NCBI GenBank assembly: GCA_903825255.1
Contig: CAIJZZ010000030.1
Span: forward strand, 1 to 64,000
Origin: an uncultured bacterium
Lineage (GTDB): Bacteria; Patescibacteriota; Minisyncoccia; Phycocordibacterales; UBA9973
Length of the DNA: 64,000 bases
Direction: 5' to 3'
The notes under the pieces are model-generated. The model had not been told where the DNA came from. It made no database searches and saw only the letters and a program-made list of their open reading frames with translations. Each line of letters starts with the position of its first letter. Within the stretch, counting starts at the first letter, position 1. The translations under genes were made by a program, and so were the position numbers. Below are positions 1-64,000 of this stretch, piece by piece.

Positions 1-83
1 GTGCCCGAGGTGGGAATCGAACCCACATCCCTTGCGAGACACGATTTTAAGTCGTGCGCGTATACCAGTTCCGCCACTCGGGC
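1..83 (-). tRNA. tRNA-Leu (anticodon TAA)
   Basis: Reverse complement gives GCCCGAG...CACGA-CTTAAAA-TCGTG...GTTCGAT...CTCGGGC-A; 7-bp acceptor pairing, anticodon loop CTTAAAA, T-loop GTTCGAT; long variable arm consistent with Leu. 3' end is at the window edge. Confidence 0.93.
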
Positions 84-159
84 ATATTTAAAACAATGAA
101 AATATACGTGAGTATATTTTATATTTTAATTATATATTTTTATTTCAAAATTACAACTG

Positions 160-231
160 AGGCCTGGGCCGGAATTGAACCGGCGTATATTCCTTTTGCA
201 GAGGAATGCCTTACCACTTGGCTACCAGGCC
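160..231 (-). tRNA. tRNA-Cys (anticodon GCA)
   Basis: Reverse complement GGCCTGGTAGCCAAGTGGTAAGGCATTCCTCTGCAAAAGGAAT...GGTTCAATTCC...CCAGGCC-T; acceptor stem closes, anticodon GCA, discriminator U. Confidence 0.93.
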
Positions 232-277
232 GATATTATATTTTATCACACGTTTTATTTAACACTAAAGTCTCTCT

Positions 278-329
278 GAGCAGAGGAATGTCATATTCAC
301 TACGCTCTCCCCATTTGGCTGCCAGGCCA
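278..329 (-). pseudogene. Partial tRNA-Cys-like relic (5' half) with internal insertion
   Basis: Reverse complement GGCCTGGCAGCCAAATGG + about 20 nt unrelated + CATTCCTCTGC matches the 5' half of the adjacent tRNA-Cys (GGCCTGGTAGCCAAGTGG...CATTCCTCTGC) with two mismatches in the first block; no 3' half. Confidence 0.6.
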
Positions 330-339
330 TTTAACTATC

Positions 340-666
340 TTACTTTGCTCGAAGCAATTCGTCAATTTTTTGGCGATTTTTTTCTCCGAGATCGATTTGA
401 ATATCAATAAAAGGAATTGTTTTCATTTCTAGATTCTTTTTTAAAAATTCACGTAATTCTCCTCTTTTTCGTTTAGCAAAATCTAGCGCATCGTGTTCTT
501 TATTGTCCGGTAGTACGGTGATAAAGATAGTAGCCTTTTTTAGATCAGGAGAGGTAGTACATGAGGTGACGGTGACTAGGGAAGTTCGGTTATTTTCTCT
601 ACCTAAAAATTGTGCTGAGAGTTCCTTTACAAGTTGTGCTACTTTTTGTTGTCTGTCTGTAGGCAT
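340..666 (-). CDS. rbfA: Ribosome-binding factor A
   Basis: 108 aa, RbfA-like pattern (VTVTSCTTSPDLKKATIFITVLPD); directly downstream of infB. Confidence 0.85.
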   Translation of the reverse strand: MPTDRQQKVAQLVKELSAQFLGRENNRTSLVTVTSCTTSPDLKKATIFITVLPDNKEHDALDFAKRKRGELREFLKKNLEMKTIPFIDIQIDLGEKNRQKIDELLRAK

Positions 667-669
667 AAT

Positions 670-2172
670 TTATTTTTGAGTTATTGAAAAAGCTTCGATA
701 ATATCACCACCCGCGACCTCGATCTTAGACTCGAGCATCATACCGAATTCTGTGCCTTCTTCAACTATAGAAGTTTTAGTTTTACCTTTTTCTAGATTAA
801 CGATTTTTCCACGACCGATTTCATTATCTCGACGAATTAGTTTGACGATACCCATTAAATTAATATGGCCTTCTATAACTTTCCCTCCGACAATTTGTCT
901 TTCTTTTGTGCGACTGAAAGTTTTCAAAATTTTTGCCCGACCAGTTATCTCAGTGGTTTCAATTTTAGGTCTGCGTTTTTCCATCTCTTCTGCTAGCCAT
1001 TCAGTCATTTTATAAATAATATCAAAGAAGGATATAATAATATTTCTTTTTTCTGCGAGTTCTATTGCGCTTTTGTCTCCCTTTACATTAAAACCGATAA
1101 TGATAGCTTCTTCCGCTGCAGCCTTAATATCTGATTCAGAGATTGGGCCGACTCCTTTTTGTACGACTTTAAATAAAGCACTTTCGCTTTTAATTTTTTC
1201 AATTTCTTTTTCAATTGCCTCGATAGATCCCCAGACATCTGCTTTAAGTATAATTGGAATTATTTTTTTATTAGTTTCATTTACATTTGTATTATTTACA
1301 GATTTTTTATTATTTTTATAATTCTCAGCAAATTCTTCGGCCTCACGTTTATTTTCAAAAGATTTGAATTCTGCTCCGATGGCTGGTATTTTATTAAAAC
1401 CAATTAAATGTATTGGAGCGGAAAAAGTAGCTTCATTGATTGGTTTGCCTAAAAAATTTTCTATCATTCGAGTAGAGCAGAGTGCATCCTCTACAACTAT
1501 AGTCATACCTTTTTTTAAAGATCCATTTTTTACAACTAAAGTTGCTTCGATTCCGCGTTTTGGGTCAAGATTAGTTTCAACCACAAAACCTGAAGCATTT
1601 TCAGTCACATTTCCAGTGAAATTTTCCATTTCAGAAAGAATTAAAATTAAAGATAATAAATTATCTACACCCGTACCAACTATTGCTGAAATTTCTGCAA
1701 AAGGCACTTTACCTCCGTAATTTTCTAAATATATTTCATTTTCGGCTAAATCCATTTTTACCTTTTCTATATTGGCTCCAGGCTTATCTATTTTATTGAT
1801 AGCAACAATGAAAGGAATTTTATTATCCATAATTGTTTTATAAGCTTCGATAGTTTGTGGTTTGACGCTGTCCTCAGCTGAAACTATTAAAATAGCAATA
1901 TCAGCGATTTTGGCACCTCTTTCGCGCATTTTTGAGAAAGCCTCATGGCCAGGGGTATCAATAAAAGTTATTTTGCAATCCTTACCATTTTCATCTTTAT
2001 GAACTACTTCATAAGCTGAGATATGTTGAGTGATACCTCCAGCTTCACGATCAACAATATTTGTTTTTCGAATATAATCAAGCAGAGTAGATTTGCCATG
2101 GTCGATATGACCCATGACGACTACGACAGGTGGTCTCTCTATAATATTTTTTTGTGTATCATTTTTATCCAT
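670..2172 (-). CDS. infB: Translation initiation factor IF-2 (short form)
   Basis: GHIDHGKSTLLDYIR, DTPGHEAF, NKIDKP GTPase motifs; IF-2 C-terminal domain; lacks long N-terminal extension. Confidence 0.97.
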   Translation of the reverse strand: MDKNDTQKNIIERPPVVVVMGHIDHGKSTLLDYIRKTNIVDREAGGITQHISAYEVVHKDENGKDCKITFIDTPGHEAFSKMRERGAKIADIAILIVSAEDSVKPQTIEAYKTIMDNKIPFIVAINKIDKPGANIEKVKMDLAENEIYLENYGGKVPFAEISAIVGTGVDNLLSLILILSEMENFTGNVTENASGFVVETNLDPKRGIEATLVVKNGSLKKGMTIVVEDALCSTRMIENFLGKPINEATFSAPIHLIGFNKIPAIGAEFKSFENKREAEEFAENYKNNKKSVNNTNVNETNKKIIPIILKADVWGSIEAIEKEIEKIKSESALFKVVQKGVGPISESDIKAAAEEAIIIGFNVKGDKSAIELAEKRNIIISFFDIIYKMTEWLAEEMEKRRPKIETTEITGRAKILKTFSRTKERQIVGGKVIEGHINLMGIVKLIRRDNEIGRGKIVNLEKGKTKTSIVEEGTEFGMMLESKIEVAGGDIIEAFSITQK

Positions 2173-2631
2173 TTATTTAATTGAAGCTTTTTTTAAAGCA
2201 TCTTTTTCTTCATTGGTGAGTTCGTATTCTGAATTTCCATTTTTAATTGGTTTAGCAAATATACTCATTCGCTCTCGTGAATATAAACTGGAAATAACCA
2301 CCCCATTATTTTCTTCATTCATCATACCGATAGCAAAACTCTGATTACCTCCTTGATCTGGAAAAGGATTAAAACGAATGACCTCCAGTCCCTGGATACT
2401 TTTTTTAAGTTTTTTATTTATTACGATAAGTTCCTTTTCTGTATTTTCTTTAGACTCTTTTAATTTTTGAATATCTTTTTCAAGATTAAAAATTGTGTCT
2501 TCTAAATCTTTAGCTTTTTTACCTAAAAAGAATTTTTTTAAACGTTTTTCTGTTTTGACAATCCAAATAACTTCAATTAGAATGATGACTCCTAGAAAAA
2601 TAAAAAAAGCGATTTCGAGCTTTGTGTTCAT
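2173..2631 (-). CDS. DUF4446-like membrane-anchored coiled-coil protein
   Basis: N-terminal TM, coiled coil, then GLEVIRFNPFPDQGGNQSFAIGMMNEENNGVVISSLYSRERMSIFAKPI, typical of the DUF4446 family. Confidence 0.75.
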   Translation of the reverse strand: MNTKLEIAFFIFLGVIILIEVIWIVKTEKRLKKFFLGKKAKDLEDTIFNLEKDIQKLKESKENTEKELIVINKKLKKSIQGLEVIRFNPFPDQGGNQSFAIGMMNEENNGVVISSLYSRERMSIFAKPIKNGNSEYELTNEEKDALKKASIK

Positions 2632-2656
2632 GATAATTAATACTATACTATAAATA

Positions 2657-4111
2657 ATGATAAAATCAAAGGAAATTTATTTAGATTATGCATCTGCGAC
2701 TCCTATTGAAAGAGAGGTAATTGAAGTTATTCATAAGTCCTTAAAAGAGGATTTTGCGAATCCGAGCGCAATACATAAAAATGGAGTACAAGTAAAAAAT
2801 AAATTAGAAAAAGCTCGAGAGGAAATTGCTGAAATTTTAGGTGTTCATATGGATGAAATTGTTTTTACTTCATCAGCCACTGAATCAAATAATTTAGCGA
2901 TCTTAGGTATCGTAAAAAAGTTCACCGAGCTATTTCTTGAAATGCACACATATTCGCCTGCTGGCGAATTGCTCTGCTCGGCTCGTCAGCCTGCGCAAGG
3001 CATTTCAAAAAATACTCGCCGAACTTTTTTATTACCACATATTGTGACGACAAATATTGAGCATCCAGCCGTGTTAGAAGTTTGTAAATATTTAGAAGAA
3101 ACTAAACTAGCAGAAGTAACTTATGTAGCCGTAGAAAAAAATGGGATTGTAGATCCTAAAAAAATTAAGAATGCTTTAAAAGAAAATACAATTTTAGTTT
3201 CTGTGATGTATGCCAATAATGAAATCGGTACTATTCAGCCGATTATGGAAATTGCCAAAGAGATAAGGCATTACAGAAAAGCAAAGACAGAAAGTTTTTC
3301 GAATGGTCTGGCCGAGTCTGCGAAGCAGACGAAGGAGGACCGAGGACCTGAGAAAAATTTACTGACTTTGCGTTCTTTACCTTTTTTCCACACTGATGCC
3401 ACGCAGGCCATAAATTATTTACCTATTAAGGTGGAAAAGTTAGGAGTTGATTTAATGTCTTTTAATGGTAGTAAAATATATGGACCAAAAGGTACCGGTG
3501 TTTTATTTATAAAAAGAAATATACTGATAAACAGTATTTCATTTGGCGGAGAACAAGAGCTTGGATTAAGGCCTGGGACAGAGAATGTTGCCAATATTTT
3601 GGGCCTAGCGGAAGCATTAAAAATCACTGAAAAAGTTAAAGAAAAAGAAACAGCACGTTTAATTAAACTTCGAGATTATTTTATTAAAGAATTATTTAAT
3701 CTACAAAATCAAAATAAGAAATTTTCTCGGGTCCTCGGTCTGGGGCCAGACCAGCTCGAAAATCTTTATTTTGATTTTGTAATTAATGGTGATTCAAAAA
3801 ATCGTTTACCAAATAATGTAAATATTACAATACCCCAAATACCAAGCGATTTATTATTATTAGAATTATCTGCGCGAGGAATTTATGTTTCAGAAAAAAG
3901 CGCTTGTAAGTCAGGAGATAAAGCTAGTTCTTATGTTATTAATGCTTTAAATGGAAATAAAATTAAAGCTAAAAAAATTTGTACCAAAAAGGATATGGAA
4001 AACAATTCTCTTCGATTTTCTTTAGGTAGAGGGACAACAAAAGCAGATATTGATTATACTCTTAAAGCGCTATCTGAGATTTTGACTAAACTAAAAAAAT
4101 GGTATAATTAG
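2657..4111 (+). CDS. Cysteine desulfurase (IscS/NifS family) with three in-frame palindromic insertions
   Basis: YLDYASATP, SATESNNLAI, HIVTTNIEHPAVLEV, HTDATQA, SFNGSKIYGPKGTGVLF, SACKSGDKASSYV (catalytic Cys loop). Extra segments at about 2914-3030, 3275-3380 and 3703-3780. Confidence 0.93.
   Translation: MIKSKEIYLDYASATPIEREVIEVIHKSLKEDFANPSAIHKNGVQVKNKLEKAREEIAEILGVHMDEIVFTSSATESNNLAILGIVKKFTELFLEMHTYSPAGELLCSARQPAQGISKNTRRTFLLPHIVTTNIEHPAVLEVCKYLEETKLAEVTYVAVEKNGIVDPKKIKNALKENTILVSVMYANNEIGTIQPIMEIAKEIRHYRKAKTESFSNGLAESAKQTKEDRGPEKNLLTLRSLPFFHTDATQAINYLPIKVEKLGVDLMSFNGSKIYGPKGTGVLFIKRNILINSISFGGEQELGLRPGTENVANILGLAEALKITEKVKEKETARLIKLRDYFIKELFNLQNQNKKFSRVLGLGPDQLENLYFDFVINGDSKNRLPNNVNITIPQIPSDLLLLELSARGIYVSEKSACKSGDKASSYVINALNGNKIKAKKICTKKDMENNSLRFSLGRGTTKADIDYTLKALSEILTKLKKWYN
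2914..3030 (+). repeat. Quasi-palindrome A1 inserted in cysteine desulfurase gene
   Basis: Left arm AAAAAAGTTCaccgagcTATTTCTTGAAATGC (2914-2945); right arm GCATTTCAAAAAATActcgccGAACTTTTTT (3000-3030), near-complete inverted complement; internal hairpin TTCGCCtgctGGCGAA (2953-2968). Confidence 0.85.
3275..3380 (+). repeat. Quasi-palindrome A2 in cysteine desulfurase gene, core family A
   Basis: Core GAATGGTCTGGCCGAG-tctgcgaagcaga-cgaaGGAGGACCGAGGACCTGAGAAAA; internal hairpin GTCTGCgaaGCAGAC (3316-3330); outer arms AGAAAAGCAAAGACAGAAAGTTTTTC / GAAAAATTTACTGACTTTGCGTTCT. Confidence 0.85.
3703..3780 (-). repeat. Quasi-palindrome A3 in cysteine desulfurase gene, core family A (inverted orientation)
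   Basis: ACAAAATCAAAATAA (3703-3717) perfectly complements TTATTTTGATTTTGT (3766-3780); centre GGTCTGGggCCAGACC (3738-3753); contains GGTCCTCGGTC, the reverse complement of GACCGAGGACC of A2/A4. Confidence 0.88.
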
Positions 4112-4114
4112 GCT

Positions 4115-4879
4115 ATGGATATGAAAGATTTAAATAAATCCCAATTAATAATGCTGGCACTATTGCTAAGCTTTGTCACATCTATTGCCACTGGTATCGT
4201 GACTGTTACTTTAATGCAACAAGCTCCAGAATCGATAACCGTACCGATCAATCGGATTATTCGACAAACAGTTGAAAAAATAGTACCAGGTGAAAACAAA
4301 TCCACTGTGCAGACGGTAGTCATAAAAGAAGAAGATCTAGTAGTAGATGCAATCGCTAAAAACCAATCTACTATTTTTAATATTACTAAACAGTCTATAG
4401 ATGATAGTGGTAATCAAATAGAAGTTTCAGCTGGAAAAGGTTTTGTAATTTCTAAAGATGGTGTTATCGTTGCAGATGCGACATTAGTGCCAGATAAAGA
4501 AGTTTATTTTGTAAAAAATAATAGCGGAAAATTTAAGGCTGACTTTTTTTCTACCGACAAAGCAGGATTTTCTTTTTTGAAAATTGGAGCACCACTTGAT
4601 GAAAAAAATAAATTGACTTATACTATTCCAACTTTTGGAAATTTAGATGATATGAAAGCTGGCCAGAAAATTATTGTCCTAGGAAATTCAGTTTCTTCTT
4701 TTATTTATGATGGATCAAAGGATCTTAGAATTAGTGGTGCTAAATCAAACGGTGGAGGATTAGTGCTTGATTTAGACGGTGATGTATTAGGTATGGTATT
4801 ATCCGGTGATACAGCTTCTTTTATTTCAATTTCAGCTATCAATAGTATTTTAATACCAGCTGAAGTACCAAAAGTCTAA
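4115..4879 (+). CDS. Membrane-anchored trypsin/HtrA-fold protein, apparently inactive
   Basis: N-terminal TM then trypsin-2-like fold (GKGFVISKDGVIVADATLV..., SNGGGLVLDLDGDVLGMVLSG), but GNSGG Ser is replaced and HV/HN His absent. Confidence 0.65.
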   Translation: MDMKDLNKSQLIMLALLLSFVTSIATGIVTVTLMQQAPESITVPINRIIRQTVEKIVPGENKSTVQTVVIKEEDLVVDAIAKNQSTIFNITKQSIDDSGNQIEVSAGKGFVISKDGVIVADATLVPDKEVYFVKNNSGKFKADFFSTDKAGFSFLKIGAPLDEKNKLTYTIPTFGNLDDMKAGQKIIVLGNSVSSFIYDGSKDLRISGAKSNGGGLVLDLDGDVLGMVLSGDTASFISISAINSILIPAEVPKV

Positions 4880-4892
4880 AAATATATACTTG

Positions 4893-4995
4893 TCCCGTAC
4901 TAAATTTTTGAGTAAATATTATAACGATTAAATATAATTAAAAAGAAAAAAGAAATAAAAATTATTAAAAGAAGTTTAAAATTTTAGTACTGGGA
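4893..4995 (+). promoter_or_regulatory. Long-range stem enclosing the clpC leader and reaching its start codon
   Basis: TCCCGTACTAAATTTT (4893-4908) pairs with AAAATTTTAGTACTGGGA (4978-4995), one bulged base in each of two places; start ATG at 4995-4997. Confidence 0.5.
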
Positions 4996-7676
4996 TGCCA
5001 CCATTAAATAAATTTACAACTAAAGCAAAAGAATCAATAAAAAAAGCACATGAATTAGCTATTGAACGTGGGCAAAATCATGTTTCTTCGATGCATTTAC
5101 TAGCAGCACTTTTACTCCAAGAAGAGTCTATGGTTGATTCCATTTTAAATAAATTAGAAGTCGATACAATGCTTTTAACTGATAATATTTTAGAGGCTAT
5201 AGAAATACCAGAATCTCGCAGTACAATTTCTCCTGCTTATCAGCTTTATTTAAATCCAGATCTTGCACAAGTCATTGAACATTCTGTAAAATTAGCAGAA
5301 TATTTAAAGGATGAATTTGTTTCAACTGAGCATCTTTTTTTGGCGATTTTAGAATTTGGTGGTGATGCTCGTGATATTTTAATACGTTTTAAAATTCAAA
5401 AAGAAAAAGTAATGAAAGTATTAGAAGAACTTCGAAGTCAAGATGTTTCTGATGTAAGTGAACCGAAAAAATTTAAATTAATTTTAAAATATACTCGTAA
5501 TCTTACTAAGCTAGCCAAGGAAGATAAATTGGATCCAGTTATTGGCCGGGATAATGAAATAATGCGCATAATGCAAATTCTATCTCGTCGTACTAAAAAT
5601 AATCCGATTTTAATTGGAGAAGCTGGGACTGGTAAAACAGCTGTCGTAGAAGGTCTCGCTCAACGTATCGCCAAGAATAATGTACCTGAGTCATTAAAAG
5701 ATAAGGAATTAGTTTCTTTAGATTTGGGTTCTCTTATTGCTGGGACAAAATATCGCGGAGAATTTGAAGAAAGATTAAAAGGAATTATGAAAGAAATTGA
5801 AAGGGCTGATGGTAAAATAATTCTTTTTATTGATGAAATACATACTATCGTCGGAGCAGGTGGTGCTGAAGGTACGATGGATGCTTCTAACATGATTAAA
5901 CCAGCGCTTTCCCGCGGAGAATTACGAGCAATCGGGGCGACAACCTTAAAAGAATATCAAAAGCATATTGAGAAAGATATGGCGCTCGCTCGTCGTTTTC
6001 AACCAGTCTATATTGATGAGCCAACAGTCGAAGATGCAATTACTATCTTGCGAGGTTTAAAAGAAAAGTATGAACTTTTTCATGGTGTGCGTATTACTGA
6101 TGATGCGATAGTTGCAGCCGTGAATCTTTCAACTCGCTATATCACGAATAGATTTTTACCAGACAAAGCGGTGGATTTGATTGATGAAGCTTCTTCTTCT
6201 TTGAAAATGATGTTGGAAAATAAACCGCCAGTACTCGAGGAAGCACATCGTAAAATAATGAGTTTGGAAATCGAAAAAGAGGCTTTAAAAAAAGAAGTGG
6301 AGAGTGATAGTATAGAAGGTAAAAATATAAAAAATCGTATTAAAGATATTGATAAAGAAATTGGTAATTTAAAAGAAAAAACCAAAGAATTAGAATTGAA
6401 ATGGCAGAATGAAAAAAATATTGTGCTTGAAATTCGTTCTATTAAAAAAGAAATGGAAGTGATGCGACTAGAAGCAGAAAATGCTGAAATGCGAGCTGAT
6501 TTAGCACATGCCGCAGAAGTGCGTTATGGCACAATGCCGGAATTAAAAAAGAGACTGGAGGAAAAGCTTTTGAAGTTAAAAAAATTACAAAAATCACGTC
6601 GAATCTTAAAAGAAGAAATTACAGCCGAAGATATTGCGGAAGTGGTTTCTCGTTGGACTGGAATTCCGCTTACTAAAATGCTCGAAGAAGAGCGCTTAAA
6701 ATTAGAAAAAATGGAATTAGAATTAGGTAAAAGAGTTATTGGACAAGATGAAGCTATTAAAAGGATTTCAGATGTTATACGACGTTCTAGGGCTGGAATC
6801 TCTGACCCGAATCGTCCGATTGGTTCTTTTATTTTTTTAGGCCCGACAGGTGTTGGAAAAACAGAATTAACTAAGGCCTTGAGTCAGTTTATGTTTAATG
6901 ATGATAAGGCACTCATTCGAGTCGATATGTCTGAATATATGGAACGTCATTCTGTTTCAAAATTAATTGGTTCACCACCGGGTTATGTTGGTTATGAAGA
7001 AGCCGGTCAGCTTACGGAAGCAGTCAGACACAGACCTTATTCTGTAGTCTTATTTGATGAAATTGAAAAAGCACATCCAGAAGTTTTCAATATGCTTTTA
7101 CAGGTACTTGATGAAGGTAGATTAACAGATGGTAAAGGGAGAGTCGTTAATTTTAAAAATACAATTATTATTCTTACTTCGAATCTAGGATCACAATTTG
7201 TGGAGAAAATGGAATCAATTGGATTTTCGAATAATTCAAATAAACAGGATTATAGTCAGACCAAAGAAAAAGTACTCGAAGCTTTAAAAGAAAGTTTTCG
7301 TCCAGAATTTTTAAATCGATTAGATGAAATAATCGTCTTTGATATTTTATCCGAAGAAGCAATTAAAAATATTGTAGACTTGAGGCTTGAAGTAGTTAAA
7401 GACAGATTGATCACTAAAGGCATTGGATTTAAAATTTCAAATGAGGCCTTGTCTTATCTGGCGAAGGAAGGATACAATCCACACTATGGGGCTAGACCAC
7501 TTAATCGTTTGATTCAAAATAAAATATTAAATCCAATTGCTTCATATATTATTTCCAATAAAGTAAAGAAAGGGGATATGGTTGTTGTCTCAGTTAAGAA
7601 TGATGAACTTCTAATTGAGGGCCAAAAAGGTAGAGTGAAAAGTTCTATTCAAGTCGATTCAAAAAATAAAGTTTAA
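4995..7676 (+). CDS. clpC: ATP-dependent Clp protease ATP-binding subunit (ClpC/ClpB family)
   Basis: Clp N domain, two Walker A motifs ([23 protein letters not shown]), [38 protein letters not shown] motif. Confidence 0.95.
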
Positions 7677-7889
7677 AAATATACTATTTAAGCTATAATA
7701 TGAAACACTTAATAATTATCCACAGTTATTTTGTGTAGTTTTAGCTTTATATGTTATAAATAAATTATGGTTAATATGATACAAATAAAGAAATATTCTG
7801 TTGCCAAAGCTGTTTTCTTTTTCAATCTTCTTAAAATAGAAGGTTGATATTTGTGTTGTAAAAATTCTCTTAATATATACAAAACAAAC

Positions 7890-7919
7890 ACCAGCCTTCT
7901 AGCTGGTTTTGTTCTTTTA
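7890..7919 (+). terminator. Rho-independent terminator-like hairpin
   Basis: ACCAGCcttctaGCTGGT followed by TTTGTTCTTTT. Confidence 0.6.
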
Positions 7920-7970
7920 GTTTTAAGAGTTCTTTAATAATTAAATAATAAATTTTAAAAAAGGAGGAAA

Positions 7971-8186
7971 ATGTCAAAAATTAAAATTGCTCTTTCTTGT
8001 TGTGAAGGAAAAGAAAAATCAGGAAATTGCTTAAGGGATCTATGTCCGCATTATGATAAAGCGAAGTATAGAATAATAGGTAGTTGGCCATATGTAGGAA
8101 CAGGCTTTGGAAATCTATATGGGAATCCCGGCCATGGTCATTTTCTTACGGGAGTACGAGAGGATCTTGCAAAAAAATCCAAATAA
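7971..8186 (+). CDS. Small Cys-containing hypothetical protein
   Basis: 71 aa, preceded by AAAAGGAGGAAA RBS; CCEGKEKSGNCLRDLCPHYD. Confidence 0.65.
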   Translation: MSKIKIALSCCEGKEKSGNCLRDLCPHYDKAKYRIIGSWPYVGTGFGNLYGNPGHGHFLTGVREDLAKKSK

Positions 8187-8203
8187 CTTCCATAATTTTA
8201 TTT

Positions 8204-8231
8204 AAAGGAATCTTTTTAGATTCCTTTTTTA
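8204..8231. terminator. Bidirectional terminator between convergent genes
   Basis: AAAGGAATCtttttaGATTCCTTTTTT between 7971 (+) and 8216 (-). Confidence 0.75.
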
Positions 8232-10585
8232 TTTTTTAAGAATAATTTTTTTATAATCAGATATTGGATAAATCCAAAGATTATAAAAATAGCAAAAGTC
8301 TTATATATATAAGTAAATGTTGGATAGGGTAGAGTGATATTAAAAAATCGGATAAAGAATGGCACTTGAAGCATTAAATAAAATACAATCAATTCAAATA
8401 TTGCTAGCAGAAAGAGTTGCAATTTTTCTTTTTTGGTTATAGAACCACAATATACTTTTATAGCAAAAATCAAAAATAAAAAACCAAATAAAATAAAAGA
8501 AAGTCCGACGAGTGTATTAGAAGATGCTATTTTTAAATAATATGGACTTAAAGCAAAGACTATTGATATGCCTATAGCTTCGACAATGGCACAATAGATC
8601 ACGAGAGGCATGATTCGCTTTAAAAAAGGTTTATCATTCGCTGGTAATATCTTACCAGTAGGGCGTAGTGCCCAATAATAAATAAGAATTCCGGCAAAGC
8701 CTATAGTGAAATAATTCATAAAAGTAATATTGAGTGGCGTGAGTGGGAAAGCAAAACCAAAGAGACTGATGATAATGAAAAAGAAAAGTCCAACTAAACT
8801 TTGGTTGATATATAGACCAGAATTTATTTCTATACTTCGAATAAAATGGTCCGCTAGTTCTACCGCTCCAGGTAAATCAGAAAAACTATTAGTCATTAAA
8901 ATAACATCTGCTAGTTGCCGGGTCACAGGTACTCCGTCAAACATCGCAATACTCAAATCCGATTTTTTCATAGCTAGTGCATCATTTACTCCGTCGCCAA
9001 CCATTGCCGTAAAACCATCTTTTTTAAAGGCTGTAATCAGTTTTACTTTATGTTCGGGTAAAACTTGAGCAAAAACTGTATATTTATGAGCATTAATTTC
9101 AAAATCTATATCATTCCATTTTTCCATCTCTTCTCCTGTTATCACACTTTCTGCTCCATTTATTCCGACGCTTTTAGTTACCGCTCGGACAGTTTCGGCA
9201 TTATCTCCCGAGAGTACGCGTATTTTTATTCCGCGGTCTTGAAAAAATCTTATGGTTTTTTCTATGCCTTGTCTTAAAGTATTATGAAAAACAAATATAG
9301 CAACAACCGAAAGAGGTACTTTTTCAATATTTTTTAATACTTCTATTTTGTTCGATTGAGTTACACAAAGCACTCTTTTGCCGGTTAGCGCATTTTCTTC
9401 TATTATACCCTCTAACCATTTTTTTTCGGCTTGGTTTGAGATTTGTGGCAGAAAAATGTCTGGTGTGCCGATAAAGATTGACCGAAAAGTTTCCTTTTCT
9501 TTTATTTCGATTGCTCCATATCGTCGCCAAGAAGAAAAAGATAGAGTCTTCGTTACTGCAATACCTCCCTCGTCATTTATTTTATTTTTTTCTAAATATT
9601 TTTTTACAGCTAAGACGGTTTGCGATGAATCACCTAAGCCAAAAATACAAGCTCGGGTCAGAGCATACGCATCTACCTCTTTAAAATCCTTCGGAACATA
9701 CATATTTTCTACTACTAAAATATTATCAGTTAAGGTACCAGTCTTATCGATACAAAGATTTTTTATTCTTCCGAGTTTTTCGGTCGCATTTATTTCTTGA
9801 AAAAGTACATCGCGTTTTGCATAATTGGCCGCTCCGATAGCAAATAGGAGAGTGATGACTACGATCAAACCTTGAGGTACGAGGAGACTAGCCAGTGCTC
9901 CAGCATTCATCACCATTTCCAATTTTGAAGCGTGGATTAAGGTTCCACGAATGAAGACAAATAAAAGAACTGCTAGTAAAATATAACCTGAATAAGTTAT
10001 AATTTTATTATTTGCTTGTTGAATTGAACTTGGATTTGACGCGTATTTTTTTATATCTTTACTAATTATGGAAAGGCGACTTTCGCGGAAAAGTTCCTGA
10101 GCTTCCATAATTCCATAACCAGAAGTTATAATTGCTCCAGCAATCACTTTATCACCTCTTATTTTAGAAAAAGAATCAGATTCACCGGTAATGAGAGCTT
10201 CAGATATCTCCAAATTTTCAGCTGATAAAAGTATTCCTTCGCAAGGTGCTTGGTCACCAAGCTTTAGTTTTATGAGATCACCTTTTTTTATTTTTTCGGC
10301 CAGAATCAAGGTTTCAGTTTCATCCTTATTTAAACGGAGGACAGATAGAGCAGTGAGCATCTGTAGTTTTTCTAAAAGTATCCGAGCATGTATATCTTGA
10401 GCGACAGAAATAAACGTATTTAAAAAAAGAATAATAACTAAAAATAATCCAGCTTCAAAATTGCCAAAAATAAAAAGCAGAGTAACAACAGAAAAAATTA
10501 TAGCATTTACTAAAATAAAAATATTCCGGAAAATGATTGGTCCTAAGCTTGGCAGTACACGTTTATAAATTTCAAATTTATGCAT
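8216..10585 (-). CDS. Cation-transporting P-type ATPase (HAD-IC)
   Basis: ITGESDSFSK, CIDKTGTLTDN, MVGDGVNDALAMKKSDLSIAM, multiple TM helices. Confidence 0.92.
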   Translation of the reverse strand: MHKFEIYKRVLPSLGPIIFRNIFILVNAIIFSVVTLLFIFGNFEAGLFLVIILFLNTFISVAQDIHARILLEKLQMLTALSVLRLNKDETETLILAEKIKKGDLIKLKLGDQAPCEGILLSAENLEISEALITGESDSFSKIRGDKVIAGAIITSGYGIMEAQELFRESRLSIISKDIKKYASNPSSIQQANNKIITYSGYILLAVLLFVFIRGTLIHASKLEMVMNAGALASLLVPQGLIVVITLLFAIGAANYAKRDVLFQEINATEKLGRIKNLCIDKTGTLTDNILVVENMYVPKDFKEVDAYALTRACIFGLGDSSQTVLAVKKYLEKNKINDEGGIAVTKTLSFSSWRRYGAIEIKEKETFRSIFIGTPDIFLPQISNQAEKKWLEGIIEENALTGKRVLCVTQSNKIEVLKNIEKVPLSVVAIFVFHNTLRQGIEKTIRFFQDRGIKIRVLSGDNAETVRAVTKSVGINGAESVITGEEMEKWNDIDFEINAHKYTVFAQVLPEHKVKLITAFKKDGFTAMVGDGVNDALAMKKSDLSIAMFDGVPVTRQLADVILMTNSFSDLPGAVELADHFIRSIEINSGLYINQSLVGLFFFIIISLFGFAFPLTPLNITFMNYFTIGFAGILIYYWALRPTGKILPANDKPFLKRIMPLVIYCAIVEAIGISIVFALSPYYLKIASSNTLVGLSFILFGFLFLIFAIKVYCGSITKKEKLQLFLLAIFELIVFYLMLQVPFFIRFFNITLPYPTFTYIYKTFAIFIIFGFIQYLIIKKLFLKNKKGI

Positions 10586-10691
10586 ATAGGATAAAATTTT
10601 TAGCTTTGTCTAATCTATATAATTTATCATTTTGGGCTGATAAAGTATAGTTTTAACTCCTAAGGTGATGTTTGAATAACTATATTAGATA

Positions 10692-10727
10692 AATAAAAAT
10701 CCCTGTCAATATAAATATTGACAGGGA
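10692..10727 (-). terminator. Terminator with perfect 13-bp stem
   Basis: TCCCTGTCAATAT-aa-ATATTGACAGGGA (10700-10727); on the minus strand followed by TTTTTATTT, downstream of ORF 10786-11232. Confidence 0.8.
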
Positions 10728-10785
10728 CACTAAACCAATTTAAAAAACTATGAAAACAAACTTACGGAGTTACCTTTTAATGTAT

Positions 10786-11232
10786 TTATAACTTTAAAAA
10801 ATTTTCAGCTTTAAGCCCAAGCTTATTTTTGGGAGAATTTACATAATCGTTAATACTTTTATTAACGACTTCTGGGTCGTTTAAGATAAAACCTATTTCA
10901 TACTTTCGTAAAGGTTCTAACTCTTCATCACTTAGTTTCAAAAGTTTTTGAAACTCTGGTCTGAGTTTTTCCATAGTACCTGTAAAAACTTCTCCTTTAT
11001 AGGAAAATACATAAACAGCATTTTCTCCAAATTCATAGAGTCCGCCATCTTTAATTGGAATATAGTCGCATTTTATGCGAAAAAATCTCGTAATAATTCC
11101 ATTATTTGTAGCTTCATACCTGTACAGTTCATTGTTTAATGTAAAAAGTGAAATAGCGAATTGTAAATCATCATATTCACAATCAATATTGATGTAACCG
11201 ACAAATTTATATTTCAAAGTATTTTCTTTCAT
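10786..11232 (-). CDS. Hypothetical protein
   Basis: 148-aa ORF with good coding character and its own terminator; no family recognised. Confidence 0.6.
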   Translation of the reverse strand: MKENTLKYKFVGYINIDCEYDDLQFAISLFTLNNELYRYEATNNGIITRFFRIKCDYIPIKDGGLYEFGENAVYVFSYKGEVFTGTMEKLRPEFQKLLKLSDEELEPLRKYEIGFILNDPEVVNKSINDYVNSPKNKLGLKAENFLKL

Positions 11233-11429
11233 AGTATTAAGTTATTAGTTAATTAATAGTTAAATTATTTTCATCTCCAGACATCTTAGAGAGAAAAATA
11301 ATCTAACTATTACAACTAAAAACTATTGTCAAAAAACTACCACTTTTGTGATATTACCACACCAATATTATTTGTCTAGACAGTTATAACTTTAAAATAG
11401 GTTATAGAGATTTTATTTATATTAAAAGT

Positions 11430-11575
11430 GTGCGTCGGGAAGGAATTTCTCTCCTTACAGGAGCAGTACACCTTTTCAACCCCGTCGTTCGCGAACGACA
11501 AGGTAATGAAAAGCTTTTCGAATCCTTCACGGAAACAAAGCAGTTTGTTTCCTCACGACGAGACATATAAAAAAA
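11430..11575. repeat. Nested palindrome cluster next to tRNA-Tyr containing core family B
   Basis: CTTTTCA-ACCCCGTCGTTCGCGAACGACAAGGT-aaTGAAAAG (core 11479-11504), GGAAACAAagcagTTTGTTTCC (about 11535-11557), and GTGCGTCGGGAAGGA similar to the tRNA-Tyr 3' end. Confidence 0.75.
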
Positions 11576-11607
11576 TCTTATAACAGAAGTTATAGATTTT
11601 TTCATTG

Positions 11608-11690
11608 TGCGTCGGGAAGGATTCGAACCTTCGTAGCCCGAAGGCGACAGATTTACAGTCTGTTGTAATTGACCACTCTACCACCGACGC
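11608..11690 (-). tRNA. tRNA-Tyr (anticodon GTA)
   Basis: Reverse complement GCGTCGGTGGTAGAGTGGTCAATTACAACAGACTGTAAATCTGTCGCCTTCGGGCTACGAAGGTTCGAATCCTTCCCGACGC-A; acceptor closes, GTA anticodon, long variable arm. Confidence 0.95.
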
Positions 11691-11925
11691 ATATTAAGTT
11701 TTTAAAAGCATTCCCACCTTTATAGCTTTTAATTTGTTTTTCTCTTTTGTATGCCTCTTGTTGATTTGTATATTTTTCTAAATAAATTATTTCATAAGGG
11801 ATATTATTTTTGATTGATTTAGTATAACCACTATTATGTTCCTCTAATCTCCTTTCTGGATTATTAGAGCAACCAATATAATATTTCTTATTTGTTTTAC
11901 TTTGTAAAATATAAACGAACCACAT
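11653..11925 (-). CDS. GIY-YIG domain nuclease-like protein; 3' end overlaps tRNA-Tyr
   Basis: WFVYILQSKTNKKYYIGCSNNPERRLEEHNSGYTKSIKNNIPYEIIYLEKY...AYKREKQIKSYKG = GIY-YIG; ORF stop at 11653 lies inside the tRNA-Tyr gene. Start chosen at the MWFVYIL methionine (approximate). Confidence 0.75.
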   Translation of the reverse strand: MWFVYILQSKTNKKYYIGCSNNPERRLEEHNSGYTKSIKNNIPYEIIYLEKYTNQQEAYKREKQIKSYKGGNAFKNLICVGGRVVNYNRL

Positions 11926-11942
11926 AAAGATATTATTGACCA

Positions 11943-11991
11943 TCCCGCATTCTGCGGGACAAGCTCTACCTTTACCCCGCATACTGCGGGG
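11943..11991. repeat. Two short perfect palindromes upstream of GIY-YIG
   Basis: TCCCGCAttcTGCGGGA (11943-11959) and CCCCGCAtacTGCGGGG (11975-11991). Confidence 0.85.
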
Positions 11992-12051
11992 ACCGACGCA
12001 TAGGAATAAAATACCATAAAAAAACTTTTTTTGCATCTTTTTTATATAAAT

Positions 12052-12078
12052 AAAAACATCCTCTAGGAGGATGTTTTT
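12052..12078. terminator. Bidirectional terminator-like hairpin
   Basis: AAAAACATCCTctaGGAGGATGTTTTT. Confidence 0.75.
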
Positions 12079-12096
12079 AGGTCGGAGATATTATAT

Positions 12097-12516
12097 TTAA
12101 TTTCCTGAAGCAGAAGCTGGCTCACCGGCTCCTCCAGGCAATTTACAAGCCTTGGAAGCAGTCCTGAAAGTTGCCCAGTCTGCTTTCTTGGCTTTTTGCC
12201 AAGTATTTTGAGCAGTCTTGGCAGAAGTGTTGAAAGCTTTCCAAGCAGCAGCGACAGCTGTCTTTCTGCCTGTCGTCATTCCCCAAGCTGTGGCTAAAGC
12301 GGATGCTCTTGTCGAGTAAGCGGAAGTCATAGCTCCCGAGAAATCTGAGAAGCCAGAAGCTATTGCTGTTTCTCTAGTAGTTACAGCAGTTGCGACACAA
12401 GCAACCTTGTCGGTTGTTGATGTAGTAGTAGTCGTTGCGCCTGTTTGCGCGAAAGCTAATCCAGCTAAAGCAAAAGAGGAAACGATTACTCCAGTTGCGA
12501 TAATTTTTTTGAACAT
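12097..12516 (-). CDS. Secreted Ala/Thr-rich hypothetical protein
   Basis: Signal peptide MFKKIIATGVIVSSFALAGLAFAQ; low-complexity A/T/K/W helices; two Cys. Confidence 0.7.
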   Translation of the reverse strand: MFKKIIATGVIVSSFALAGLAFAQTGATTTTTSTTDKVACVATAVTTRETAIASGFSDFSGAMTSAYSTRASALATAWGMTTGRKTAVAAAWKAFNTSAKTAQNTWQKAKKADWATFRTASKACKLPGGAGEPASASGN

Positions 12517-12766
12517 AATTAGTTAAACATTATTAGTTGTTAATAATAGCGACCTTTTTATAAATTATAACTCTTTAAGGATAGTATTTATTTATGAAGA
12601 TTTAATGAAAATTTACTATTGACATTTAATTTTAATTAGCTATAATACTAAAAATTGTAGTTTTTTGAAATAAGTGGTTTAGTTATGATATATAGGATTT
12701 TCTAAGTTTCTTTTATGAAAGGAAATTTTGAAAATTCTATATTTATTAACTAATTTATTATAATTT

Positions 12767-13030
12767 ATGAAAGCTTATAAGTCATTAACTAAAGAAGAAA
12801 AAAAAATTTTACGAACAGCAATATTAGCTCGTGGTTGGTATTTTCCTGTTGGAATTGCTTTAGGAATTTTTTTTGCGAAATATAAGTATGAAACAAATTT
12901 CTGTGGATGGAGATTATTAGTATTTTCAATACTAGTATTTTTTATCACTTTGTTTTTTATTTTTCGCGAATTTAAAAGACTTCAAAAGTTTGATAAGGAC
13001 GCAGAGAAGATTATAAAAAGAGCAAATTAA
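12767..13030 (+). CDS. Small two-TM hypothetical membrane protein
   Basis: 87 aa, two hydrophobic segments. Confidence 0.5.
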   Translation: MKAYKSLTKEEKKILRTAILARGWYFPVGIALGIFFAKYKYETNFCGWRLLVFSILVFFITLFFIFREFKRLQKFDKDAEKIIKRAN

Positions 13031-13057
13031 AATGATCAACTTAAAAATTGATTGAGG

Positions 13058-13097
13058 AGCTTGTGAATATTTTGAAATTATTTACAAGCTTTTTTTA
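13058..13097 (+). terminator. Terminator-like hairpin
   Basis: AGCTTGTgaat...atttACAAGCTTTTTTT. Confidence 0.65.
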
Positions 13098-13210
13098 ATA
13101 TTCATTTGACTTTTATTTTAAAATACTTATAGTAAGTAAGCACGTACATATTTTTCTTTGAAAACAATTTGTAATTTTAGATGTAATTTAATTTTTTAAA
13201 AAGTAATCTT

Positions 13211-13648
13211 ATGATAGAAAAAATCAGTCTATTCATGGAAGGGGTAACCCCTCTTGCCTGGATTGCCATCGCAGTAACTCTCTTACTCTTGGTGGCTTTT
13301 GTTGAACTGGTGCTTCGTTTTTCTAGTTTGAAGGGTTCTATAAAAAAATCCCCTTCAAGAAGACCTCTTTCGAAAAGACCTCGTTCGCCTATACCTGAAG
13401 AGTATAAAAACAATTCTAATCTTTATCATTGGTATTTTTCCGATTTTAAAGATAATTGGTTTGTGTTGGTAAAAGGCGTAAAACAAAAAAGCGAGAGAGC
13501 CTTATTTTGGGAAAATTTTAATAATAAAAAATTCCCTATAAATGAGGAACTAGAAGATCCAAGTTCGGAAATTAAGGAATCAACGAATCCTAAAATTAAA
13601 AATAAGGATTCAGAAATTCCAAATCCAAAACAGGGAACAAAAGAATAA
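13211..13648 (+). CDS. Hypothetical single-TM protein
   Basis: N-terminal TM (PLAWIAIAVTLLLLVAFVELVL), then basic/charged tail. Confidence 0.55.
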   Translation: MIEKISLFMEGVTPLAWIAIAVTLLLLVAFVELVLRFSSLKGSIKKSPSRRPLSKRPRSPIPEEYKNNSNLYHWYFSDFKDNWFVLVKGVKQKSERALFWENFNNKKFPINEELEDPSSEIKESTNPKIKNKDSEIPNPKQGTKE

Positions 13649-13692
13649 AGTAAATAATTTTTTTTAATTTTTAAATCTTTAATTCAATTAAT

Positions 13693-14211
13693 ATGAAAAA
13701 AATATTTTTAATGAGCTTTATCGCTCTTATTTTTGCAATTAATATTCCTACTTTTGCAAGTAGCGAAAAAGATAGTTCTAAAATTTTTAATCCAAATGAA
13801 TCTGCAAAGATTGCACAAATTAATGCAGATAATCAGGTTACTATTGAAAAACTCAGGATTGAAAAAGAAGTGGCGTTAGCTAAGCTTAAAGATCAAAGCG
13901 CAAAAGAACTTGCTAAACAAAAATTAGAATCTGAAGAAAGAATGGGGAAGCTCAAAGCAGAAGCTGATGTTAAGGTGGCAAATGCCATAGGTAGTGGTTG
14001 GGCCAGATTCGGAGCAGGTCTTGGTGCAGGTGTTGCAGTGATAGGTGCAGGAATCGGTATAGGAAATATTGGGGCAAGGGCATTGGAATCTATAGCCCGC
14101 CAACCTGCTGAAGCCAGTGTTATTCGTTCAAACATGATTGTCTCTGCTGCTCTTATAGAAGGTGTAGCTTTCTTCGCTATAGTGGTTTGTTTGTTGATAC
14201 TATTTGTATAA
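13693..14211 (+). CDS. atpE: ATP synthase F0 subunit c-like protein with N-terminal signal/coiled-coil extension
   Basis: C-terminal GWARFGAGLGAGVAVIGAGIGIGNIGARALESIARQPAEASVIRSNMIVSAALIEGVAFFAIVVCLLILFV is a c-subunit hairpin (RQP loop, Glu in TM2); N-term is a signal peptide plus about 80 charged residues. Confidence 0.8.
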   Translation: MKKIFLMSFIALIFAINIPTFASSEKDSSKIFNPNESAKIAQINADNQVTIEKLRIEKEVALAKLKDQSAKELAKQKLESEERMGKLKAEADVKVANAIGSGWARFGAGLGAGVAVIGAGIGIGNIGARALESIARQPAEASVIRSNMIVSAALIEGVAFFAIVVCLLILFV

Positions 14212-14265
14212 TAAATAGTATCAACTAATTAATAGGTACGTGCAAAATACTTATATAAATATTAG

Positions 14266-14299
14266 CCATCGAGATTCAAAAATTCTCGATGGTTTTTTT
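14266..14299 (+). terminator. Rho-independent terminator
   Basis: CCATCGAGAttcaaaaaTTCTCGATGG then TTTTTTT. Confidence 0.85.
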
Positions 14300-14386
14300 A
14301 TTGTCTTTTTTATAAAAGTATGCTATTATAAATATATCAAATTTGAGCCTCTCGGCTTTTTTTGTTTAATCAACTAAATTTAAATT

Positions 14387-16207
14387 ATGGAAATTAGAAA
14401 CATAGCAATTATCGCGCACGTGGACCATGGCAAGACGACCTTGACGGATGCTTTAATGAAGCAAAATGGTAACTTGCAAGAAGAAGGAGTTTCAATGGAT
14501 TCAAATGCTTTAGAGAAAGAGCGCGGTATTACTATTTATTCCAAAAACACTTCTATTTATTATAAAGATACAAAGATAAACATTGTGGATACTCCTGGGC
14601 ACGCTGATTTCGGCTCGGAAGTAGAGCGGGTTTTACGAGCGGTTGATTCAGTACTTCTATTAGTAGATGCTGTAGAGGGTCCGATGCCACAAACTCGTTT
14701 TGTTTTGAAAAAGTCTTTAGAGCTTGGTTTAAAGCCAATTGTTATAATCAATAAAATAGACAAACCAGCCGCTAATCCACATAGAGTACACGCAGAAGTT
14801 TTAGATTTATTTTTTGAATTAGGTGCGACAGAAGAACAAGCCAATTTTGAAACTGTTTATGCTATCGGACGAGAAGGTGTGGCTAAGAGACATTTAAATG
14901 AAGAAGCGAAAGATTTATCACCGATTTTAGACGTGATACTCGAGAAGGTTCCATCAGCTTCGGATGATTTAGCTGGAAAAATGTCCGCTCAAGTATTCAA
15001 TTTAGGTTATGATAATTTTTTAGGCCGTATGGCAGTGGCTCGAATTTATTCTGGTGAAATTTCTGCCGGTAGCTCAGTTTTTGTTAAAGGAGAAAATGGC
15101 ACCAGAACTGGAAAAATAGTAAAGCTCTTTACTTTTGAAGGAATAAATAGAAAAGAAGTTCCGACAGCCTCGGCTGGAGATATTGTTCTTCTCTCTGGTA
15201 TCCCAGATATATATATTGGAGAAACTATTTGTGCTGATGAAAGCGTAGAGGCATTACCACATATCGCTATCGATGAACCGACTATCTCTTTGAATTTTTT
15301 AGTGAATGATTCTCCGTTCGCTGGACGCGAAGGCAAATTTGTCACTTCTAGACAAATCAAAGAAAGACTCGAAAAGGAATTAGAAATCAACGTAGGTCTT
15401 AAAGTTGATTTTTCTCCTGACCAAGGAAAGAACAGAATGGGTCCATCTTTTTTTAAAGTTTACGGCCGAGGTGAATTACACGTAGCTATCTTATTAGAGA
15501 ATATGCGTCGTGAAGGATTTGAAATACAAGTTTCTCAACCAGAAGTTATTATTAAAGAAGAGAATGGAGTCAAAACTGAACCATATGAAGAATTAGTTAT
15601 TGATGTTCCACTTGAATTTTCTGGGCAAGTAATTGAAAAAATAAATAAGCGTCGTGGACTTATGAAGCATATGGAAGAAAAAGAAGGTATCGCGCGAGTA
15701 GTTTTCGAAATTCCGACTCGTGGCTTACTCGGGCTTCGTGGAGATTTTATTATAGATACAAAAGGAGAAGGTATTATGTCTTCACGGGTCATAGGTTTTA
15801 AAGAATATGCCGGTATAATCCGTAAAAAAGAATATGGCTCAATGGCCTCGATGGTTTCAGGAAAAGCGGTAGCTTTTTCTTTGGCTAATTTACAAGAGCG
15901 TGGACTTTTGTTTATTGAACATGGCACAGAAGTCTATGAAGGAATGGTTGTCGGTAATGTCTTAAAAGGTGAGGAAATGTCTGTAAATCCAACTAAAGGC
16001 AAACAGCTTACTAATATGCGTGCTTCTGGTACAGATGAGGCACTTTATTTAAAGCCAGCTTATATTTTGAGTATTGAAAGAGGACTCGAAGTTATGAATC
16101 ACGATGAATATTTAGAAGTGACTCCGAAATCTGTAAGATTAAGAAAAAAATATTTAACCGAGCTTGACCGAGTTCGAGCCAATCGAGGAGAAAAAGGTAG
16201 CGAATAA
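14387..16207 (+). CDS. typA: Translational GTPase TypA/BipA
   Basis: [48 protein letters not shown]; 606 aa TypA architecture. Confidence 0.96.
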
Positions 16208-16334
16208 AAATATTAGATTTAAATATTTGACACTAAGTAAACAATGTGTATAATATAAAGATAGACAAAAAGTTAATTTTAAGAGTTTAATCATTAAAAA
16301 TTATTTTCCCGCAAAAGCGGATAATATTAAAAAA

Positions 16335-17363
16335 ATGTCAACAATATCATTCAAGCCAAAGCAAGTTACAAAAAAAATTACCTCACATCTTCAAGATCGT
16401 GCTCGTGATGTTATTATGAATCGTTTTGGTTTGACTTCTGAAGCTGAACGTAAAACTCTAGAAGAAATCGGCAAGAAATATGGTATCACTCGTGAACGAG
16501 TTCGCCAGATCGAAGACGTTGCCTTAAACTCAATCAAGAAGTCAGATGCCTATAAGACTGAACAAGCTATTTTTGATGAACTAAAACAATTAATGAATTC
16601 TTTAGGTGGCATTATTGCTGAACATGAACTCTTGCCACATATTTCTAAAGATAAAGCGACTCAGAATCATATCCATTTTTATTTAGTATTGGGAGATGCT
16701 TTCAAAAAACATCGTGAAGATGATCATTTTCATGCTCGCTGGAGTGTCGATGATGAGACAGCTACTCAAATTCATGATTCTTTAAAGAAACTTTATATTT
16801 CTTTAAATGATGAAGATTTAATTCCAGAAACAGAAATGATTAAAAAGTTTTTTGATCAAATGAAAGATGTGGCTGAACAATACAGAAATGAAGAAGTTGC
16901 TCGAAGATGGCTCTCTATTTCTAAAAAGATTTCTAAAAATCCGCTTGGTGAATGGGGAAAATCAACTTCACCAAATATTCGCACTCGTGGAGTTAAAGAT
17001 TATGCTTTCCTAGTTATGCGTAAACATGGCTCACCGATGCATTTCCGAGAAGTCGCTGATGCTATTACTAAAACCTTCGGTCGTAAGACTCACTATGCAA
17101 CTTGTCACAATGAGCTTATTAAAGACCCTAGATTTGTACTAGTAGGCCGTGGAATGTATGCTCTCGCTGAATGGGGTTATAAAGCTGGTATTGCTCGAGA
17201 CGTCATCAAAGATATATTAAAGCGAGAAGGACCACTTTCCAAAGAAGATATTGTCGAGAAGGTTATGAAAGAAAGATATTTTAAGAAAAACACTATTTTG
17301 GTGAATATTCAAAATCCAAAATATTTCAAGAAAAATAAAACAGGACTCTATACACTAGTTTAA
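16335..17363 (+). CDS. Sigma-70 region 4-like plus HARE-HTH domain protein
   Basis: LTSEAERKTLEEIGKKYGITRERVRQIEDVALNSIKKS (sigma region 4) and C-terminal MHFREVADAITKTFGRKTHYATCHNELIKDPRFVLVGRGMYALAEWGY (HARE-HTH). Confidence 0.8.
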   Translation: MSTISFKPKQVTKKITSHLQDRARDVIMNRFGLTSEAERKTLEEIGKKYGITRERVRQIEDVALNSIKKSDAYKTEQAIFDELKQLMNSLGGIIAEHELLPHISKDKATQNHIHFYLVLGDAFKKHREDDHFHARWSVDDETATQIHDSLKKLYISLNDEDLIPETEMIKKFFDQMKDVAEQYRNEEVARRWLSISKKISKNPLGEWGKSTSPNIRTRGVKDYAFLVMRKHGSPMHFREVADAITKTFGRKTHYATCHNELIKDPRFVLVGRGMYALAEWGYKAGIARDVIKDILKREGPLSKEDIVEKVMKERYFKKNTILVNIQNPKYFKKNKTGLYTLV

Positions 17364-17375
17364 ATAATTTTTTAA

Positions 17376-17408
17376 AAAGCATCTCGGTAAAACCCGAGAT
17401 GCTTTTTT
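17376..17408 (+). terminator. Rho-independent terminator
   Basis: AAAGCATCTCGGtaaaaCCCGAGATGCTTTTTT. Confidence 0.88.
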
Positions 17409-17475
17409 GATTCTATTTTTTCTGTATCCCCAAATATTTTGGCTTTGTTTTTGTTTTTGTATTAAAATATAGGGG

Positions 17476-18792
17476 ATGCTTGATTATTTAACTATGATGT
17501 TCGGTCCGTCCTTTACCCTATTTAAAGTAATATGGTGGCTTTTGCCTTTGATTGTTACTATTATACTTGGTCTTTTGACTTGGAAAATTTGGGTGCATTA
17601 TATTCAACAGGATTTTATTTCTGGTATTGATTTTGTTTTACTTGAAATCATACCGCCAAGAGATGTCTTACGATCCCCAAAAGCGATGGAGCTTTTTATT
17701 AATAATGCACTGTACCATTGGAGTATGAAAGGAGGACGTGAAGAATATTGGCAGGGTGCTGTATGGTTTTGGTTTTCTTTGGAAATTGCTTCAATCGAAG
17801 GGCAAGTGCATTTTTACATTCGTACGCCTACGCGTGTTCAAAGTTTGATTGAAACTCAGATGTATGCACAATATCCTCAATCTCAGGTAAAAGTAGCTGA
17901 AGATTATACTTTAGCGGTAGATGAAATAAATCCTAGAAGTGCTTGGAATCTTTGGGGTTGTGAATTTAAATTAACTAAACCAGAAGTTTTTCCTTTGAAA
18001 ACTTATGTAGATTTTGGCTTAGATAAAGATCCAAAAGAAGAATTCAAAGTTGATCCGATTTCCTCGGTTGTGGAGCTTTTTGGTTCTATTGGTAAGGGAG
18101 AGCAGATGTGGTCGCAAATTATAATCACACCTTCAAAAAAAGTTTATCACCATGGTGGAAAAAAATATGATTGGGTGGAGGAAGGTCAAATGCAAATTAA
18201 AAAAATACTAGCACCTTATACTGGTTCACGTGCTAAAGCCCCATTAGATAAATCTGGAGGTTTCTCTCAGGAAATTCGTGCTCCAGGTTTTATGGATGAA
18301 GTAGTTAAAGCTTCTGGAAGAAAACTCACCAAACTTGGTTTTGAGACTGGAATTAGAATTTGTTATGTAGCTAAAAAAGAAGCTTTTCAGATGAGTAATA
18401 GACGTAATATGCGTTTGATTTTTCGTCAATATGCAAATCCGTTTTCCAACGAACTTTATCGTTTTAATTCAACTCAGGCGGATGCTTATAGTGGATGGTG
18501 GCCGGCTTCTCCGAAAACTGTGATGCTTTTAGCTGATAGAATGCTTCATGCTTATAGAGAACGTGAGTTTTTTCATTTACCTATGCGACATCATATTTTT
18601 AATCAACATACACCCTTTGGGCTTTGGCCATTTTCGATGTGGCTAAAACCATACTTTCATCCAATAACTTTTGTTTTAAATGTGGAGGAATTAGCGACAC
18701 TTTGGCATTTCCCGGGCCAGATATTAAAAGTTCCAACTCTCGAGCGTATAGAGTCAAAAGAAGCTTCTCCACCTACAAATTTACCGACATAA
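17476..18792 (+). CDS. Membrane protein, possibly associated with TraG/VirD4-like ATPases
   Basis: N-terminal TM, large soluble part; VLNVEELATLWHFPGQILKVPTLERIESKEASPPTNLP C-terminus. Function inferred only. Confidence 0.55.
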   Translation: MLDYLTMMFGPSFTLFKVIWWLLPLIVTIILGLLTWKIWVHYIQQDFISGIDFVLLEIIPPRDVLRSPKAMELFINNALYHWSMKGGREEYWQGAVWFWFSLEIASIEGQVHFYIRTPTRVQSLIETQMYAQYPQSQVKVAEDYTLAVDEINPRSAWNLWGCEFKLTKPEVFPLKTYVDFGLDKDPKEEFKVDPISSVVELFGSIGKGEQMWSQIIITPSKKVYHHGGKKYDWVEEGQMQIKKILAPYTGSRAKAPLDKSGGFSQEIRAPGFMDEVVKASGRKLTKLGFETGIRICYVAKKEAFQMSNRRNMRLIFRQYANPFSNELYRFNSTQADAYSGWWPASPKTVMLLADRMLHAYREREFFHLPMRHHIFNQHTPFGLWPFSMWLKPYFHPITFVLNVEELATLWHFPGQILKVPTLERIESKEASPPTNLPT

Positions 18793-18795
18793 TTT

Positions 18796-19740
18796 ATGGA
18801 AAACTCTCCTTTAATAGACAATCAAAATCTTCCCTTAGATAATTCTTCTAGTTTAAAACGTTATAAAAAATTCGTATTTTTTTGTACAGCCGGTATAATT
18901 ATTTTTCTGATATTATTTTACTCACTTTTTTTTAGTGCGCCGAAAAATTTTCCGGTGAATAAAGATATTAATATTGCTCAAGGGTCGACCTTACGAAGTC
19001 TTTCAAAAGAATTAAAGAAAGAAAATGTTATTCGTTCGAGAGTCGCTTTTGAAGCTTTTATTATAATTTACGGAGGTGAGAAACACATTGCTCAGGGAGA
19101 TTATTTATTTGAAAGTAAATTACCAGTATTTGAAATTGCCCGCCGTATTTCCAATCGAGATCATCATTTAATAACGATCAAGATTACAATTCCGGAAGGT
19201 TTTAATATTTCGGAAATGGCAGATGTTTTTTCTGCAAAATTAAAGAATTTCAACAAAGATAATTTTTTAATGGAAGCAAAAGTGGATGAAGGTTATCTTT
19301 TTCCGGACACTTATTTTTTCTTTTCCACTGCCAATGAAAATGATGTTTTAAATTATTTGAAAGATAATTTTGAAAAGAAAATATTATCACTGAAGCCTCA
19401 AATAATTTCTTCAGGTAAAACTGAAAAGGATATTATAACGATGGCTTCTTTGATTGAGCGTGAAGCGAAAGGGGATGCAGATAGGGGAATTATATCTGGA
19501 ATTTTATGGAATCGTATTTCTAAAAAAATGCCTTTACAAATAGACGCAGCACCTGAGACTTATAAAACAAAAGGCTTACCTAAAAATCCTATTTGTGATC
19601 CAGGGTTAGAGGCTATTTTTGCTTCGATTCATCCCGTTAACTCACCTTATCTTTATTATTTACATGACAAAGATGGTATGATCCACTATGCACGTACCTT
19701 CGCTGAACATAAAAAAAATATCGCTAAATATTTAAAATAA
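18796..19740 (+). CDS. mltG: Endolytic transglycosylase MltG (YceG-like)
   Basis: N-terminal TM, IAQGDYLFE, TIPEGF, ASLIEREAKGDADRGIISGILWNRI, MPLQIDAAPETY, DGMIHYARTFAEHKKNI. Confidence 0.9.
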   Translation: MENSPLIDNQNLPLDNSSSLKRYKKFVFFCTAGIIIFLILFYSLFFSAPKNFPVNKDINIAQGSTLRSLSKELKKENVIRSRVAFEAFIIIYGGEKHIAQGDYLFESKLPVFEIARRISNRDHHLITIKITIPEGFNISEMADVFSAKLKNFNKDNFLMEAKVDEGYLFPDTYFFFSTANENDVLNYLKDNFEKKILSLKPQIISSGKTEKDIITMASLIEREAKGDADRGIISGILWNRISKKMPLQIDAAPETYKTKGLPKNPICDPGLEAIFASIHPVNSPYLYYLHDKDGMIHYARTFAEHKKNIAKYLK

Positions 19741-20267
19741 TGAGAAAACACAATTTTGCTTTTATTGATATGGAAATGACCGGTTTGAATGTTTTAAAAC
19801 ATGAGATTATTGAAATTGGCTGTGTGGTGACTACACCTGAACTTAAAATAATTGAAGAATTTGAATTAAAAATAAAACCAGAACATATTGAAAATGCAGA
19901 TAAAATATCATTAAAAATTAATCAATATAAAGAAGAAGATTGGGAGTTTGGTTATGGCTTAGAAGAAGCCTTAAAAATTTTTTCAGAAAAAGTTAAAGGT
20001 TGTATTATGGTAGGACAAAATGTCACTTTTGATGCAGTTTTTTTAGAGCATGCTTTGACTAAATTAAATTTACCAAATACCTTACACTATCATCGCTTAG
20101 ATACGATTTCTATTGCTTGGGCAAAATTACATAAAGATCCTGATTTAGACCATTTTTCTTTACGAGAAATGTGTAAGCGTTTTGGCATAGAAAATAAAAA
20201 TCCACATCATGCGCTCTCTGATGCGCAGGCTACCTATGAGCTTTACAAAAAGCTTATGAGTCTATAG
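19740..20267 (+). CDS. 3'-5' exonuclease (DEDD superfamily)
   Basis: FAFIDMEMTGLNVLKHEIIEIG, VGQNVTFDAVFLEHAL, HHALSDAQATYELY. Confidence 0.85.
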   Translation: MRKHNFAFIDMEMTGLNVLKHEIIEIGCVVTTPELKIIEEFELKIKPEHIENADKISLKINQYKEEDWEFGYGLEEALKIFSEKVKGCIMVGQNVTFDAVFLEHALTKLNLPNTLHYHRLDTISIAWAKLHKDPDLDHFSLREMCKRFGIENKNPHHALSDAQATYELYKKLMSL

Positions 20268-20275
20268 AATCAAGA

Positions 20276-21472
20276 ATGATGAAAAAAAGGGTTGTTTTTG
20301 TTGGACTTTCAGGGGGCGTAGATTCCTCAGTATCTGCTGCGCTTTTAAAAGAACAAGGCTATGATGTCGTGGGGGTTTTTATTCGTACTTGGCACCCAGA
20401 TTTTTTGGAATGTAATGAAGAAGAAGAAAGACTTGATGCGATGCGCGTCGCGACGCATTTGAATATTCCATTTCTTACTTTTGATTTCGAAGACGTCTAC
20501 AAAAAAGCAGTGGCTGATTATATGATTACTGAATATAAAGCAGGTCATACGCCCAATCCGGATGTGATGTGTAATAAAGAAGTGAAGTTTGGAGCTTTCC
20601 TCCGAAAAGCACTTTCCATGGGTGCAGATTTTGTGGCAACAGGGCATTATGCTATAAAAAATGAGAAATATACTTTTTTGAATGGTCTGGCCGAGCGTAC
20701 TCGCGAGGAGGACCGAGGACCTGAAAAAAAGAATATTTCTTATTTTTTAAATAAGGGAAAAGATTTAACAAAAGACCAAGCTTATTTTCTCTGGACTTTA
20801 AAGCAAGAACAACTTTCTAAAATTATTTTTCCAGTTGGTCATTTAGAAAAAATGGAAGTTCGAAAATTAGCCAAAAAATTTAAATTACCTGTGGCCGAAA
20901 AGAAAGATAGTCAAGGTATTTGTTTTTTGGGTGCGGTAGATTTAAAAGATTTTTTAAAACATTATATCCAAGAAAAAAAAGGTGAAGTTAGAAATGAAAA
21001 TGAAGAAATTATAGGTTATCATGATGGCGCAGTTTTCCATACCTTAGGAGAACGTCACGGCTTTACGATTACTAAAAAAAGTCCGACAGATGGAGCTTAT
21101 TATATAATTGCGAAGGACATAGAGAAAAATATTTTATATGTGTCTCAAGACAAAAACTATCTTAAAAAGAGCACGGATATTTTTTTACTAAAAAATTCCT
21201 CGTGCTCGCGCCAGTCGCGTTTCCAAGTCTCTTTTCAAAATAATTTTTGTCTTTCGTTAAAAGAGGTAAATTGGATTTCACAAGTTCCTAAAGAAAATAA
21301 AAAATATACTGCCCAAATTCGTTATCATGGGGAATTTTTAAAGTGCCAAATAAGAAATTTTAAACCAGATTCTGTTCAGGTAATTTTTGAAAAACAAATT
21401 CTCGTCGATTCCGGTCAATCCTGTGTTTTATATGATAAAGATATTTGCTTAGGTGGAGGAGTAATAATCTAG
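20276..21472 (+). CDS. mnmA: tRNA-specific 2-thiouridylase MnmA with palindromic insertions
   Basis: VGLSGGVDSSVSAALL, NPDVMCNKEVKFGAF, ATGHYA, KDQAYFLWTL, KKDSQGICFLG, HDGAVFHTLGERHG; extra segments at 20656-20748 and 21147-21253. Confidence 0.95.
   Translation: MMKKRVVFVGLSGGVDSSVSAALLKEQGYDVVGVFIRTWHPDFLECNEEEERLDAMRVATHLNIPFLTFDFEDVYKKAVADYMITEYKAGHTPNPDVMCNKEVKFGAFLRKALSMGADFVATGHYAIKNEKYTFLNGLAERTREEDRGPEKKNISYFLNKGKDLTKDQAYFLWTLKQEQLSKIIFPVGHLEKMEVRKLAKKFKLPVAEKKDSQGICFLGAVDLKDFLKHYIQEKKGEVRNENEEIIGYHDGAVFHTLGERHGFTITKKSPTDGAYYIIAKDIEKNILYVSQDKNYLKKSTDIFLLKNSSCSRQSRFQVSFQNNFCLSLKEVNWISQVPKENKKYTAQIRYHGEFLKCQIRNFKPDSVQVIFEKQILVDSGQSCVLYDKDICLGGGVII
20656..20748 (+). repeat. Quasi-palindrome A4 in mnmA, core family A
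   Basis: AAAAAATGAGAAATATACTTTTTT (20656-20679) vs AAAAAAAGAATATTTCTTATTTTTT (about 20724-20748), 2-3 mismatches; core GAATGGTCTGGCCGAG-cgtactcgcga-GGAGGACCGAGGACCTGA shared with A2. Confidence 0.92.
21147..21253 (+). repeat. Quasi-palindrome A5 in mnmA
   Basis: GACAAAAACTATCTTAAAAAGAG (21149-21171) vs reverse complement of CTCTTTTCAAAATAATTTTTGTC (21229-21251), 20 of 23 identical; inner GAGCACG (21169-21175)/CGTGCTC (21201-21207). Confidence 0.85.
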
Positions 21473-21508
21473 CTTTGAAAAATTCTTACTACGAGTTATA
21501 ATATCAAA

Positions 21509-21985
21509 ATGATACAAATTTTTACACAGAATAGTGAAGTTATTTTTAGATTATTACTAGCTGTAGTCTTAGGGATGTTGATTGGAGCAGAGCGTCTCTT
21601 AGTTCATAAGGAAGCTGGGATGAAAACTCATGCACTAGTTTCGATGGGTTCTGCGCTTTTTATAATTATTTCTGAATATTTAGCCATAAAATATCAAGGT
21701 TTCGGTGGTTTTAATCCAGCTATAATTGCTGCTAATATTATTGTTGGTATTGGATTTTTAGGCGCTGGTTCTATTATTCACCAGGGTGATAAACCAATGG
21801 GGCTTACGACAGCCGCTGGTTTTTGGGTTACAGCAGCGATAGGTATGTCTGCCGGGTTTGGTATGTTTAGCTTAGCAATTATTGCCACAATCCTTGTGCT
21901 TATTATTTTTATTGTGATGAATTTAATTGAAAAACCTATCAAAAAAATTTCTGATAGAGCTTTAGCAAAAAATCAAAAAGAATAA
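21509..21985 (+). CDS. MgtC/SapB family membrane protein
   Basis: LLLAVVLGMLIGAERLLVHKEAGMKTHALVSMGSALF, GIGFLGAGSIIHQGDKPMGLTTAAGFWVTAAIGM. Confidence 0.9.
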   Translation: MIQIFTQNSEVIFRLLLAVVLGMLIGAERLLVHKEAGMKTHALVSMGSALFIIISEYLAIKYQGFGGFNPAIIAANIIVGIGFLGAGSIIHQGDKPMGLTTAAGFWVTAAIGMSAGFGMFSLAIIATILVLIIFIVMNLIEKPIKKISDRALAKNQKE

Positions 21986-21996
21986 AAAATAATTTT

Positions 21997-23640
21997 ATGC
22001 AATCGAATGAAATCAGGCAACGATTTTTAAATTTTTTTGAAAAAAGGGGACATAAAATAATTCCTTCTTCTTCTTTGGTTCCAGAGAATGATCCTTCAGT
22101 ATTATTTACGACGGCTGGTATGCAACAATTCAAGCCATATTATTTAAATCATAATTTAGCTCTAAAAGATTTTGGTGCAAAAAATATCACGACTGTGCAG
22201 AAATGCATTCGTACAGGCGACATTGAAGAAGTGGGTGACAATACACATCTTACTTTTTTTGAAATGTTAGGTAATTTTTCTTTTGGCGGATATGGTCGCA
22301 AAGAGGCCATAGAGTATGCTTATGAGTTTATTACTAAAGAAATGAAGTTGGAAATTTCTTATGTGACTATTTTTGAAGGAGATAAAAATATGCCGAAAGA
22401 CGAAGAATCAGAAAAAATTTGGAAAGAGCTCGGTATAAAAAATATAAAAGGAGAGTTAGAAGAAGTTTTCTGGGGACCGACGGGGGACAGTGGGCCTTGT
22501 GGACCAACCACGGAGATATATTGCAAAAATGCCGAAGGTATTGATGTGGAAATTTGGAATATAGTTTTTAATGAATATTTTTGTAATGGTTCGCGAGAAC
22601 AATTAGATAAAGGAGAAGCAAAGCTTGAAAGATTGCCTGTAGTAGGAGTTGATACAGGGATGGGACTTGAGAGATTAGTCACTATCGTACAAAAAAAGGA
22701 AAGTGTGTACGATACAGATTTATTTAGCGGAGAGAAAACAAAAGAGGAAAGAATTGTGGCTGATCATATTAAGGCGGCTCTTTTTATGATTTTTGATGGA
22801 GTGCATCCCTCAAACGTTGGACCAGGTTATGTTTTACGTAGATTGATTCGCCGGGCAGTGCGATTTTCTAAAAAACCTTTAGAAGAAATTATTAAAAAAA
22901 ATAAAGATATTTACTCAGGTATTTACAATATTGATGATAAAGAAGAAATTAAAAAGGAAGAAAATAAATTTAGAGAAACTCTTGAGAAAGGAATGAAGGA
23001 ATTTGAAAAAGGTATTGATCCATTTATACTTTTCACTACTTATGGTTTTCCTATAGAACTTACCTTGGAATTGGCCAAAGAAAAAGGAATAAAAATAGAT
23101 TTAGAAGGTTTTAATCAGAAGATGACAGAACATCAGAAGCTCTCACAGACTGCTTCGGCTGGCATGTTTAAAGGTGGACTTGCGAATCATAATGAAAAAA
23201 CAATAAGGCTACATACAGCGCATCATTTACTTTTAGCAGCTTTGCAGAAAATAGTCAGTCCTGAAATAAAACAAAAAGGCAGTAATATTACTGAAGAGCG
23301 TTTGAGAATGGATTTTACTTTCGAGCGTAAATTGACTGAAGAAGAAAAAAAGAAAGTGGAAGATTTAGTAAATGAAAAAATTAAGGAAGGTTTAAGTGTA
23401 ATTAAAAAAGAAATGCCTTTAGCTGAGGCCGAAAAATTAGGCGCGCAAATGGAATTTGGCGCTAAATACCCCGAAGTTGTTTCAGTTTATTTTGTAGAAG
23501 AGCCAGACGGTACTTATTTTTCTAAAGAATTTTGTGGCGGTCCACATGTGAACAACACGGGTGAGCTAGGATATTTTAAAATTCAAAAAGAAGAAGCCAG
23601 TTCTCAAGGTGTCAGACGTATAAAAGCTGTACTTGAATAA
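21997..23640 (+). CDS. alaS: Alanyl-tRNA synthetase (short, no C-terminal C-Ala domain)
   Basis: FEKRGHKIIPSSSLVPENDPSVLFTTAGMQQFKPYY, TFFEMLGNFSFG, GPTGDSGPCGPTTEIY, GPGYVLRRLIRRAVR, editing motifs HTAHHLL and CGGPHV; ends at 547 aa. Confidence 0.93.
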   Translation: MQSNEIRQRFLNFFEKRGHKIIPSSSLVPENDPSVLFTTAGMQQFKPYYLNHNLALKDFGAKNITTVQKCIRTGDIEEVGDNTHLTFFEMLGNFSFGGYGRKEAIEYAYEFITKEMKLEISYVTIFEGDKNMPKDEESEKIWKELGIKNIKGELEEVFWGPTGDSGPCGPTTEIYCKNAEGIDVEIWNIVFNEYFCNGSREQLDKGEAKLERLPVVGVDTGMGLERLVTIVQKKESVYDTDLFSGEKTKEERIVADHIKAALFMIFDGVHPSNVGPGYVLRRLIRRAVRFSKKPLEEIIKKNKDIYSGIYNIDDKEEIKKEENKFRETLEKGMKEFEKGIDPFILFTTYGFPIELTLELAKEKGIKIDLEGFNQKMTEHQKLSQTASAGMFKGGLANHNEKTIRLHTAHHLLLAALQKIVSPEIKQKGSNITEERLRMDFTFERKLTEEEKKKVEDLVNEKIKEGLSVIKKEMPLAEAEKLGAQMEFGAKYPEVVSVYFVEEPDGTYFSKEFCGGPHVNNTGELGYFKIQKEEASSQGVRRIKAVLE

Positions 23641-23666
23641 CAACAACCGTGCTGTATGGATTATCA

Positions 23667-23731
23667 TATACCAATAGCTCTCGGACATTAAATAAATAAA
23701 CTTGTTTATGTTCCTCGTTTATTGGTATAAT
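23667..23731 (+). promoter_or_regulatory. Palindrome-framed promoter region upstream of the PilM-like gene
   Basis: TATACCAATA (23667-23676) and TATTGGTATA (23720-23729) perfect inverted repeat; TATAAT at 23726-23731 with TTGTTT about 17 nt upstream. Confidence 0.5.
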
Positions 23732-23737
23732 TATTGT

Positions 23738-24913
23738 ATGGGAATTTTTTCAAAAAAGAAAAAAGAAGCTGAACTAACAGCTGTATTTGATATTGGTTCT
23801 TCTTCAGTGGGTGCAGCACTTTTTTATAAACAAAATACAGGAGTTCCTAAAATAATTTTTTCTATTCGTGAACCTATCAAATTTGAAGAAAAAATAGAAT
23901 TTGATAAATTTTTATCTTTGACTATGAAGTCACTAGACATTTTGGTAAAGAAAATTTCTTTGGCAGGTTTTGGCGCACCTCTAAGTATTTTTTGTGTTTT
24001 ATCTTCTCCGTGGTATGTTTCTCAGACTCGCCATATAACCTTACAGAAAAATGTCCCGTTTTTATTTACTTCTAAATTAGCTGACAATCTAACTCAAAGA
24101 GAAATTACTCTCTTTAAAGAAGAGCATTTATTAAAATATGCGAATACCTCTAATGAGATTAGACAAATTGAGATAAAAAATATAAAGACCATGTTGAATG
24201 GCTATGCCATTTTAGACCCATTAAATAAGCAAACTGAAGAGATCAAAATGTCCTTTTTTGTTTCTATGGCTGAAGAAAAAGTTTTAAAAAATATTGAGGA
24301 AGTAATAAGTAAACATTTTCATACAAAAAATATTAAATTTTCTTCTTTTTTAATGGCCTCTTTTGCTGTAGTACGTGATCTTTTCATAAATCAAGAAGAT
24401 TTTCTTTTAATAGACATTAGTGGAGAAGTGACAGACATTTCAATTGTAAAAAAAGATACTCTAAGTGAATCTATATCATATCCTTTAGGTCGCAATTTTA
24501 TGATTCGTGGAATAGCCGGAGCCCTAGATTGTTCACTCGACGAAGCAAAATCATTTCTTTCATTATATAAAGACGGGCATGCCCTAGAATCTTTTGAGAA
24601 AAAACTCGAACCAGTTATTAATCAATTAAAAAATGAATGGTTAAAAGTATTTCAAGAATCATTAGTTAATCTTTCTAATGACATTTCCATTCCCGCGACT
24701 GTTTTTATTACCATTGATCAGGGCTTCGCTGATTTTTTCTCTGAAATTATAAAAAATGAACAATTTAATCAATATGTTTTAAGTGAATCAAAATTCAAGA
24801 TTACTTTCTTAGGTACAGAGGCACTTCATGGTATAGCTTCGTTTCAAGAAAATGTAATTCGTGATCCTTTTATGATTTTAGAGTCAGTTTATATTAATAG
24901 ATTTTTACATTAA
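23738..24913 (+). CDS. Actin-like ATPase, PilM/FtsA-like
   Basis: AVFDIGSSSVGAALF, FLLIDISGEVTDISIVKKD, YPLGRNFMIRGIA (actin-fold phosphate loops). Start at ATG 23738 preferred over ORF start 23702. Confidence 0.65.
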   Translation: MGIFSKKKKEAELTAVFDIGSSSVGAALFYKQNTGVPKIIFSIREPIKFEEKIEFDKFLSLTMKSLDILVKKISLAGFGAPLSIFCVLSSPWYVSQTRHITLQKNVPFLFTSKLADNLTQREITLFKEEHLLKYANTSNEIRQIEIKNIKTMLNGYAILDPLNKQTEEIKMSFFVSMAEEKVLKNIEEVISKHFHTKNIKFSSFLMASFAVVRDLFINQEDFLLIDISGEVTDISIVKKDTLSESISYPLGRNFMIRGIAGALDCSLDEAKSFLSLYKDGHALESFEKKLEPVINQLKNEWLKVFQESLVNLSNDISIPATVFITIDQGFADFFSEIIKNEQFNQYVLSESKFKITFLGTEALHGIASFQENVIRDPFMILESVYINRFLH

Positions 24914-24920
24914 AATATTT

Positions 24921-26201
24921 ATGCCCAAAAATTCGTTTCAAGATTTTGTAAAAATTAATAAAGCAGATAAAATAGAAAAGATAGAAAAAGAGCAAATTCT
25001 AAGGGATTTTAAGCGTCCTAAAGTAGAATCTAGTTTTAGCCAAGAAATATTAGAAGGAAGAAAAAGAGAAGGATCCAAATATACTATTTGGATAGTTGCT
25101 TTAGTTTCAATTATATTTTTATTTTTTGCCGTTTCTTTTTTATTTTCTAGTGCCAAAATTTTTGTTGACCCAAAAGTTCAAAACATTACTTTAGATCAGA
25201 ATTTTTCGGCTGTGAAAAATGTCGGCACTTCTGATTTGACGTTTGATTTAATATCTCTCAATGGAGAAGAAAATATGACAGTGAAAGGTGGTGATGTACA
25301 AAATGTGGAAAGTAAAGCAGTGGGTACGGTTATTATTTACAATTCTTATAGCTCTTCACCTCAAACTCTTTCAATAAATACAAAATTAGAAGGTTCAAAT
25401 GGAAAAATTTATAAAACCAAAACAAAAGTAATAGTCCCAGGGATGAAAAGTAAAGATTTACCTGGGTCAGTCGAAGTAGATATTTATGCGTCGGAAGCAG
25501 GGGAAGAATATAATAACACTCCACAAGACTTTAAGATTCTTATATTTAAAGGAACAGCAAAATATACTAAATTTTATGTCAGATCTAAAGGAGAAATTAC
25601 TGGTGGACTAAAAGGTCAATTTAGCCAGATTTCTGATACTGATAAATCAAATGCAATTGAGCAACTTAAAAATAATCTTCAAAATAAGTTATTAAAGAAA
25701 GCAACAGATCAAATTCCTAGTGGCTATATTCTCTTTAAAGACGGAGCATTTTTAGAGACAGATGGAGGTAATATCGGAGTAGCTACTCCTGATAACTTAA
25801 TACCTGTAAGTGTTTCAGGTACTCTTTATGGATTCATTTTTAATGAGAAAGAATTAACCAAAAAAATAATAGCTGACAAAATACAAAATTATAATAATGA
25901 TGATGTTTATATAGATAACCTTCAAAATTTAATTTTTTCACTTTCGAATCAAGAAAGTATTTCTTTTAAGGATATTGAAAATATTAATTTCAATTTAAAT
26001 GGCAATGTTAAAATTATTTGGAATATAGATAAAATTAAATTAATTGCTGACCTTCTCGGTAAAAATAAAAGTGATTTTAGTCAAATCATGACTAACTATC
26101 CTAATATTAGCTCTGCAAGTTTATCGATTAAACCGATTTGGAAAAGTTCCTTACCAGACAAAAGTGATAAAATTGATATTATTATAAATACTCCAAAATA
26201 A
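24921..26201 (+). CDS. Single-pass membrane protein with baseplate-J-like extracellular region
   Basis: Cytoplasmic basic N-term, one TM, then AVGTVIIYNSYSSSPQTLSINTKLEGSNGKIYKTKTKVIVPG... resembling CPR baseplate J-like proteins. Confidence 0.55.
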   Translation: MPKNSFQDFVKINKADKIEKIEKEQILRDFKRPKVESSFSQEILEGRKREGSKYTIWIVALVSIIFLFFAVSFLFSSAKIFVDPKVQNITLDQNFSAVKNVGTSDLTFDLISLNGEENMTVKGGDVQNVESKAVGTVIIYNSYSSSPQTLSINTKLEGSNGKIYKTKTKVIVPGMKSKDLPGSVEVDIYASEAGEEYNNTPQDFKILIFKGTAKYTKFYVRSKGEITGGLKGQFSQISDTDKSNAIEQLKNNLQNKLLKKATDQIPSGYILFKDGAFLETDGGNIGVATPDNLIPVSVSGTLYGFIFNEKELTKKIIADKIQNYNNDDVYIDNLQNLIFSLSNQESISFKDIENINFNLNGNVKIIWNIDKIKLIADLLGKNKSDFSQIMTNYPNISSASLSIKPIWKSSLPDKSDKIDIIINTPK

Positions 26202-26258
26202 TTTTCCACTTTAATGTTTGACGATAATGTTTAATTTTGTTAGAATTAATAAACTTAA

Positions 26259-26480
26259 ATGAGTGATTCGAAAAATGATAAAATTTTGACGACTGTAGGT
26301 CTTGTGACCGAGGCACTACCCAACACTTTGTTTAGAGTTAAAACAAGAGATGAGAGTGAAATTTTAGCTTATCTTTCGGGAAAAATGAGAATGCATAGAA
26401 TAAAAGTTTTGATCGGTGATTCAGTCGAAGTCGTGCTTGATCCCTACGGAGGAAAAGGGAGAATTGTAAAAAGGTTGTAA
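26259..26480 (+). CDS. infA: Translation initiation factor IF-1
   Basis: 73 aa; GLVTEALPNTLFRVKTRDESEILAYLSGKMRMHRIKVLIGDSVEVVLDPYGGKGRIVKR. Confidence 0.93.
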   Translation: MSDSKNDKILTTVGLVTEALPNTLFRVKTRDESEILAYLSGKMRMHRIKVLIGDSVEVVLDPYGGKGRIVKRL

Positions 26481-26592
26481 TTTTTTTAAGAATAGTGTAT
26501 TATATTAATTGTAGTTTTTAAGAAGTTATAAACATTGAAAAATAAGGGTTTTCCCTTGTTTTTGTCTTATTTTGAATAAAAGATATATTTAT

Positions 26593-26703
26593 ATGAAAAT
26601 TAAATCAGCTGTAAAAAAAATTTGTGATAATTGTAAAATAGTAAGACGCCAGAGGCATTTACGAGTAATTTGTTCGAATCCGAAACATAAACAAAAACAA
26701 TAA
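26593..26703 (+). CDS. rpmJ: 50S ribosomal protein L36
   Basis: Translated by eye: [36 protein letters not shown], 36 aa; below the ORF track length cutoff; between infA and rpsM. Confidence 0.95.
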
Positions 26704-26707
26704 TTAT

Positions 26708-27088
26708 ATGAGAATTCTTGGAATCACAGTACCAAATGAAAAGAGACTTGAAATTGGTTTGACTTGCCTATATGGCATCGGTATTTCTTCTGCTCGTAAA
26801 ATTTTAGATCAAGTAGAAATAGATTACGGAGTTAAAGCAAAAGATTTAACCCCCGATCAAGAAAATAAAATCCGTGCGATTGTGGAAGGGATGAAAATAG
26901 AAGGAAATTTAAAAAGAGAAGTTTCTGCAAATATAAAAAGATTGAAAGATATTAAAGCTTATAGAGGAGTCAGACATATGAAAAGATTACCAGTCAGAGG
27001 ACAGCGTACCAAGACTAACTCTCGAACAGTCCGGGGGAATGTACGAAAGACAATGGCCTCAGGTAGAAGAAAAGAAAGTAAGACATAA
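26708..27088 (+). CDS. rpsM: 30S ribosomal protein S13
   Basis: MRILGITVPNEKRLEIGLTCLYGIGISSARKIL; RGVRHMKRLPVRGQRTKTNSRT. Confidence 0.97.
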   Translation: MRILGITVPNEKRLEIGLTCLYGIGISSARKILDQVEIDYGVKAKDLTPDQENKIRAIVEGMKIEGNLKREVSANIKRLKDIKAYRGVRHMKRLPVRGQRTKTNSRTVRGNVRKTMASGRRKESKT

Positions 27089-27099
27089 AATTAATTAAA

Positions 27100-27531
27100 A
27101 TGGGAAAAACAAAAATTACAACTGAAAATAATACTGAAGCTACTCCTGAGACAAAAGTAGCCACAGCTAAAACTCCAAAGAAAAAAATTACCTCTGGGAT
27201 TTTATTTGTCGAAGCCACTTTTAACAATACGAAAGTCATTTTTGGAGACAAATCAGGAAATGTTTTATTTTGGTCTAGCGCCGGTAGTTTAGGTTTTCGT
27301 GGGGCTAAAAAGGGTACACCTTTTGCTGCATCCAAAGTCGGAGATTTGATCGGAGATAAAGCTTTAACCCTAGGAATAAAAGATGCTGATGTTGTAGTTT
27401 GTGGAGTTGGGTCTGGACGTGAGCCAGCGATTAGAGCTTTTATGGCTCATAACATAGAAATAACATCTATCAAAGATGCTACCCCAGTGCCACACAATGG
27501 TCCGAAACCTAAAAAGCCAAGACGAGTATAA
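27100..27531 (+). CDS. rpsK: 30S ribosomal protein S11
   Basis: FVEATFNNTKVIFGDKSGNVLFWSSAGSLGFRGAKKGTPFAA; PHNGPKPKKPRRV. Confidence 0.97.
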   Translation: MGKTKITTENNTEATPETKVATAKTPKKKITSGILFVEATFNNTKVIFGDKSGNVLFWSSAGSLGFRGAKKGTPFAASKVGDLIGDKALTLGIKDADVVVCGVGSGREPAIRAFMAHNIEITSIKDATPVPHNGPKPKKPRRV

Positions 27532-27552
27532 TGAGAATTTAATTTAAATAAT

Positions 27553-28161
27553 ATGATATCAAAACCAAAATTTAAAATTTGTAAAAGATTAGGTCCAGGA
27601 GTTTATGACAAATGTCAGACTTCAAAGTTTTCATCTTCCTCTGGCGCAAGTGGTAAAGCATTTGGAGGACGTCGTCCAAAAGCTCTTTCTGAATATGGAA
27701 CTCAACTTATTGAAAAACAAAAAATACGTTTTTCTTACGGTATCACTGAGCGTCAGCTTTCAAACTATGTTAAGAAAGCTTCACATATAAAAGGTGCTGG
27801 TACTGCTGAGAAATTTTATGAAGGACTCGAGGCTAGATTAGATAACGTAGTTTATCGAATGGGTTTAGCTAACAGTAGACGCGGTTCCAGACAGATGGTT
27901 TCCCATGGACATTTCATTGTTAATGATAAAAAAGTGACTATTCCTTCATTTGAAGTAAAACCTGGAGATATAATAAAAATTCGTGAAGGTTCAAAGACCA
28001 AGAAAATTTTTGATGATTTAGTTAACAGAATTAAAGATTATAACCCTCCAGTATGGCTCACTTTTGATGCAGTAAAGATGGAAGGTAAAATGCTAGACAA
28101 ACCTAAAAATATTGAGACCTTTCTTGATCTTAATGCAGTGTTAGAGTTTTATAGTCGTTAA
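27553..28161 (+). CDS. rpsD: 30S ribosomal protein S4
   Basis: KIRFSYGITERQLSNYVKKA, LEARLDNVVYRMGLANSRRGSRQMVSHGHFIVN. Confidence 0.97.
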   Translation: MISKPKFKICKRLGPGVYDKCQTSKFSSSSGASGKAFGGRRPKALSEYGTQLIEKQKIRFSYGITERQLSNYVKKASHIKGAGTAEKFYEGLEARLDNVVYRMGLANSRRGSRQMVSHGHFIVNDKKVTIPSFEVKPGDIIKIREGSKTKKIFDDLVNRIKDYNPPVWLTFDAVKMEGKMLDKPKNIETFLDLNAVLEFYSR

Positions 28162-28211
28162 TTTGTTTTTTGTTTATTATTAAAATTTATAAGTAACTTT
28201 TTTTAAAAAAA

Positions 28212-29186
28212 ATGCCTGAATATAAAATAATTATGCCTTCTAAGCCCCGTGTTGTTTTAGAAGAGGGGGACAAAGGAGTTTTTGAAATAGACGGTTTATA
28301 TCCCGGTTATGGCCACACTCTTGGTAATAGTTTAAGAAGAATTATTCTTTCTTCACTACCTGGTGCAAGTATTACATCTATAAAGATAGATGGAGTTTCT
28401 CATGAATTTCAGACAATGGATGGAATCAAGGAAGATGTTATAGTTATTATTTTGAATCTTAAAAAGATTCGTTTTAAGATGGCATCAGACGAGCCTCAGA
28501 CTGTGACTCTTTCCATTAAAGGACCAAAAGATGTGACGGCTGCAGATATAAAAACTAGTGGACAAGTAGAAGTTTTAAACAAAGATGTTCATATTGCTGA
28601 AGTTACTGGGAAGGTTGATTTAAATATTGAAATGAAAATTGAGAAAGGTTTAGGCTTTATCTCAAAAGAAATGTTACAAAAAGAAAAGGTAGATATTGGT
28701 ATGATTGCCGTTGATGCTATTTTTACTCCGATCCGTCGTGTTTTTTACGAAGTAGAAAATATGCGTGTAGGTGATAAGACGAACCACAATCGTTTAAGAA
28801 TTTCGATTGAAACAGATGGCACCCTCACTCCACGTGAAGCTCTTTCAAAATCAATTGAAATTATGATCAATCAATTAAAAGCGATTATTGATTTCAAAGA
28901 ACCAGAAGTAGAAGTCATTAAGGAAAAGAAATCTGTCAGCAAAGAGGATGAATCAAAAGAAGAAAAAAAAGATGATGATTTTACAGATGTTTTAAAAACT
29001 AGAATTGACAGTTTAGATCTTTCGACTAGAACCTTAAATGCTTTAACGACTGCTAATATCAGAACATTAGGAGGACTAGCAAGGAAAAAAAGAGAAGATT
29101 TATTAGAAGTTGAAGGAATTGGTGAAAAAGGAATAACTGAAATTAAAAAAGTATTAGGTAAATTTGGTCTTAATTTGAAAGAATAA
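28212..29186 (+). CDS. rpoA: RNA polymerase subunit alpha
   Basis: PGYGHTLGNSLRRIILSSLPGASITSIKIDGVSHEF; C-terminal alphaCTD present. Confidence 0.97.
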   Translation: MPEYKIIMPSKPRVVLEEGDKGVFEIDGLYPGYGHTLGNSLRRIILSSLPGASITSIKIDGVSHEFQTMDGIKEDVIVIILNLKKIRFKMASDEPQTVTLSIKGPKDVTAADIKTSGQVEVLNKDVHIAEVTGKVDLNIEMKIEKGLGFISKEMLQKEKVDIGMIAVDAIFTPIRRVFYEVENMRVGDKTNHNRLRISIETDGTLTPREALSKSIEIMINQLKAIIDFKEPEVEVIKEKKSVSKEDESKEEKKDDDFTDVLKTRIDSLDLSTRTLNALTTANIRTLGGLARKKREDLLEVEGIGEKGITEIKKVLGKFGLNLKE

Positions 29187-29195
29187 TTTAAATAT

Positions 29196-29549
29196 ATGCG
29201 ACACCATAATAATAAAAGAAAATTCGGCAGAACCAAAAACGTGCGAAATGCATTAGTTAATTCTTTAGCCTTGAATTTGATTGTTCGTGAGAAAATAAAA
29301 ACTACCGAGCCGAAAGCTAAAGAATTACGACCTTTTATTGAAAAGCTTGTAACTCGTGCTAAGAGAAAAGATTTAGCTTCACGTAAATTAGTTATTTCCA
29401 AACTTTCAAACAGAAGTAAAGAAGTGAAAAAGCTTTTTGAGGTGATCGCCCCAAGATATACAGATAAGAAAGGTGGTTACACTCGAGTTTTGAAATTAGG
29501 AGCCCGTAAGTCCGACGGTGCTAAGATGGCCATTATTGAGTTTGTATAA
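29196..29549 (+). CDS. rplQ: 50S ribosomal protein L17
   Basis: RKFGRTKNVRNALVNSLALNLIVREKIKTTEPKAKELRPFIEKL. Confidence 0.96.
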   Translation: MRHHNNKRKFGRTKNVRNALVNSLALNLIVREKIKTTEPKAKELRPFIEKLVTRAKRKDLASRKLVISKLSNRSKEVKKLFEVIAPRYTDKKGGYTRVLKLGARKSDGAKMAIIEFV

Positions 29550-29568
29550 TTTATAAAAATGATTTAAT

Positions 29569-29922
29569 ATGGAAAAGCAAATGAAAACAATTGATGCAAG
29601 TGGAAGAACATTAGGTAGAGTTGCCTCAGAGGTAGCCATGTCTTTAATGGGTAAAACAAAACCTTCTTTTGAAAGAAACATTTATTCAGGATTTCCAGTA
29701 AAAGTAATAAATAGTTCCAAGATTAAAATAACCGCTAAGAAATTAGATACAATTGTGCATAAAAGATATTCTGGAATGCGTGGCGGTTTACGTATTATGA
29801 AAGGGACTGAAACATCAGAAAAAAAAGGAATGAAGGAGCTTGTGAAGCTTGCTGTTTACCAAATGTTACCAGACAATAAAATAAGACGTGAGATGATGAA
29901 AAATTTAAAGATTGAAGATTAA
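29569..29922 (+). CDS. rplM: 50S ribosomal protein L13
   Basis: IDASGRTLGRVASEVAMSLMGKTKPSF; YQMLPDNKIRREMMKNLKI. Confidence 0.95.
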   Translation: MEKQMKTIDASGRTLGRVASEVAMSLMGKTKPSFERNIYSGFPVKVINSSKIKITAKKLDTIVHKRYSGMRGGLRIMKGTETSEKKGMKELVKLAVYQMLPDNKIRREMMKNLKIED

Positions 29923-29927
29923 TTATT

Positions 29928-30356
29928 ATGGATAAAGAAAAAAAGACAACTAAAAAAGGATATATTGAAGCAATAGGCCGACGTAAGACTTCTACTGCAC
30001 GAGTTCGTATTAGTGAAGCTGCTAAGTTTAGTTTTATTGTAAACGGCGAAGACGCCAAAGAATATTTTAAGACTGAAGATCAAAAGCGTTTGATTTTAGA
30101 TCCGATAGTCAAAGGTGCAGTTTCCAATAAACAAGATTCTAAATGGGCAATTGAGGCGAAAGTTATGGGTGGTGGTATTCATTCCCAAGCAGAAGCTATT
30201 AGACATGGTTTAGCTAGAGCACTAGTAGATCATGATATAGAACTTCGAGGAAAGTTGAAAACACTAGGTTTCTTAAAGCGAGATCAGAGGTCTAAAGAGC
30301 GTAGAAAATTCGGTTTGAAGAAAGCTCGCAAAGCCCCACAATGGTCTAAGCGTTAA
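29928..30356 (+). CDS. rpsI: 30S ribosomal protein S9
   Basis: EAIGRRKTSTARVRI; GGGIHSQAEAIRHGLARALV; KFGLKKARKAPQWSKR. Confidence 0.97.
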   Translation: MDKEKKTTKKGYIEAIGRRKTSTARVRISEAAKFSFIVNGEDAKEYFKTEDQKRLILDPIVKGAVSNKQDSKWAIEAKVMGGGIHSQAEAIRHGLARALVDHDIELRGKLKTLGFLKRDQRSKERRKFGLKKARKAPQWSKR

Positions 30357-30378
30357 AATTTTAAATAAAATAATTATA

Positions 30379-30405
30379 AAAAGAGAGTTGAAAAACTCTC
30401 TTTTT
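30379..30405 (+). terminator. Rho-independent terminator
   Basis: AAAGAGAGTTgaaaAACTCTCTTTTT after rpsI. Confidence 0.85.
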
Positions 30406-30421
30406 ATGTTAATATAAAGTT

Positions 30422-31036
30422 ATGAAAGATGAAGATTTAAAAAATAAAGAAGAAAGTGAAATTGAAGTTAAACCAATAGATATTCCAGAGGAGGATGATG
30501 TTGTTGAATTTGAGTTTAACGATGATGGGGAGGAAGATTTAAAGAAAACTCTTAAGAAATTAAGAGCTGATTTAAAAATATATAAGAAAGAAAAGGAAGA
30601 ATATTTGACTGGTTGGCAGAAAGAGCGAGCGGATTTTATTAATTATAAAAAAGGAGAAGATGATCGCAAGGCTAATTTTTCAGAAGCGATGCGTGAAAGA
30701 ATACTTATGCGTTTTTTGACCGTTTCTGATAGCTTTAATATGGCTTTTGCTAATAAAGAAGCTTGGGAAAAAGTAGATGAAAATTGGCGCAAAGGAGTGG
30801 AATATATTTATTCTCAAATGAATGTTATTTTTGAAGAATTTGGATTGAAGCCAGTAGGAGAAATCGGAGAAGCTTTTGATCCATCTCTTCATCAATCAAT
30901 TGAAATGGTTGTCACCGATAAAAAAGAAGATGATCATAAGATTGCAGAAGTAGTCTTACGAGGTTACAAATTAACTGACCGGGTCATTCGAGCTGCGCGG
31001 GTAAACGTGTATGAATATAAAGAATCCGGAAAATAG
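30422..31036 (+). CDS. grpE: Nucleotide exchange factor GrpE
   Basis: GWQKERADFINYKKGEDDRK... EEFGLKPVGEIGEAFDPSLHQSIEMV... VLRGYKLTDRVIRAARVNVYE. Confidence 0.92.
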   Translation: MKDEDLKNKEESEIEVKPIDIPEEDDVVEFEFNDDGEEDLKKTLKKLRADLKIYKKEKEEYLTGWQKERADFINYKKGEDDRKANFSEAMRERILMRFLTVSDSFNMAFANKEAWEKVDENWRKGVEYIYSQMNVIFEEFGLKPVGEIGEAFDPSLHQSIEMVVTDKKEDDHKIAEVVLRGYKLTDRVIRAARVNVYEYKESGK

Positions 31037-32690
31037 AAATTGTCAGAATTGTCGCAAAAATTTCACTATTGAAATAGAGGATTTTAACTTTTATGAAAAG
31101 ATAAAAGTACCGGCACCGACGTGGTGTCCGGAATGTCGTCAGCAAAGACGTTATGCTTGGCGCAATGAGCGCACTTTGTACAGGCGTGATTGTGATCTAT
31201 GTGGTAAAAGTACCGTTACAATTTATTCACCAAATAAAGATTTAATAGTATATTGTTTGAAGTGTTGGTGGGGTGACGGATGGGATGCAAGTTTTTATGG
31301 ACGAGATTTCGATTTCTCTCGAACATTTTTTGAACAATATAAAGAATTACAATCAAAAGTTCCGAGAATGGCTTTACTTTCAAAAAACAGTATAAATTCA
31401 GATTATACAAATCACTCAGGAGATAATAAAAATACTTATTTATCTTTTTGTTGTTTTGATACAGAAGACGTTTTTTATTCAACCTGGGTAATGAAATCCA
31501 GAAACTCAATGGAATGCAGTTATATTTATGATAGTGGTGAAAGACTTTATCAGTGCATTGATTCACGAAAAGTTTATCATTGTCAGTATAGTTTTTTATT
31601 AGAAAATTGTGTTGACAGTCTATATTGTTATGATTGTCACAATTGTAATAATTGTTTTATGTCTTCAAATTTGCGTAATAAAAGTTATGTTTTTAAAAAT
31701 GAACAATATTCACGCGAAGGTTATTTAGAAAAAATTAAAGAATACGATCTTGGATCCTATGAGACTCGTGAAAAATTGAGATTAGAATTTTTAGATTTAA
31801 TGCTTCAGAATTCTATTCATCGTTATGCCATAATGGAACGCAATATAAATTCTATTGGTAATCAACTATACAATAGTAAAAATTCAAAATATTGTTTTGA
31901 TGCTGAGGTGCTTGAAGATACAAAATACCTTTACGCTTCACTGCAATTGAAGAATTCAATGGATCTTTATCATATCGGCTGGAATACTGAGCTCGCTTAT
32001 GAAATTCATGGCAGTCGAGGGCTTTATAATTCTCAATTTTGTCATCTTTGCTATGACAATCAAGAATTACAATATTGCGATTCGTGTCAAAATTGTAAGA
32101 GTCTTTTTGGCTGTATTTCCGTGAAGAAAGGTAATTATATGATTTTAAATAAAAAATATGAGAAAGTTGAATATGAAGCATTAAAAGGTAAAATTATCGA
32201 ACATATGAAAAGCACCGGAGAATATGGAGAATTTTTTCCTCCTTCCATTGCACCGGTGTGTTATAACGAAACACAGGGTAATTATTATATGCCTGAAACT
32301 AGAGAAACAATTTTGGCTCGTGGCTGGACTTGGGAAGATCAAGTTTTGGGAACATATGGTAAAGAGACGATTAAAACAGAAGATATTCCAGATGATATAA
32401 AAAATATCACAGATGATTTTATTTTTAATATTTTAAAATGCGAAGATTGTAATAAAAATTTTAATATTATTCCTAATGAATTAAATTTTTATCGTCGCGA
32501 AGAAGTTCCGATACCACATAAATGCCCTGAATGTCGTTATAAGATGCGTTTCGCTATTCGTTTACCTCGTCGTCTTTGGCATCGAAAATGCATGAATGAA
32601 GGCTGTCAAAATGAATTTGAAACTCCATATGCACCAGAAAGAAAAGAAATGGTTTTTTGTGAGTCGTGTTATAACAAAAAGATTTATTAA
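31011..32690 (+). CDS. Large multi-zinc-ribbon protein, paralog 1
   Basis: N-term NCQNCRKNFTIEIEDFNFYEKIKVPAPTWCPECRQQRRYAWRNERTLYRRDCDLCGKS; C-term CEDCNKNFNIIPNELNFYRREEVPIPHKCPECRYKMRFAIRLPRRLWHRKCM...NEFETPYAPERKEMVFCESCYNKKIY. Start overlaps grpE by 26 nt. Confidence 0.85.
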   Translation: MNIKNPENRNCQNCRKNFTIEIEDFNFYEKIKVPAPTWCPECRQQRRYAWRNERTLYRRDCDLCGKSTVTIYSPNKDLIVYCLKCWWGDGWDASFYGRDFDFSRTFFEQYKELQSKVPRMALLSKNSINSDYTNHSGDNKNTYLSFCCFDTEDVFYSTWVMKSRNSMECSYIYDSGERLYQCIDSRKVYHCQYSFLLENCVDSLYCYDCHNCNNCFMSSNLRNKSYVFKNEQYSREGYLEKIKEYDLGSYETREKLRLEFLDLMLQNSIHRYAIMERNINSIGNQLYNSKNSKYCFDAEVLEDTKYLYASLQLKNSMDLYHIGWNTELAYEIHGSRGLYNSQFCHLCYDNQELQYCDSCQNCKSLFGCISVKKGNYMILNKKYEKVEYEALKGKIIEHMKSTGEYGEFFPPSIAPVCYNETQGNYYMPETRETILARGWTWEDQVLGTYGKETIKTEDIPDDIKNITDDFIFNILKCEDCNKNFNIIPNELNFYRREEVPIPHKCPECRYKMRFAIRLPRRLWHRKCMNEGCQNEFETPYAPERKEMVFCESCYNKKIY

Positions 32691-32697
32691 AATTGAA

Positions 32698-34365
32698 ATG
32701 GAAAATAAAAGTGAAAACAAAATATGTCAAAACTGTCACACGGAATTCATAATTGAACCAGACGATTTCAATTTTTATGAAAAAATGCAGGTGCCAGCAC
32801 CCGAAAAATGTCCAGATTGTAGACAGCAATTGCGAATGCTTTATCGGAATTTTAAAACTCTTTACAGAAGACCTTCTAGCCTATCTGGGAAAATGATTAT
32901 TTCTATGTATGATTCTGATGTGTTATTTCCTGTTTATGATGTTGCCGAATGGTGGAGTGATGATTGGGAAGGGTTGTCCTATGGACAGGAAATTGATTGG
33001 GATAAGACGATTTTTGAGCAATTAGATTCCTTATTTAATATAGTTCCTCATATATGTGTAATGAACACTAAGAGTGAAAATTGTGAGTATTCAAATATGG
33101 TAATTTCTAGTAGAAATTGTTATTTAAATTTTGGCTGTGTGGAAAATGAAAATTGTGATTATGGACATATTGTTTGGAATTCCAGAGATTCTATAGACAA
33201 TCTTTATATATATAAATCTGAAGCTTGTTATGAATGTATTGATTGTATAAATTGTAATAACCTTCTCTTTTCTCAAGAATGCGAAAGTTGTGCTGAGAGT
33301 ATTGGCCTTTTTGACTGCAAGGGTTGTGTGAATTGTATTGGTTGTGTTGGTCTTATAAATAAGTCTTACTATATTTTTAATAAGCCAGCGAATAAACAAG
33401 AATATGATTCATATTTGAAATACAATCCGATCAGTGATAATAAAAATATTATTAAGATTTTAGAAGAAAGAGAAAAACTACGCAAAGAAATTCCCCAAAG
33501 ATCCTTTTTTGGTTTTAGAAATAATAATGTTTCAGGTAATCATATATATAATGCTAGAAATGTTCACTATTCTTTTGATGTTAAAGGAGGAGAAAATTCT
33601 AAATTTTGTTTTACTACAAGAAAAGCCTTGGATAGTTATGATGCTTCTTTCAATCCTGATATTTCTGAATGCTATCAAATATTAAATTGTACTGGAAGCA
33701 ATAAAGTGTTATTTTCGCAAGGGGTGATTGATTCCCACGATGCACATTATTCTGACTTTTGTTACAATTGTGACAATATTTTTGGTTGTTGTGGGCTTCG
33801 CAAAAAATCTCATTGCATATTTAATAAGCAGTATTCAAAAGAAGAATATAAAGATATTTTATCTAAGATAATAAAAAAAATGAAAGAAGATAATGAATGG
33901 GGTCTTTTTCTTTCTGAAAAATTAAAAGTCTTTACTTATAATGAATCAATTGCAAATGAATATATGCCACTTAGTAAAGAAGAGGCATTAAATAAGGGTT
34001 TTGGCTGGAAAGATACTATACCAAGTACTAGTGGTCAAGAAACTATTAATTTTGAGAAATTACCAAAAGATCCTAAAGAGTATGATGAAAATTTATTAAA
34101 AGAAGTTTTTGCTTGTGATGAATGTCATAAAAATTATCGCTTGATAAGCAGGGAAATAGCTTTTTACAAAAGACAACATTTATCATTACCCCAAAAGTGT
34201 TTTAATTGTCGGCATGAAAATAGAATGAAATTACGAAACCCTAGGACTTTATTTGATGCAATATGTACAAAGTGTGGCAAAGATATAAAAACTTCTTATG
34301 ATCAAAATAAACAAAAAATTTATAAAATTTATTGCGAGGAATGTTATAACAAAGAAGTATATTAA
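32698..34365 (+). CDS. Large multi-zinc-ribbon protein, paralog 2
   Basis: Start at ATG 32698 (MENKSENKICQNCHTEFIIEPDDFNFYEKMQVPAPEKCPDCRQQLRMLYRN); C-term YCEECYNKEVY. ORF track start 32596 overlaps paralog 1. Confidence 0.85.
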   Translation: MENKSENKICQNCHTEFIIEPDDFNFYEKMQVPAPEKCPDCRQQLRMLYRNFKTLYRRPSSLSGKMIISMYDSDVLFPVYDVAEWWSDDWEGLSYGQEIDWDKTIFEQLDSLFNIVPHICVMNTKSENCEYSNMVISSRNCYLNFGCVENENCDYGHIVWNSRDSIDNLYIYKSEACYECIDCINCNNLLFSQECESCAESIGLFDCKGCVNCIGCVGLINKSYYIFNKPANKQEYDSYLKYNPISDNKNIIKILEEREKLRKEIPQRSFFGFRNNNVSGNHIYNARNVHYSFDVKGGENSKFCFTTRKALDSYDASFNPDISECYQILNCTGSNKVLFSQGVIDSHDAHYSDFCYNCDNIFGCCGLRKKSHCIFNKQYSKEEYKDILSKIIKKMKEDNEWGLFLSEKLKVFTYNESIANEYMPLSKEEALNKGFGWKDTIPSTSGQETINFEKLPKDPKEYDENLLKEVFACDECHKNYRLISREIAFYKRQHLSLPQKCFNCRHENRMKLRNPRTLFDAICTKCGKDIKTSYDQNKQKIYKIYCEECYNKEVY

Positions 34366-34368
34366 TTT

Positions 34369-36069
34369 ATGAAATCAGAAGTTAAACAATGCCAAAACTG
34401 CAAAAACGACTTTATTATTGAGCCAGATGATTTTTCTTTTTATGAAAAAATGAGAGTGTCAACACCGACGTTTTGCCCAGAATGCAGATTTATCCGACGA
34501 CTTTGTTGGCGTAATGAAAGATCATTATATAAACGCATATGTGATTTATGTAAAAAAAATATTATTTCAATGTATGACAAAGATGTCACTTTTCCGGTTT
34601 ATTGTCCGGATTGTTGGCGTAGTGATGCTTGGAATCCCATGGAATATGGAAAAGAATATGATTTTTTAAAATCATTTTTTGATCAATTTAAAGAATTATT
34701 TTATAAAGTTCCACGTATTTCTGTTTGGTCACTTAGAAATAATATAAATGTTGAATATGCCAATTTTGTTTATAATTCGAAAAATATTTACCTATCTTAT
34801 TCAATAATTGATGATTCAGAAGATATCTTTTTTTCAAGTAACCTTGATGATTCAAAATCAATGATTGATGTATATAATGCATCAAAAAGTGAATTTGTTT
34901 ACGAATCTATAGGATCTGTAAAAAACTATAATTGCAAATATACATATTGGTCATCAAGTTGTGTTGATTGTAGTTTTATCCTTGATTGCATAAATTGCTC
35001 GGATTGTTTTGCTTGTGTAAATTTAAGAAATCAAAAATATTGTATTTGGAATGTGGAATATTCGAAAGAAGAATATTTAAATAAAATTAAAAAAATTAAT
35101 ATAGGAAGCTATGAATCACTTCAAAAAAACATACGTGAGTTTTGGGATTTTTCTTTAAAATTTCCTAGAAAATATACTCGAATATTAAATAGTCATAATT
35201 CTAGTGGTGATGAACTTCGTGATTGTAAAAATGTTAATTATTCATTTAATTGTTTTAATTCAGAAAATGCAAAATATGGATATAGATCTCCTAGTATAAA
35301 AGATGCTATGGATATAAACCATTTTCATAATGCTGAATTAGCTTATGAACATTCGACTGGAGGCTCATTCAATAGTTCTAATATTAAATTTATTATTAAT
35401 GGTGGAGATGCAACAAATGGATTAGAATATAGTGATTTTTGTCATTCTTCAAATAATCTCTTTGCGTGTATTGGTATAAAGTCAAAAAATTATTGTATTT
35501 TTAATAAGCAATATGGAAAAGCAGAATATTTTGAAATAGTAGAAAAAATTAAGAAGCAGATGAATAAAATGCCTTACATAGATAAAAAAGGTAATGAATA
35601 TAAATATGGAGAATTTTTTCCTTCTGAGCTTTCACCCTTTGGTTATAATGAAACGGTTGCTAATGATCATTTTCCATTAGAAAAGGAAAAAATTTTAGAA
35701 GGAGGTTATAATTGGAAAAATAAAGAAGAAAACAAATATAAAATTACGAAAAAAGCAAAAGAATTACCAGACGATATAAAAGATGTTGACGATTCAATTT
35801 TAAATGAAGTGATAGAATGTGCTCAATCAAAAAAGGCTTTTAAAATAACACCCTTTGAACTTCAGTTTTATCGTAGAATGAATATTCCGATTCCTAGACT
35901 TCATCAAGACGAAAGATACAAAAAAAGGCTTACCTTGAGAAATCCAATGAAACTCTGGCATCGAAAGTGTATGCATAAAGATTGTGTGAATGAATTTGAA
36001 ACTCCTTATGCGCCAGAACGGCAGGAGATAATTTATTGCGAACGTTGTTATCAGCAAGAAGTTTATTAA
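34369..36069 (+). CDS. Large multi-zinc-ribbon protein, paralog 3
   Basis: KQCQNCKNDFIIEPDDFSFYEKMRVSTPTFCPECRFIRRLCWRNERSLYKRICDLC; C-term NEFETPYAPERQEIIYCERCYQQEVY. Confidence 0.85.
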   Translation: MKSEVKQCQNCKNDFIIEPDDFSFYEKMRVSTPTFCPECRFIRRLCWRNERSLYKRICDLCKKNIISMYDKDVTFPVYCPDCWRSDAWNPMEYGKEYDFLKSFFDQFKELFYKVPRISVWSLRNNINVEYANFVYNSKNIYLSYSIIDDSEDIFFSSNLDDSKSMIDVYNASKSEFVYESIGSVKNYNCKYTYWSSSCVDCSFILDCINCSDCFACVNLRNQKYCIWNVEYSKEEYLNKIKKINIGSYESLQKNIREFWDFSLKFPRKYTRILNSHNSSGDELRDCKNVNYSFNCFNSENAKYGYRSPSIKDAMDINHFHNAELAYEHSTGGSFNSSNIKFIINGGDATNGLEYSDFCHSSNNLFACIGIKSKNYCIFNKQYGKAEYFEIVEKIKKQMNKMPYIDKKGNEYKYGEFFPSELSPFGYNETVANDHFPLEKEKILEGGYNWKNKEENKYKITKKAKELPDDIKDVDDSILNEVIECAQSKKAFKITPFELQFYRRMNIPIPRLHQDERYKKRLTLRNPMKLWHRKCMHKDCVNEFETPYAPERQEIIYCERCYQQEVY

Positions 36070-36132
36070 TTATTATTTTTTGAATTTGTGTGGTATAATA
36101 TAGACGAGACATAGAAGTCTCGCTTTGTTTTT

Positions 36133-37908
36133 ATGGAAAAAGATTATTCAAATTTACATCGAGGCTTAGTCCTCAAATATTTCTGGCAAGTTATTAAACA
36201 ATATAAATTGTCCTTTTTTATTGTAATTATTTTTACTACCATTGCTTCAATTTTAGATGTATATATTCCACTCAAATATCTAAAACTCTGGAATGTTTTG
36301 AATGCGAATAATTTTGATCTAGTCAATACTGCTCGATCAATTGTTCTTTTGATTTTATTACTTAATTTCGTTAGATTTTTTGTTCGTAGAGTTTCAGGAT
36401 TTTATCTTTCATACTTTGAAGCTTCGACTATGGCCGGTCTTCGTAAACAAGCCTTTGCTTATATGATTGGTCATTCACATTCCTTTTTTGCAAACAATTT
36501 TAGTGGTTCGCTAGTAAGAAAAATAAATAAATATGCCAATGCTTTTGAAAAATTGGCGGATCGGATGATAATTGATGGATTACCATTACTCATTCAAGGT
36601 GTAGGTACTGTCGTAGCCATATATTTTTTGCTTCCAAAATACTCTTATATAATGATGGCATTTTTAGCAGTTACGTTATTCACGATTCTGATTGCTACAA
36701 AATATAAATTAAAATATGATGTTTTGTCAGCTGAGGCAGATACGAGGACCACTGGTGCTCTAGCGGATTCTATTGGTAACCATTCTTCTATTCAACTTTT
36801 TACTGGTGGTGAATATGAAAATAAAATAGTTGGTGAAACGATTGAAAAACAAAAGCGTGCTACATTTATTAATTGGTCCTTATGGGAAGGATTGAATACT
36901 GTTGTGAGTTTTTACATGCTCATTGTTGAATTTGTCATTTTTTGGATAGCAGTGGGGGATTGGAGACTAGGCCTTATAGGTTTGCCAGTAATGGTATTAT
37001 TACAAAGTTATCTAATACGCCTAGTAGGTAATTTATTCAATTTTGGCGGAATTATTCGCGCTTACTATGAAAGTTTTGCTGATGCTCAAGAAATGGCTGT
37101 GGTTATGGACACTCCGTATGAAATTTTAGATAAGCCAACTACAGAAATAAATAAAGTAAAAGGTGAAGTAATCTTTGAGGATGTTACTTATATTTATAAA
37201 AATAATAATATTAAAGTATTAGATAATTTTTTTGTCACAGTGCCAGCTGGACAAAAGATTGCTATCGTCGGTTCTTCTGGTGCAGGGAAGACCACTTTTG
37301 TTCGCTTACTTATGAGGATATTTAATTTAAATTCTGGAAGAATTTTGATTGATGGAATAAATATTAATGATATTACTCAAAAAAATCTTCGTGAACAAAT
37401 AGCTTTTGTTCCACAGGATCCAATACTTTTCCATCGTACTTTAATGGAAAATATTCGTTACGGTAGGCGAGATGCTACTGATGAAGAAGTTCTAAAAGCT
37501 GCGCATCTAGCACATTGTGATGCCTTCATAGATAGTTTACCACAAGGTTATGATACATATGTCGGTGAGCGTGGAGTGAAACTCTCTGGTGGAGAACGTC
37601 AGCGTGTCGCTATTGCTCGAGCTATTTTAAAAGATGCTCCGATTTTAGTCTTAGACGAAGCGACTTCTTCACTTGACTCTCATTCTGAATTTTTAATTCA
37701 AGATGCCTTACATAATCTTATTCAAGGTAAAACTACGATTGTTATTGCACATAGACTTTCTACTATTAGAGAAATGGATAGAATTATTGTTTTGGAAAAA
37801 GGAAAAATAATTGAAGACGGAACGCATGAAAAATTATCTAAAAAGAGAAATGGTTTATATAAAAAACTATGGGATTTACAAGCGGGAGGATTTAAAAATG
37901 AAATTTAG
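36133..37908 (+). CDS. ABC transporter, fused TM and ATPase (exporter type)
   Basis: Six-TM domain; GSSGAGKTTFVRLLMR, LSGGERQRVAIARAILKDAPILVLDEATSSLDSHSE. Confidence 0.95.
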   Translation: MEKDYSNLHRGLVLKYFWQVIKQYKLSFFIVIIFTTIASILDVYIPLKYLKLWNVLNANNFDLVNTARSIVLLILLLNFVRFFVRRVSGFYLSYFEASTMAGLRKQAFAYMIGHSHSFFANNFSGSLVRKINKYANAFEKLADRMIIDGLPLLIQGVGTVVAIYFLLPKYSYIMMAFLAVTLFTILIATKYKLKYDVLSAEADTRTTGALADSIGNHSSIQLFTGGEYENKIVGETIEKQKRATFINWSLWEGLNTVVSFYMLIVEFVIFWIAVGDWRLGLIGLPVMVLLQSYLIRLVGNLFNFGGIIRAYYESFADAQEMAVVMDTPYEILDKPTTEINKVKGEVIFEDVTYIYKNNNIKVLDNFFVTVPAGQKIAIVGSSGAGKTTFVRLLMRIFNLNSGRILIDGININDITQKNLREQIAFVPQDPILFHRTLMENIRYGRRDATDEEVLKAAHLAHCDAFIDSLPQGYDTYVGERGVKLSGGERQRVAIARAILKDAPILVLDEATSSLDSHSEFLIQDALHNLIQGKTTIVIAHRLSTIREMDRIIVLEKGKIIEDGTHEKLSKKRNGLYKKLWDLQAGGFKNEI

Positions 37909-37911
37909 AAA

Positions 37912-38466
37912 TTATTTTTTGAGACTTTCTAAAAATGCGAGATTAGTTTCTGGATCGAGTTTGTCAGTGACGATGATCATGAGCTCTGTTCCAAGACCTA
38001 AATCTTTTTTAATATTTGTGAAAAGGTGTTCATATGGAAGTGGGGAGATCCAAACAGTATTTTTTACGCAGACGAAGTTCGCTTTTTTTAATAAATAACG
38101 GATCGCTTCACGTTCACTTTTGCGTTCCTCTGGAATATCAATAATAATAATTCGCCAAAAGCCGTCCCAAGTATTCGGCACGAGGGCTTCACCACCCTCA
38201 AGCTGTATTGTATTTAATTTCTTTTTTCCTTCTTTAGTGAGGCGCGCATAATCGTTTTGGCCAGATGAAAGCTGTTCAATGAGCCCTGCTTCTCGAAGTC
38301 CTTTTAAAGAGCGGGTAAGGGCGTAGGAAGCGTTTTTAGAGCAATCTTGGGTGTTCACCTTATTATTCAGTTCTGATAGGGAAATGGCTGGTTTTTCGGC
38401 TAAAAGCTTCAAAATAGCCTTTTGAATATTGGGGTTTTTTTTGTTTGGGATATCCTTCTTATTCAT
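37912..38466 (-). CDS. PaaX-like regulator with winged helix and Cas2-like C-terminal domain
   Basis: WDGFWRIIIIDIPEERKSEREAIRYLLKKANFVCVKNTVWISPLPYE is the PaaX/Cas2-like pattern; N-terminal HTH. Confidence 0.65.
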   Translation of the reverse strand: MNKKDIPNKKNPNIQKAILKLLAEKPAISLSELNNKVNTQDCSKNASYALTRSLKGLREAGLIEQLSSGQNDYARLTKEGKKKLNTIQLEGGEALVPNTWDGFWRIIIIDIPEERKSEREAIRYLLKKANFVCVKNTVWISPLPYEHLFTNIKKDLGLGTELMIIVTDKLDPETNLAFLESLKK

Positions 38467-38528
38467 ATACTTGACATTGTATCATATATAAATATAATAT
38501 CAACAAGTATTTTGCGGTCACGAAATAC

Positions 38529-38939
38529 TTGTCAAAAATAATGAAGAGGTATATAATAGAAAACATTATGCAAGAAGGTGTCCCTAAAAATGAAGATAAG
38601 AAAATAAATTCAGTTAAAAGCATTGATCATCTCTTAAATGATTTTTCAAATGAAATTCCAGAAAAAATGGCCCGTGAACTTATTGAAGGCGGGTCTAATT
38701 TTGGCAGTGAATATTATAAGTTAAAAGTAAGGATAAATTGGTTTCATGGAGTTTTAAGTACATTGGAAAGTGCATATTATAAAGGATTTTTACCTGAAGA
38801 TTTTTGGAAAGAAATTACTGATTTTATAAAGAAATTTAAAGAAAGTCATATAAAAACTTCTGATAGAACAACAAAAGAAGAAATTGAGAAAGCAGATGAT
38901 TTATTAAGAAGGGCTAAAGAGTTTATTGAAAAAAAATAA
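38529..38939 (+). CDS. Hypothetical helical protein
   Basis: ORF upstream of dnaK; no family recognised. Confidence 0.5.
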   Translation: MSKIMKRYIIENIMQEGVPKNEDKKINSVKSIDHLLNDFSNEIPEKMARELIEGGSNFGSEYYKLKVRINWFHGVLSTLESAYYKGFLPEDFWKEITDFIKKFKESHIKTSDRTTKEEIEKADDLLRRAKEFIEKK

Positions 38940-39012
38940 TTACAAACCCCGAAAGTCGAAGTCGGGAAATAAATAAAAAACAAAACATTATAAGTTTAAT
39001 AAATAAAAAAAT

Positions 39013-40929
39013 ATGTCAAAAATAATAGGTATAGACTTAGGAACAACAAATTCGGCCGTGGCTATCATTGAAGGTGGCGCCCCGAAAATAGTCGAAAATG
39101 TGGAAGGCAATCGCACGACGCCTTCTGTGGTAGCGACAGCCAAGAATGGTGATCGTATTGCCGGTCTTTTAGCGAAGCGTCAAGCAGTGACAAATCCAGA
39201 AAATACAATTTCTGAGATTAAACGTTATATGGGTCATAGATTTGATGATCCAGGTGTACAAAAAGATAAAACTTCAGCTCCATTTAAAATTGAAGCTAGT
39301 GAAGATGGTGGTGTGAAGGTAAAAATGTCTGATAAATTTTATCGTCCAGAAGAAATTTCTGCGATGATTTTACAGAAAATAAAAACAGATGTGGAAACTA
39401 AATTAGGTGAGAAAATTACTGAAGCTGTTATTACTGTGCCAGCTTATTTTAATGATGCGCAAAGAAAAGCTACCAAAGATGCAGGTCTTATCGCTGGGCT
39501 TGATGTAAAACGCATTATTAACGAACCGACAGCCGCAGCTCTTGCTTACGGATTCGATAAAAAGAAAAATGAAAAAATAGTAGTATATGATTTCGGTGGC
39601 GGAACCTTTGATGTATCTGTACTTGAAATCGGAGATGATGTCATAGAAGTGAAGTCTACTGATGGTGATAGTCATATGGGTGGAGGTGATATTGATCGTA
39701 AGATGATTGCTTGGATTGCGGAAGAATATAAAAAGGAATCTGGTATGGACGTACGTAAAGATCCACTCGCTCATCAAAGATTAAAAGAAGCAGCCGAAAA
39801 AGCTAAACACGAACTTTCTACCACTATGGAAACAGAAATTAATATTCCATTTATTACTTCTGATGCTTCAGGTCCAAAACATTTGTTAATGAAAATGTCT
39901 CGAGCTACTTTGGAATCTCTTGCAAAAGAATATATTGATCACTCTATTGAAATTACTAAGAGGGCACTCGAAGCCTCACCATTTAAGATGAATGAAATTA
40001 ATGAAATCATTATGGTGGGCGGACAGACTCGAATGCCGGCAATCGTAGAAGCTGTGAAAAATCTTTTTGGTAAAGCTCCAAATATGACGATTAATCCTGA
40101 TGAAGTGGTTGCCTTAGGCGCAGCTGTGCAAGCTGGAGTCTTAGCTGGAGATGTACGAGATGTTTTGCTTTTAGATGTTATACCGCTTTCGCTTGGTATT
40201 GAAACCTTGGGAGGAGTAGCCACAAAATTAATTGAACGCAATACCACTATTCCATCTTCTAAATCTCAAATCTTTTCTACGGCTGCGGACAATCAAACTT
40301 CTGTAGAAATTCACATTGTGCAAGGAGAACGCCCAATGGCTACTGACAATAAGAGTCTCGGTAGATTTATTTTAGATGGCGTACCGCCAGCTCCAAGAGG
40401 CATTCCTCAAGTGGAAGTGACTTTTGATGTAGATGCGAATGGAATTTTAAATGTAAAGGCGCTAGAAAAAGCATCTGGTAAAGTGCAATCAATAAAGATT
40501 GAGGCAAGTTCTGGACTCAAAGATGAAGACATTAAGAAAATGCAACAAGATGCAGAAGTGCATGCAGAAGAAGATAAAAAGAAAAGGGAAGTTGCGGATG
40601 TTAAAAATACTGCTGAAATGATTATTTACACTGCAGAAAAAGCTTTGAAAGATAATGAAGCAAAAATCGGAGCGGAATTAAAAGATGAAGTGAATAAAAA
40701 AATCACTACGCTTCGTACTGTAAAAGATGGTACTGATGCGGAGGCGATTAAAAAAGCAACTGAAGAGCTTTCAGCTGAAATGTCTAAGATAGGCGAAGCG
40801 ATGAATAAAGCTAATGCCGAAGCCGGACAAACTCCACCAAACCCAGGAACTGGAACGGAAGAGCAAGGTCCAGAAATTCATAATGCTGAATTCAAAGAAG
40901 GTGATAAACCTGAAGATGAAAAGAAATAA
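39013..40929 (+). CDS. dnaK: Chaperone DnaK (Hsp70)
   Basis: [76 protein letters not shown]. Confidence 0.98.
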
Positions 40930-40950
40930 TAATTACTAATCTTTAAAATT

Positions 40951-40978
40951 AAAAAGCCCTAAAAGGGCTTTTTAATTT
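40951..40978 (+). terminator. Rho-independent terminator
   Basis: AAAAAGCCCTaaaAGGGCTTTTTAATTTT after dnaK. Confidence 0.88.
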
Positions 40979-41006
40979 TATTATCCAATGTTATAATTTA
41001 AACTAT

Positions 41007-43256
41007 ATGGATTTACCCCAAATACCTTTAAACAAAGATTTGACTTACATCGGACTCACGACTTTTCGTGATAAAAATACTCTTTTCGGTATCAAGCGCA
41101 AAGATAGGCGTCAGCACGTATATTTACTTGGAAAGTCAGGTACTGGTAAATCAGTGTTGATGTTTAATATGGTTATTCAAAATATTATCAACGGTGAAGG
41201 TGTTTGCGTAGTTGATCCTCATGGAGAATTAGTCGAGGGAATTTTATCGGCTATACCACCAAATCGTTTGAAGGATGTAGTATATTTTAATCCAGCTGAT
41301 ATTGATTATCATATTGGTTTTAATGTTTTGGAATTAATTGATCCACAATATAAACATTTGGTCGCCTCAGGACTCATGGGTATTTTTACGAAAATTTGGG
41401 CGAATGCTTGGAGTGCTCGTATGGAATACATTTTAAACAATGCGATTTTGGCATTACTAGATACTCCTGGAACAACCTTGCTTGGAATTCCTCGAATGCT
41501 CGTGGACAAAGATTATCGTCAGAAAATAATTTCAAATTTAAAAGATCCAGTGATCAAGGCTTTTTGGGTGCATGAATATGAAGCTTGGCAAGATAAGTTT
41601 CGTAATGAAGCCATCGCCCCGATTCAAAATAAAGTCGGACAATTTCTTTCAACTTCCATTATTCGAAATGTTGTTGGTCAGTCAAAAAGTACGATAGATA
41701 TTTTTGAAATTATGAACAGTGGAAAAATTTTTCTTGTAAACGTTTCAAAAGGGCGTATTGGTGAAGACAACTCTGCATTACTCGGAGGGATGATCATCAC
41801 CAAAATTCAATTAGCAGCGATGGAACGTGTACGTATTCCTGAAGATGACCGTAAAGATTTTTATTTATATGTCGACGAATTCCAAAATTTCGTAACAGAA
41901 TCTTTTGCTGGTATTTTATCTGAAGCTCGAAAATATCGTTTGAATCTTACAGTGGCGCACCAGTACACAGCCCAACTCGTTTCAGACAAAAGTTCAGCTG
42001 TGCGAGATGCAGTTTTTGGCAACGTCGGGACGATGATTGTTTTTCGAGTCGGCTCAGATGACGCAGAATTTTTAGAAAAAGAATTTGATCCAGAATTCAC
42101 TCCATCGGACATTGTGAATTTACCAAACTATAAAATTTATCTAAAACTAATGATTGATGGGGTTACTTCAAGACCATTTTCTGCAAAGACGTTACCGCAG
42201 ATGGTAAAATCAGGTAATATAGAAATCGAGCAAGAAGTTATTAAATCATCCCGTGCCCTTTATTGTAGATCCAGAGAAGATGTTGAACGTGAAATCAATA
42301 ATTGGAGCGGAATGTCGCTTGGAGATGATATTACTAGTGCTGGTGATGTCGAAATGTTTGCGGCAATTTGTTCTATTTGTCATAAAGAGACAAAGGTGCC
42401 ATTTAAACCACAACCAGATAGACCAGTGTATTGTAAAGATTGTATTGCTAAAATGAAGACAGGAGAGTTGAAACCTCTTCGAGGCTCAATGAATCAAATT
42501 AAAGAAGATGAAATTAAATTTTTTAAACCATTAGCAGATTTGGGTATTGAATTTGAACCAAAAGAGAAACACACTGAGTCTGAAAGATATCCAGAAAGAA
42601 CAAATGAAAATAAGCCGATTATGAGTAGTAATAAACCAAAAATTTTTGGAGCTCTTAAAAAAGTTTTTACCCCGTCACTCGCGAGCAACAGGGTTACACC
42701 ATCATCTGCAAACAATACAGCTAATAAAAATATTCCACCTATAAATCCACAGCCGATAAATAGGCCGAATCCTGTTTATGTAAAAAATGATTTTAAAAAT
42801 CAAAATCAAAAATCAACTTTTGTAAATAAGGAAAAAACTAGAGACAACTCAGCCTTGCGAGATATTTTAAATAAGACTCTTTCTGAAAATAAAGTTTTTG
42901 AAGTCAAAAAGGAAGAACCAAAAATGGAAGAAATTAAAAAAGAGACTCCTCCACCGATCTCCTTGAGCGATTTAAAAGTTCAAAAACCAGCTAATATTTC
43001 AAATTTAAAGGATCGAGGAGCAAGTGTTGAAGATATGAGTAAATTAAAGAATTTAATTTCAGAAACAAAAATTCCTATACCTGAACCTACTAAAGAAACT
43101 CCTGTTTTTGTTCCTGAGCCCATAAAAGAAATTCCAAAAGAAGAACCTAAAGAAGAAATAAAAAAAGAAGAAAAATCTGTTCCCATTCCTTCAGTTTCAC
43201 CGTCTGGAAAGGTACGCGAAGTACCAGAAGATGTTTTAAGAAAAATTTTAGAATAA
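41007..43256 (+). CDS. TraG/VirD4-like conjugation-type ATPase with long Pro/Lys-rich C-terminal tail
   Basis: HVYLLGKSGTGKSVLMFNMVIQNIINGEGVCVVDPHGELVEGIL; LYVDEFQNFVTESFAGILSEARKYRLNLTVAHQYTAQL; CxxC...CxxC ribbon (CSICHKETKVPFKPQPDRPVYCKDC). Confidence 0.85.
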   Translation: MDLPQIPLNKDLTYIGLTTFRDKNTLFGIKRKDRRQHVYLLGKSGTGKSVLMFNMVIQNIINGEGVCVVDPHGELVEGILSAIPPNRLKDVVYFNPADIDYHIGFNVLELIDPQYKHLVASGLMGIFTKIWANAWSARMEYILNNAILALLDTPGTTLLGIPRMLVDKDYRQKIISNLKDPVIKAFWVHEYEAWQDKFRNEAIAPIQNKVGQFLSTSIIRNVVGQSKSTIDIFEIMNSGKIFLVNVSKGRIGEDNSALLGGMIITKIQLAAMERVRIPEDDRKDFYLYVDEFQNFVTESFAGILSEARKYRLNLTVAHQYTAQLVSDKSSAVRDAVFGNVGTMIVFRVGSDDAEFLEKEFDPEFTPSDIVNLPNYKIYLKLMIDGVTSRPFSAKTLPQMVKSGNIEIEQEVIKSSRALYCRSREDVEREINNWSGMSLGDDITSAGDVEMFAAICSICHKETKVPFKPQPDRPVYCKDCIAKMKTGELKPLRGSMNQIKEDEIKFFKPLADLGIEFEPKEKHTESERYPERTNENKPIMSSNKPKIFGALKKVFTPSLASNRVTPSSANNTANKNIPPINPQPINRPNPVYVKNDFKNQNQKSTFVNKEKTRDNSALRDILNKTLSENKVFEVKKEEPKMEEIKKETPPPISLSDLKVQKPANISNLKDRGASVEDMSKLKNLISETKIPIPEPTKETPVFVPEPIKEIPKEEPKEEIKKEEKSVPIPSVSPSGKVREVPEDVLRKILE
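42669..42695. repeat. Palindromic core family B inside ATPase gene
   Basis: ACCCCGTCACTCGCGAGCAACAGGGTT, read as TPSLASNRVT. Confidence 0.75.
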
Positions 43257-43272
43257 CTCTATTTAAAGATTT

Positions 43273-45030
43273 ATGACAGAAAAAACAGAAACTCGGGTTT
43301 GCCAAAACTGTAAACAAAACTTCACTATAGAGTCTGAGGATTTTAGTTTTTATAATAAAATCGGAGTACCAGCACCACTTTGGTGCCCTCGTTGTAGATT
43401 TTTACGAAAACTCACTTATTTAAATGACCGTTGTCTTTATAAAAGCAATTGTTCAAATTGTAAAGAAAATATTATTTCCAGATATCATCCAGATTCCAAT
43501 GTACCAGCTTGGTGTATGAAATGTCATATTAGTGACACTTGGGATGGTAGAGATTATGGTAGAGAATATGATTTTTCTAAAAATTTTTTTGAACAATTCA
43601 ATGAGTTAAGAAGTGTTGTGCCTCAACGGGCACTTGATAAAAATGAAAGAAACGGCCCAGGTTGTGAATATTCGAATTACTGTTTTACTAGTAAAAATAT
43701 TTATTTATCATATTGTGTGCATAAATCAGAAAATATTAAATACTGCAAACATACTTATTTGGATACTAAAAATTGTCTTGATTGTTTAAGGGTTAAAAAA
43801 AGTGATCGTTGTTATGAAATAGTCCAATCTAGTGATAGTTTCAGTTCTACTTTTTTAATTGAGAGCGAACAATGTATTTCATCACATTTTTTATTTGATT
43901 GTGTAAATTGTATTGATTGTTGTATGTCATCGGGACTTCGAAATAAAAGTAACGTTTTTCGAAATAAACAATATTCTAAAGAAGAATATCAAAAAGCGAT
44001 TTCTGAGTTACGACTCGATACTTATTCAGGTCAAAAAATAGCCAAAGAAGAATTCGAAGAGCTGGCTCGAAATTCTATTCACCGATTTGCTCATATAAAA
44101 AATTCTATAAATTGTGCAGGTGATTTTATTGCGAATTCAAAGAATTGTGTTCATTGTTATGGTATAGAAACTGCAGAAAATTTGAAAAATTGCTTTCTTT
44201 CTATGGCACCCAATGTTCAAGATTCTCAAGATCTTATAATGACAGGAAGAGGAGAGGAGTGTTATGAAAGTACAAATGCAGGCCGAGGTATGAGCCGAGT
44301 ACTTTTATCATTTAGCTGTGGTAGTGGTTGTAGAAATATACTCTATAGTGATGGTTGTCGAGGTTGTATAGATTGTTTTGGCTGCATTAGTTTAATAAAT
44401 CAAAAGTATTGTATTTTAAATAAACAATATTCTAAAGAGGAATATTTTAAAACAGTTGAGGAAATAAAAAAACAAATGAACGAAGTACCCTATGTTGATA
44501 AAATCGGCAGGGTATATGGTTTTGGTGAATGTTTTCCACCAGAACTTTCTCCTTTTACATATAATGAGAGTTTTGCTTTTGAAGAACATCCTTTATCTCG
44601 CGAAGAAGCCTTGGCTAATGGCTATAAATGGAGAGAAAGGGAATCTAAGGCTTATACGTCTTCTATCCAAGTAAACGATATTCCTGAAAGTATACACGAT
44701 GTTTCTGATTTAATTTGTGATGGAACTATTGAGTGTTTAAATAAAGGAAAAGTGGAGACTCTCTGTACTTCGGCTTTTAAAATATTACCTGATGAACTAG
44801 TTTTTTATAAACAAATGAATTTACCTATACCTAGATATTGTCCAAATTGTAGGTATTATGATCGTATAAAATGGAGAAATCCTTTTAATTTTTATACCAG
44901 AGAATGTATGTGTGGTCTTTTAAATCATAATCATAAAGGGAAATGTTCAAATAAATTTGAGACTATGTATGCGCCGGAAAAGCCAGAAATTATTTATTGC
45001 AAGGAGTGCTATCAGAGAGAAGTGTATTAG
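43273..45030 (+). CDS. Large multi-zinc-ribbon protein, paralog 4
   Basis: RVCQNCKQNFTIESEDFSFYNKIGVPAPLWCPRCRFLRKLTYLNDRCLYKSNCSNCKENI; C-term FETMYAPEKPEIIYCKECYQREVY. Confidence 0.87.
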   Translation: MTEKTETRVCQNCKQNFTIESEDFSFYNKIGVPAPLWCPRCRFLRKLTYLNDRCLYKSNCSNCKENIISRYHPDSNVPAWCMKCHISDTWDGRDYGREYDFSKNFFEQFNELRSVVPQRALDKNERNGPGCEYSNYCFTSKNIYLSYCVHKSENIKYCKHTYLDTKNCLDCLRVKKSDRCYEIVQSSDSFSSTFLIESEQCISSHFLFDCVNCIDCCMSSGLRNKSNVFRNKQYSKEEYQKAISELRLDTYSGQKIAKEEFEELARNSIHRFAHIKNSINCAGDFIANSKNCVHCYGIETAENLKNCFLSMAPNVQDSQDLIMTGRGEECYESTNAGRGMSRVLLSFSCGSGCRNILYSDGCRGCIDCFGCISLINQKYCILNKQYSKEEYFKTVEEIKKQMNEVPYVDKIGRVYGFGECFPPELSPFTYNESFAFEEHPLSREEALANGYKWRERESKAYTSSIQVNDIPESIHDVSDLICDGTIECLNKGKVETLCTSAFKILPDELVFYKQMNLPIPRYCPNCRYYDRIKWRNPFNFYTRECMCGLLNHNHKGKCSNKFETMYAPEKPEIIYCKECYQREVY

Positions 45031-45071
45031 GTTGGAAATTATTGAAAAAAGTAGTAAAATAAGCATATATT

Positions 45072-46562
45072 ATGCCCAAACCAAATCGAGTTCAAATAAT
45101 AAAATATGGTCCACCACCACCAGAGCTGCCTGTTTTCGGCAAAGTAAATCCAGAAGAAGCTTCTTTTATTGGACGTACAAATTATGTTGCAGCCCTAGAG
45201 GAAAAAAAATTTGTTTTCGGAATTAAGCGTGTAGACCGTCGAAGACATTTATATATTATTGGAAAGTCAGGCGTCGGAAAGTCTAAATTACTTGAGCTTC
45301 TTATTCGTCAGGATATTCAATATGGGCATGGCCTATGTTTGATAGATCCTCACGGTGACGAATTTAAAAATATTTTAGATTTTGTTCCAAAAGAGCGCAT
45401 TGAAGATGTTTGTATTATTGATCCTACGGATGTAGATTTTCCTGCATCTTTCAATCCGTTGGCCAATGTTGACCCTGCTTTTAAATTTATTTTAACTCAA
45501 GGTTTGATTGAAGTTTTTCAAAAACAATTCGGAGCCAACTGGACTCCACGTCTCGAACACGTTTTTCGTTTTACCTGTTTAGCCTTACTCGATTATCCGC
45601 ATGCCACGATGCGCGGAATGATTTCAATGTTGACGGACAGAAATTATCGACAGAAAGTCGTTGAATATATTACGGACGATATGGTGAAAAGATTCTTCGC
45701 TATTGAATTCGCGGATTGGTCTGAAAAATTTGATACTGACGCTATCATTCCACTCGTAAACAAACTAGGGCAATTTCTTTCAGATCCATTACTTCGAAAT
45801 ATTTTCGGACAAAAAGAAAACAAAATTGATGTTGGTAAGCTTATGAATGAGAAGAAAATAATTTTGATTAACATTTCTAAAGGCCGTCTAGGTGAAGAGA
45901 ATTCTTCTTTCTTGGGTTCAATGTTTTTGACTAAAATCAAACAGGCTGGAATGGAGAGAGCAAGTCTTCCGGAGAGTGCTCGAACCGATTTTTATTTATA
46001 TGTCGATGAGTTTCAAAATGTCGTGACTCAGACATTTGAAAATATTTTATCAGAAGCTCGTAAATACGGTTTAAATCTTACAGTAGCGCATCAATATGTG
46101 GGTCAAATCATCACAAAAGTGCACCAAGCTGTGCTTGGTAATTGTGGAAGTATTATTACTTTTCGTATTGGTGGTGAAGATGCCGTAAAAATGAAACCAG
46201 AATTTGCTCCACTTTTCGATGTGAAAGATATGATTAACCTTGCGGTAGCTGAGTTTTATATCAAAATGACTATCGATGGTGAATCATATGATCCTTTTTC
46301 CGCGGAGACTTTAAGAGTTTTACCTCCGACTCATATTTCTTATCAAAAAGAAATTATTGCAGCTTCTCATCGAAAATATACAATTTCCAAAGACGCAGCA
46401 GCTGAACTTATTGCAAAAGAAGAAGCGACAATTATCCGAAGTGCTGAAGAAAAAGCGATAATTGAAGGTAAGGGTAAAAAAAATAAAAAAGAAAATAATG
46501 AAGACGAAGAAGAGGCTACCACATCTAAAAAAGCTTCACAAGAAGCAGAGCCTATGATATAG
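45072..46562 (+). CDS. TraG/VirD4-like conjugation-type ATPase, second paralog
   Basis: LYIIGKSGVGKSKLLELLIRQDIQYGHGLCLIDPHGDEF; FYLYVDEFQNVVTQTFENILSEARKYGLNLTVAHQYVGQI. Confidence 0.87.
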   Translation: MPKPNRVQIIKYGPPPPELPVFGKVNPEEASFIGRTNYVAALEEKKFVFGIKRVDRRRHLYIIGKSGVGKSKLLELLIRQDIQYGHGLCLIDPHGDEFKNILDFVPKERIEDVCIIDPTDVDFPASFNPLANVDPAFKFILTQGLIEVFQKQFGANWTPRLEHVFRFTCLALLDYPHATMRGMISMLTDRNYRQKVVEYITDDMVKRFFAIEFADWSEKFDTDAIIPLVNKLGQFLSDPLLRNIFGQKENKIDVGKLMNEKKIILINISKGRLGEENSSFLGSMFLTKIKQAGMERASLPESARTDFYLYVDEFQNVVTQTFENILSEARKYGLNLTVAHQYVGQIITKVHQAVLGNCGSIITFRIGGEDAVKMKPEFAPLFDVKDMINLAVAEFYIKMTIDGESYDPFSAETLRVLPPTHISYQKEIIAASHRKYTISKDAAAELIAKEEATIIRSAEEKAIIEGKGKKNKKENNEDEEEATTSKKASQEAEPMI

Positions 46563-46577
46563 TCTTCAAATAAATTT

Positions 46578-47234
46578 ATGCAAAAAGACTACTACAAAAC
46601 ATTAGGGGTTGAGAAAGGCGCTTCAAAGGATGAAATCAAGAAGGCTTTTTATAAGTTGGCTCATAAACATCATCCAGATAAAAAAGGCGGTGATGAAAAG
46701 AAATTTAAAGAAGTAAACGAGGCTTATCAAGTTCTTTCAGATGACGCTAAACGTTCAAAATATGACCAATTTGGCTCTGGTTATGAGAATATGGCTGGTG
46801 GAGGCGGAAATTATGGAGCTTATCAACAAGGTGGTTTTGGAGGTTTTGATTTTTCTGGCTTTCAACAAGGTGGCGGGCAAGAGTTTGATTTTGGGAATTT
46901 AAATGATATTTTTAGTGATTTTTTTGGTGGTGGAGGAGGTTTTTATGCACGTACTCCTCATGGACGGGATATGCAGACTGAAATACAAATTTCTTTAACT
47001 GATTCTATTTTAGGTGTAGAAAAAAAGTTAGTGATCGGTGGGAATAAAGAATTAAAAATAAAAATTCCAGCAGGAATTCAAAATGGTCAAACTTTAAAAA
47101 TGACCGGAGAGGGTGAACAAATAAAAAATGGTAAAGCGGGGGATTTGTATATAAAGATTAATATAAAAATATCAAGTAAGCTTTCTAAGCGCGCCCGCGA
47201 GCTCCTAGAAGAACTTAAAAAAGAAGGAATTTAA
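46578..47234 (+). CDS. dnaJ: DnaJ-like co-chaperone without zinc-finger domain
   Basis: [37 protein letters not shown]-rich linker, C-terminal substrate-binding domain; no CXXCXGXG repeats. Confidence 0.88.
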
Positions 47235-47239
47235 TTTTT

Positions 47240-47839
47240 ATGATATCTTCACAATTTATATATCTTGTAATACTTTCAACTATAGTTGGATATTATTTTT
47301 ATTTTAAAGATTTTCTTTTTGGTAAAACTAGACCCAATTTAGTCTCTTGGTTTATTTGGATGTTAGCACCTTTTATCGGAGTTTATTTTCAATTAAAAGC
47401 GGGAGCAGGACTTTCTGTATTACCTGTATTTATTGCAGGCTTTGGTCCACTTTTAGTATTAATTTTTTCTTTGTTTAGAAAAAATGGATATTGGAAACTT
47501 ACGATGTTTGATTTAATCTGTGGATTATTATCATTAATGGCACTTACTGTTTATATTCTAACTAGAAATTTAGGGGCCTCAATAATTTTTGCTATTTTGA
47601 GTGATGGCTTAGCTGCTTTTCCAACTATTATAAAATCATGGAAATTTCCAGAAACAGAGACAGGAATTTTATATTTTTCAGGAATTATAAATAATATTAT
47701 AGGATTACTGATTATAAAAGAATGGATTTTTTCAATCTATTCTTTCGGTATTTATTTTATAATAGTAAATACAGTATTAGTATTTTGTATTTATCGAAAA
47801 AGAATTTCTGGATTTTTTGGTAAAAAATGCTATATTTAG
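47240..47839 (+). CDS. Multi-TM hypothetical membrane protein
   Basis: 199 aa, several hydrophobic segments; RPNLVSWFIWMLAPFIGVY. Confidence 0.6.
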   Translation: MISSQFIYLVILSTIVGYYFYFKDFLFGKTRPNLVSWFIWMLAPFIGVYFQLKAGAGLSVLPVFIAGFGPLLVLIFSLFRKNGYWKLTMFDLICGLLSLMALTVYILTRNLGASIIFAILSDGLAAFPTIIKSWKFPETETGILYFSGIINNIIGLLIIKEWIFSIYSFGIYFIIVNTVLVFCIYRKRISGFFGKKCYI

Positions 47840-47842
47840 GCT

Positions 47843-48703
47843 ATGTTAAAAAATAAATTTGTGACAGTTGGAGCTGTGCAAAATGCAGTCTCTACTAATC
47901 AAGAAAACAATTTAAAAAAAACGGCTAAACTTGTTGAGCAGGCAGCTAAAAAAGGTTCCCAAATTATTTGTTTACAGGAGCTTTATAAGACTCGTTATTT
48001 TCCACAATATCCAAAATTAGAAAAAAAACAATTTTCTGAAACTATTCCTGGTGAATCAACTAAGGTTTTTGCAGAAATTGCGAAGAAATATAAAGTGGTG
48101 ATAATCGTACCGATATTTGAACGAGATGCAGAAGGTAAATATCATAATTCTGCTGTAGTTATTGATGCAAACGGAAAATTATTGTCGACGTATCGAAAGA
48201 TTCATATTCCACAAGACCCACTTTTTTATGAAAAAAATTATTTTGAAGAAGGGGACACTGGTTATAAAATATATAAAACAAAATATGGCACTTTTGCCGT
48301 GTTAATTTGCTATGACCAGTGGTTTCCAGAAGCAGCTAGGGCTGTGAAGCTTGCTGGGGCAGATATTGTTTTTTATCCTACAGCCATTGGCACCATTTCT
48401 GGAGAGAAGCAATCTGAGGGTGATTGGCATGATGCTTGGGAGACAATTATGCGCGCGCACTCTATAGCGAATAGTTTATACGTGGTAGCGGTGAATCGTG
48501 TAGGTATTGAAGAAAAATTGAATTTTTGGGGGCAGTCCTTTATTTGCGATGCATTCGGGAAAGTAATCAAAAGAGCTTCTAAAAATAAAGATGAAATTAT
48601 AATGTCCAAAATTGATTTAGCTAAGAATAAAATAATAACCGACGAATGGGGTTTTATGCGCAATCGTCGTACGGATACTTATGGATCTCTTGGTGTAAAA
48701 TAA
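47843..48703 (+). CDS. aguB: N-carbamoylputrescine amidase / carbon-nitrogen hydrolase
   Basis: IICLQELYKTRYFPQ, YRKIHIPQDPLFYEKNYFEEGDTGYK, AVLICYDQWFPEAARAVKLAGADIVFYPTAIG. Confidence 0.88.
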   Translation: MLKNKFVTVGAVQNAVSTNQENNLKKTAKLVEQAAKKGSQIICLQELYKTRYFPQYPKLEKKQFSETIPGESTKVFAEIAKKYKVVIIVPIFERDAEGKYHNSAVVIDANGKLLSTYRKIHIPQDPLFYEKNYFEEGDTGYKIYKTKYGTFAVLICYDQWFPEAARAVKLAGADIVFYPTAIGTISGEKQSEGDWHDAWETIMRAHSIANSLYVVAVNRVGIEEKLNFWGQSFICDAFGKVIKRASKNKDEIIMSKIDLAKNKIITDEWGFMRNRRTDTYGSLGVK

Positions 48704-48704
48704 T

Positions 48705-49754
48705 ATGTCAGAAGAAGATTTAAAAGAAAATAATTTTCGAATGCCGGCTGAATGGGAAGAACATGAGGCTACTTGGCTTGCTTGGCCGAATGACCCTGAT
48801 TATTTCGGGGAGAGAATAAAAAATATCGAAAAAATATATTTACAAATGATTTTTGCTTTACATAAGGACGAAAGAGTAAAGCTTTTGGTTTTAAATGAAG
48901 AGATGGAGATTAGGGTAAAAAAAATGATCAGTGATTTTGGTGTTGATTTATCCAGGGTTATTTTTTACCAAACAGAGTACGTGGACGTTTGGGTCCGAGA
49001 TTATGGACCGACTTATGTTAAAAATATGAATAAAAAGGCCTGGGTTAAGTGGCATTATGACGCTTATGGAAAAAAATTTCCAGAATTATTTAAAGACAAT
49101 GAAATATTTTTGAATTTAAAAGAAATGGTTGGTTTTGAAATGTTTTCAGTTGATTTAGCAATGGAAGGTGGAGCAATTGATTCAAACGGACTAGGAATTA
49201 TTTTAACCACTGAAGAATGTTTAATAAAAAATCGTAATTTAAAAAAAGGTAAAGAATATACGGAAAATATTTTTAAAAAATATCTTGGAGCTCAAAAAAT
49301 TATTTGGTTAAAGAATGGATTATTGAATGATCATACGGATGGGCATATTGATGAAGTCGCACGATTTATTGGTCCATCAAAAATAGTTTGTGCTTATGAG
49401 GATGATAAGAATGATGAAAATTATACTAGATTATCTGAAGATTATGAGATTTTAAAAAATGCTATTGATCAGGATGGTAATACTTTTGAAGTTATTAAGT
49501 TACCAATGCCCCATATGTATTTTGATGAAGGTGATAAAGAGTTTAATGGTAAAAAGGCACCTGTTTCCTATGCAAATTTTTATATTGGAAATGAAACTGT
49601 TTTAATGTCTTTATATGGTGACGAGAATGATGCTAGGGCTTTATCTATAATTCAATCTTGTTTTCCTGATAAAAAAGTCATAGGCATAGATTGTCGAGAT
49701 CTTGTCTATGGTGGTGGGGCGATTCATTGTATTACTCAACAAGAACAAAAATAA
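48705..49754 (+). CDS. aguA: Agmatine deiminase
   Basis: MPAEWEEHEATWLAWPNDPDYFGERI, VWVRDYGPTYV, NDHTDGHIDEVARFI, LVYGGGAIHCITQQ. Confidence 0.9.
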   Translation: MSEEDLKENNFRMPAEWEEHEATWLAWPNDPDYFGERIKNIEKIYLQMIFALHKDERVKLLVLNEEMEIRVKKMISDFGVDLSRVIFYQTEYVDVWVRDYGPTYVKNMNKKAWVKWHYDAYGKKFPELFKDNEIFLNLKEMVGFEMFSVDLAMEGGAIDSNGLGIILTTEECLIKNRNLKKGKEYTENIFKKYLGAQKIIWLKNGLLNDHTDGHIDEVARFIGPSKIVCAYEDDKNDENYTRLSEDYEILKNAIDQDGNTFEVIKLPMPHMYFDEGDKEFNGKKAPVSYANFYIGNETVLMSLYGDENDARALSIIQSCFPDKKVIGIDCRDLVYGGGAIHCITQQEQK

Positions 49755-49766
49755 TTTTTTATATAT

Positions 49767-50744
49767 ATGCAAACCAAAACAGCTGAATTTGTGAGTCCAG
49801 GTCATCCAGACAAAATCTGTGATTTTATTGCAGATTCTATTTTAGATGCTTATTTGGCGGAAGATAAAGAAAGTCGAGTCGCTATTGAAGTGATGGGTGG
49901 ACATAAGTTGATTACGATCAACGGAGAAGTGACGAGTACAAGTAAACCGAGCCTAGAATTTATAGTAAAAAAGATAGTTGGAGAAGATTATAAAATAGTT
50001 GTGAATATTGCTGAGCAAAGTCAGAGTATCGCGCAAGGAGTAGATACTGGAGGTGCTGGTGATCAAGGCATAATGAAAGGCTATGCAATAGCAGAGACAG
50101 AGACGATGATGCCCCGTGAATACGAATTAGCACGAGATTTATGTCAGAAAATTTATGCGAAATATCCATATGATGGAAAAACACAAGTAACTATAGAAGG
50201 AAATAAAATAAAAACAGTGGTCGCTAGTTTTCAAAATACTAAAAATATAGAATTATTGGAATTAGTAAAAAGTATAATTACGCAGTCTGAGATCGCCCTG
50301 TCGCTCTCGAGCGACGGGGTTCAATATTTAATTAATCCGGCAGGTGAGTGGACGCAAGGAGGTTTTGAAGCAGACGCAGGCTTGTCTGGTCGCAAATTAA
50401 TTGTGGACAATTATGGACCAGAAATTCCGATCGGTGGTGGTTCTTTTTCTGGAAAAGATTATACAAAAGTTGATCGTAGCGGAGCGTATGTCGCTCGTAA
50501 AATTGCAGTTGATTATATAAAAAGTGGTAAAGCCAAAGAAGTATTTGTGAAGTTGGCCTATGCGATAGGAAAATCAGAACCTGTAATGGCCGTGGCTATT
50601 CTAGATGGTAAAGAAAAAAAAATTGAAGGTTATGATTTGAGTCCAACTGGTATCAGAAAATTACTAAATCTAGACCAAGTTCAATTTGCCAAAACTTGTC
50701 AGTGGGGCCACTTCGGCCATTCTGAATTTCCTTGGGAAAAATAA
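49767..50744 (+). CDS. metK: S-adenosylmethionine synthetase (short form)
   Basis: FVSPGHPDKICDFIADSILDAYL, GGAGDQGIMKGYA, GFEADAGLSGRKLIVDNYG, GGSFSGKDYTKVDRSGAYVAR. Confidence 0.93.
   Translation: MQTKTAEFVSPGHPDKICDFIADSILDAYLAEDKESRVAIEVMGGHKLITINGEVTSTSKPSLEFIVKKIVGEDYKIVVNIAEQSQSIAQGVDTGGAGDQGIMKGYAIAETETMMPREYELARDLCQKIYAKYPYDGKTQVTIEGNKIKTVVASFQNTKNIELLELVKSIITQSEIALSLSSDGVQYLINPAGEWTQGGFEADAGLSGRKLIVDNYGPEIPIGGGSFSGKDYTKVDRSGAYVARKIAVDYIKSGKAKEVFVKLAYAIGKSEPVMAVAILDGKEKKIEGYDLSPTGIRKLLNLDQVQFAKTCQWGHFGHSEFPWEK
50295..50321. repeat. Palindromic core family B inside metK
   Basis: GCCCTGTCGCTCTCGAGCGACGGGGTT, reverse complement AACCCCGTCGCTCGAGAGCGACAGGGC; read as ALSLSSDGV. Confidence 0.78.
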
Positions 50745-50746
50745 AT

Positions 50747-52120
50747 TTAGATTTTAGAAATTACTACTCCTAGAGGCGTATCTTTGATTTCATAACCGAG
50801 TGAATTTATTTGTACGCGAAGTTCGTCAGATTTTTTGAAATCTTTATTTTTGCGAGCGAGAGCTCTAGCTTCAACCAATTTATTTATTTCTTTTGGAATT
50901 TTATCTTCTTTCAGATCTTTAAAACCCAAACCTAAAACTTTATCAAAATCTAAAATAGTCGCTTTTTTATCAGCATTGGAAATTTTTTCATCTTTTATTA
51001 AATCCCATAGTAGGGTCAGAGCTAGAGGGGTATCTAAGTCGTCTCCAATATATTCTTTAAATTTAACTTGGTAATCATTATTAATTTTTCCTATAGGCTT
51101 CCCGAGCCCTTTATATAACCCATAAAGACGTTTTAAGGCGATTTCCGAGCCCTCAAGAGCTTCCCAGTTGAAGTTTACTTTTGTTCTGTAATTAGCCATT
51201 AAAAGCCAAAAACGATAGGCGAGTGGGCTGATATTTTTTGATTTCAAACTTTCAAGTCTTAAAAATTCACCAGAAGATTTAGCCATTTTTTCTCCACCAA
51301 TGTCGACGAATTCATTATGCATCCAAAATCTGACAAAAGGTTTTTTGCCAGTTGCACATTCTGATTGAGCGATTTCATTAGTATGATGCACGGGTATATG
51401 ATCGATGCCTCCAGTATGAATATCAAATTGTTCACCCAAAAATTTTATTCCCATTGCGGAACATTCGATATGCCAACCTGGGAAGCCAATACCCCAAGGA
51501 GATTTGAAACCAATTTTTTGATCAAATTTCCAAAGTGCAAAATCTTCAGGATTTTTCTTTTCAGAATTTTCGGCAATTCTTGCGCCAGATTCTCCCCAGA
51601 CTCTTTTTCCACCCCAAAGTATTCCATAGTCTGGCATTTTTGAAACATTAAAATATATTCCATCATTGGTTTTATATGTATAGCCTTTTTGTTGTAATTT
51701 CTTTATTAAAGCGATATCTTCTTTGACATAATCACTGGCAAAAAGCATTTTTTGTGGCATTTCAATATTCAGATTTTTTAGATCCATTTTGAAATTTTTA
51801 GCATAAAATTCTGCGAGCACACGCATATTTTTAAGTGTTAATTTTTTTCCTTCACGCAAGAGTCCTTTGGTCATTTTATCTTCACCCAGATCTGCATCAC
51901 TCGTTAGGTGTCCGATGTCAGTAATATTCATTATTTGTTTTACTTTGAAACCATTATATTTTAAGGTTCGGCATAAAATATCCGCAAAAATATAAGCGCG
52001 TAAATTACCGATATGAGCATAATAATAAACAGTCGGACCGCATGTATACATCCGTACCTTTTTAGGTTCAATTGAGGAAAATTCTTCTTTTTGTTTAGTT
52101 AAAGTATTATAAAACTTCAT
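50747..52120 (-). CDS. cysS: Cysteinyl-tRNA synthetase
   Basis: TCGPTVYYYAHIGNLRAYIFADIL, GFPGWHIECSAMG, DIHTGGIDHIPVHHTNEIAQSE, KMAKSSGEF. Start at MKFYNTLTKQK (52120) preferred over 52159. Confidence 0.94.
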   Translation of the reverse strand: MKFYNTLTKQKEEFSSIEPKKVRMYTCGPTVYYYAHIGNLRAYIFADILCRTLKYNGFKVKQIMNITDIGHLTSDADLGEDKMTKGLLREGKKLTLKNMRVLAEFYAKNFKMDLKNLNIEMPQKMLFASDYVKEDIALIKKLQQKGYTYKTNDGIYFNVSKMPDYGILWGGKRVWGESGARIAENSEKKNPEDFALWKFDQKIGFKSPWGIGFPGWHIECSAMGIKFLGEQFDIHTGGIDHIPVHHTNEIAQSECATGKKPFVRFWMHNEFVDIGGEKMAKSSGEFLRLESLKSKNISPLAYRFWLLMANYRTKVNFNWEALEGSEIALKRLYGLYKGLGKPIGKINNDYQVKFKEYIGDDLDTPLALTLLWDLIKDEKISNADKKATILDFDKVLGLGFKDLKEDKIPKEINKLVEARALARKNKDFKKSDELRVQINSLGYEIKDTPLGVVISKI

Positions 52121-53129
52121 TTTGTTTAAACTCATTTCGATAAATTGAGATAAGAGCATAGAGTAAGCTGACTGCTAGTGGACCGATCAATATTCCGACA
52201 GGTCCTAATAAGGCAATGGCTCCAATGATTGCAAAGAGAATTAAAAAAGATGAAACATCTACTTTTTTTCCAATTAAAACAGGAGCTAAAAAATTATTTA
52301 CTAATATGGAGGTTATAACTGACCAAAGTAATAAACAAATTGCGCCCAATACATTTCCTGTGAAATAAAGGAAAATCATACCTGGAACAGAAATAAATGC
52401 TGTGCCAAAAACAGGGATAATTGATACCACGACGGCTACCAACCCCCAAAGTGCTCCATTCGGTACTCCAAAAAGAGCAAAACCAATTCCGGTGATGATA
52501 CCTTGAATCAAAGCAATCAAAGCAACACCCTTTAACATACCGTCTATTGTTTTTGAAAGTCTTGAAAGAATTTTTTGATCATCAGTTTCTGATAAAGGAA
52601 TCAATAAAGATAATTTCCTTTTCCATTCATCTCCATCTTTCAAAAAATAAAAAATAGCGATAAGTAAAAGAATAAATGAAAAGAAAGTAGAAACCGCACT
52701 ACTAAAGATATCAGTAATATTATTTGAAATAAATGAAATAAAAGCAGAAGCTTTTTCTTCTATATTAAAATTAATACCAGCTGGTAAAAGATGATTTATT
52801 TTAGCTCCAATAATGCTTATAAAAGAATTTGTATTTCCATTTATTACCACAGAATGATAAACAATTTGAGACTGATTGAGAATAATGACTCCAATTGCTA
52901 AAAGAGGACCGCAAACTATTATGGCAAAGATTATAACGGTTAAAATAGAGGATAACCAATTAGGAAACTTTATTTTTTTAAACCATTTAAAGATAGGATA
53001 AAGCACTACGGCTAGACAAGCACCAAGTATTATCACAATCCAAAAAGGACGAAAAATCAAAAAAGTAAAAATGAACGTAGCTAATAAAAGTCCAAAGAAA
53101 AAGTACCTTTCCATTATTTTTGTTTGCAT
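52107..53129 (-). CDS. AI-2E family (PerM-like) membrane transporter
   Basis: Multi-TM; GIGFALFGVPNGALWGLVAVVVSIIPVFGTAFISVPG. Confidence 0.85.
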   Translation of the reverse strand: MQTKIMERYFFFGLLLATFIFTFLIFRPFWIVIILGACLAVVLYPIFKWFKKIKFPNWLSSILTVIIFAIIVCGPLLAIGVIILNQSQIVYHSVVINGNTNSFISIIGAKINHLLPAGINFNIEEKASAFISFISNNITDIFSSAVSTFFSFILLLIAIFYFLKDGDEWKRKLSLLIPLSETDDQKILSRLSKTIDGMLKGVALIALIQGIITGIGFALFGVPNGALWGLVAVVVSIIPVFGTAFISVPGMIFLYFTGNVLGAICLLLWSVITSILVNNFLAPVLIGKKVDVSSFLILFAIIGAIALLGPVGILIGPLAVSLLYALISIYRNEFKQNEVL

Positions 53130-53229
53130 ATATGTCTAAAGTATAGCAAATATTTGCCTCGCTTCAAAATACTTATGTTTATAAGAAGTGGGGTTGCAAT
53201 TTTCTCAAATTTAATATAAGATAAAAACT

Positions 53230-53547
53230 ATGGAATTTGCCGTTATAAAAACAGGTGGAAAGCAGTATAAGGTCTCCGAAGGGGGTCTTGTTTCCATTGA
53301 GAAAATAAAAGGAGAATATAAAAAAGGGGATAAAGTTTCCTTTGACAAGGTTCTCTTAGTTGATGATGGAAAAGATACCACTATTGGCACTCCTTATATT
53401 ACTGGCGCTAAAGTTGAAGCTGAAATTGTATTAATCGGTAGAGCTCGTAAGATTTTGGTGGTCAAATATAAGCAAAAGTCTCGATATTTACGACGTAATG
53501 GCCACCGTCAGCCTTTCTTTAAAGTAAAAATCCTTTCAATCGCATAA
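53230..53547 (+). CDS. rplU: 50S ribosomal protein L21
   Basis: MEFAVIKTGGKQYKVSEGGLVSIEKI; KYKQKSRYLRRNGHRQPFFKVKI. Confidence 0.94.
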   Translation: MEFAVIKTGGKQYKVSEGGLVSIEKIKGEYKKGDKVSFDKVLLVDDGKDTTIGTPYITGAKVEAEIVLIGRARKILVVKYKQKSRYLRRNGHRQPFFKVKILSIA

Positions 53548-53577
53548 AAAAACTTAATCAATGATTAGGTTTTTTTA
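53545..53577 (+). terminator. Terminator between convergent rplU and recR
   Basis: AAAAAACTTAATCAATGATTAGGTTTTTTT. Confidence 0.7.
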
Positions 53578-54189
53578 TTGCCTATTTTTGAGGGCATTTT
53601 TGAGGGTTTCGTTGTCAGAATACTCAAGTTCAGTGCCAGTGGAGAGTCCGCGGCCGAGAGAGGAGACTTTTATATTGAGTGATTCAGTAATTTCTTTTAT
53701 TTGTCCACGTATATAGAAATCAGTATGATCACCTTGAGGGGAGAGAGAAAAAGCGAGAATTATTTCTTTAATTTCATTTTTATTTTTTTTAATTTTTTCT
53801 TTCAATTCTTCTACTCTGATCCTATTTTTAGTATTTTTCTCGACGATAGGTACGAGTCCACCCAAGACAAAATATTTTCCATGATAGGTGCGACTTTTTT
53901 TAATACTTTCTAAATCAGAATCTTTCTCGACTACCATGAGCATCGTTGTGTCGGTGTGAGGGTTGGCACAAATATCGCAAAGAGTTTTTTGTTCTCTATC
54001 GAAGATAAAAAACCGAAAGCATTCTTTACATTGAGCTACCTCTTTTTTTAAATCTAAAATCAAACTAGCTAAATTTTGAGAGTATGCTCCACTTCGAGAC
54101 ATAAGAAAATATACAAAACGTCTTGCTTGACGTTCACCAATACCAGGAAATTCTTTAAAAACCTCAGTTAATTTTTCAATAATATCCAT
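53575..54189 (-). CDS. recR: Recombination protein RecR
   Basis: FPGIGERQARRFVYFLM, CxxC zinc finger, Toprim-like VVEKDSDLESI; TDFYIRGQ, SSLGRGLSTGTELEYSD. Confidence 0.92.
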   Translation of the reverse strand: MDIIEKLTEVFKEFPGIGERQARRFVYFLMSRSGAYSQNLASLILDLKKEVAQCKECFRFFIFDREQKTLCDICANPHTDTTMLMVVEKDSDLESIKKSRTYHGKYFVLGGLVPIVEKNTKNRIRVEELKEKIKKNKNEIKEIILAFSLSPQGDHTDFYIRGQIKEITESLNIKVSSLGRGLSTGTELEYSDNETLKNALKNRQ

Positions 54190-54206
54190 TTATAAAAATT
54201 AATTTA

Positions 54207-55598
54207 TTAAAATTCATCTAACTCATCTTTAAGTTTAGAAGGGGAAAATTCACTCAAACTACTTTTTTCTAAGTTTAAGAAAGTAGTAGTTTTTTCATCA
54301 AAGTAAAGATCCACTTTGCCGGTCGGTCCGTTACGGTGTTTTTCTATTAATATTTCAGCAATATTAGTTTTTTCTGATTCATCTTTTCCTTTATCTTCTC
54401 TATGTATAAACATCACGACATCCGCATCTTGTTCAATAGAGCCTGAATCACGGAGGTCAGATAGTCTTGGCTTACCTCCGCGAGCCTCTACTGCACGAGA
54501 AAGCTGTGAAAGAGCTAAAACTGGTACATCTAGTTCTTTTGCTAAACTCTTTAAGGACCTAGAAATTTCTGTCACTTGATTGACCATAGAATCATAATTT
54601 TTAGAAGTAGTCATGAGTTGTAAGTAATCGACTACAATTAAGTCCAATCCTTTTTCTGCTTTGAGTCGGCGAGAAACGGCTTTCATTCGGACGATTGAAT
54701 TACCTGGTTGATCATCAATATAAATTCTTGCTTTAGATAGTTTATCTAACGAGTCTCGAAGCTGAGAGAATTCTTTATCAGCGGAAAGACGACCAGTTCG
54801 TAGATTCCAAGCATTCACTCGTGATTCAGCGGAAAGCATACGGTCCACTAATTGTTGTGAAGACATTTCAAGTGAAAATATACCAACTGATTTATTATGT
54901 AAAATTGCGGACATACGAGCGATATCTAGTGCGAGAGTGGTTTTACCCATTGAAGGTCTAGCAGCTAGAATAATTAAATCTGATTTTTGTAAGCCAGAGA
55001 GAATATTATCTAGATCTCTAAAACCAGTCGGTAGTCCGCGTAAAGCATCTTTATGTTCATGTAATTTTTCTAGTCGTTCCCAAGCTTCTGGTAGGGCGTC
55101 TTTCAAGCTTGTAAATTTTTGATTCTTTGGAGAAGAAACGACACTGAAAATCCTTTTTTCTGCTAAATCTAAAATATCATCCATGTGATCATCTCCTTCT
55201 TCGAAAGCGAGTTCAGAGACATAGTCAGCGGCTTCAATCAAGCTTCTTAAAATATATTTTTTTTGTACTATTTCAGCATAATGTTTTACGTTAGTAGAAG
55301 AGGGGACGATTGAGACGATCTCAGCTAGATATTTATTACCACCAATATTTTCTAGTAATTTTTGTTCACCTAGTTTAGTAGAAAGAGAAAGCATATCGAT
55401 CGGTTCATTCTTCAAAAATAAATCAAGCATCGCTTGGAAAATTATTTTATGTTTTTCCGCATAAAAAGAATCTGGGTTAACCACATCTTCTATTTCATGG
55501 AGAGCGTCCTTGCGAAGCATAATAGAGCCCAGTACTGCTTTTTCTGAATCGATACTTTGAGGTGGCACGCGTAATTCATTTTTTCTTTTATTTACCAT
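54207..55598 (-). CDS. dnaB: Replicative DNA helicase DnaB
   Basis: PPQSIDSEKAVLGSIML, ARPSMGKTTLALDIAR, GIFSLEMSSQQLVDRMLS, VDYLQLM, DLRDSGSIEQDADVVMFIHRED. Confidence 0.96.
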   Translation of the reverse strand: MVNKRKNELRVPPQSIDSEKAVLGSIMLRKDALHEIEDVVNPDSFYAEKHKIIFQAMLDLFLKNEPIDMLSLSTKLGEQKLLENIGGNKYLAEIVSIVPSSTNVKHYAEIVQKKYILRSLIEAADYVSELAFEEGDDHMDDILDLAEKRIFSVVSSPKNQKFTSLKDALPEAWERLEKLHEHKDALRGLPTGFRDLDNILSGLQKSDLIILAARPSMGKTTLALDIARMSAILHNKSVGIFSLEMSSQQLVDRMLSAESRVNAWNLRTGRLSADKEFSQLRDSLDKLSKARIYIDDQPGNSIVRMKAVSRRLKAEKGLDLIVVDYLQLMTTSKNYDSMVNQVTEISRSLKSLAKELDVPVLALSQLSRAVEARGGKPRLSDLRDSGSIEQDADVVMFIHREDKGKDESEKTNIAEILIEKHRNGPTGKVDLYFDEKTTTFLNLEKSSLSEFSPSKLKDELDEF

Positions 55599-55690
55599 TA
55601 CAGCTATTCTAGCACGATAGAAAAATTGTCAAAATTGAAAAGTTAGCAAAGATGTTATTAAAATGGGGAAAAATATGATAAAATATTTAT

Positions 55691-56767
55691 ATGTCTAAAA
55701 AGATATTATTATCAGGGGTGCAGCCGTCAGGCCGGCCACATATTGGGAACTATTTTGGGGCAATGAAGCAATTCGTTGACCTACAAGATGATTATAAAGC
55801 CTATATTTTTATTGCTGACTATCATGCACTCCATTCATTACAGAATCCGAAAGAAATGAAGGAAAATATTATCAATATTTTACTTGATTATTTAGCGATT
55901 GGTTTAGATCCTAAAAAAGTTACAATTTTTAAACAATCTGATATTTCTGAACATACTGAACTTGCTTGGATTTTTGATACGATTACCACAATGCCGAAAT
56001 TAATGGAAGCTCATGCTTTCAAGGCTCGTGTATCTAAGATTGGTGCAGATGATTTTTTAAAAAAAATGAACGAAAGTAATGTTGAAGAAGAAAAAGGATG
56101 GGAGACATATAAAGATTTTATTAATAGAGTCTTTAAAGATATTGACGTCGGAACTTTTAATTATCCTGTTTTAATGGCAGCTGATATTTTAATGTATGAT
56201 GCTGATGTTGTTCCTGTGGGTGCTGATCAAAAACAACACGTAGAAATTGCACGTGACATAGCTAAAAAGTTTAATCATATTTTTGGCCAAACTTTTAAAC
56301 TTCCGAAGGAAAAGATTGTTGAGGATGTTTTTACTGAAAAAGGTTCAATGATAGGAATAGATGGAAGAAAAATGAGTAAGAGTTATAAAAATACTATTCC
56401 GCTTTTTGCCTCTGACGAAGAAATTAAAAAAATTACTATGAGTATAGTAACTGATTCAGGTGAGGACGGTGCTATTAATGTTCGCCATATTCATTATCCA
56501 ATTCGTAAATTATTATATCCTAATGAATTAACAGGCGATTATTTTGATAAGCTTTATAGTGAAAATAAACGAAACTATAAAGCCCTTAAGGAAGCCTTGA
56601 TTACAGATTTAATATCCTTTATTGCACCACTACGTGAACGTCGAAAGGAATTGGAAAAAGATATTCCGAAAGTATTGAAAATTCTAAAAGCCGGGGGTGA
56701 AGAAGCAAAAAAAATCGCTACCAAAAAAATGACTGAAGTACGGGAGAAAATCGGAGTGAATTTATAG
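55691..56767 (+). CDS. trpS: Tryptophanyl-tRNA synthetase
   Basis: LLSGVQPSGRPHIGNYFGAMKQFV, VLMAADILMYDADVVPVGADQKQHVEIARDIA, RKMSKSYKN. Confidence 0.95.
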   Translation: MSKKILLSGVQPSGRPHIGNYFGAMKQFVDLQDDYKAYIFIADYHALHSLQNPKEMKENIINILLDYLAIGLDPKKVTIFKQSDISEHTELAWIFDTITTMPKLMEAHAFKARVSKIGADDFLKKMNESNVEEEKGWETYKDFINRVFKDIDVGTFNYPVLMAADILMYDADVVPVGADQKQHVEIARDIAKKFNHIFGQTFKLPKEKIVEDVFTEKGSMIGIDGRKMSKSYKNTIPLFASDEEIKKITMSIVTDSGEDGAINVRHIHYPIRKLLYPNELTGDYFDKLYSENKRNYKALKEALITDLISFIAPLRERRKELEKDIPKVLKILKAGGEEAKKIATKKMTEVREKIGVNL

Positions 56768-56890
56768 TACCAAAATGCTTTTTGACACTAATTTGACAAA
56801 GTGTCATTTTTTATATATTATGTGGGTGGAAAATAATTTTTTTGTTTTACTTGAAATTTTAATAGTTTAAACTTTATACTAAATAAATCT

Positions 56891-57829
56891 ATGAAAAACT
56901 TTGCTATCTTATCGGGTTCAGATCCAAACTCAAAAAAATTTGCAAAAAAAATTGCAAAAATTCTTAAGACCAGTGTTACTTATGTTAAAATGACTGATTT
57001 CTCTGATGGAGAATTTAAGCCAAAAATAACAAAAAGTGTACGTGGAAAAATTGTATTTATAGTACAATCCACAAACATTCCATTAAGAAATTTATTTGAA
57101 ATACTTTTATTGGGAGATGCATGCATGAGGGCATCTGCTTTATCTATTATTGCCGTAATACCATATTATGGTTTTGCTAGGCAGGACAGAAAAGATGAAG
57201 CAAGAGTCCCTATTACTGCAAAAGTAATAGCAAATTTGCTTCAAGCTACATTTTTTAACAGAGTAATCTGTATGGATTTACACTCAGATCAAATTCAAGG
57301 ATTTTTTAATATTCCAGTGGATCACTTATACGCATCAAGCGTTTTTGTGAAATATATTAAAAAACTTAAATTAAAGAATCTAATTATGGCTTCTGCTGAC
57401 GCTGGTGGTGCAAAGCGAGCTGGGAGTTATGCAAAATTTCTTAACACAGATTTTGTTATCTGTCATAAGCAAAGAAGTGGACCCAATAAAGTTGAGAAAA
57501 TAATTATTATTGGAGACGTAAAAGGGAAGGACGTTGTTTTTATTGACGATCTTGCTGATACAACAAATACTATAATAAAAGCTACAGAAGAAGCCTATGC
57601 ACAGGGAGCAAATAGTGTGAGGGCATTATGTTCACATCCTGTTTTGTCTGGAGGAGCTTATTCTAAAATTGAAAAAAGTCAGTTAGTAGAATTTATTGTA
57701 ACTACAACACTTCCTTTAAAAGAAAATATTAAAAAAATCAATGTACTTTCGGTTGAGGAAGAATTTGCTCATGCAATTAGTTGTGTAGTGAATAATAGAT
57801 CAATAAGTTCAAGGTATAAAGTTTCCTAA
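56891..57829 (+). CDS. prs: Ribose-phosphate pyrophosphokinase
   Basis: FSDGEFKPKI, YYGFARQDRKDEARVPITAKVIANLL, DLHSDQIQGFF, VVFIDDLADTTNTIIKA. Confidence 0.9.
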   Translation: MKNFAILSGSDPNSKKFAKKIAKILKTSVTYVKMTDFSDGEFKPKITKSVRGKIVFIVQSTNIPLRNLFEILLLGDACMRASALSIIAVIPYYGFARQDRKDEARVPITAKVIANLLQATFFNRVICMDLHSDQIQGFFNIPVDHLYASSVFVKYIKKLKLKNLIMASADAGGAKRAGSYAKFLNTDFVICHKQRSGPNKVEKIIIIGDVKGKDVVFIDDLADTTNTIIKATEEAYAQGANSVRALCSHPVLSGGAYSKIEKSQLVEFIVTTTLPLKENIKKINVLSVEEEFAHAISCVVNNRSISSRYKVS

Positions 57830-57850
57830 AAGATTGTTTTTAAAATAATA

Positions 57851-57888
57851 AGAGCATCAATAGTTAATGTTGACGCTCTTTTTTTATT
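57851..57888 (+). terminator. Rho-independent terminator
   Basis: AGAGCATCAAtagttaatgTTGACGCTCTTTTTTT. Confidence 0.85.
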
Positions 57889-57913
57889 GCCAATTTTATG
57901 ATATATTTTAAGA

Positions 57914-59254
57914 ATGCAAAACAGAATTTATATTAAAGACTTAAAAGATAATATTGGCAAAGAAATTATTATTGCCGGCTGGGTGGATGTGCGTCGTGAT
58001 CAAGGTAAGATGGTCTTCTTTGATATGCGGGATGTGACAGGAAAGGTTCAATGCGTGGCTTTGCCGATGCATGAACAAGCGACCGATCAAGCAAAATTAA
58101 TTCGTCCAGAATGGGTTTTAAAAATTAGTGGAATGGTAAATAAAAGACCAGAAAAAAATATTAAGGCTGGTGTTTTAAATGGTGAGGTTGAGCTCGAAGT
58201 AAAATATATTGAAGTCTTAAATGAAGCCAGAGAATTACCATTTGCAAATGATGCAGAATTAAATATTGATACACTTTTGGATTATCGACCGCTCACTTTA
58301 CGCCGCGCCCGAGAAGAAGCAATTTTTAAAGTGCAAAGTGTCATTTTAAGTTCTTTCAAGGATTTTTTAAATAGTGAAGGTTTTACAGAATTTCGTGCTC
58401 CTTCGCTCGTGGGTGGAGATGCGGAGGGTGGTACAGAAGTTTTTAAAGTTCCATATTTTTATGATCAGACTGCTTACCTTGCCACGAGTCCGCAACTTTA
58501 TAAACAAATGATGGTAGGAGTCTTTGAAAGAGTTTTCACCGTGGTCAATGTCTTTCGGGCTGAGAAACATTCTACGACAAGACATTTAAATGAATATACA
58601 TCACTCGATTTAGAAATGGGCTTTATTGAAGGTCCGGAAGATGTGATGAAATTAGAAAGTCGTTTATTAAAATATGTTACCGAAAAATTAAAAGAAAAAT
58701 GTACGCATGAATTTAAATTATTAAATGTAGAATTTCCATTAATACCAGATGGGGAAATGTTCCCAAGTATGAAGCTGACCGATGCACAGAAATTAATTTC
58801 TGATTCAACCGGGGTAGATTGTACACAAGAGCCTGATCTAGAACCCGAACACGAACGCTGGCTTTCGGAATATGCTAAAAAAGAATTTAATTCTGATTTT
58901 ATTTTTATTACCAACTATCCTAGGACTAAAAGGCCATTTTACGCGATGGATGATGAAAAATTAGAAGGTAGAACTAAATGTTACGATTTATTGTTTAAAG
59001 GCCTTGAATTGCTTTCTGGTAGCCAACGAGAGCATCGTTATGATGTTTTAATAGATAAAATGAAATGGAAAGGTTTGAATCCAGAAAAATTTAGTTTTTA
59101 TTTACAGGCCTTTAAATATGGTATGCCTCCACATGGTGGACTCGCTATGGGCCTCGAACGTTTGACGGCTCGATTCTTGAATATCCCAAACATTAAAGAA
59201 GCGACACTTTTCCCTCGTGATATCAATCGTATTGATAAAAGGCTTTCGGAATAA
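57914..59254 (+). CDS. aspS: Aspartyl-tRNA synthetase, archaeal-like compact type without GAD domain
   Basis: 446 aa; GWVDVRRDQGKMVFFDMRDVTGKVQCV, YLATSPQLYKQMMVGVFERVFTVVNVFRAEKHSTTRHLNEYTSLDLEM, GGLAMGLERLTARFL. Confidence 0.88.
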   Translation: MQNRIYIKDLKDNIGKEIIIAGWVDVRRDQGKMVFFDMRDVTGKVQCVALPMHEQATDQAKLIRPEWVLKISGMVNKRPEKNIKAGVLNGEVELEVKYIEVLNEARELPFANDAELNIDTLLDYRPLTLRRAREEAIFKVQSVILSSFKDFLNSEGFTEFRAPSLVGGDAEGGTEVFKVPYFYDQTAYLATSPQLYKQMMVGVFERVFTVVNVFRAEKHSTTRHLNEYTSLDLEMGFIEGPEDVMKLESRLLKYVTEKLKEKCTHEFKLLNVEFPLIPDGEMFPSMKLTDAQKLISDSTGVDCTQEPDLEPEHERWLSEYAKKEFNSDFIFITNYPRTKRPFYAMDDEKLEGRTKCYDLLFKGLELLSGSQREHRYDVLIDKMKWKGLNPEKFSFYLQAFKYGMPPHGGLAMGLERLTARFLNIPNIKEATLFPRDINRIDKRLSE

Positions 59255-59257
59255 ATT

Positions 59258-59953
59258 ATGGAATTAAAAAATAAAATTGTTGTTATAACAGGAGGAAGTA
59301 AAGGCCTTGGAAAGTTCTTAGCAATTTTGTTTTTAAAAGAAGGTTCTACTGTGATTATTTCTTCACATGATAAAAATGAGTTAGAAAAAACAGCTCAAGA
59401 GATAAACGCTATAGCTATAGTCGCAGATGTTACTAAAGAAAATGAAGTTCAAAATCTAGCAAAAAAAGTTATGATTGATTTTGGCAAAATAGATATTTGG
59501 GTAAATAATGCTGGAATTTTATTTAAATTTCCAAAAGGAGAATTAATTGATATAGAAAAAGTTCATAAAATATTTGATGTAAATTTTTTAGGTACAGTTT
59601 TTGGTTGTAGGGCTGCGTTGGAAAATATGAAAAATAATGATAGCGGACTTATTTTAAATATAGTTTCAAAAGCAGCTATCGATGCAACTCGAGCTGTAAA
59701 TTTTAAAATTTATGTTGCAAGTAAGTGGGCAGTAAGAGGATTTATGCAAGCATTTAAATTTGAAAATATTGGTTCTAAATTAAAAATTGTTTCAGTTTAT
59801 CCAGGTGGAATTATGACAGATCTTTGGAAAGGTTTGGATATTAAAGATTTTGATAGATATTTAAAACCTGAAAATGTAGCAGAAGAAATTATTGAAAATC
59901 TAAAAAAAGAAAATCCCGAAGAAGAACAGGTGATAAAAAGAACCATAATCTAA
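59258..59953 (+). CDS. SDR-family oxidoreductase
   Basis: VVITGGSKGLGKFLAILF, NNAGILF, YVASKWAVRGFMQAF. Confidence 0.9.
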   Translation: MELKNKIVVITGGSKGLGKFLAILFLKEGSTVIISSHDKNELEKTAQEINAIAIVADVTKENEVQNLAKKVMIDFGKIDIWVNNAGILFKFPKGELIDIEKVHKIFDVNFLGTVFGCRAALENMKNNDSGLILNIVSKAAIDATRAVNFKIYVASKWAVRGFMQAFKFENIGSKLKIVSVYPGGIMTDLWKGLDIKDFDRYLKPENVAEEIIENLKKENPEEEQVIKRTII

Positions 59954-59957
59954 ATCA

Positions 59958-60311
59958 ATGTATACGATTAAAGGTAAAGTAATCAAGGGTGATGGATATG
60001 GTAGAAAGATTGGTTATCCTACAATAAATCTAGATAGAAAATATTTTTTAAGAATGAAAGATAAAACACCTTTTGGTGTGTATAGTGGTGTTGTATTTTT
60101 AAAAAATAAAAAATATAAAGCTGGAATAATCATTGGTCCACTTGATAAAAAAAGCTTGCCGAAAATAGAAGCACATTTAATTAACTTTAATAAAAATATT
60201 TATGGTGAAAAAGTTACGCTTGAAATTCATAAATTTATTAGAAAGTTTAAAGAATTTAAAACAGAAAAAGAATTAATTTTACAAATAAAAAAAGATTTAA
60301 AAAAATGTTAG
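59958..60311 (+). CDS. Stand-alone riboflavin kinase domain
   Basis: IKGKVIKGDGYGRKIGYPTINLD, GVYSGVVF, EAHLINFNKNIYGEKVTLEIHKFIR; no FAD synthetase domain. Confidence 0.82.
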   Translation: MYTIKGKVIKGDGYGRKIGYPTINLDRKYFLRMKDKTPFGVYSGVVFLKNKKYKAGIIIGPLDKKSLPKIEAHLINFNKNIYGEKVTLEIHKFIRKFKEFKTEKELILQIKKDLKKC

Positions 60312-61225
60312 AAAAAATAAAAGAAAAAAAATCATATTGGGGGCCTATTTTAATAATTATTGCCGCATTACTCTGGGCATTTGATGGAGTCATCCGTCGG
60401 AATTTATATTCACTTCCACCGATTACGATAATTTTCTTTGAGCATTTAATCGGACTTGTAATATTATTTCCATTTGTAGCTAAATATGTTTTTAAAACAC
60501 ATTTTACGAAACATGAATGGTTTTTAATAATTTTAATTTCTGTTTTGAGTGGACTTTTAGGAACACTCTGGTTTACCACGGCTCTTTTAAAAGTACACTT
60601 TATTTCTTTTTCTGTAGTATTTCTTTTACAAAAACTTCAACCAATATTTGCGATAGGTACAGCCTCTATATTCTTAAAAGAAAAATTTGATAAAAGATAT
60701 ATTGTTTGGGCTGTTGTAGCGCTTCTATCAGCTTATTTTGTTACATTTAAAGATGGCTTAGTTGATTTTAAAACCGGTGAGGGGACTATTATAGCAGCAC
60801 TTTATGCATTTGGAGCGGCTGTGGCCTGGGGATCTTCCACGACATTTTCGAAAATGCTTTTGAATAAAGTTCGAGCGGAAGTCAGTACCTTTTACCGTTT
60901 TTTGTTTACCGTTTTAATTGCTTTGCCAATATTATTGATATTTGGTTACGGTTCAAGTTTAAATACGATTACATTAGTTCAAGCAGGGTATTTTATACTT
61001 ATTGCTGTTTCGACAGGCATGGTAGCATTATTGATTTATTATAAAGGATTAGCTAAAACACCTGTACATATTTCTACGATTTTAGAATTGACTTTCCCTT
61101 TTATTGCAATTTTTGTAGATATGAAGTTATATCATACAAGATTATCTGTGATGCAGTGGATAGCTTCCCTTGTACTTGTCTTTAGTATTTACAAAATTGC
61201 TCAATTGCGTGGAGCTAATGTATAA
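60305..61225 (+). CDS. DMT-family (EamA) transporter
   Basis: Ten hydrophobic segments, two EamA-like halves. Confidence 0.87.
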   Translation: MLEKIKEKKSYWGPILIIIAALLWAFDGVIRRNLYSLPPITIIFFEHLIGLVILFPFVAKYVFKTHFTKHEWFLIILISVLSGLLGTLWFTTALLKVHFISFSVVFLLQKLQPIFAIGTASIFLKEKFDKRYIVWAVVALLSAYFVTFKDGLVDFKTGEGTIIAALYAFGAAVAWGSSTTFSKMLLNKVRAEVSTFYRFLFTVLIALPILLIFGYGSSLNTITLVQAGYFILIAVSTGMVALLIYYKGLAKTPVHISTILELTFPFIAIFVDMKLYHTRLSVMQWIASLVLVFSIYKIAQLRGANV

Positions 61226-61267
61226 GATATATTGGTCAGTGTTAATTAATAGTAAAATATACAAATT

Positions 61268-61558
61268 ATGAAAGACATTAAACGATTTGATAAAGTTACA
61301 GCTTTAAAATACAACAAACAAATTTCTGGTTGGAATCTTGATGAAAAATATAAAACCATTTCCCACGAATTTAACTTTAAAGATTTTAAAGGTTCAATAA
61401 ATTTTGTAAAAAAAGTAGCCAAAATAGCTGAGAGGGAAGATCATCATCCTGACATTCATATTTTTTACAATAAAGTTTTAATTGAGCTTTCTACTCATTC
61501 TCTAGGTGGGCTATCTGCTAAAGATTTCTTAGTTGCTTCACAAATAGATACAGTTTAA
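61268..61558 (+). CDS. 4a-hydroxytetrahydrobiopterin dehydratase (pterin carbinolamine dehydratase)
   Basis: GWNLDEKYKTISHEFNFKDFKGSINFVKKVAKIAEREDHHPDIHIFYNKVLIELSTHSLGGLSAKDFLVASQID. Confidence 0.88.
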   Translation: MKDIKRFDKVTALKYNKQISGWNLDEKYKTISHEFNFKDFKGSINFVKKVAKIAEREDHHPDIHIFYNKVLIELSTHSLGGLSAKDFLVASQIDTV

Positions 61559-62137
61559 TTAGCCTACAAATTTTCCTTTAAAAATTATTTCAGAAAGAGG
61601 TTTGCGATCGTTCGGTGTTTCTCCAGCTCGCATATTTTCTGGAAGGTCTTCAATTTTACCGTGTTTACCTACGGCTATTGCCATTTCAACTTTATATTCA
61701 TCAGGAATATTGAGCTCTGTTTTTGCTCTTTCATAATCAAAGCCTGACATACCATGGGCAATAATATCCATATCTGTTGCCTGTAAGGCTAGATTTTCCC
61801 AAGCTGCACCTGTGTCTGAAGAATGAGTATTATATTCATGACCGTCGCCACGAATTTTGGAAATGACTATTATTAAGACACTAGCTTTTGCACACCAGAC
61901 TTGATTCCAATCTGATAATAAAGAAATAAATTTTTTAAAATCCTCGGTACCATTTTCAGCATAGATAAATCTCCAAGGTTGGATATTAAAAGCAGAAGGC
62001 GCCCAGCGAGCAGCATCAAAAAGGGTCATGAGTTCTTCCTCGGATATAGTCTCCCCAGACATGGCCCGAGGAGAATAACGTTTTAAAAATACATCATCAA
62101 TTGGATAATTAGTATTTCTATTATTTAATATTTTCAT
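61559..62137 (-). CDS. Nitroreductase family protein
   Basis: RYSPRAMSGETISEEELMTLFDAARWAPSAFNIQPWRFIYA; start at MKILNNRN (62137) avoids overlap with pepA. Confidence 0.87.
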   Translation of the reverse strand: MKILNNRNTNYPIDDVFLKRYSPRAMSGETISEEELMTLFDAARWAPSAFNIQPWRFIYAENGTEDFKKFISLLSDWNQVWCAKASVLIIVISKIRGDGHEYNTHSSDTGAAWENLALQATDMDIIAHGMSGFDYERAKTELNIPDEYKVEMAIAVGKHGKIEDLPENMRAGETPNDRKPLSEIIFKGKFVG

Positions 62138-62174
62138 GTTTTGATTATAACATTTTTTAGTGTAAAATAATAAT

Positions 62175-63584
62175 ATGAAAATAACATTTAAAAACAACAT
62201 AAAAGATATAAAGGAGGAGATACTTTTTGTTTCAGTTGATCCTAAAAATAAGGATGAAATTATTAAAGAAAATGGTGTGAAAACTCTTTATTTGAAATGC
62301 GATGAAACAATGAATTTAAGAAAACTTTATTTACTTATTCGTAAAATGGTAGTAATGGTAAAAGGTGTAAAAGCTGAAAAATTTGCTTTTGATTTTAACG
62401 ATTTTAAATTTAAAGCTTTGAAAGTTTCAGACATTGAATTAGGTGAATTAATTGGAACTCAGCTCGATTTCGCCAATTATGAATTCAATATTTACAAAAC
62501 AAAACCCAAAGAGGGTTTTCCGAATATTTCTGAAATTTTTATTTTAGGAACAGAAAAGCCTGCCCGAACTGCGAAGCAGGGCGCGGAAATTCAAAATGCA
62601 ATATTTAAAGGAAATATTATTACAGGAGAAGTGAACAAGACACGTACGCTTTCAAATATTCCGGGAGGAGATATGACACCAAAGATTTTAGCTGACAAAG
62701 CAAAAGTAGCAGTCAAAGGAATGCCAGTGAAAGTAACTGTGCTAGGAGAAAAAGAAATGGAAAAGCAAAAAATGCAAGCAATACTTTCTGTTGGTCGCGG
62801 ATCGATTGAAGAGTCAAAATTTATTATTATGGAATACAGCGGAGGAAATAAAGGAGAGAAACCAATTGTACTTGTCGGCAAAGGTGTGACTTTTGATACA
62901 GGTGGAATAAATTTAAAACCTTCATCGGCTTTACTTGGAATGAATATGGATATGTCCGGTGGTGCATCTGTAATCCATACTTTAGCACTTGTGGCAAAAA
63001 TGAAATTAAAAAAGAATGTTGTAGGGCTTATTCCATCAGTTGAAAATATGGCTTCTGGTAATGCTTATCGTCCTGGGGATGTGATTCGTTCAATGTCTGG
63101 TCAAACTATTGAAGTTTTAAATACAGATGCTGAAGGGCGAGTGATTTTAGCTGATGCACTGACTTATGCTCAAAAATATAATCCTGAAGTTGTGATCGAC
63201 GTGGCGACGTTGACTGGAGCGGCATGTGTGGCTTTGGGCGAACGGGCATCAGCTATTTTTACAGACAATGATCAGCTGGCAAAAAAATTAGAAGAAGTTG
63301 GTGAAAAAACAGGAGATTATGTCTGGCGATTACCTATGTGGGAGGAATATGAAAATGAAATAAAAGGGAGCTTAGGGGACTGGACCAATGTACATAATAA
63401 AGATTCGCGTTACGGCGGGGCGACTTATGGTGCAATTTTTTTACATCAATTTATCAAAGGCTATAAATGGGCTCATATTGATATGGCTCCACGAATGACC
63501 GCTATGGCTGGAGAAAACCTCGCTTCAGGTGCATTAGGGACACCAGTAAGGCTATTATATAAGTTTATTGAAGAATATAAATAA
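62175..63584 (+). CDS. pepA: Leucyl aminopeptidase (M17)
   Basis: VGKGVTFDTGGINLKPSSALLGMNMDMSGGA, NTDAEGRVILADALTYA. Confidence 0.94.
   Translation: MKITFKNNIKDIKEEILFVSVDPKNKDEIIKENGVKTLYLKCDETMNLRKLYLLIRKMVVMVKGVKAEKFAFDFNDFKFKALKVSDIELGELIGTQLDFANYEFNIYKTKPKEGFPNISEIFILGTEKPARTAKQGAEIQNAIFKGNIITGEVNKTRTLSNIPGGDMTPKILADKAKVAVKGMPVKVTVLGEKEMEKQKMQAILSVGRGSIEESKFIIMEYSGGNKGEKPIVLVGKGVTFDTGGINLKPSSALLGMNMDMSGGASVIHTLALVAKMKLKKNVVGLIPSVENMASGNAYRPGDVIRSMSGQTIEVLNTDAEGRVILADALTYAQKYNPEVVIDVATLTGAACVALGERASAIFTDNDQLAKKLEEVGEKTGDYVWRLPMWEEYENEIKGSLGDWTNVHNKDSRYGGATYGAIFLHQFIKGYKWAHIDMAPRMTAMAGENLASGALGTPVRLLYKFIEEYK
62558..62583. repeat. Short GC-rich hairpin inside pepA
   Basis: GCCTGCccgaactgcgaaGCAGGGC, read as KPARTAKQG, in an otherwise AT-rich gene. 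Confidence 0.55.
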
Positions 63585-63590
63585 AAAATT

Positions 63591-63869
63591 ATGAACAATG
63601 AAGTAGATTTATTAAGAAAAGTTGAAGAATTGACTGCCAAACTCAATCAAGTATTTGGTGAGAAAGGAAGACATTTTTTTGTTCGATATCCTTTGACTTT
63701 TGCTATTTTGATTGTGTTTGGGGTAGTAATGGTGACTGAAGGGATAAAGCTTTGGCTTTTAGAAATCCCATTTTTTAAGGATAAACCATATATGATGCTT
63801 TTGGGTGGTTTATTGGTTCTAATAATTACTGGTAGTTTGTATAAAAAACTTAGAAAGATAAAAGAATAG
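63591..63869 (+). CDS. Small two-TM membrane protein
   Basis: 92 aa, N-terminal helix and two TM segments. Confidence 0.6.
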   Translation: MNNEVDLLRKVEELTAKLNQVFGEKGRHFFVRYPLTFAILIVFGVVMVTEGIKLWLLEIPFFKDKPYMMLLGGLLVLIITGSLYKKLRKIKE

Positions 63870-63950
63870 AATTGATTGACATTTGGTTTAAATACTTCTA
63901 AAATCAATTTTAGATATTTTTGATTTTTAACTTAAATAAATATATAAGCC

Positions 63951-64000
63951 ATGAATAGAATACCTATAACCCAGAAAATGTTCTTCGAAAGAATAGAAGA
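63951..64000 (+). CDS. Truncated CDS at window edge (MNRIPITQKMFFERIEE...)
   Basis: ATG with open frame to the end of window; the IPIT start is reminiscent of GreA but too short to assign. Confidence 0.35.
   Translation, partial: MNRIPITQKMFFERIE

Follow-up and report, generated by a model that had tools for sequence, protein, structure and literature searches.

In a genus of CPR bacteria, short palindromic cores are dispersed over unrelated genes and intergenic DNA, and lie in frame as extra loops of conserved proteins; the stem outside each core is copy-specific and near-perfect, and at one site of MnmA (site 2) it spans conserved host codons. We interpret these sequences as mobile palindromic elements resembling those of Rickettsia (RPEs), whose stems would be made and re-perfected from the host flanks by template switching, and assign this interpretation a probability of roughly two in three. 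The window referred to throughout is the whole stretch analysed, 64,000 nucleotides of contig CAIJZZ010000030.1.

Palindromic inserts of the window

A sequence-only reading of this DNA had described a near-identical GC-rich core in frame inside two unrelated genes, with a third, inverted copy in the first of them. Both cores are present (3305–3348 and 20684–20721), the hosts are indeed a cysteine desulfurase and MnmA (Pfam agrees on both genes), and the exactly shared parts are GGTCTGGCCGAG (at 3305 and 20684) and GGAGGACCGAGGACC (at 3334 and 20707). The inverted desulfurase copy matches the family covariance model with E 3.9e-7. The interval 3275–3380 corresponds to the entire hairpin of a single copy, that is, the core together with host-matched arms, and two elements of a second family (family B) in the same two genes had been overlooked. 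The window holds five elements in total (three of family A, two of family B), all within these two genes (Table 1).

Table 1. Genes of the window with palindromic inserts, and the inserts themselves.
Feature	Position	Strand	Basis
Cysteine desulfurase gene, 484 aa, three in-frame palindromic inserts	2657..4111	+	ORF; Pfam Aminotran_5
Desulfurase insert 1: family B core 2939–3006 within outer inverted repeat TAAAAAAGTTC / GAACTTTTTTA	2913..3031	+	cmsearch R2 43 bits, E 3.8e-9; hairpin 2931–3014
Desulfurase insert 2: family A hairpin, host-specific arms, encodes FSNGLAESAKQTKEDRGPEKN	3275..3380	+	model match 3293–3359, cmsearch R1 72.4 bits; core 3301–3351
Desulfurase insert 3: short family A core 3719–3764	3702..3781	-	covariance model match
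mnmA gene, 398 aa, two in-frame palindromic inserts	20276..21472	+	ORF; Pfam tRNA_Me_trans; PDB MnmA alignment
MnmA site 1 insert: family A hairpin, 25-bp arms, encodes FLNGLAERTREEDRGPEKKN	20655..20749	+	model match 20672–20732
MnmA site 2 insert: family B hairpin, 25-bp arms	21147..21253	+	model match 21166–21234, E 3.2e-22

Desulfurases of the PDB align to the window protein in three blocks, with breaks at the inserts. Under a strict arm score of at least 13, the open reading frames of the window contain three hairpins, all of them among the five elements (synonymous shuffles give 0–1). Host residues are encoded within the arms: the right arm of desulfurase insert 3 (16 bp, perfect, TACAAAATCAAAATAA / TTATTTTGATTTTGTA) encodes the host FDFV, and in the MnmA site 2 insert the host QDKN is encoded by the left arm, with the right arm as its reverse complement (FCL). 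An Rfam scan of the window returned tRNAs only. Elsewhere in the window, several paralogous proteins of ~560–590 aa (31011–45030) have a CxNC-type segment in common (direct repeats D2–D12).

Core families, hosts and reading frame

The family A core follows the pattern GAATGGTCTGG(CC/TT)GAG-loop-CCGAGGACCTGA and is open in all six frames; the conserved hairpin core spans ~45–60 nt (family B likewise), and full hairpins with arms reach ~80–120 nt. Between the stems of the core, alignment A1 displays invariant GA-containing internal loops (GAAT/TGA, GAG/CCGAG), which look like a protein-recognised or kink-forming motif. The core is repeated across the window's own genome (980 kb, 78 contigs), both in further unrelated genes and between genes: the 12-mer GGTCTGGCCGAG is found 9 times without mismatch and the tail CGAGGACC 28 times (versus 11 for a reversed control), while a covariance model based on 37 copies recovers 20 family A copies (the family B model was built from 12). 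Among relatives, GGTCTGGYYGAG is present in 20 of 60 genomes, and the family A model matches 30 of the 36 same-genus genomes sampled; outside the genus it finds 24 copies in one genome (G039) of another family of the same order, and the remaining 23 genera of that order in the sample gave no match. A search with the exact family A pattern through one genome per GTDB species (264 Gb) returned 23 stretches, each of them labelled as Nomurabacteria, as Patescibacteria/Paceibacterota or as an unnamed bin; these labels suggest a place near Nomurabacteria for the window's genome. Family B ranges more widely through the order, with matches in 17 of 25 genera.

Among 64 family A copies (collected through searches and targeted stretches, with those of MnmA and the desulfurase over-represented, these genes having been deliberately fetched), 53 lie within an open frame of 150 aa or more, and ~48 are intragenic and in frame once ~5 gene-end or pre-start copies are dropped (L005, L008, L056, L079, L155); the remainder sit in the gaps between ORFs, and no case of gene disruption was seen among the 64. 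All six phases are used by the 53 in-frame copies, reverse phase 2 accounting for 26. Hosts identified by NCBIfam include proteins of repair and replication (LigA, UvrA, UvrB, UvrC, PcrA/UvrD, RecJ, PolA) and of tRNA, rRNA and translation (PheS, PheT, LeuS, IleS, CCA transferase, TrmD, Tgt, TruB, KsgA, MnmA), together with an rRNA methyltransferase; intragenic copies are nearly confined to DNA repair/replication and tRNA/translation genes. Ribosome bypass (byps), introns and splicing were discarded as explanations, since every intragenic copy found keeps the frame open across the insert.

Placement at tolerated surface loops, as the sequence-only reading had proposed, is consistent with alignments to solved homologues, which put the inserts in known loops or at the junctions of conserved blocks (the predicted structure of MnmA was poor, pLDDT 41). 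The UvrB insert adds 47 residues exactly between adjacent residues 428 and 429 of its PDB homologue; that of LigA (~34 residues) separates the two Cys pairs of its zinc finger; and MnmA, compared with PDB homologues, is longer by 20 residues at site 1, where the loop has 40 aa instead of 20, and by about 22 at site 2. The UvrB protein (L004) also carries a second lineage-specific insert of ~32 aa (residues 353–384), missing from PDB homologues.

Loop turnover and copy-specific arms

The segments are not ancestral parts of their host proteins. Across 30 same-genus desulfurases and 44 MnmAs the equivalent loops hold other hairpins or none, and clustering of hairpins over all fetched loci gives about ten recurrent types in the genus, plus singletons; in related species, no fewer than ten hairpin types beyond families A and B take up these loops. 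In 12 species desulfurase loop 2 has no large insert and measures 10–14 aa, whereas that of the window gene has 38 aa. At MnmA site 2, 7 empty alleles are 17–20 aa long, those with family B 41–42 aa (41 aa in the window allele) and those with family D 36–37 aa; one further allele (L140) is also of empty-allele length, yet bears a separate small hairpin. At MnmA site 1, three different families occupy one supported sister trio (support 96/95, 99/89), and between the sister genes L137 and L178 a family D insert is intact in one and a half-deleted relic in L137. Recurrent hairpins sit at the same loop in nearly all genus species sampled (mean z −5.8). Vertical inheritance of the site 2 family B insert is not claimed, as its label does not cluster on a poorly resolved MnmA tree. 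That the segments might instead be ancestral protein sequence, chance similarity or an assembly artefact draws some support from the fragmented bin and its 6.3% contamination, but the repeats recur in many independent genomes and unrelated genes and are missing from most orthologues, and we give this explanation practically no credence.

Comparison between copies shows that the core alone is common to them, the outer arms (10–30 bp) being inverted repeats particular to each copy. For family A, arm complementarity averages 16.3 for a copy's own flanks versus 6.5 for flanks taken from different copies, and 68 of 81 copies lie above the 99th percentile of mixed-flank pairs; family B behaves in the same way (self 15.8 versus cross 6.5, with four loci cut off-register and uninformative). 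Since these arms vary from copy to copy and consist at least in part of host sequence, we take the core by itself as the unit that moves. The earlier proposal of an RPE-like CPR palindromic element proliferating into ORFs withstood both of the refutations set for it (segments shared by orthologues as ancestral sequence, and a core not repeated elsewhere in the genome), and is supported with two qualifications: it is the core that moves and not the complete palindrome, and several families are involved.

At MnmA site 2 the conserved host stretch VSQDKN is encoded by the left arm, and where the allele is of family B the right strand tracks the left (FCL with QDKN, FFL with QEKN, FYL with KSRN). 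Over ten such alleles, 12 of 25 pairs are changed on both sides and none on one side only (6.3 in shuffled sets, 1–3 with slid partners); in the close orthologues L137 and L178 (84% MnmA identity) four arm pairs have changed, two of them with full compensation. Arm copying is inferred from distant alleles, since the nearest MnmA to that of the window's genome (G000) is only 73–75% identical. The same bin contains a second mnmA (G000:C49:4428-5624, 73% identity), possibly a product of contamination. The length added beyond the core varies, from ~0–9 nt at MnmA site 2 to 15 nt at site 1 and 22–30 nt in desulfurase loop 2, and for this reason arms that were rewritten and arms that were inserted are not separated here.

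Copy-specific arms would be accounted for directly if cores landed at the tips of pre-existing palindromes, both arms then predating the insertion; the swapping of different families at the same loops and the coreless simple hairpins at some sites (e.g. L105, L132, L143) fit such a scheme. Against it, 59 kb of window ORFs lack any coreless hairpin (loop of at most 12 nt, arm score of at least 11) while the arms of inserted copies score 12–25, and at MnmA site 2 and desulfurase loop 2 the empty alleles mostly show no palindrome, leading us to regard it as unlikely.

The strong covariation of the arms, and the recurrence of hairpins at one loop across nearly all sampled species of the genus, might also be read as selection maintaining a functional RNA for translation control or mRNA stability. 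Under such selection G-U pairs should be tolerated on the sense strand. The mismatches speak otherwise: in 135 hairpins within ORFs, A-C mismatches outnumber G-U by 54 to 23 (p 0.0005 by cells, 0.029 by hairpin), as against 29 G-U and 31 A-C in non-ORF hairpins. Pairing on the mRNA is clearly not favoured in the coding copies, and this shortage of G-U argues against a selected mRNA structure (strand-biased mutation could contribute to the A-C excess). The structure type, moreover, differs completely between sister species, sites may be empty, and the hairpins occur in many unrelated host genes and in either orientation; we therefore consider a functional RNA quite improbable.

An ordinary MITE or RPE with long terminal repeats of its own, the copies of which had diverged into many subfamilies, is the picture suggested by G039, where all 20 family A copies fetched (L217–L236) have the same 25-bp arms (GAATTACGAAATGCAAAAATTTA) and none lies inside a long gene frame; some same-genus family A copies likewise have a ATGCTTTTG arm in common. 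Near-identical cores in the window's genus nevertheless carry unrelated arms, and those at MnmA encode conserved host residues, so that this picture, too, has little probability in our estimation. The constant arms of G039 rather indicate that variable arms are a trait of this genus's copies, and not of the core itself.

Proposed template switching and known palindromic elements

We favour template switching because it fits the copy-specific arms, the two-sided changes and the variable extra length, and is a process already described. A core would insert as a small foldback sequence wherever an extra in-frame loop is tolerated, and could then nucleate a hairpin at the replication fork; by a template switch the nascent strand would copy itself, overwriting or lengthening one host flank with the reverse complement of its partner, and repeated switching would keep the arms matched even as they diverge. 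Were the arms rematched in this way, the palindrome would be a mutational by-product and not a selected RNA structure. Turnover at favoured loops would proceed by replacement and by in-frame deletion, leaving coding scars. The apparent lack of the hairpin nuclease SbcCD may render such palindromes tolerable: SbcD had no match above cut-off in any of 60 relatives, while 13 of 14 control genomes gave a match. Since this absence is order-wide, it is permissive only, and does not explain why this genus is affected.

No insertion enzyme for the cores was found. Y1 transposase genes are present in 41 of 60 relatives (3 matches in the window's own genome, up to 13 per ~0.8 Mb genome in the genus, fewer or absent in others), but a Y1/RAYT transposase is a doubtful candidate for the mobiliser, there being no correspondence with copy number (G007 and G022 have 5–6 copies and no Y1 match). 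A bolder scheme joins insertion and stem formation in one event, in which a core lacking ends would spread through fold-back template switching at the fork with no dedicated transposase, building its terminal repeats from the host DNA that it enters and becoming a major source of new protein loops in CPR bacteria; this we regard as doubtful, if conceivable.

In-frame selfish palindromes were thought specific to Rickettsiales, to judge from the title of Ogata 2002 ("unique but recurrent") as cited in PMC10969869. Our search of openly accessible published papers returned nothing relevant on palindromic or in-frame elements in CPR, Patescibacteria or Nomurabacteria, nor did it find any account of a dispersed core combined with host-matched arms that are continually re-perfected. 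Several families across a CPR lineage with ultra-small genomes imply that the phenomenon is general and extends beyond Rickettsiales. Host-matched, copy-specific arms give direct access to a matter that work on RPEs has left open, namely the way in which such elements insert and persist. They also show how mutation can lead conserved and in many cases essential enzymes to gain and swap surface loops, and represent an annotation trap, in that coordinated multi-residue changes would mimic positive selection or RNA structure.

The closest parallel is with the palindromic elements of Rickettsia and Wolbachia, which are short, form several families and lie both between genes and in frame within conserved genes (PMC2229807, PMC3767692, PMC10969869). 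The CPR elements likewise comprise several families per genome, are multi-copy in both locations, and enter unrelated conserved genes in frame, sometimes with different groups at the same loci; PheT is a host for both, and the CPR hairpins, at ~80–120 nt with arms, have the size and shape of the RPE stem-loop (~100–150 bp). Two differences stand out. No sequence relationship to the rickettsial elements was found, the comparison having been made with the exact family A pattern. Further, RPEs are described as possessing terminal inverted repeats of their own, the identity of which is lost with time (PMC2229807; remark in PMC6649704), whereas the CPR arms are copy-specific, host-matched and near-perfect, and shared element-borne repeats are seen as constant arms in G039 only.

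REPs, which are small and extragenic (PMC3733652), are similar in being short imperfect hairpins in many copies, and the Y1-type genes of REP/RAYT systems are common in the genus; unlike REPs, ~48 of 64 CPR copies are intragenic. Nematomorph mitochondria contain near-perfect coding inverted repeats whose arms encode host protein and which are gained and lost between species, with upkeep proposed to occur by template switch or conversion (PMC6649704); no dispersed conserved core is reported for them, whereas each CPR palindrome has a mobile-like core at its tip. Template switching between the arms of an inverted repeat (quasi-palindrome correction) is known to homogenise arms and can alter several residues of a protein together (PMC8604942, PMC3820800). 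We propose the same process for the CPR arms; described elsewhere as sporadic, it would here recur around a spreading element.
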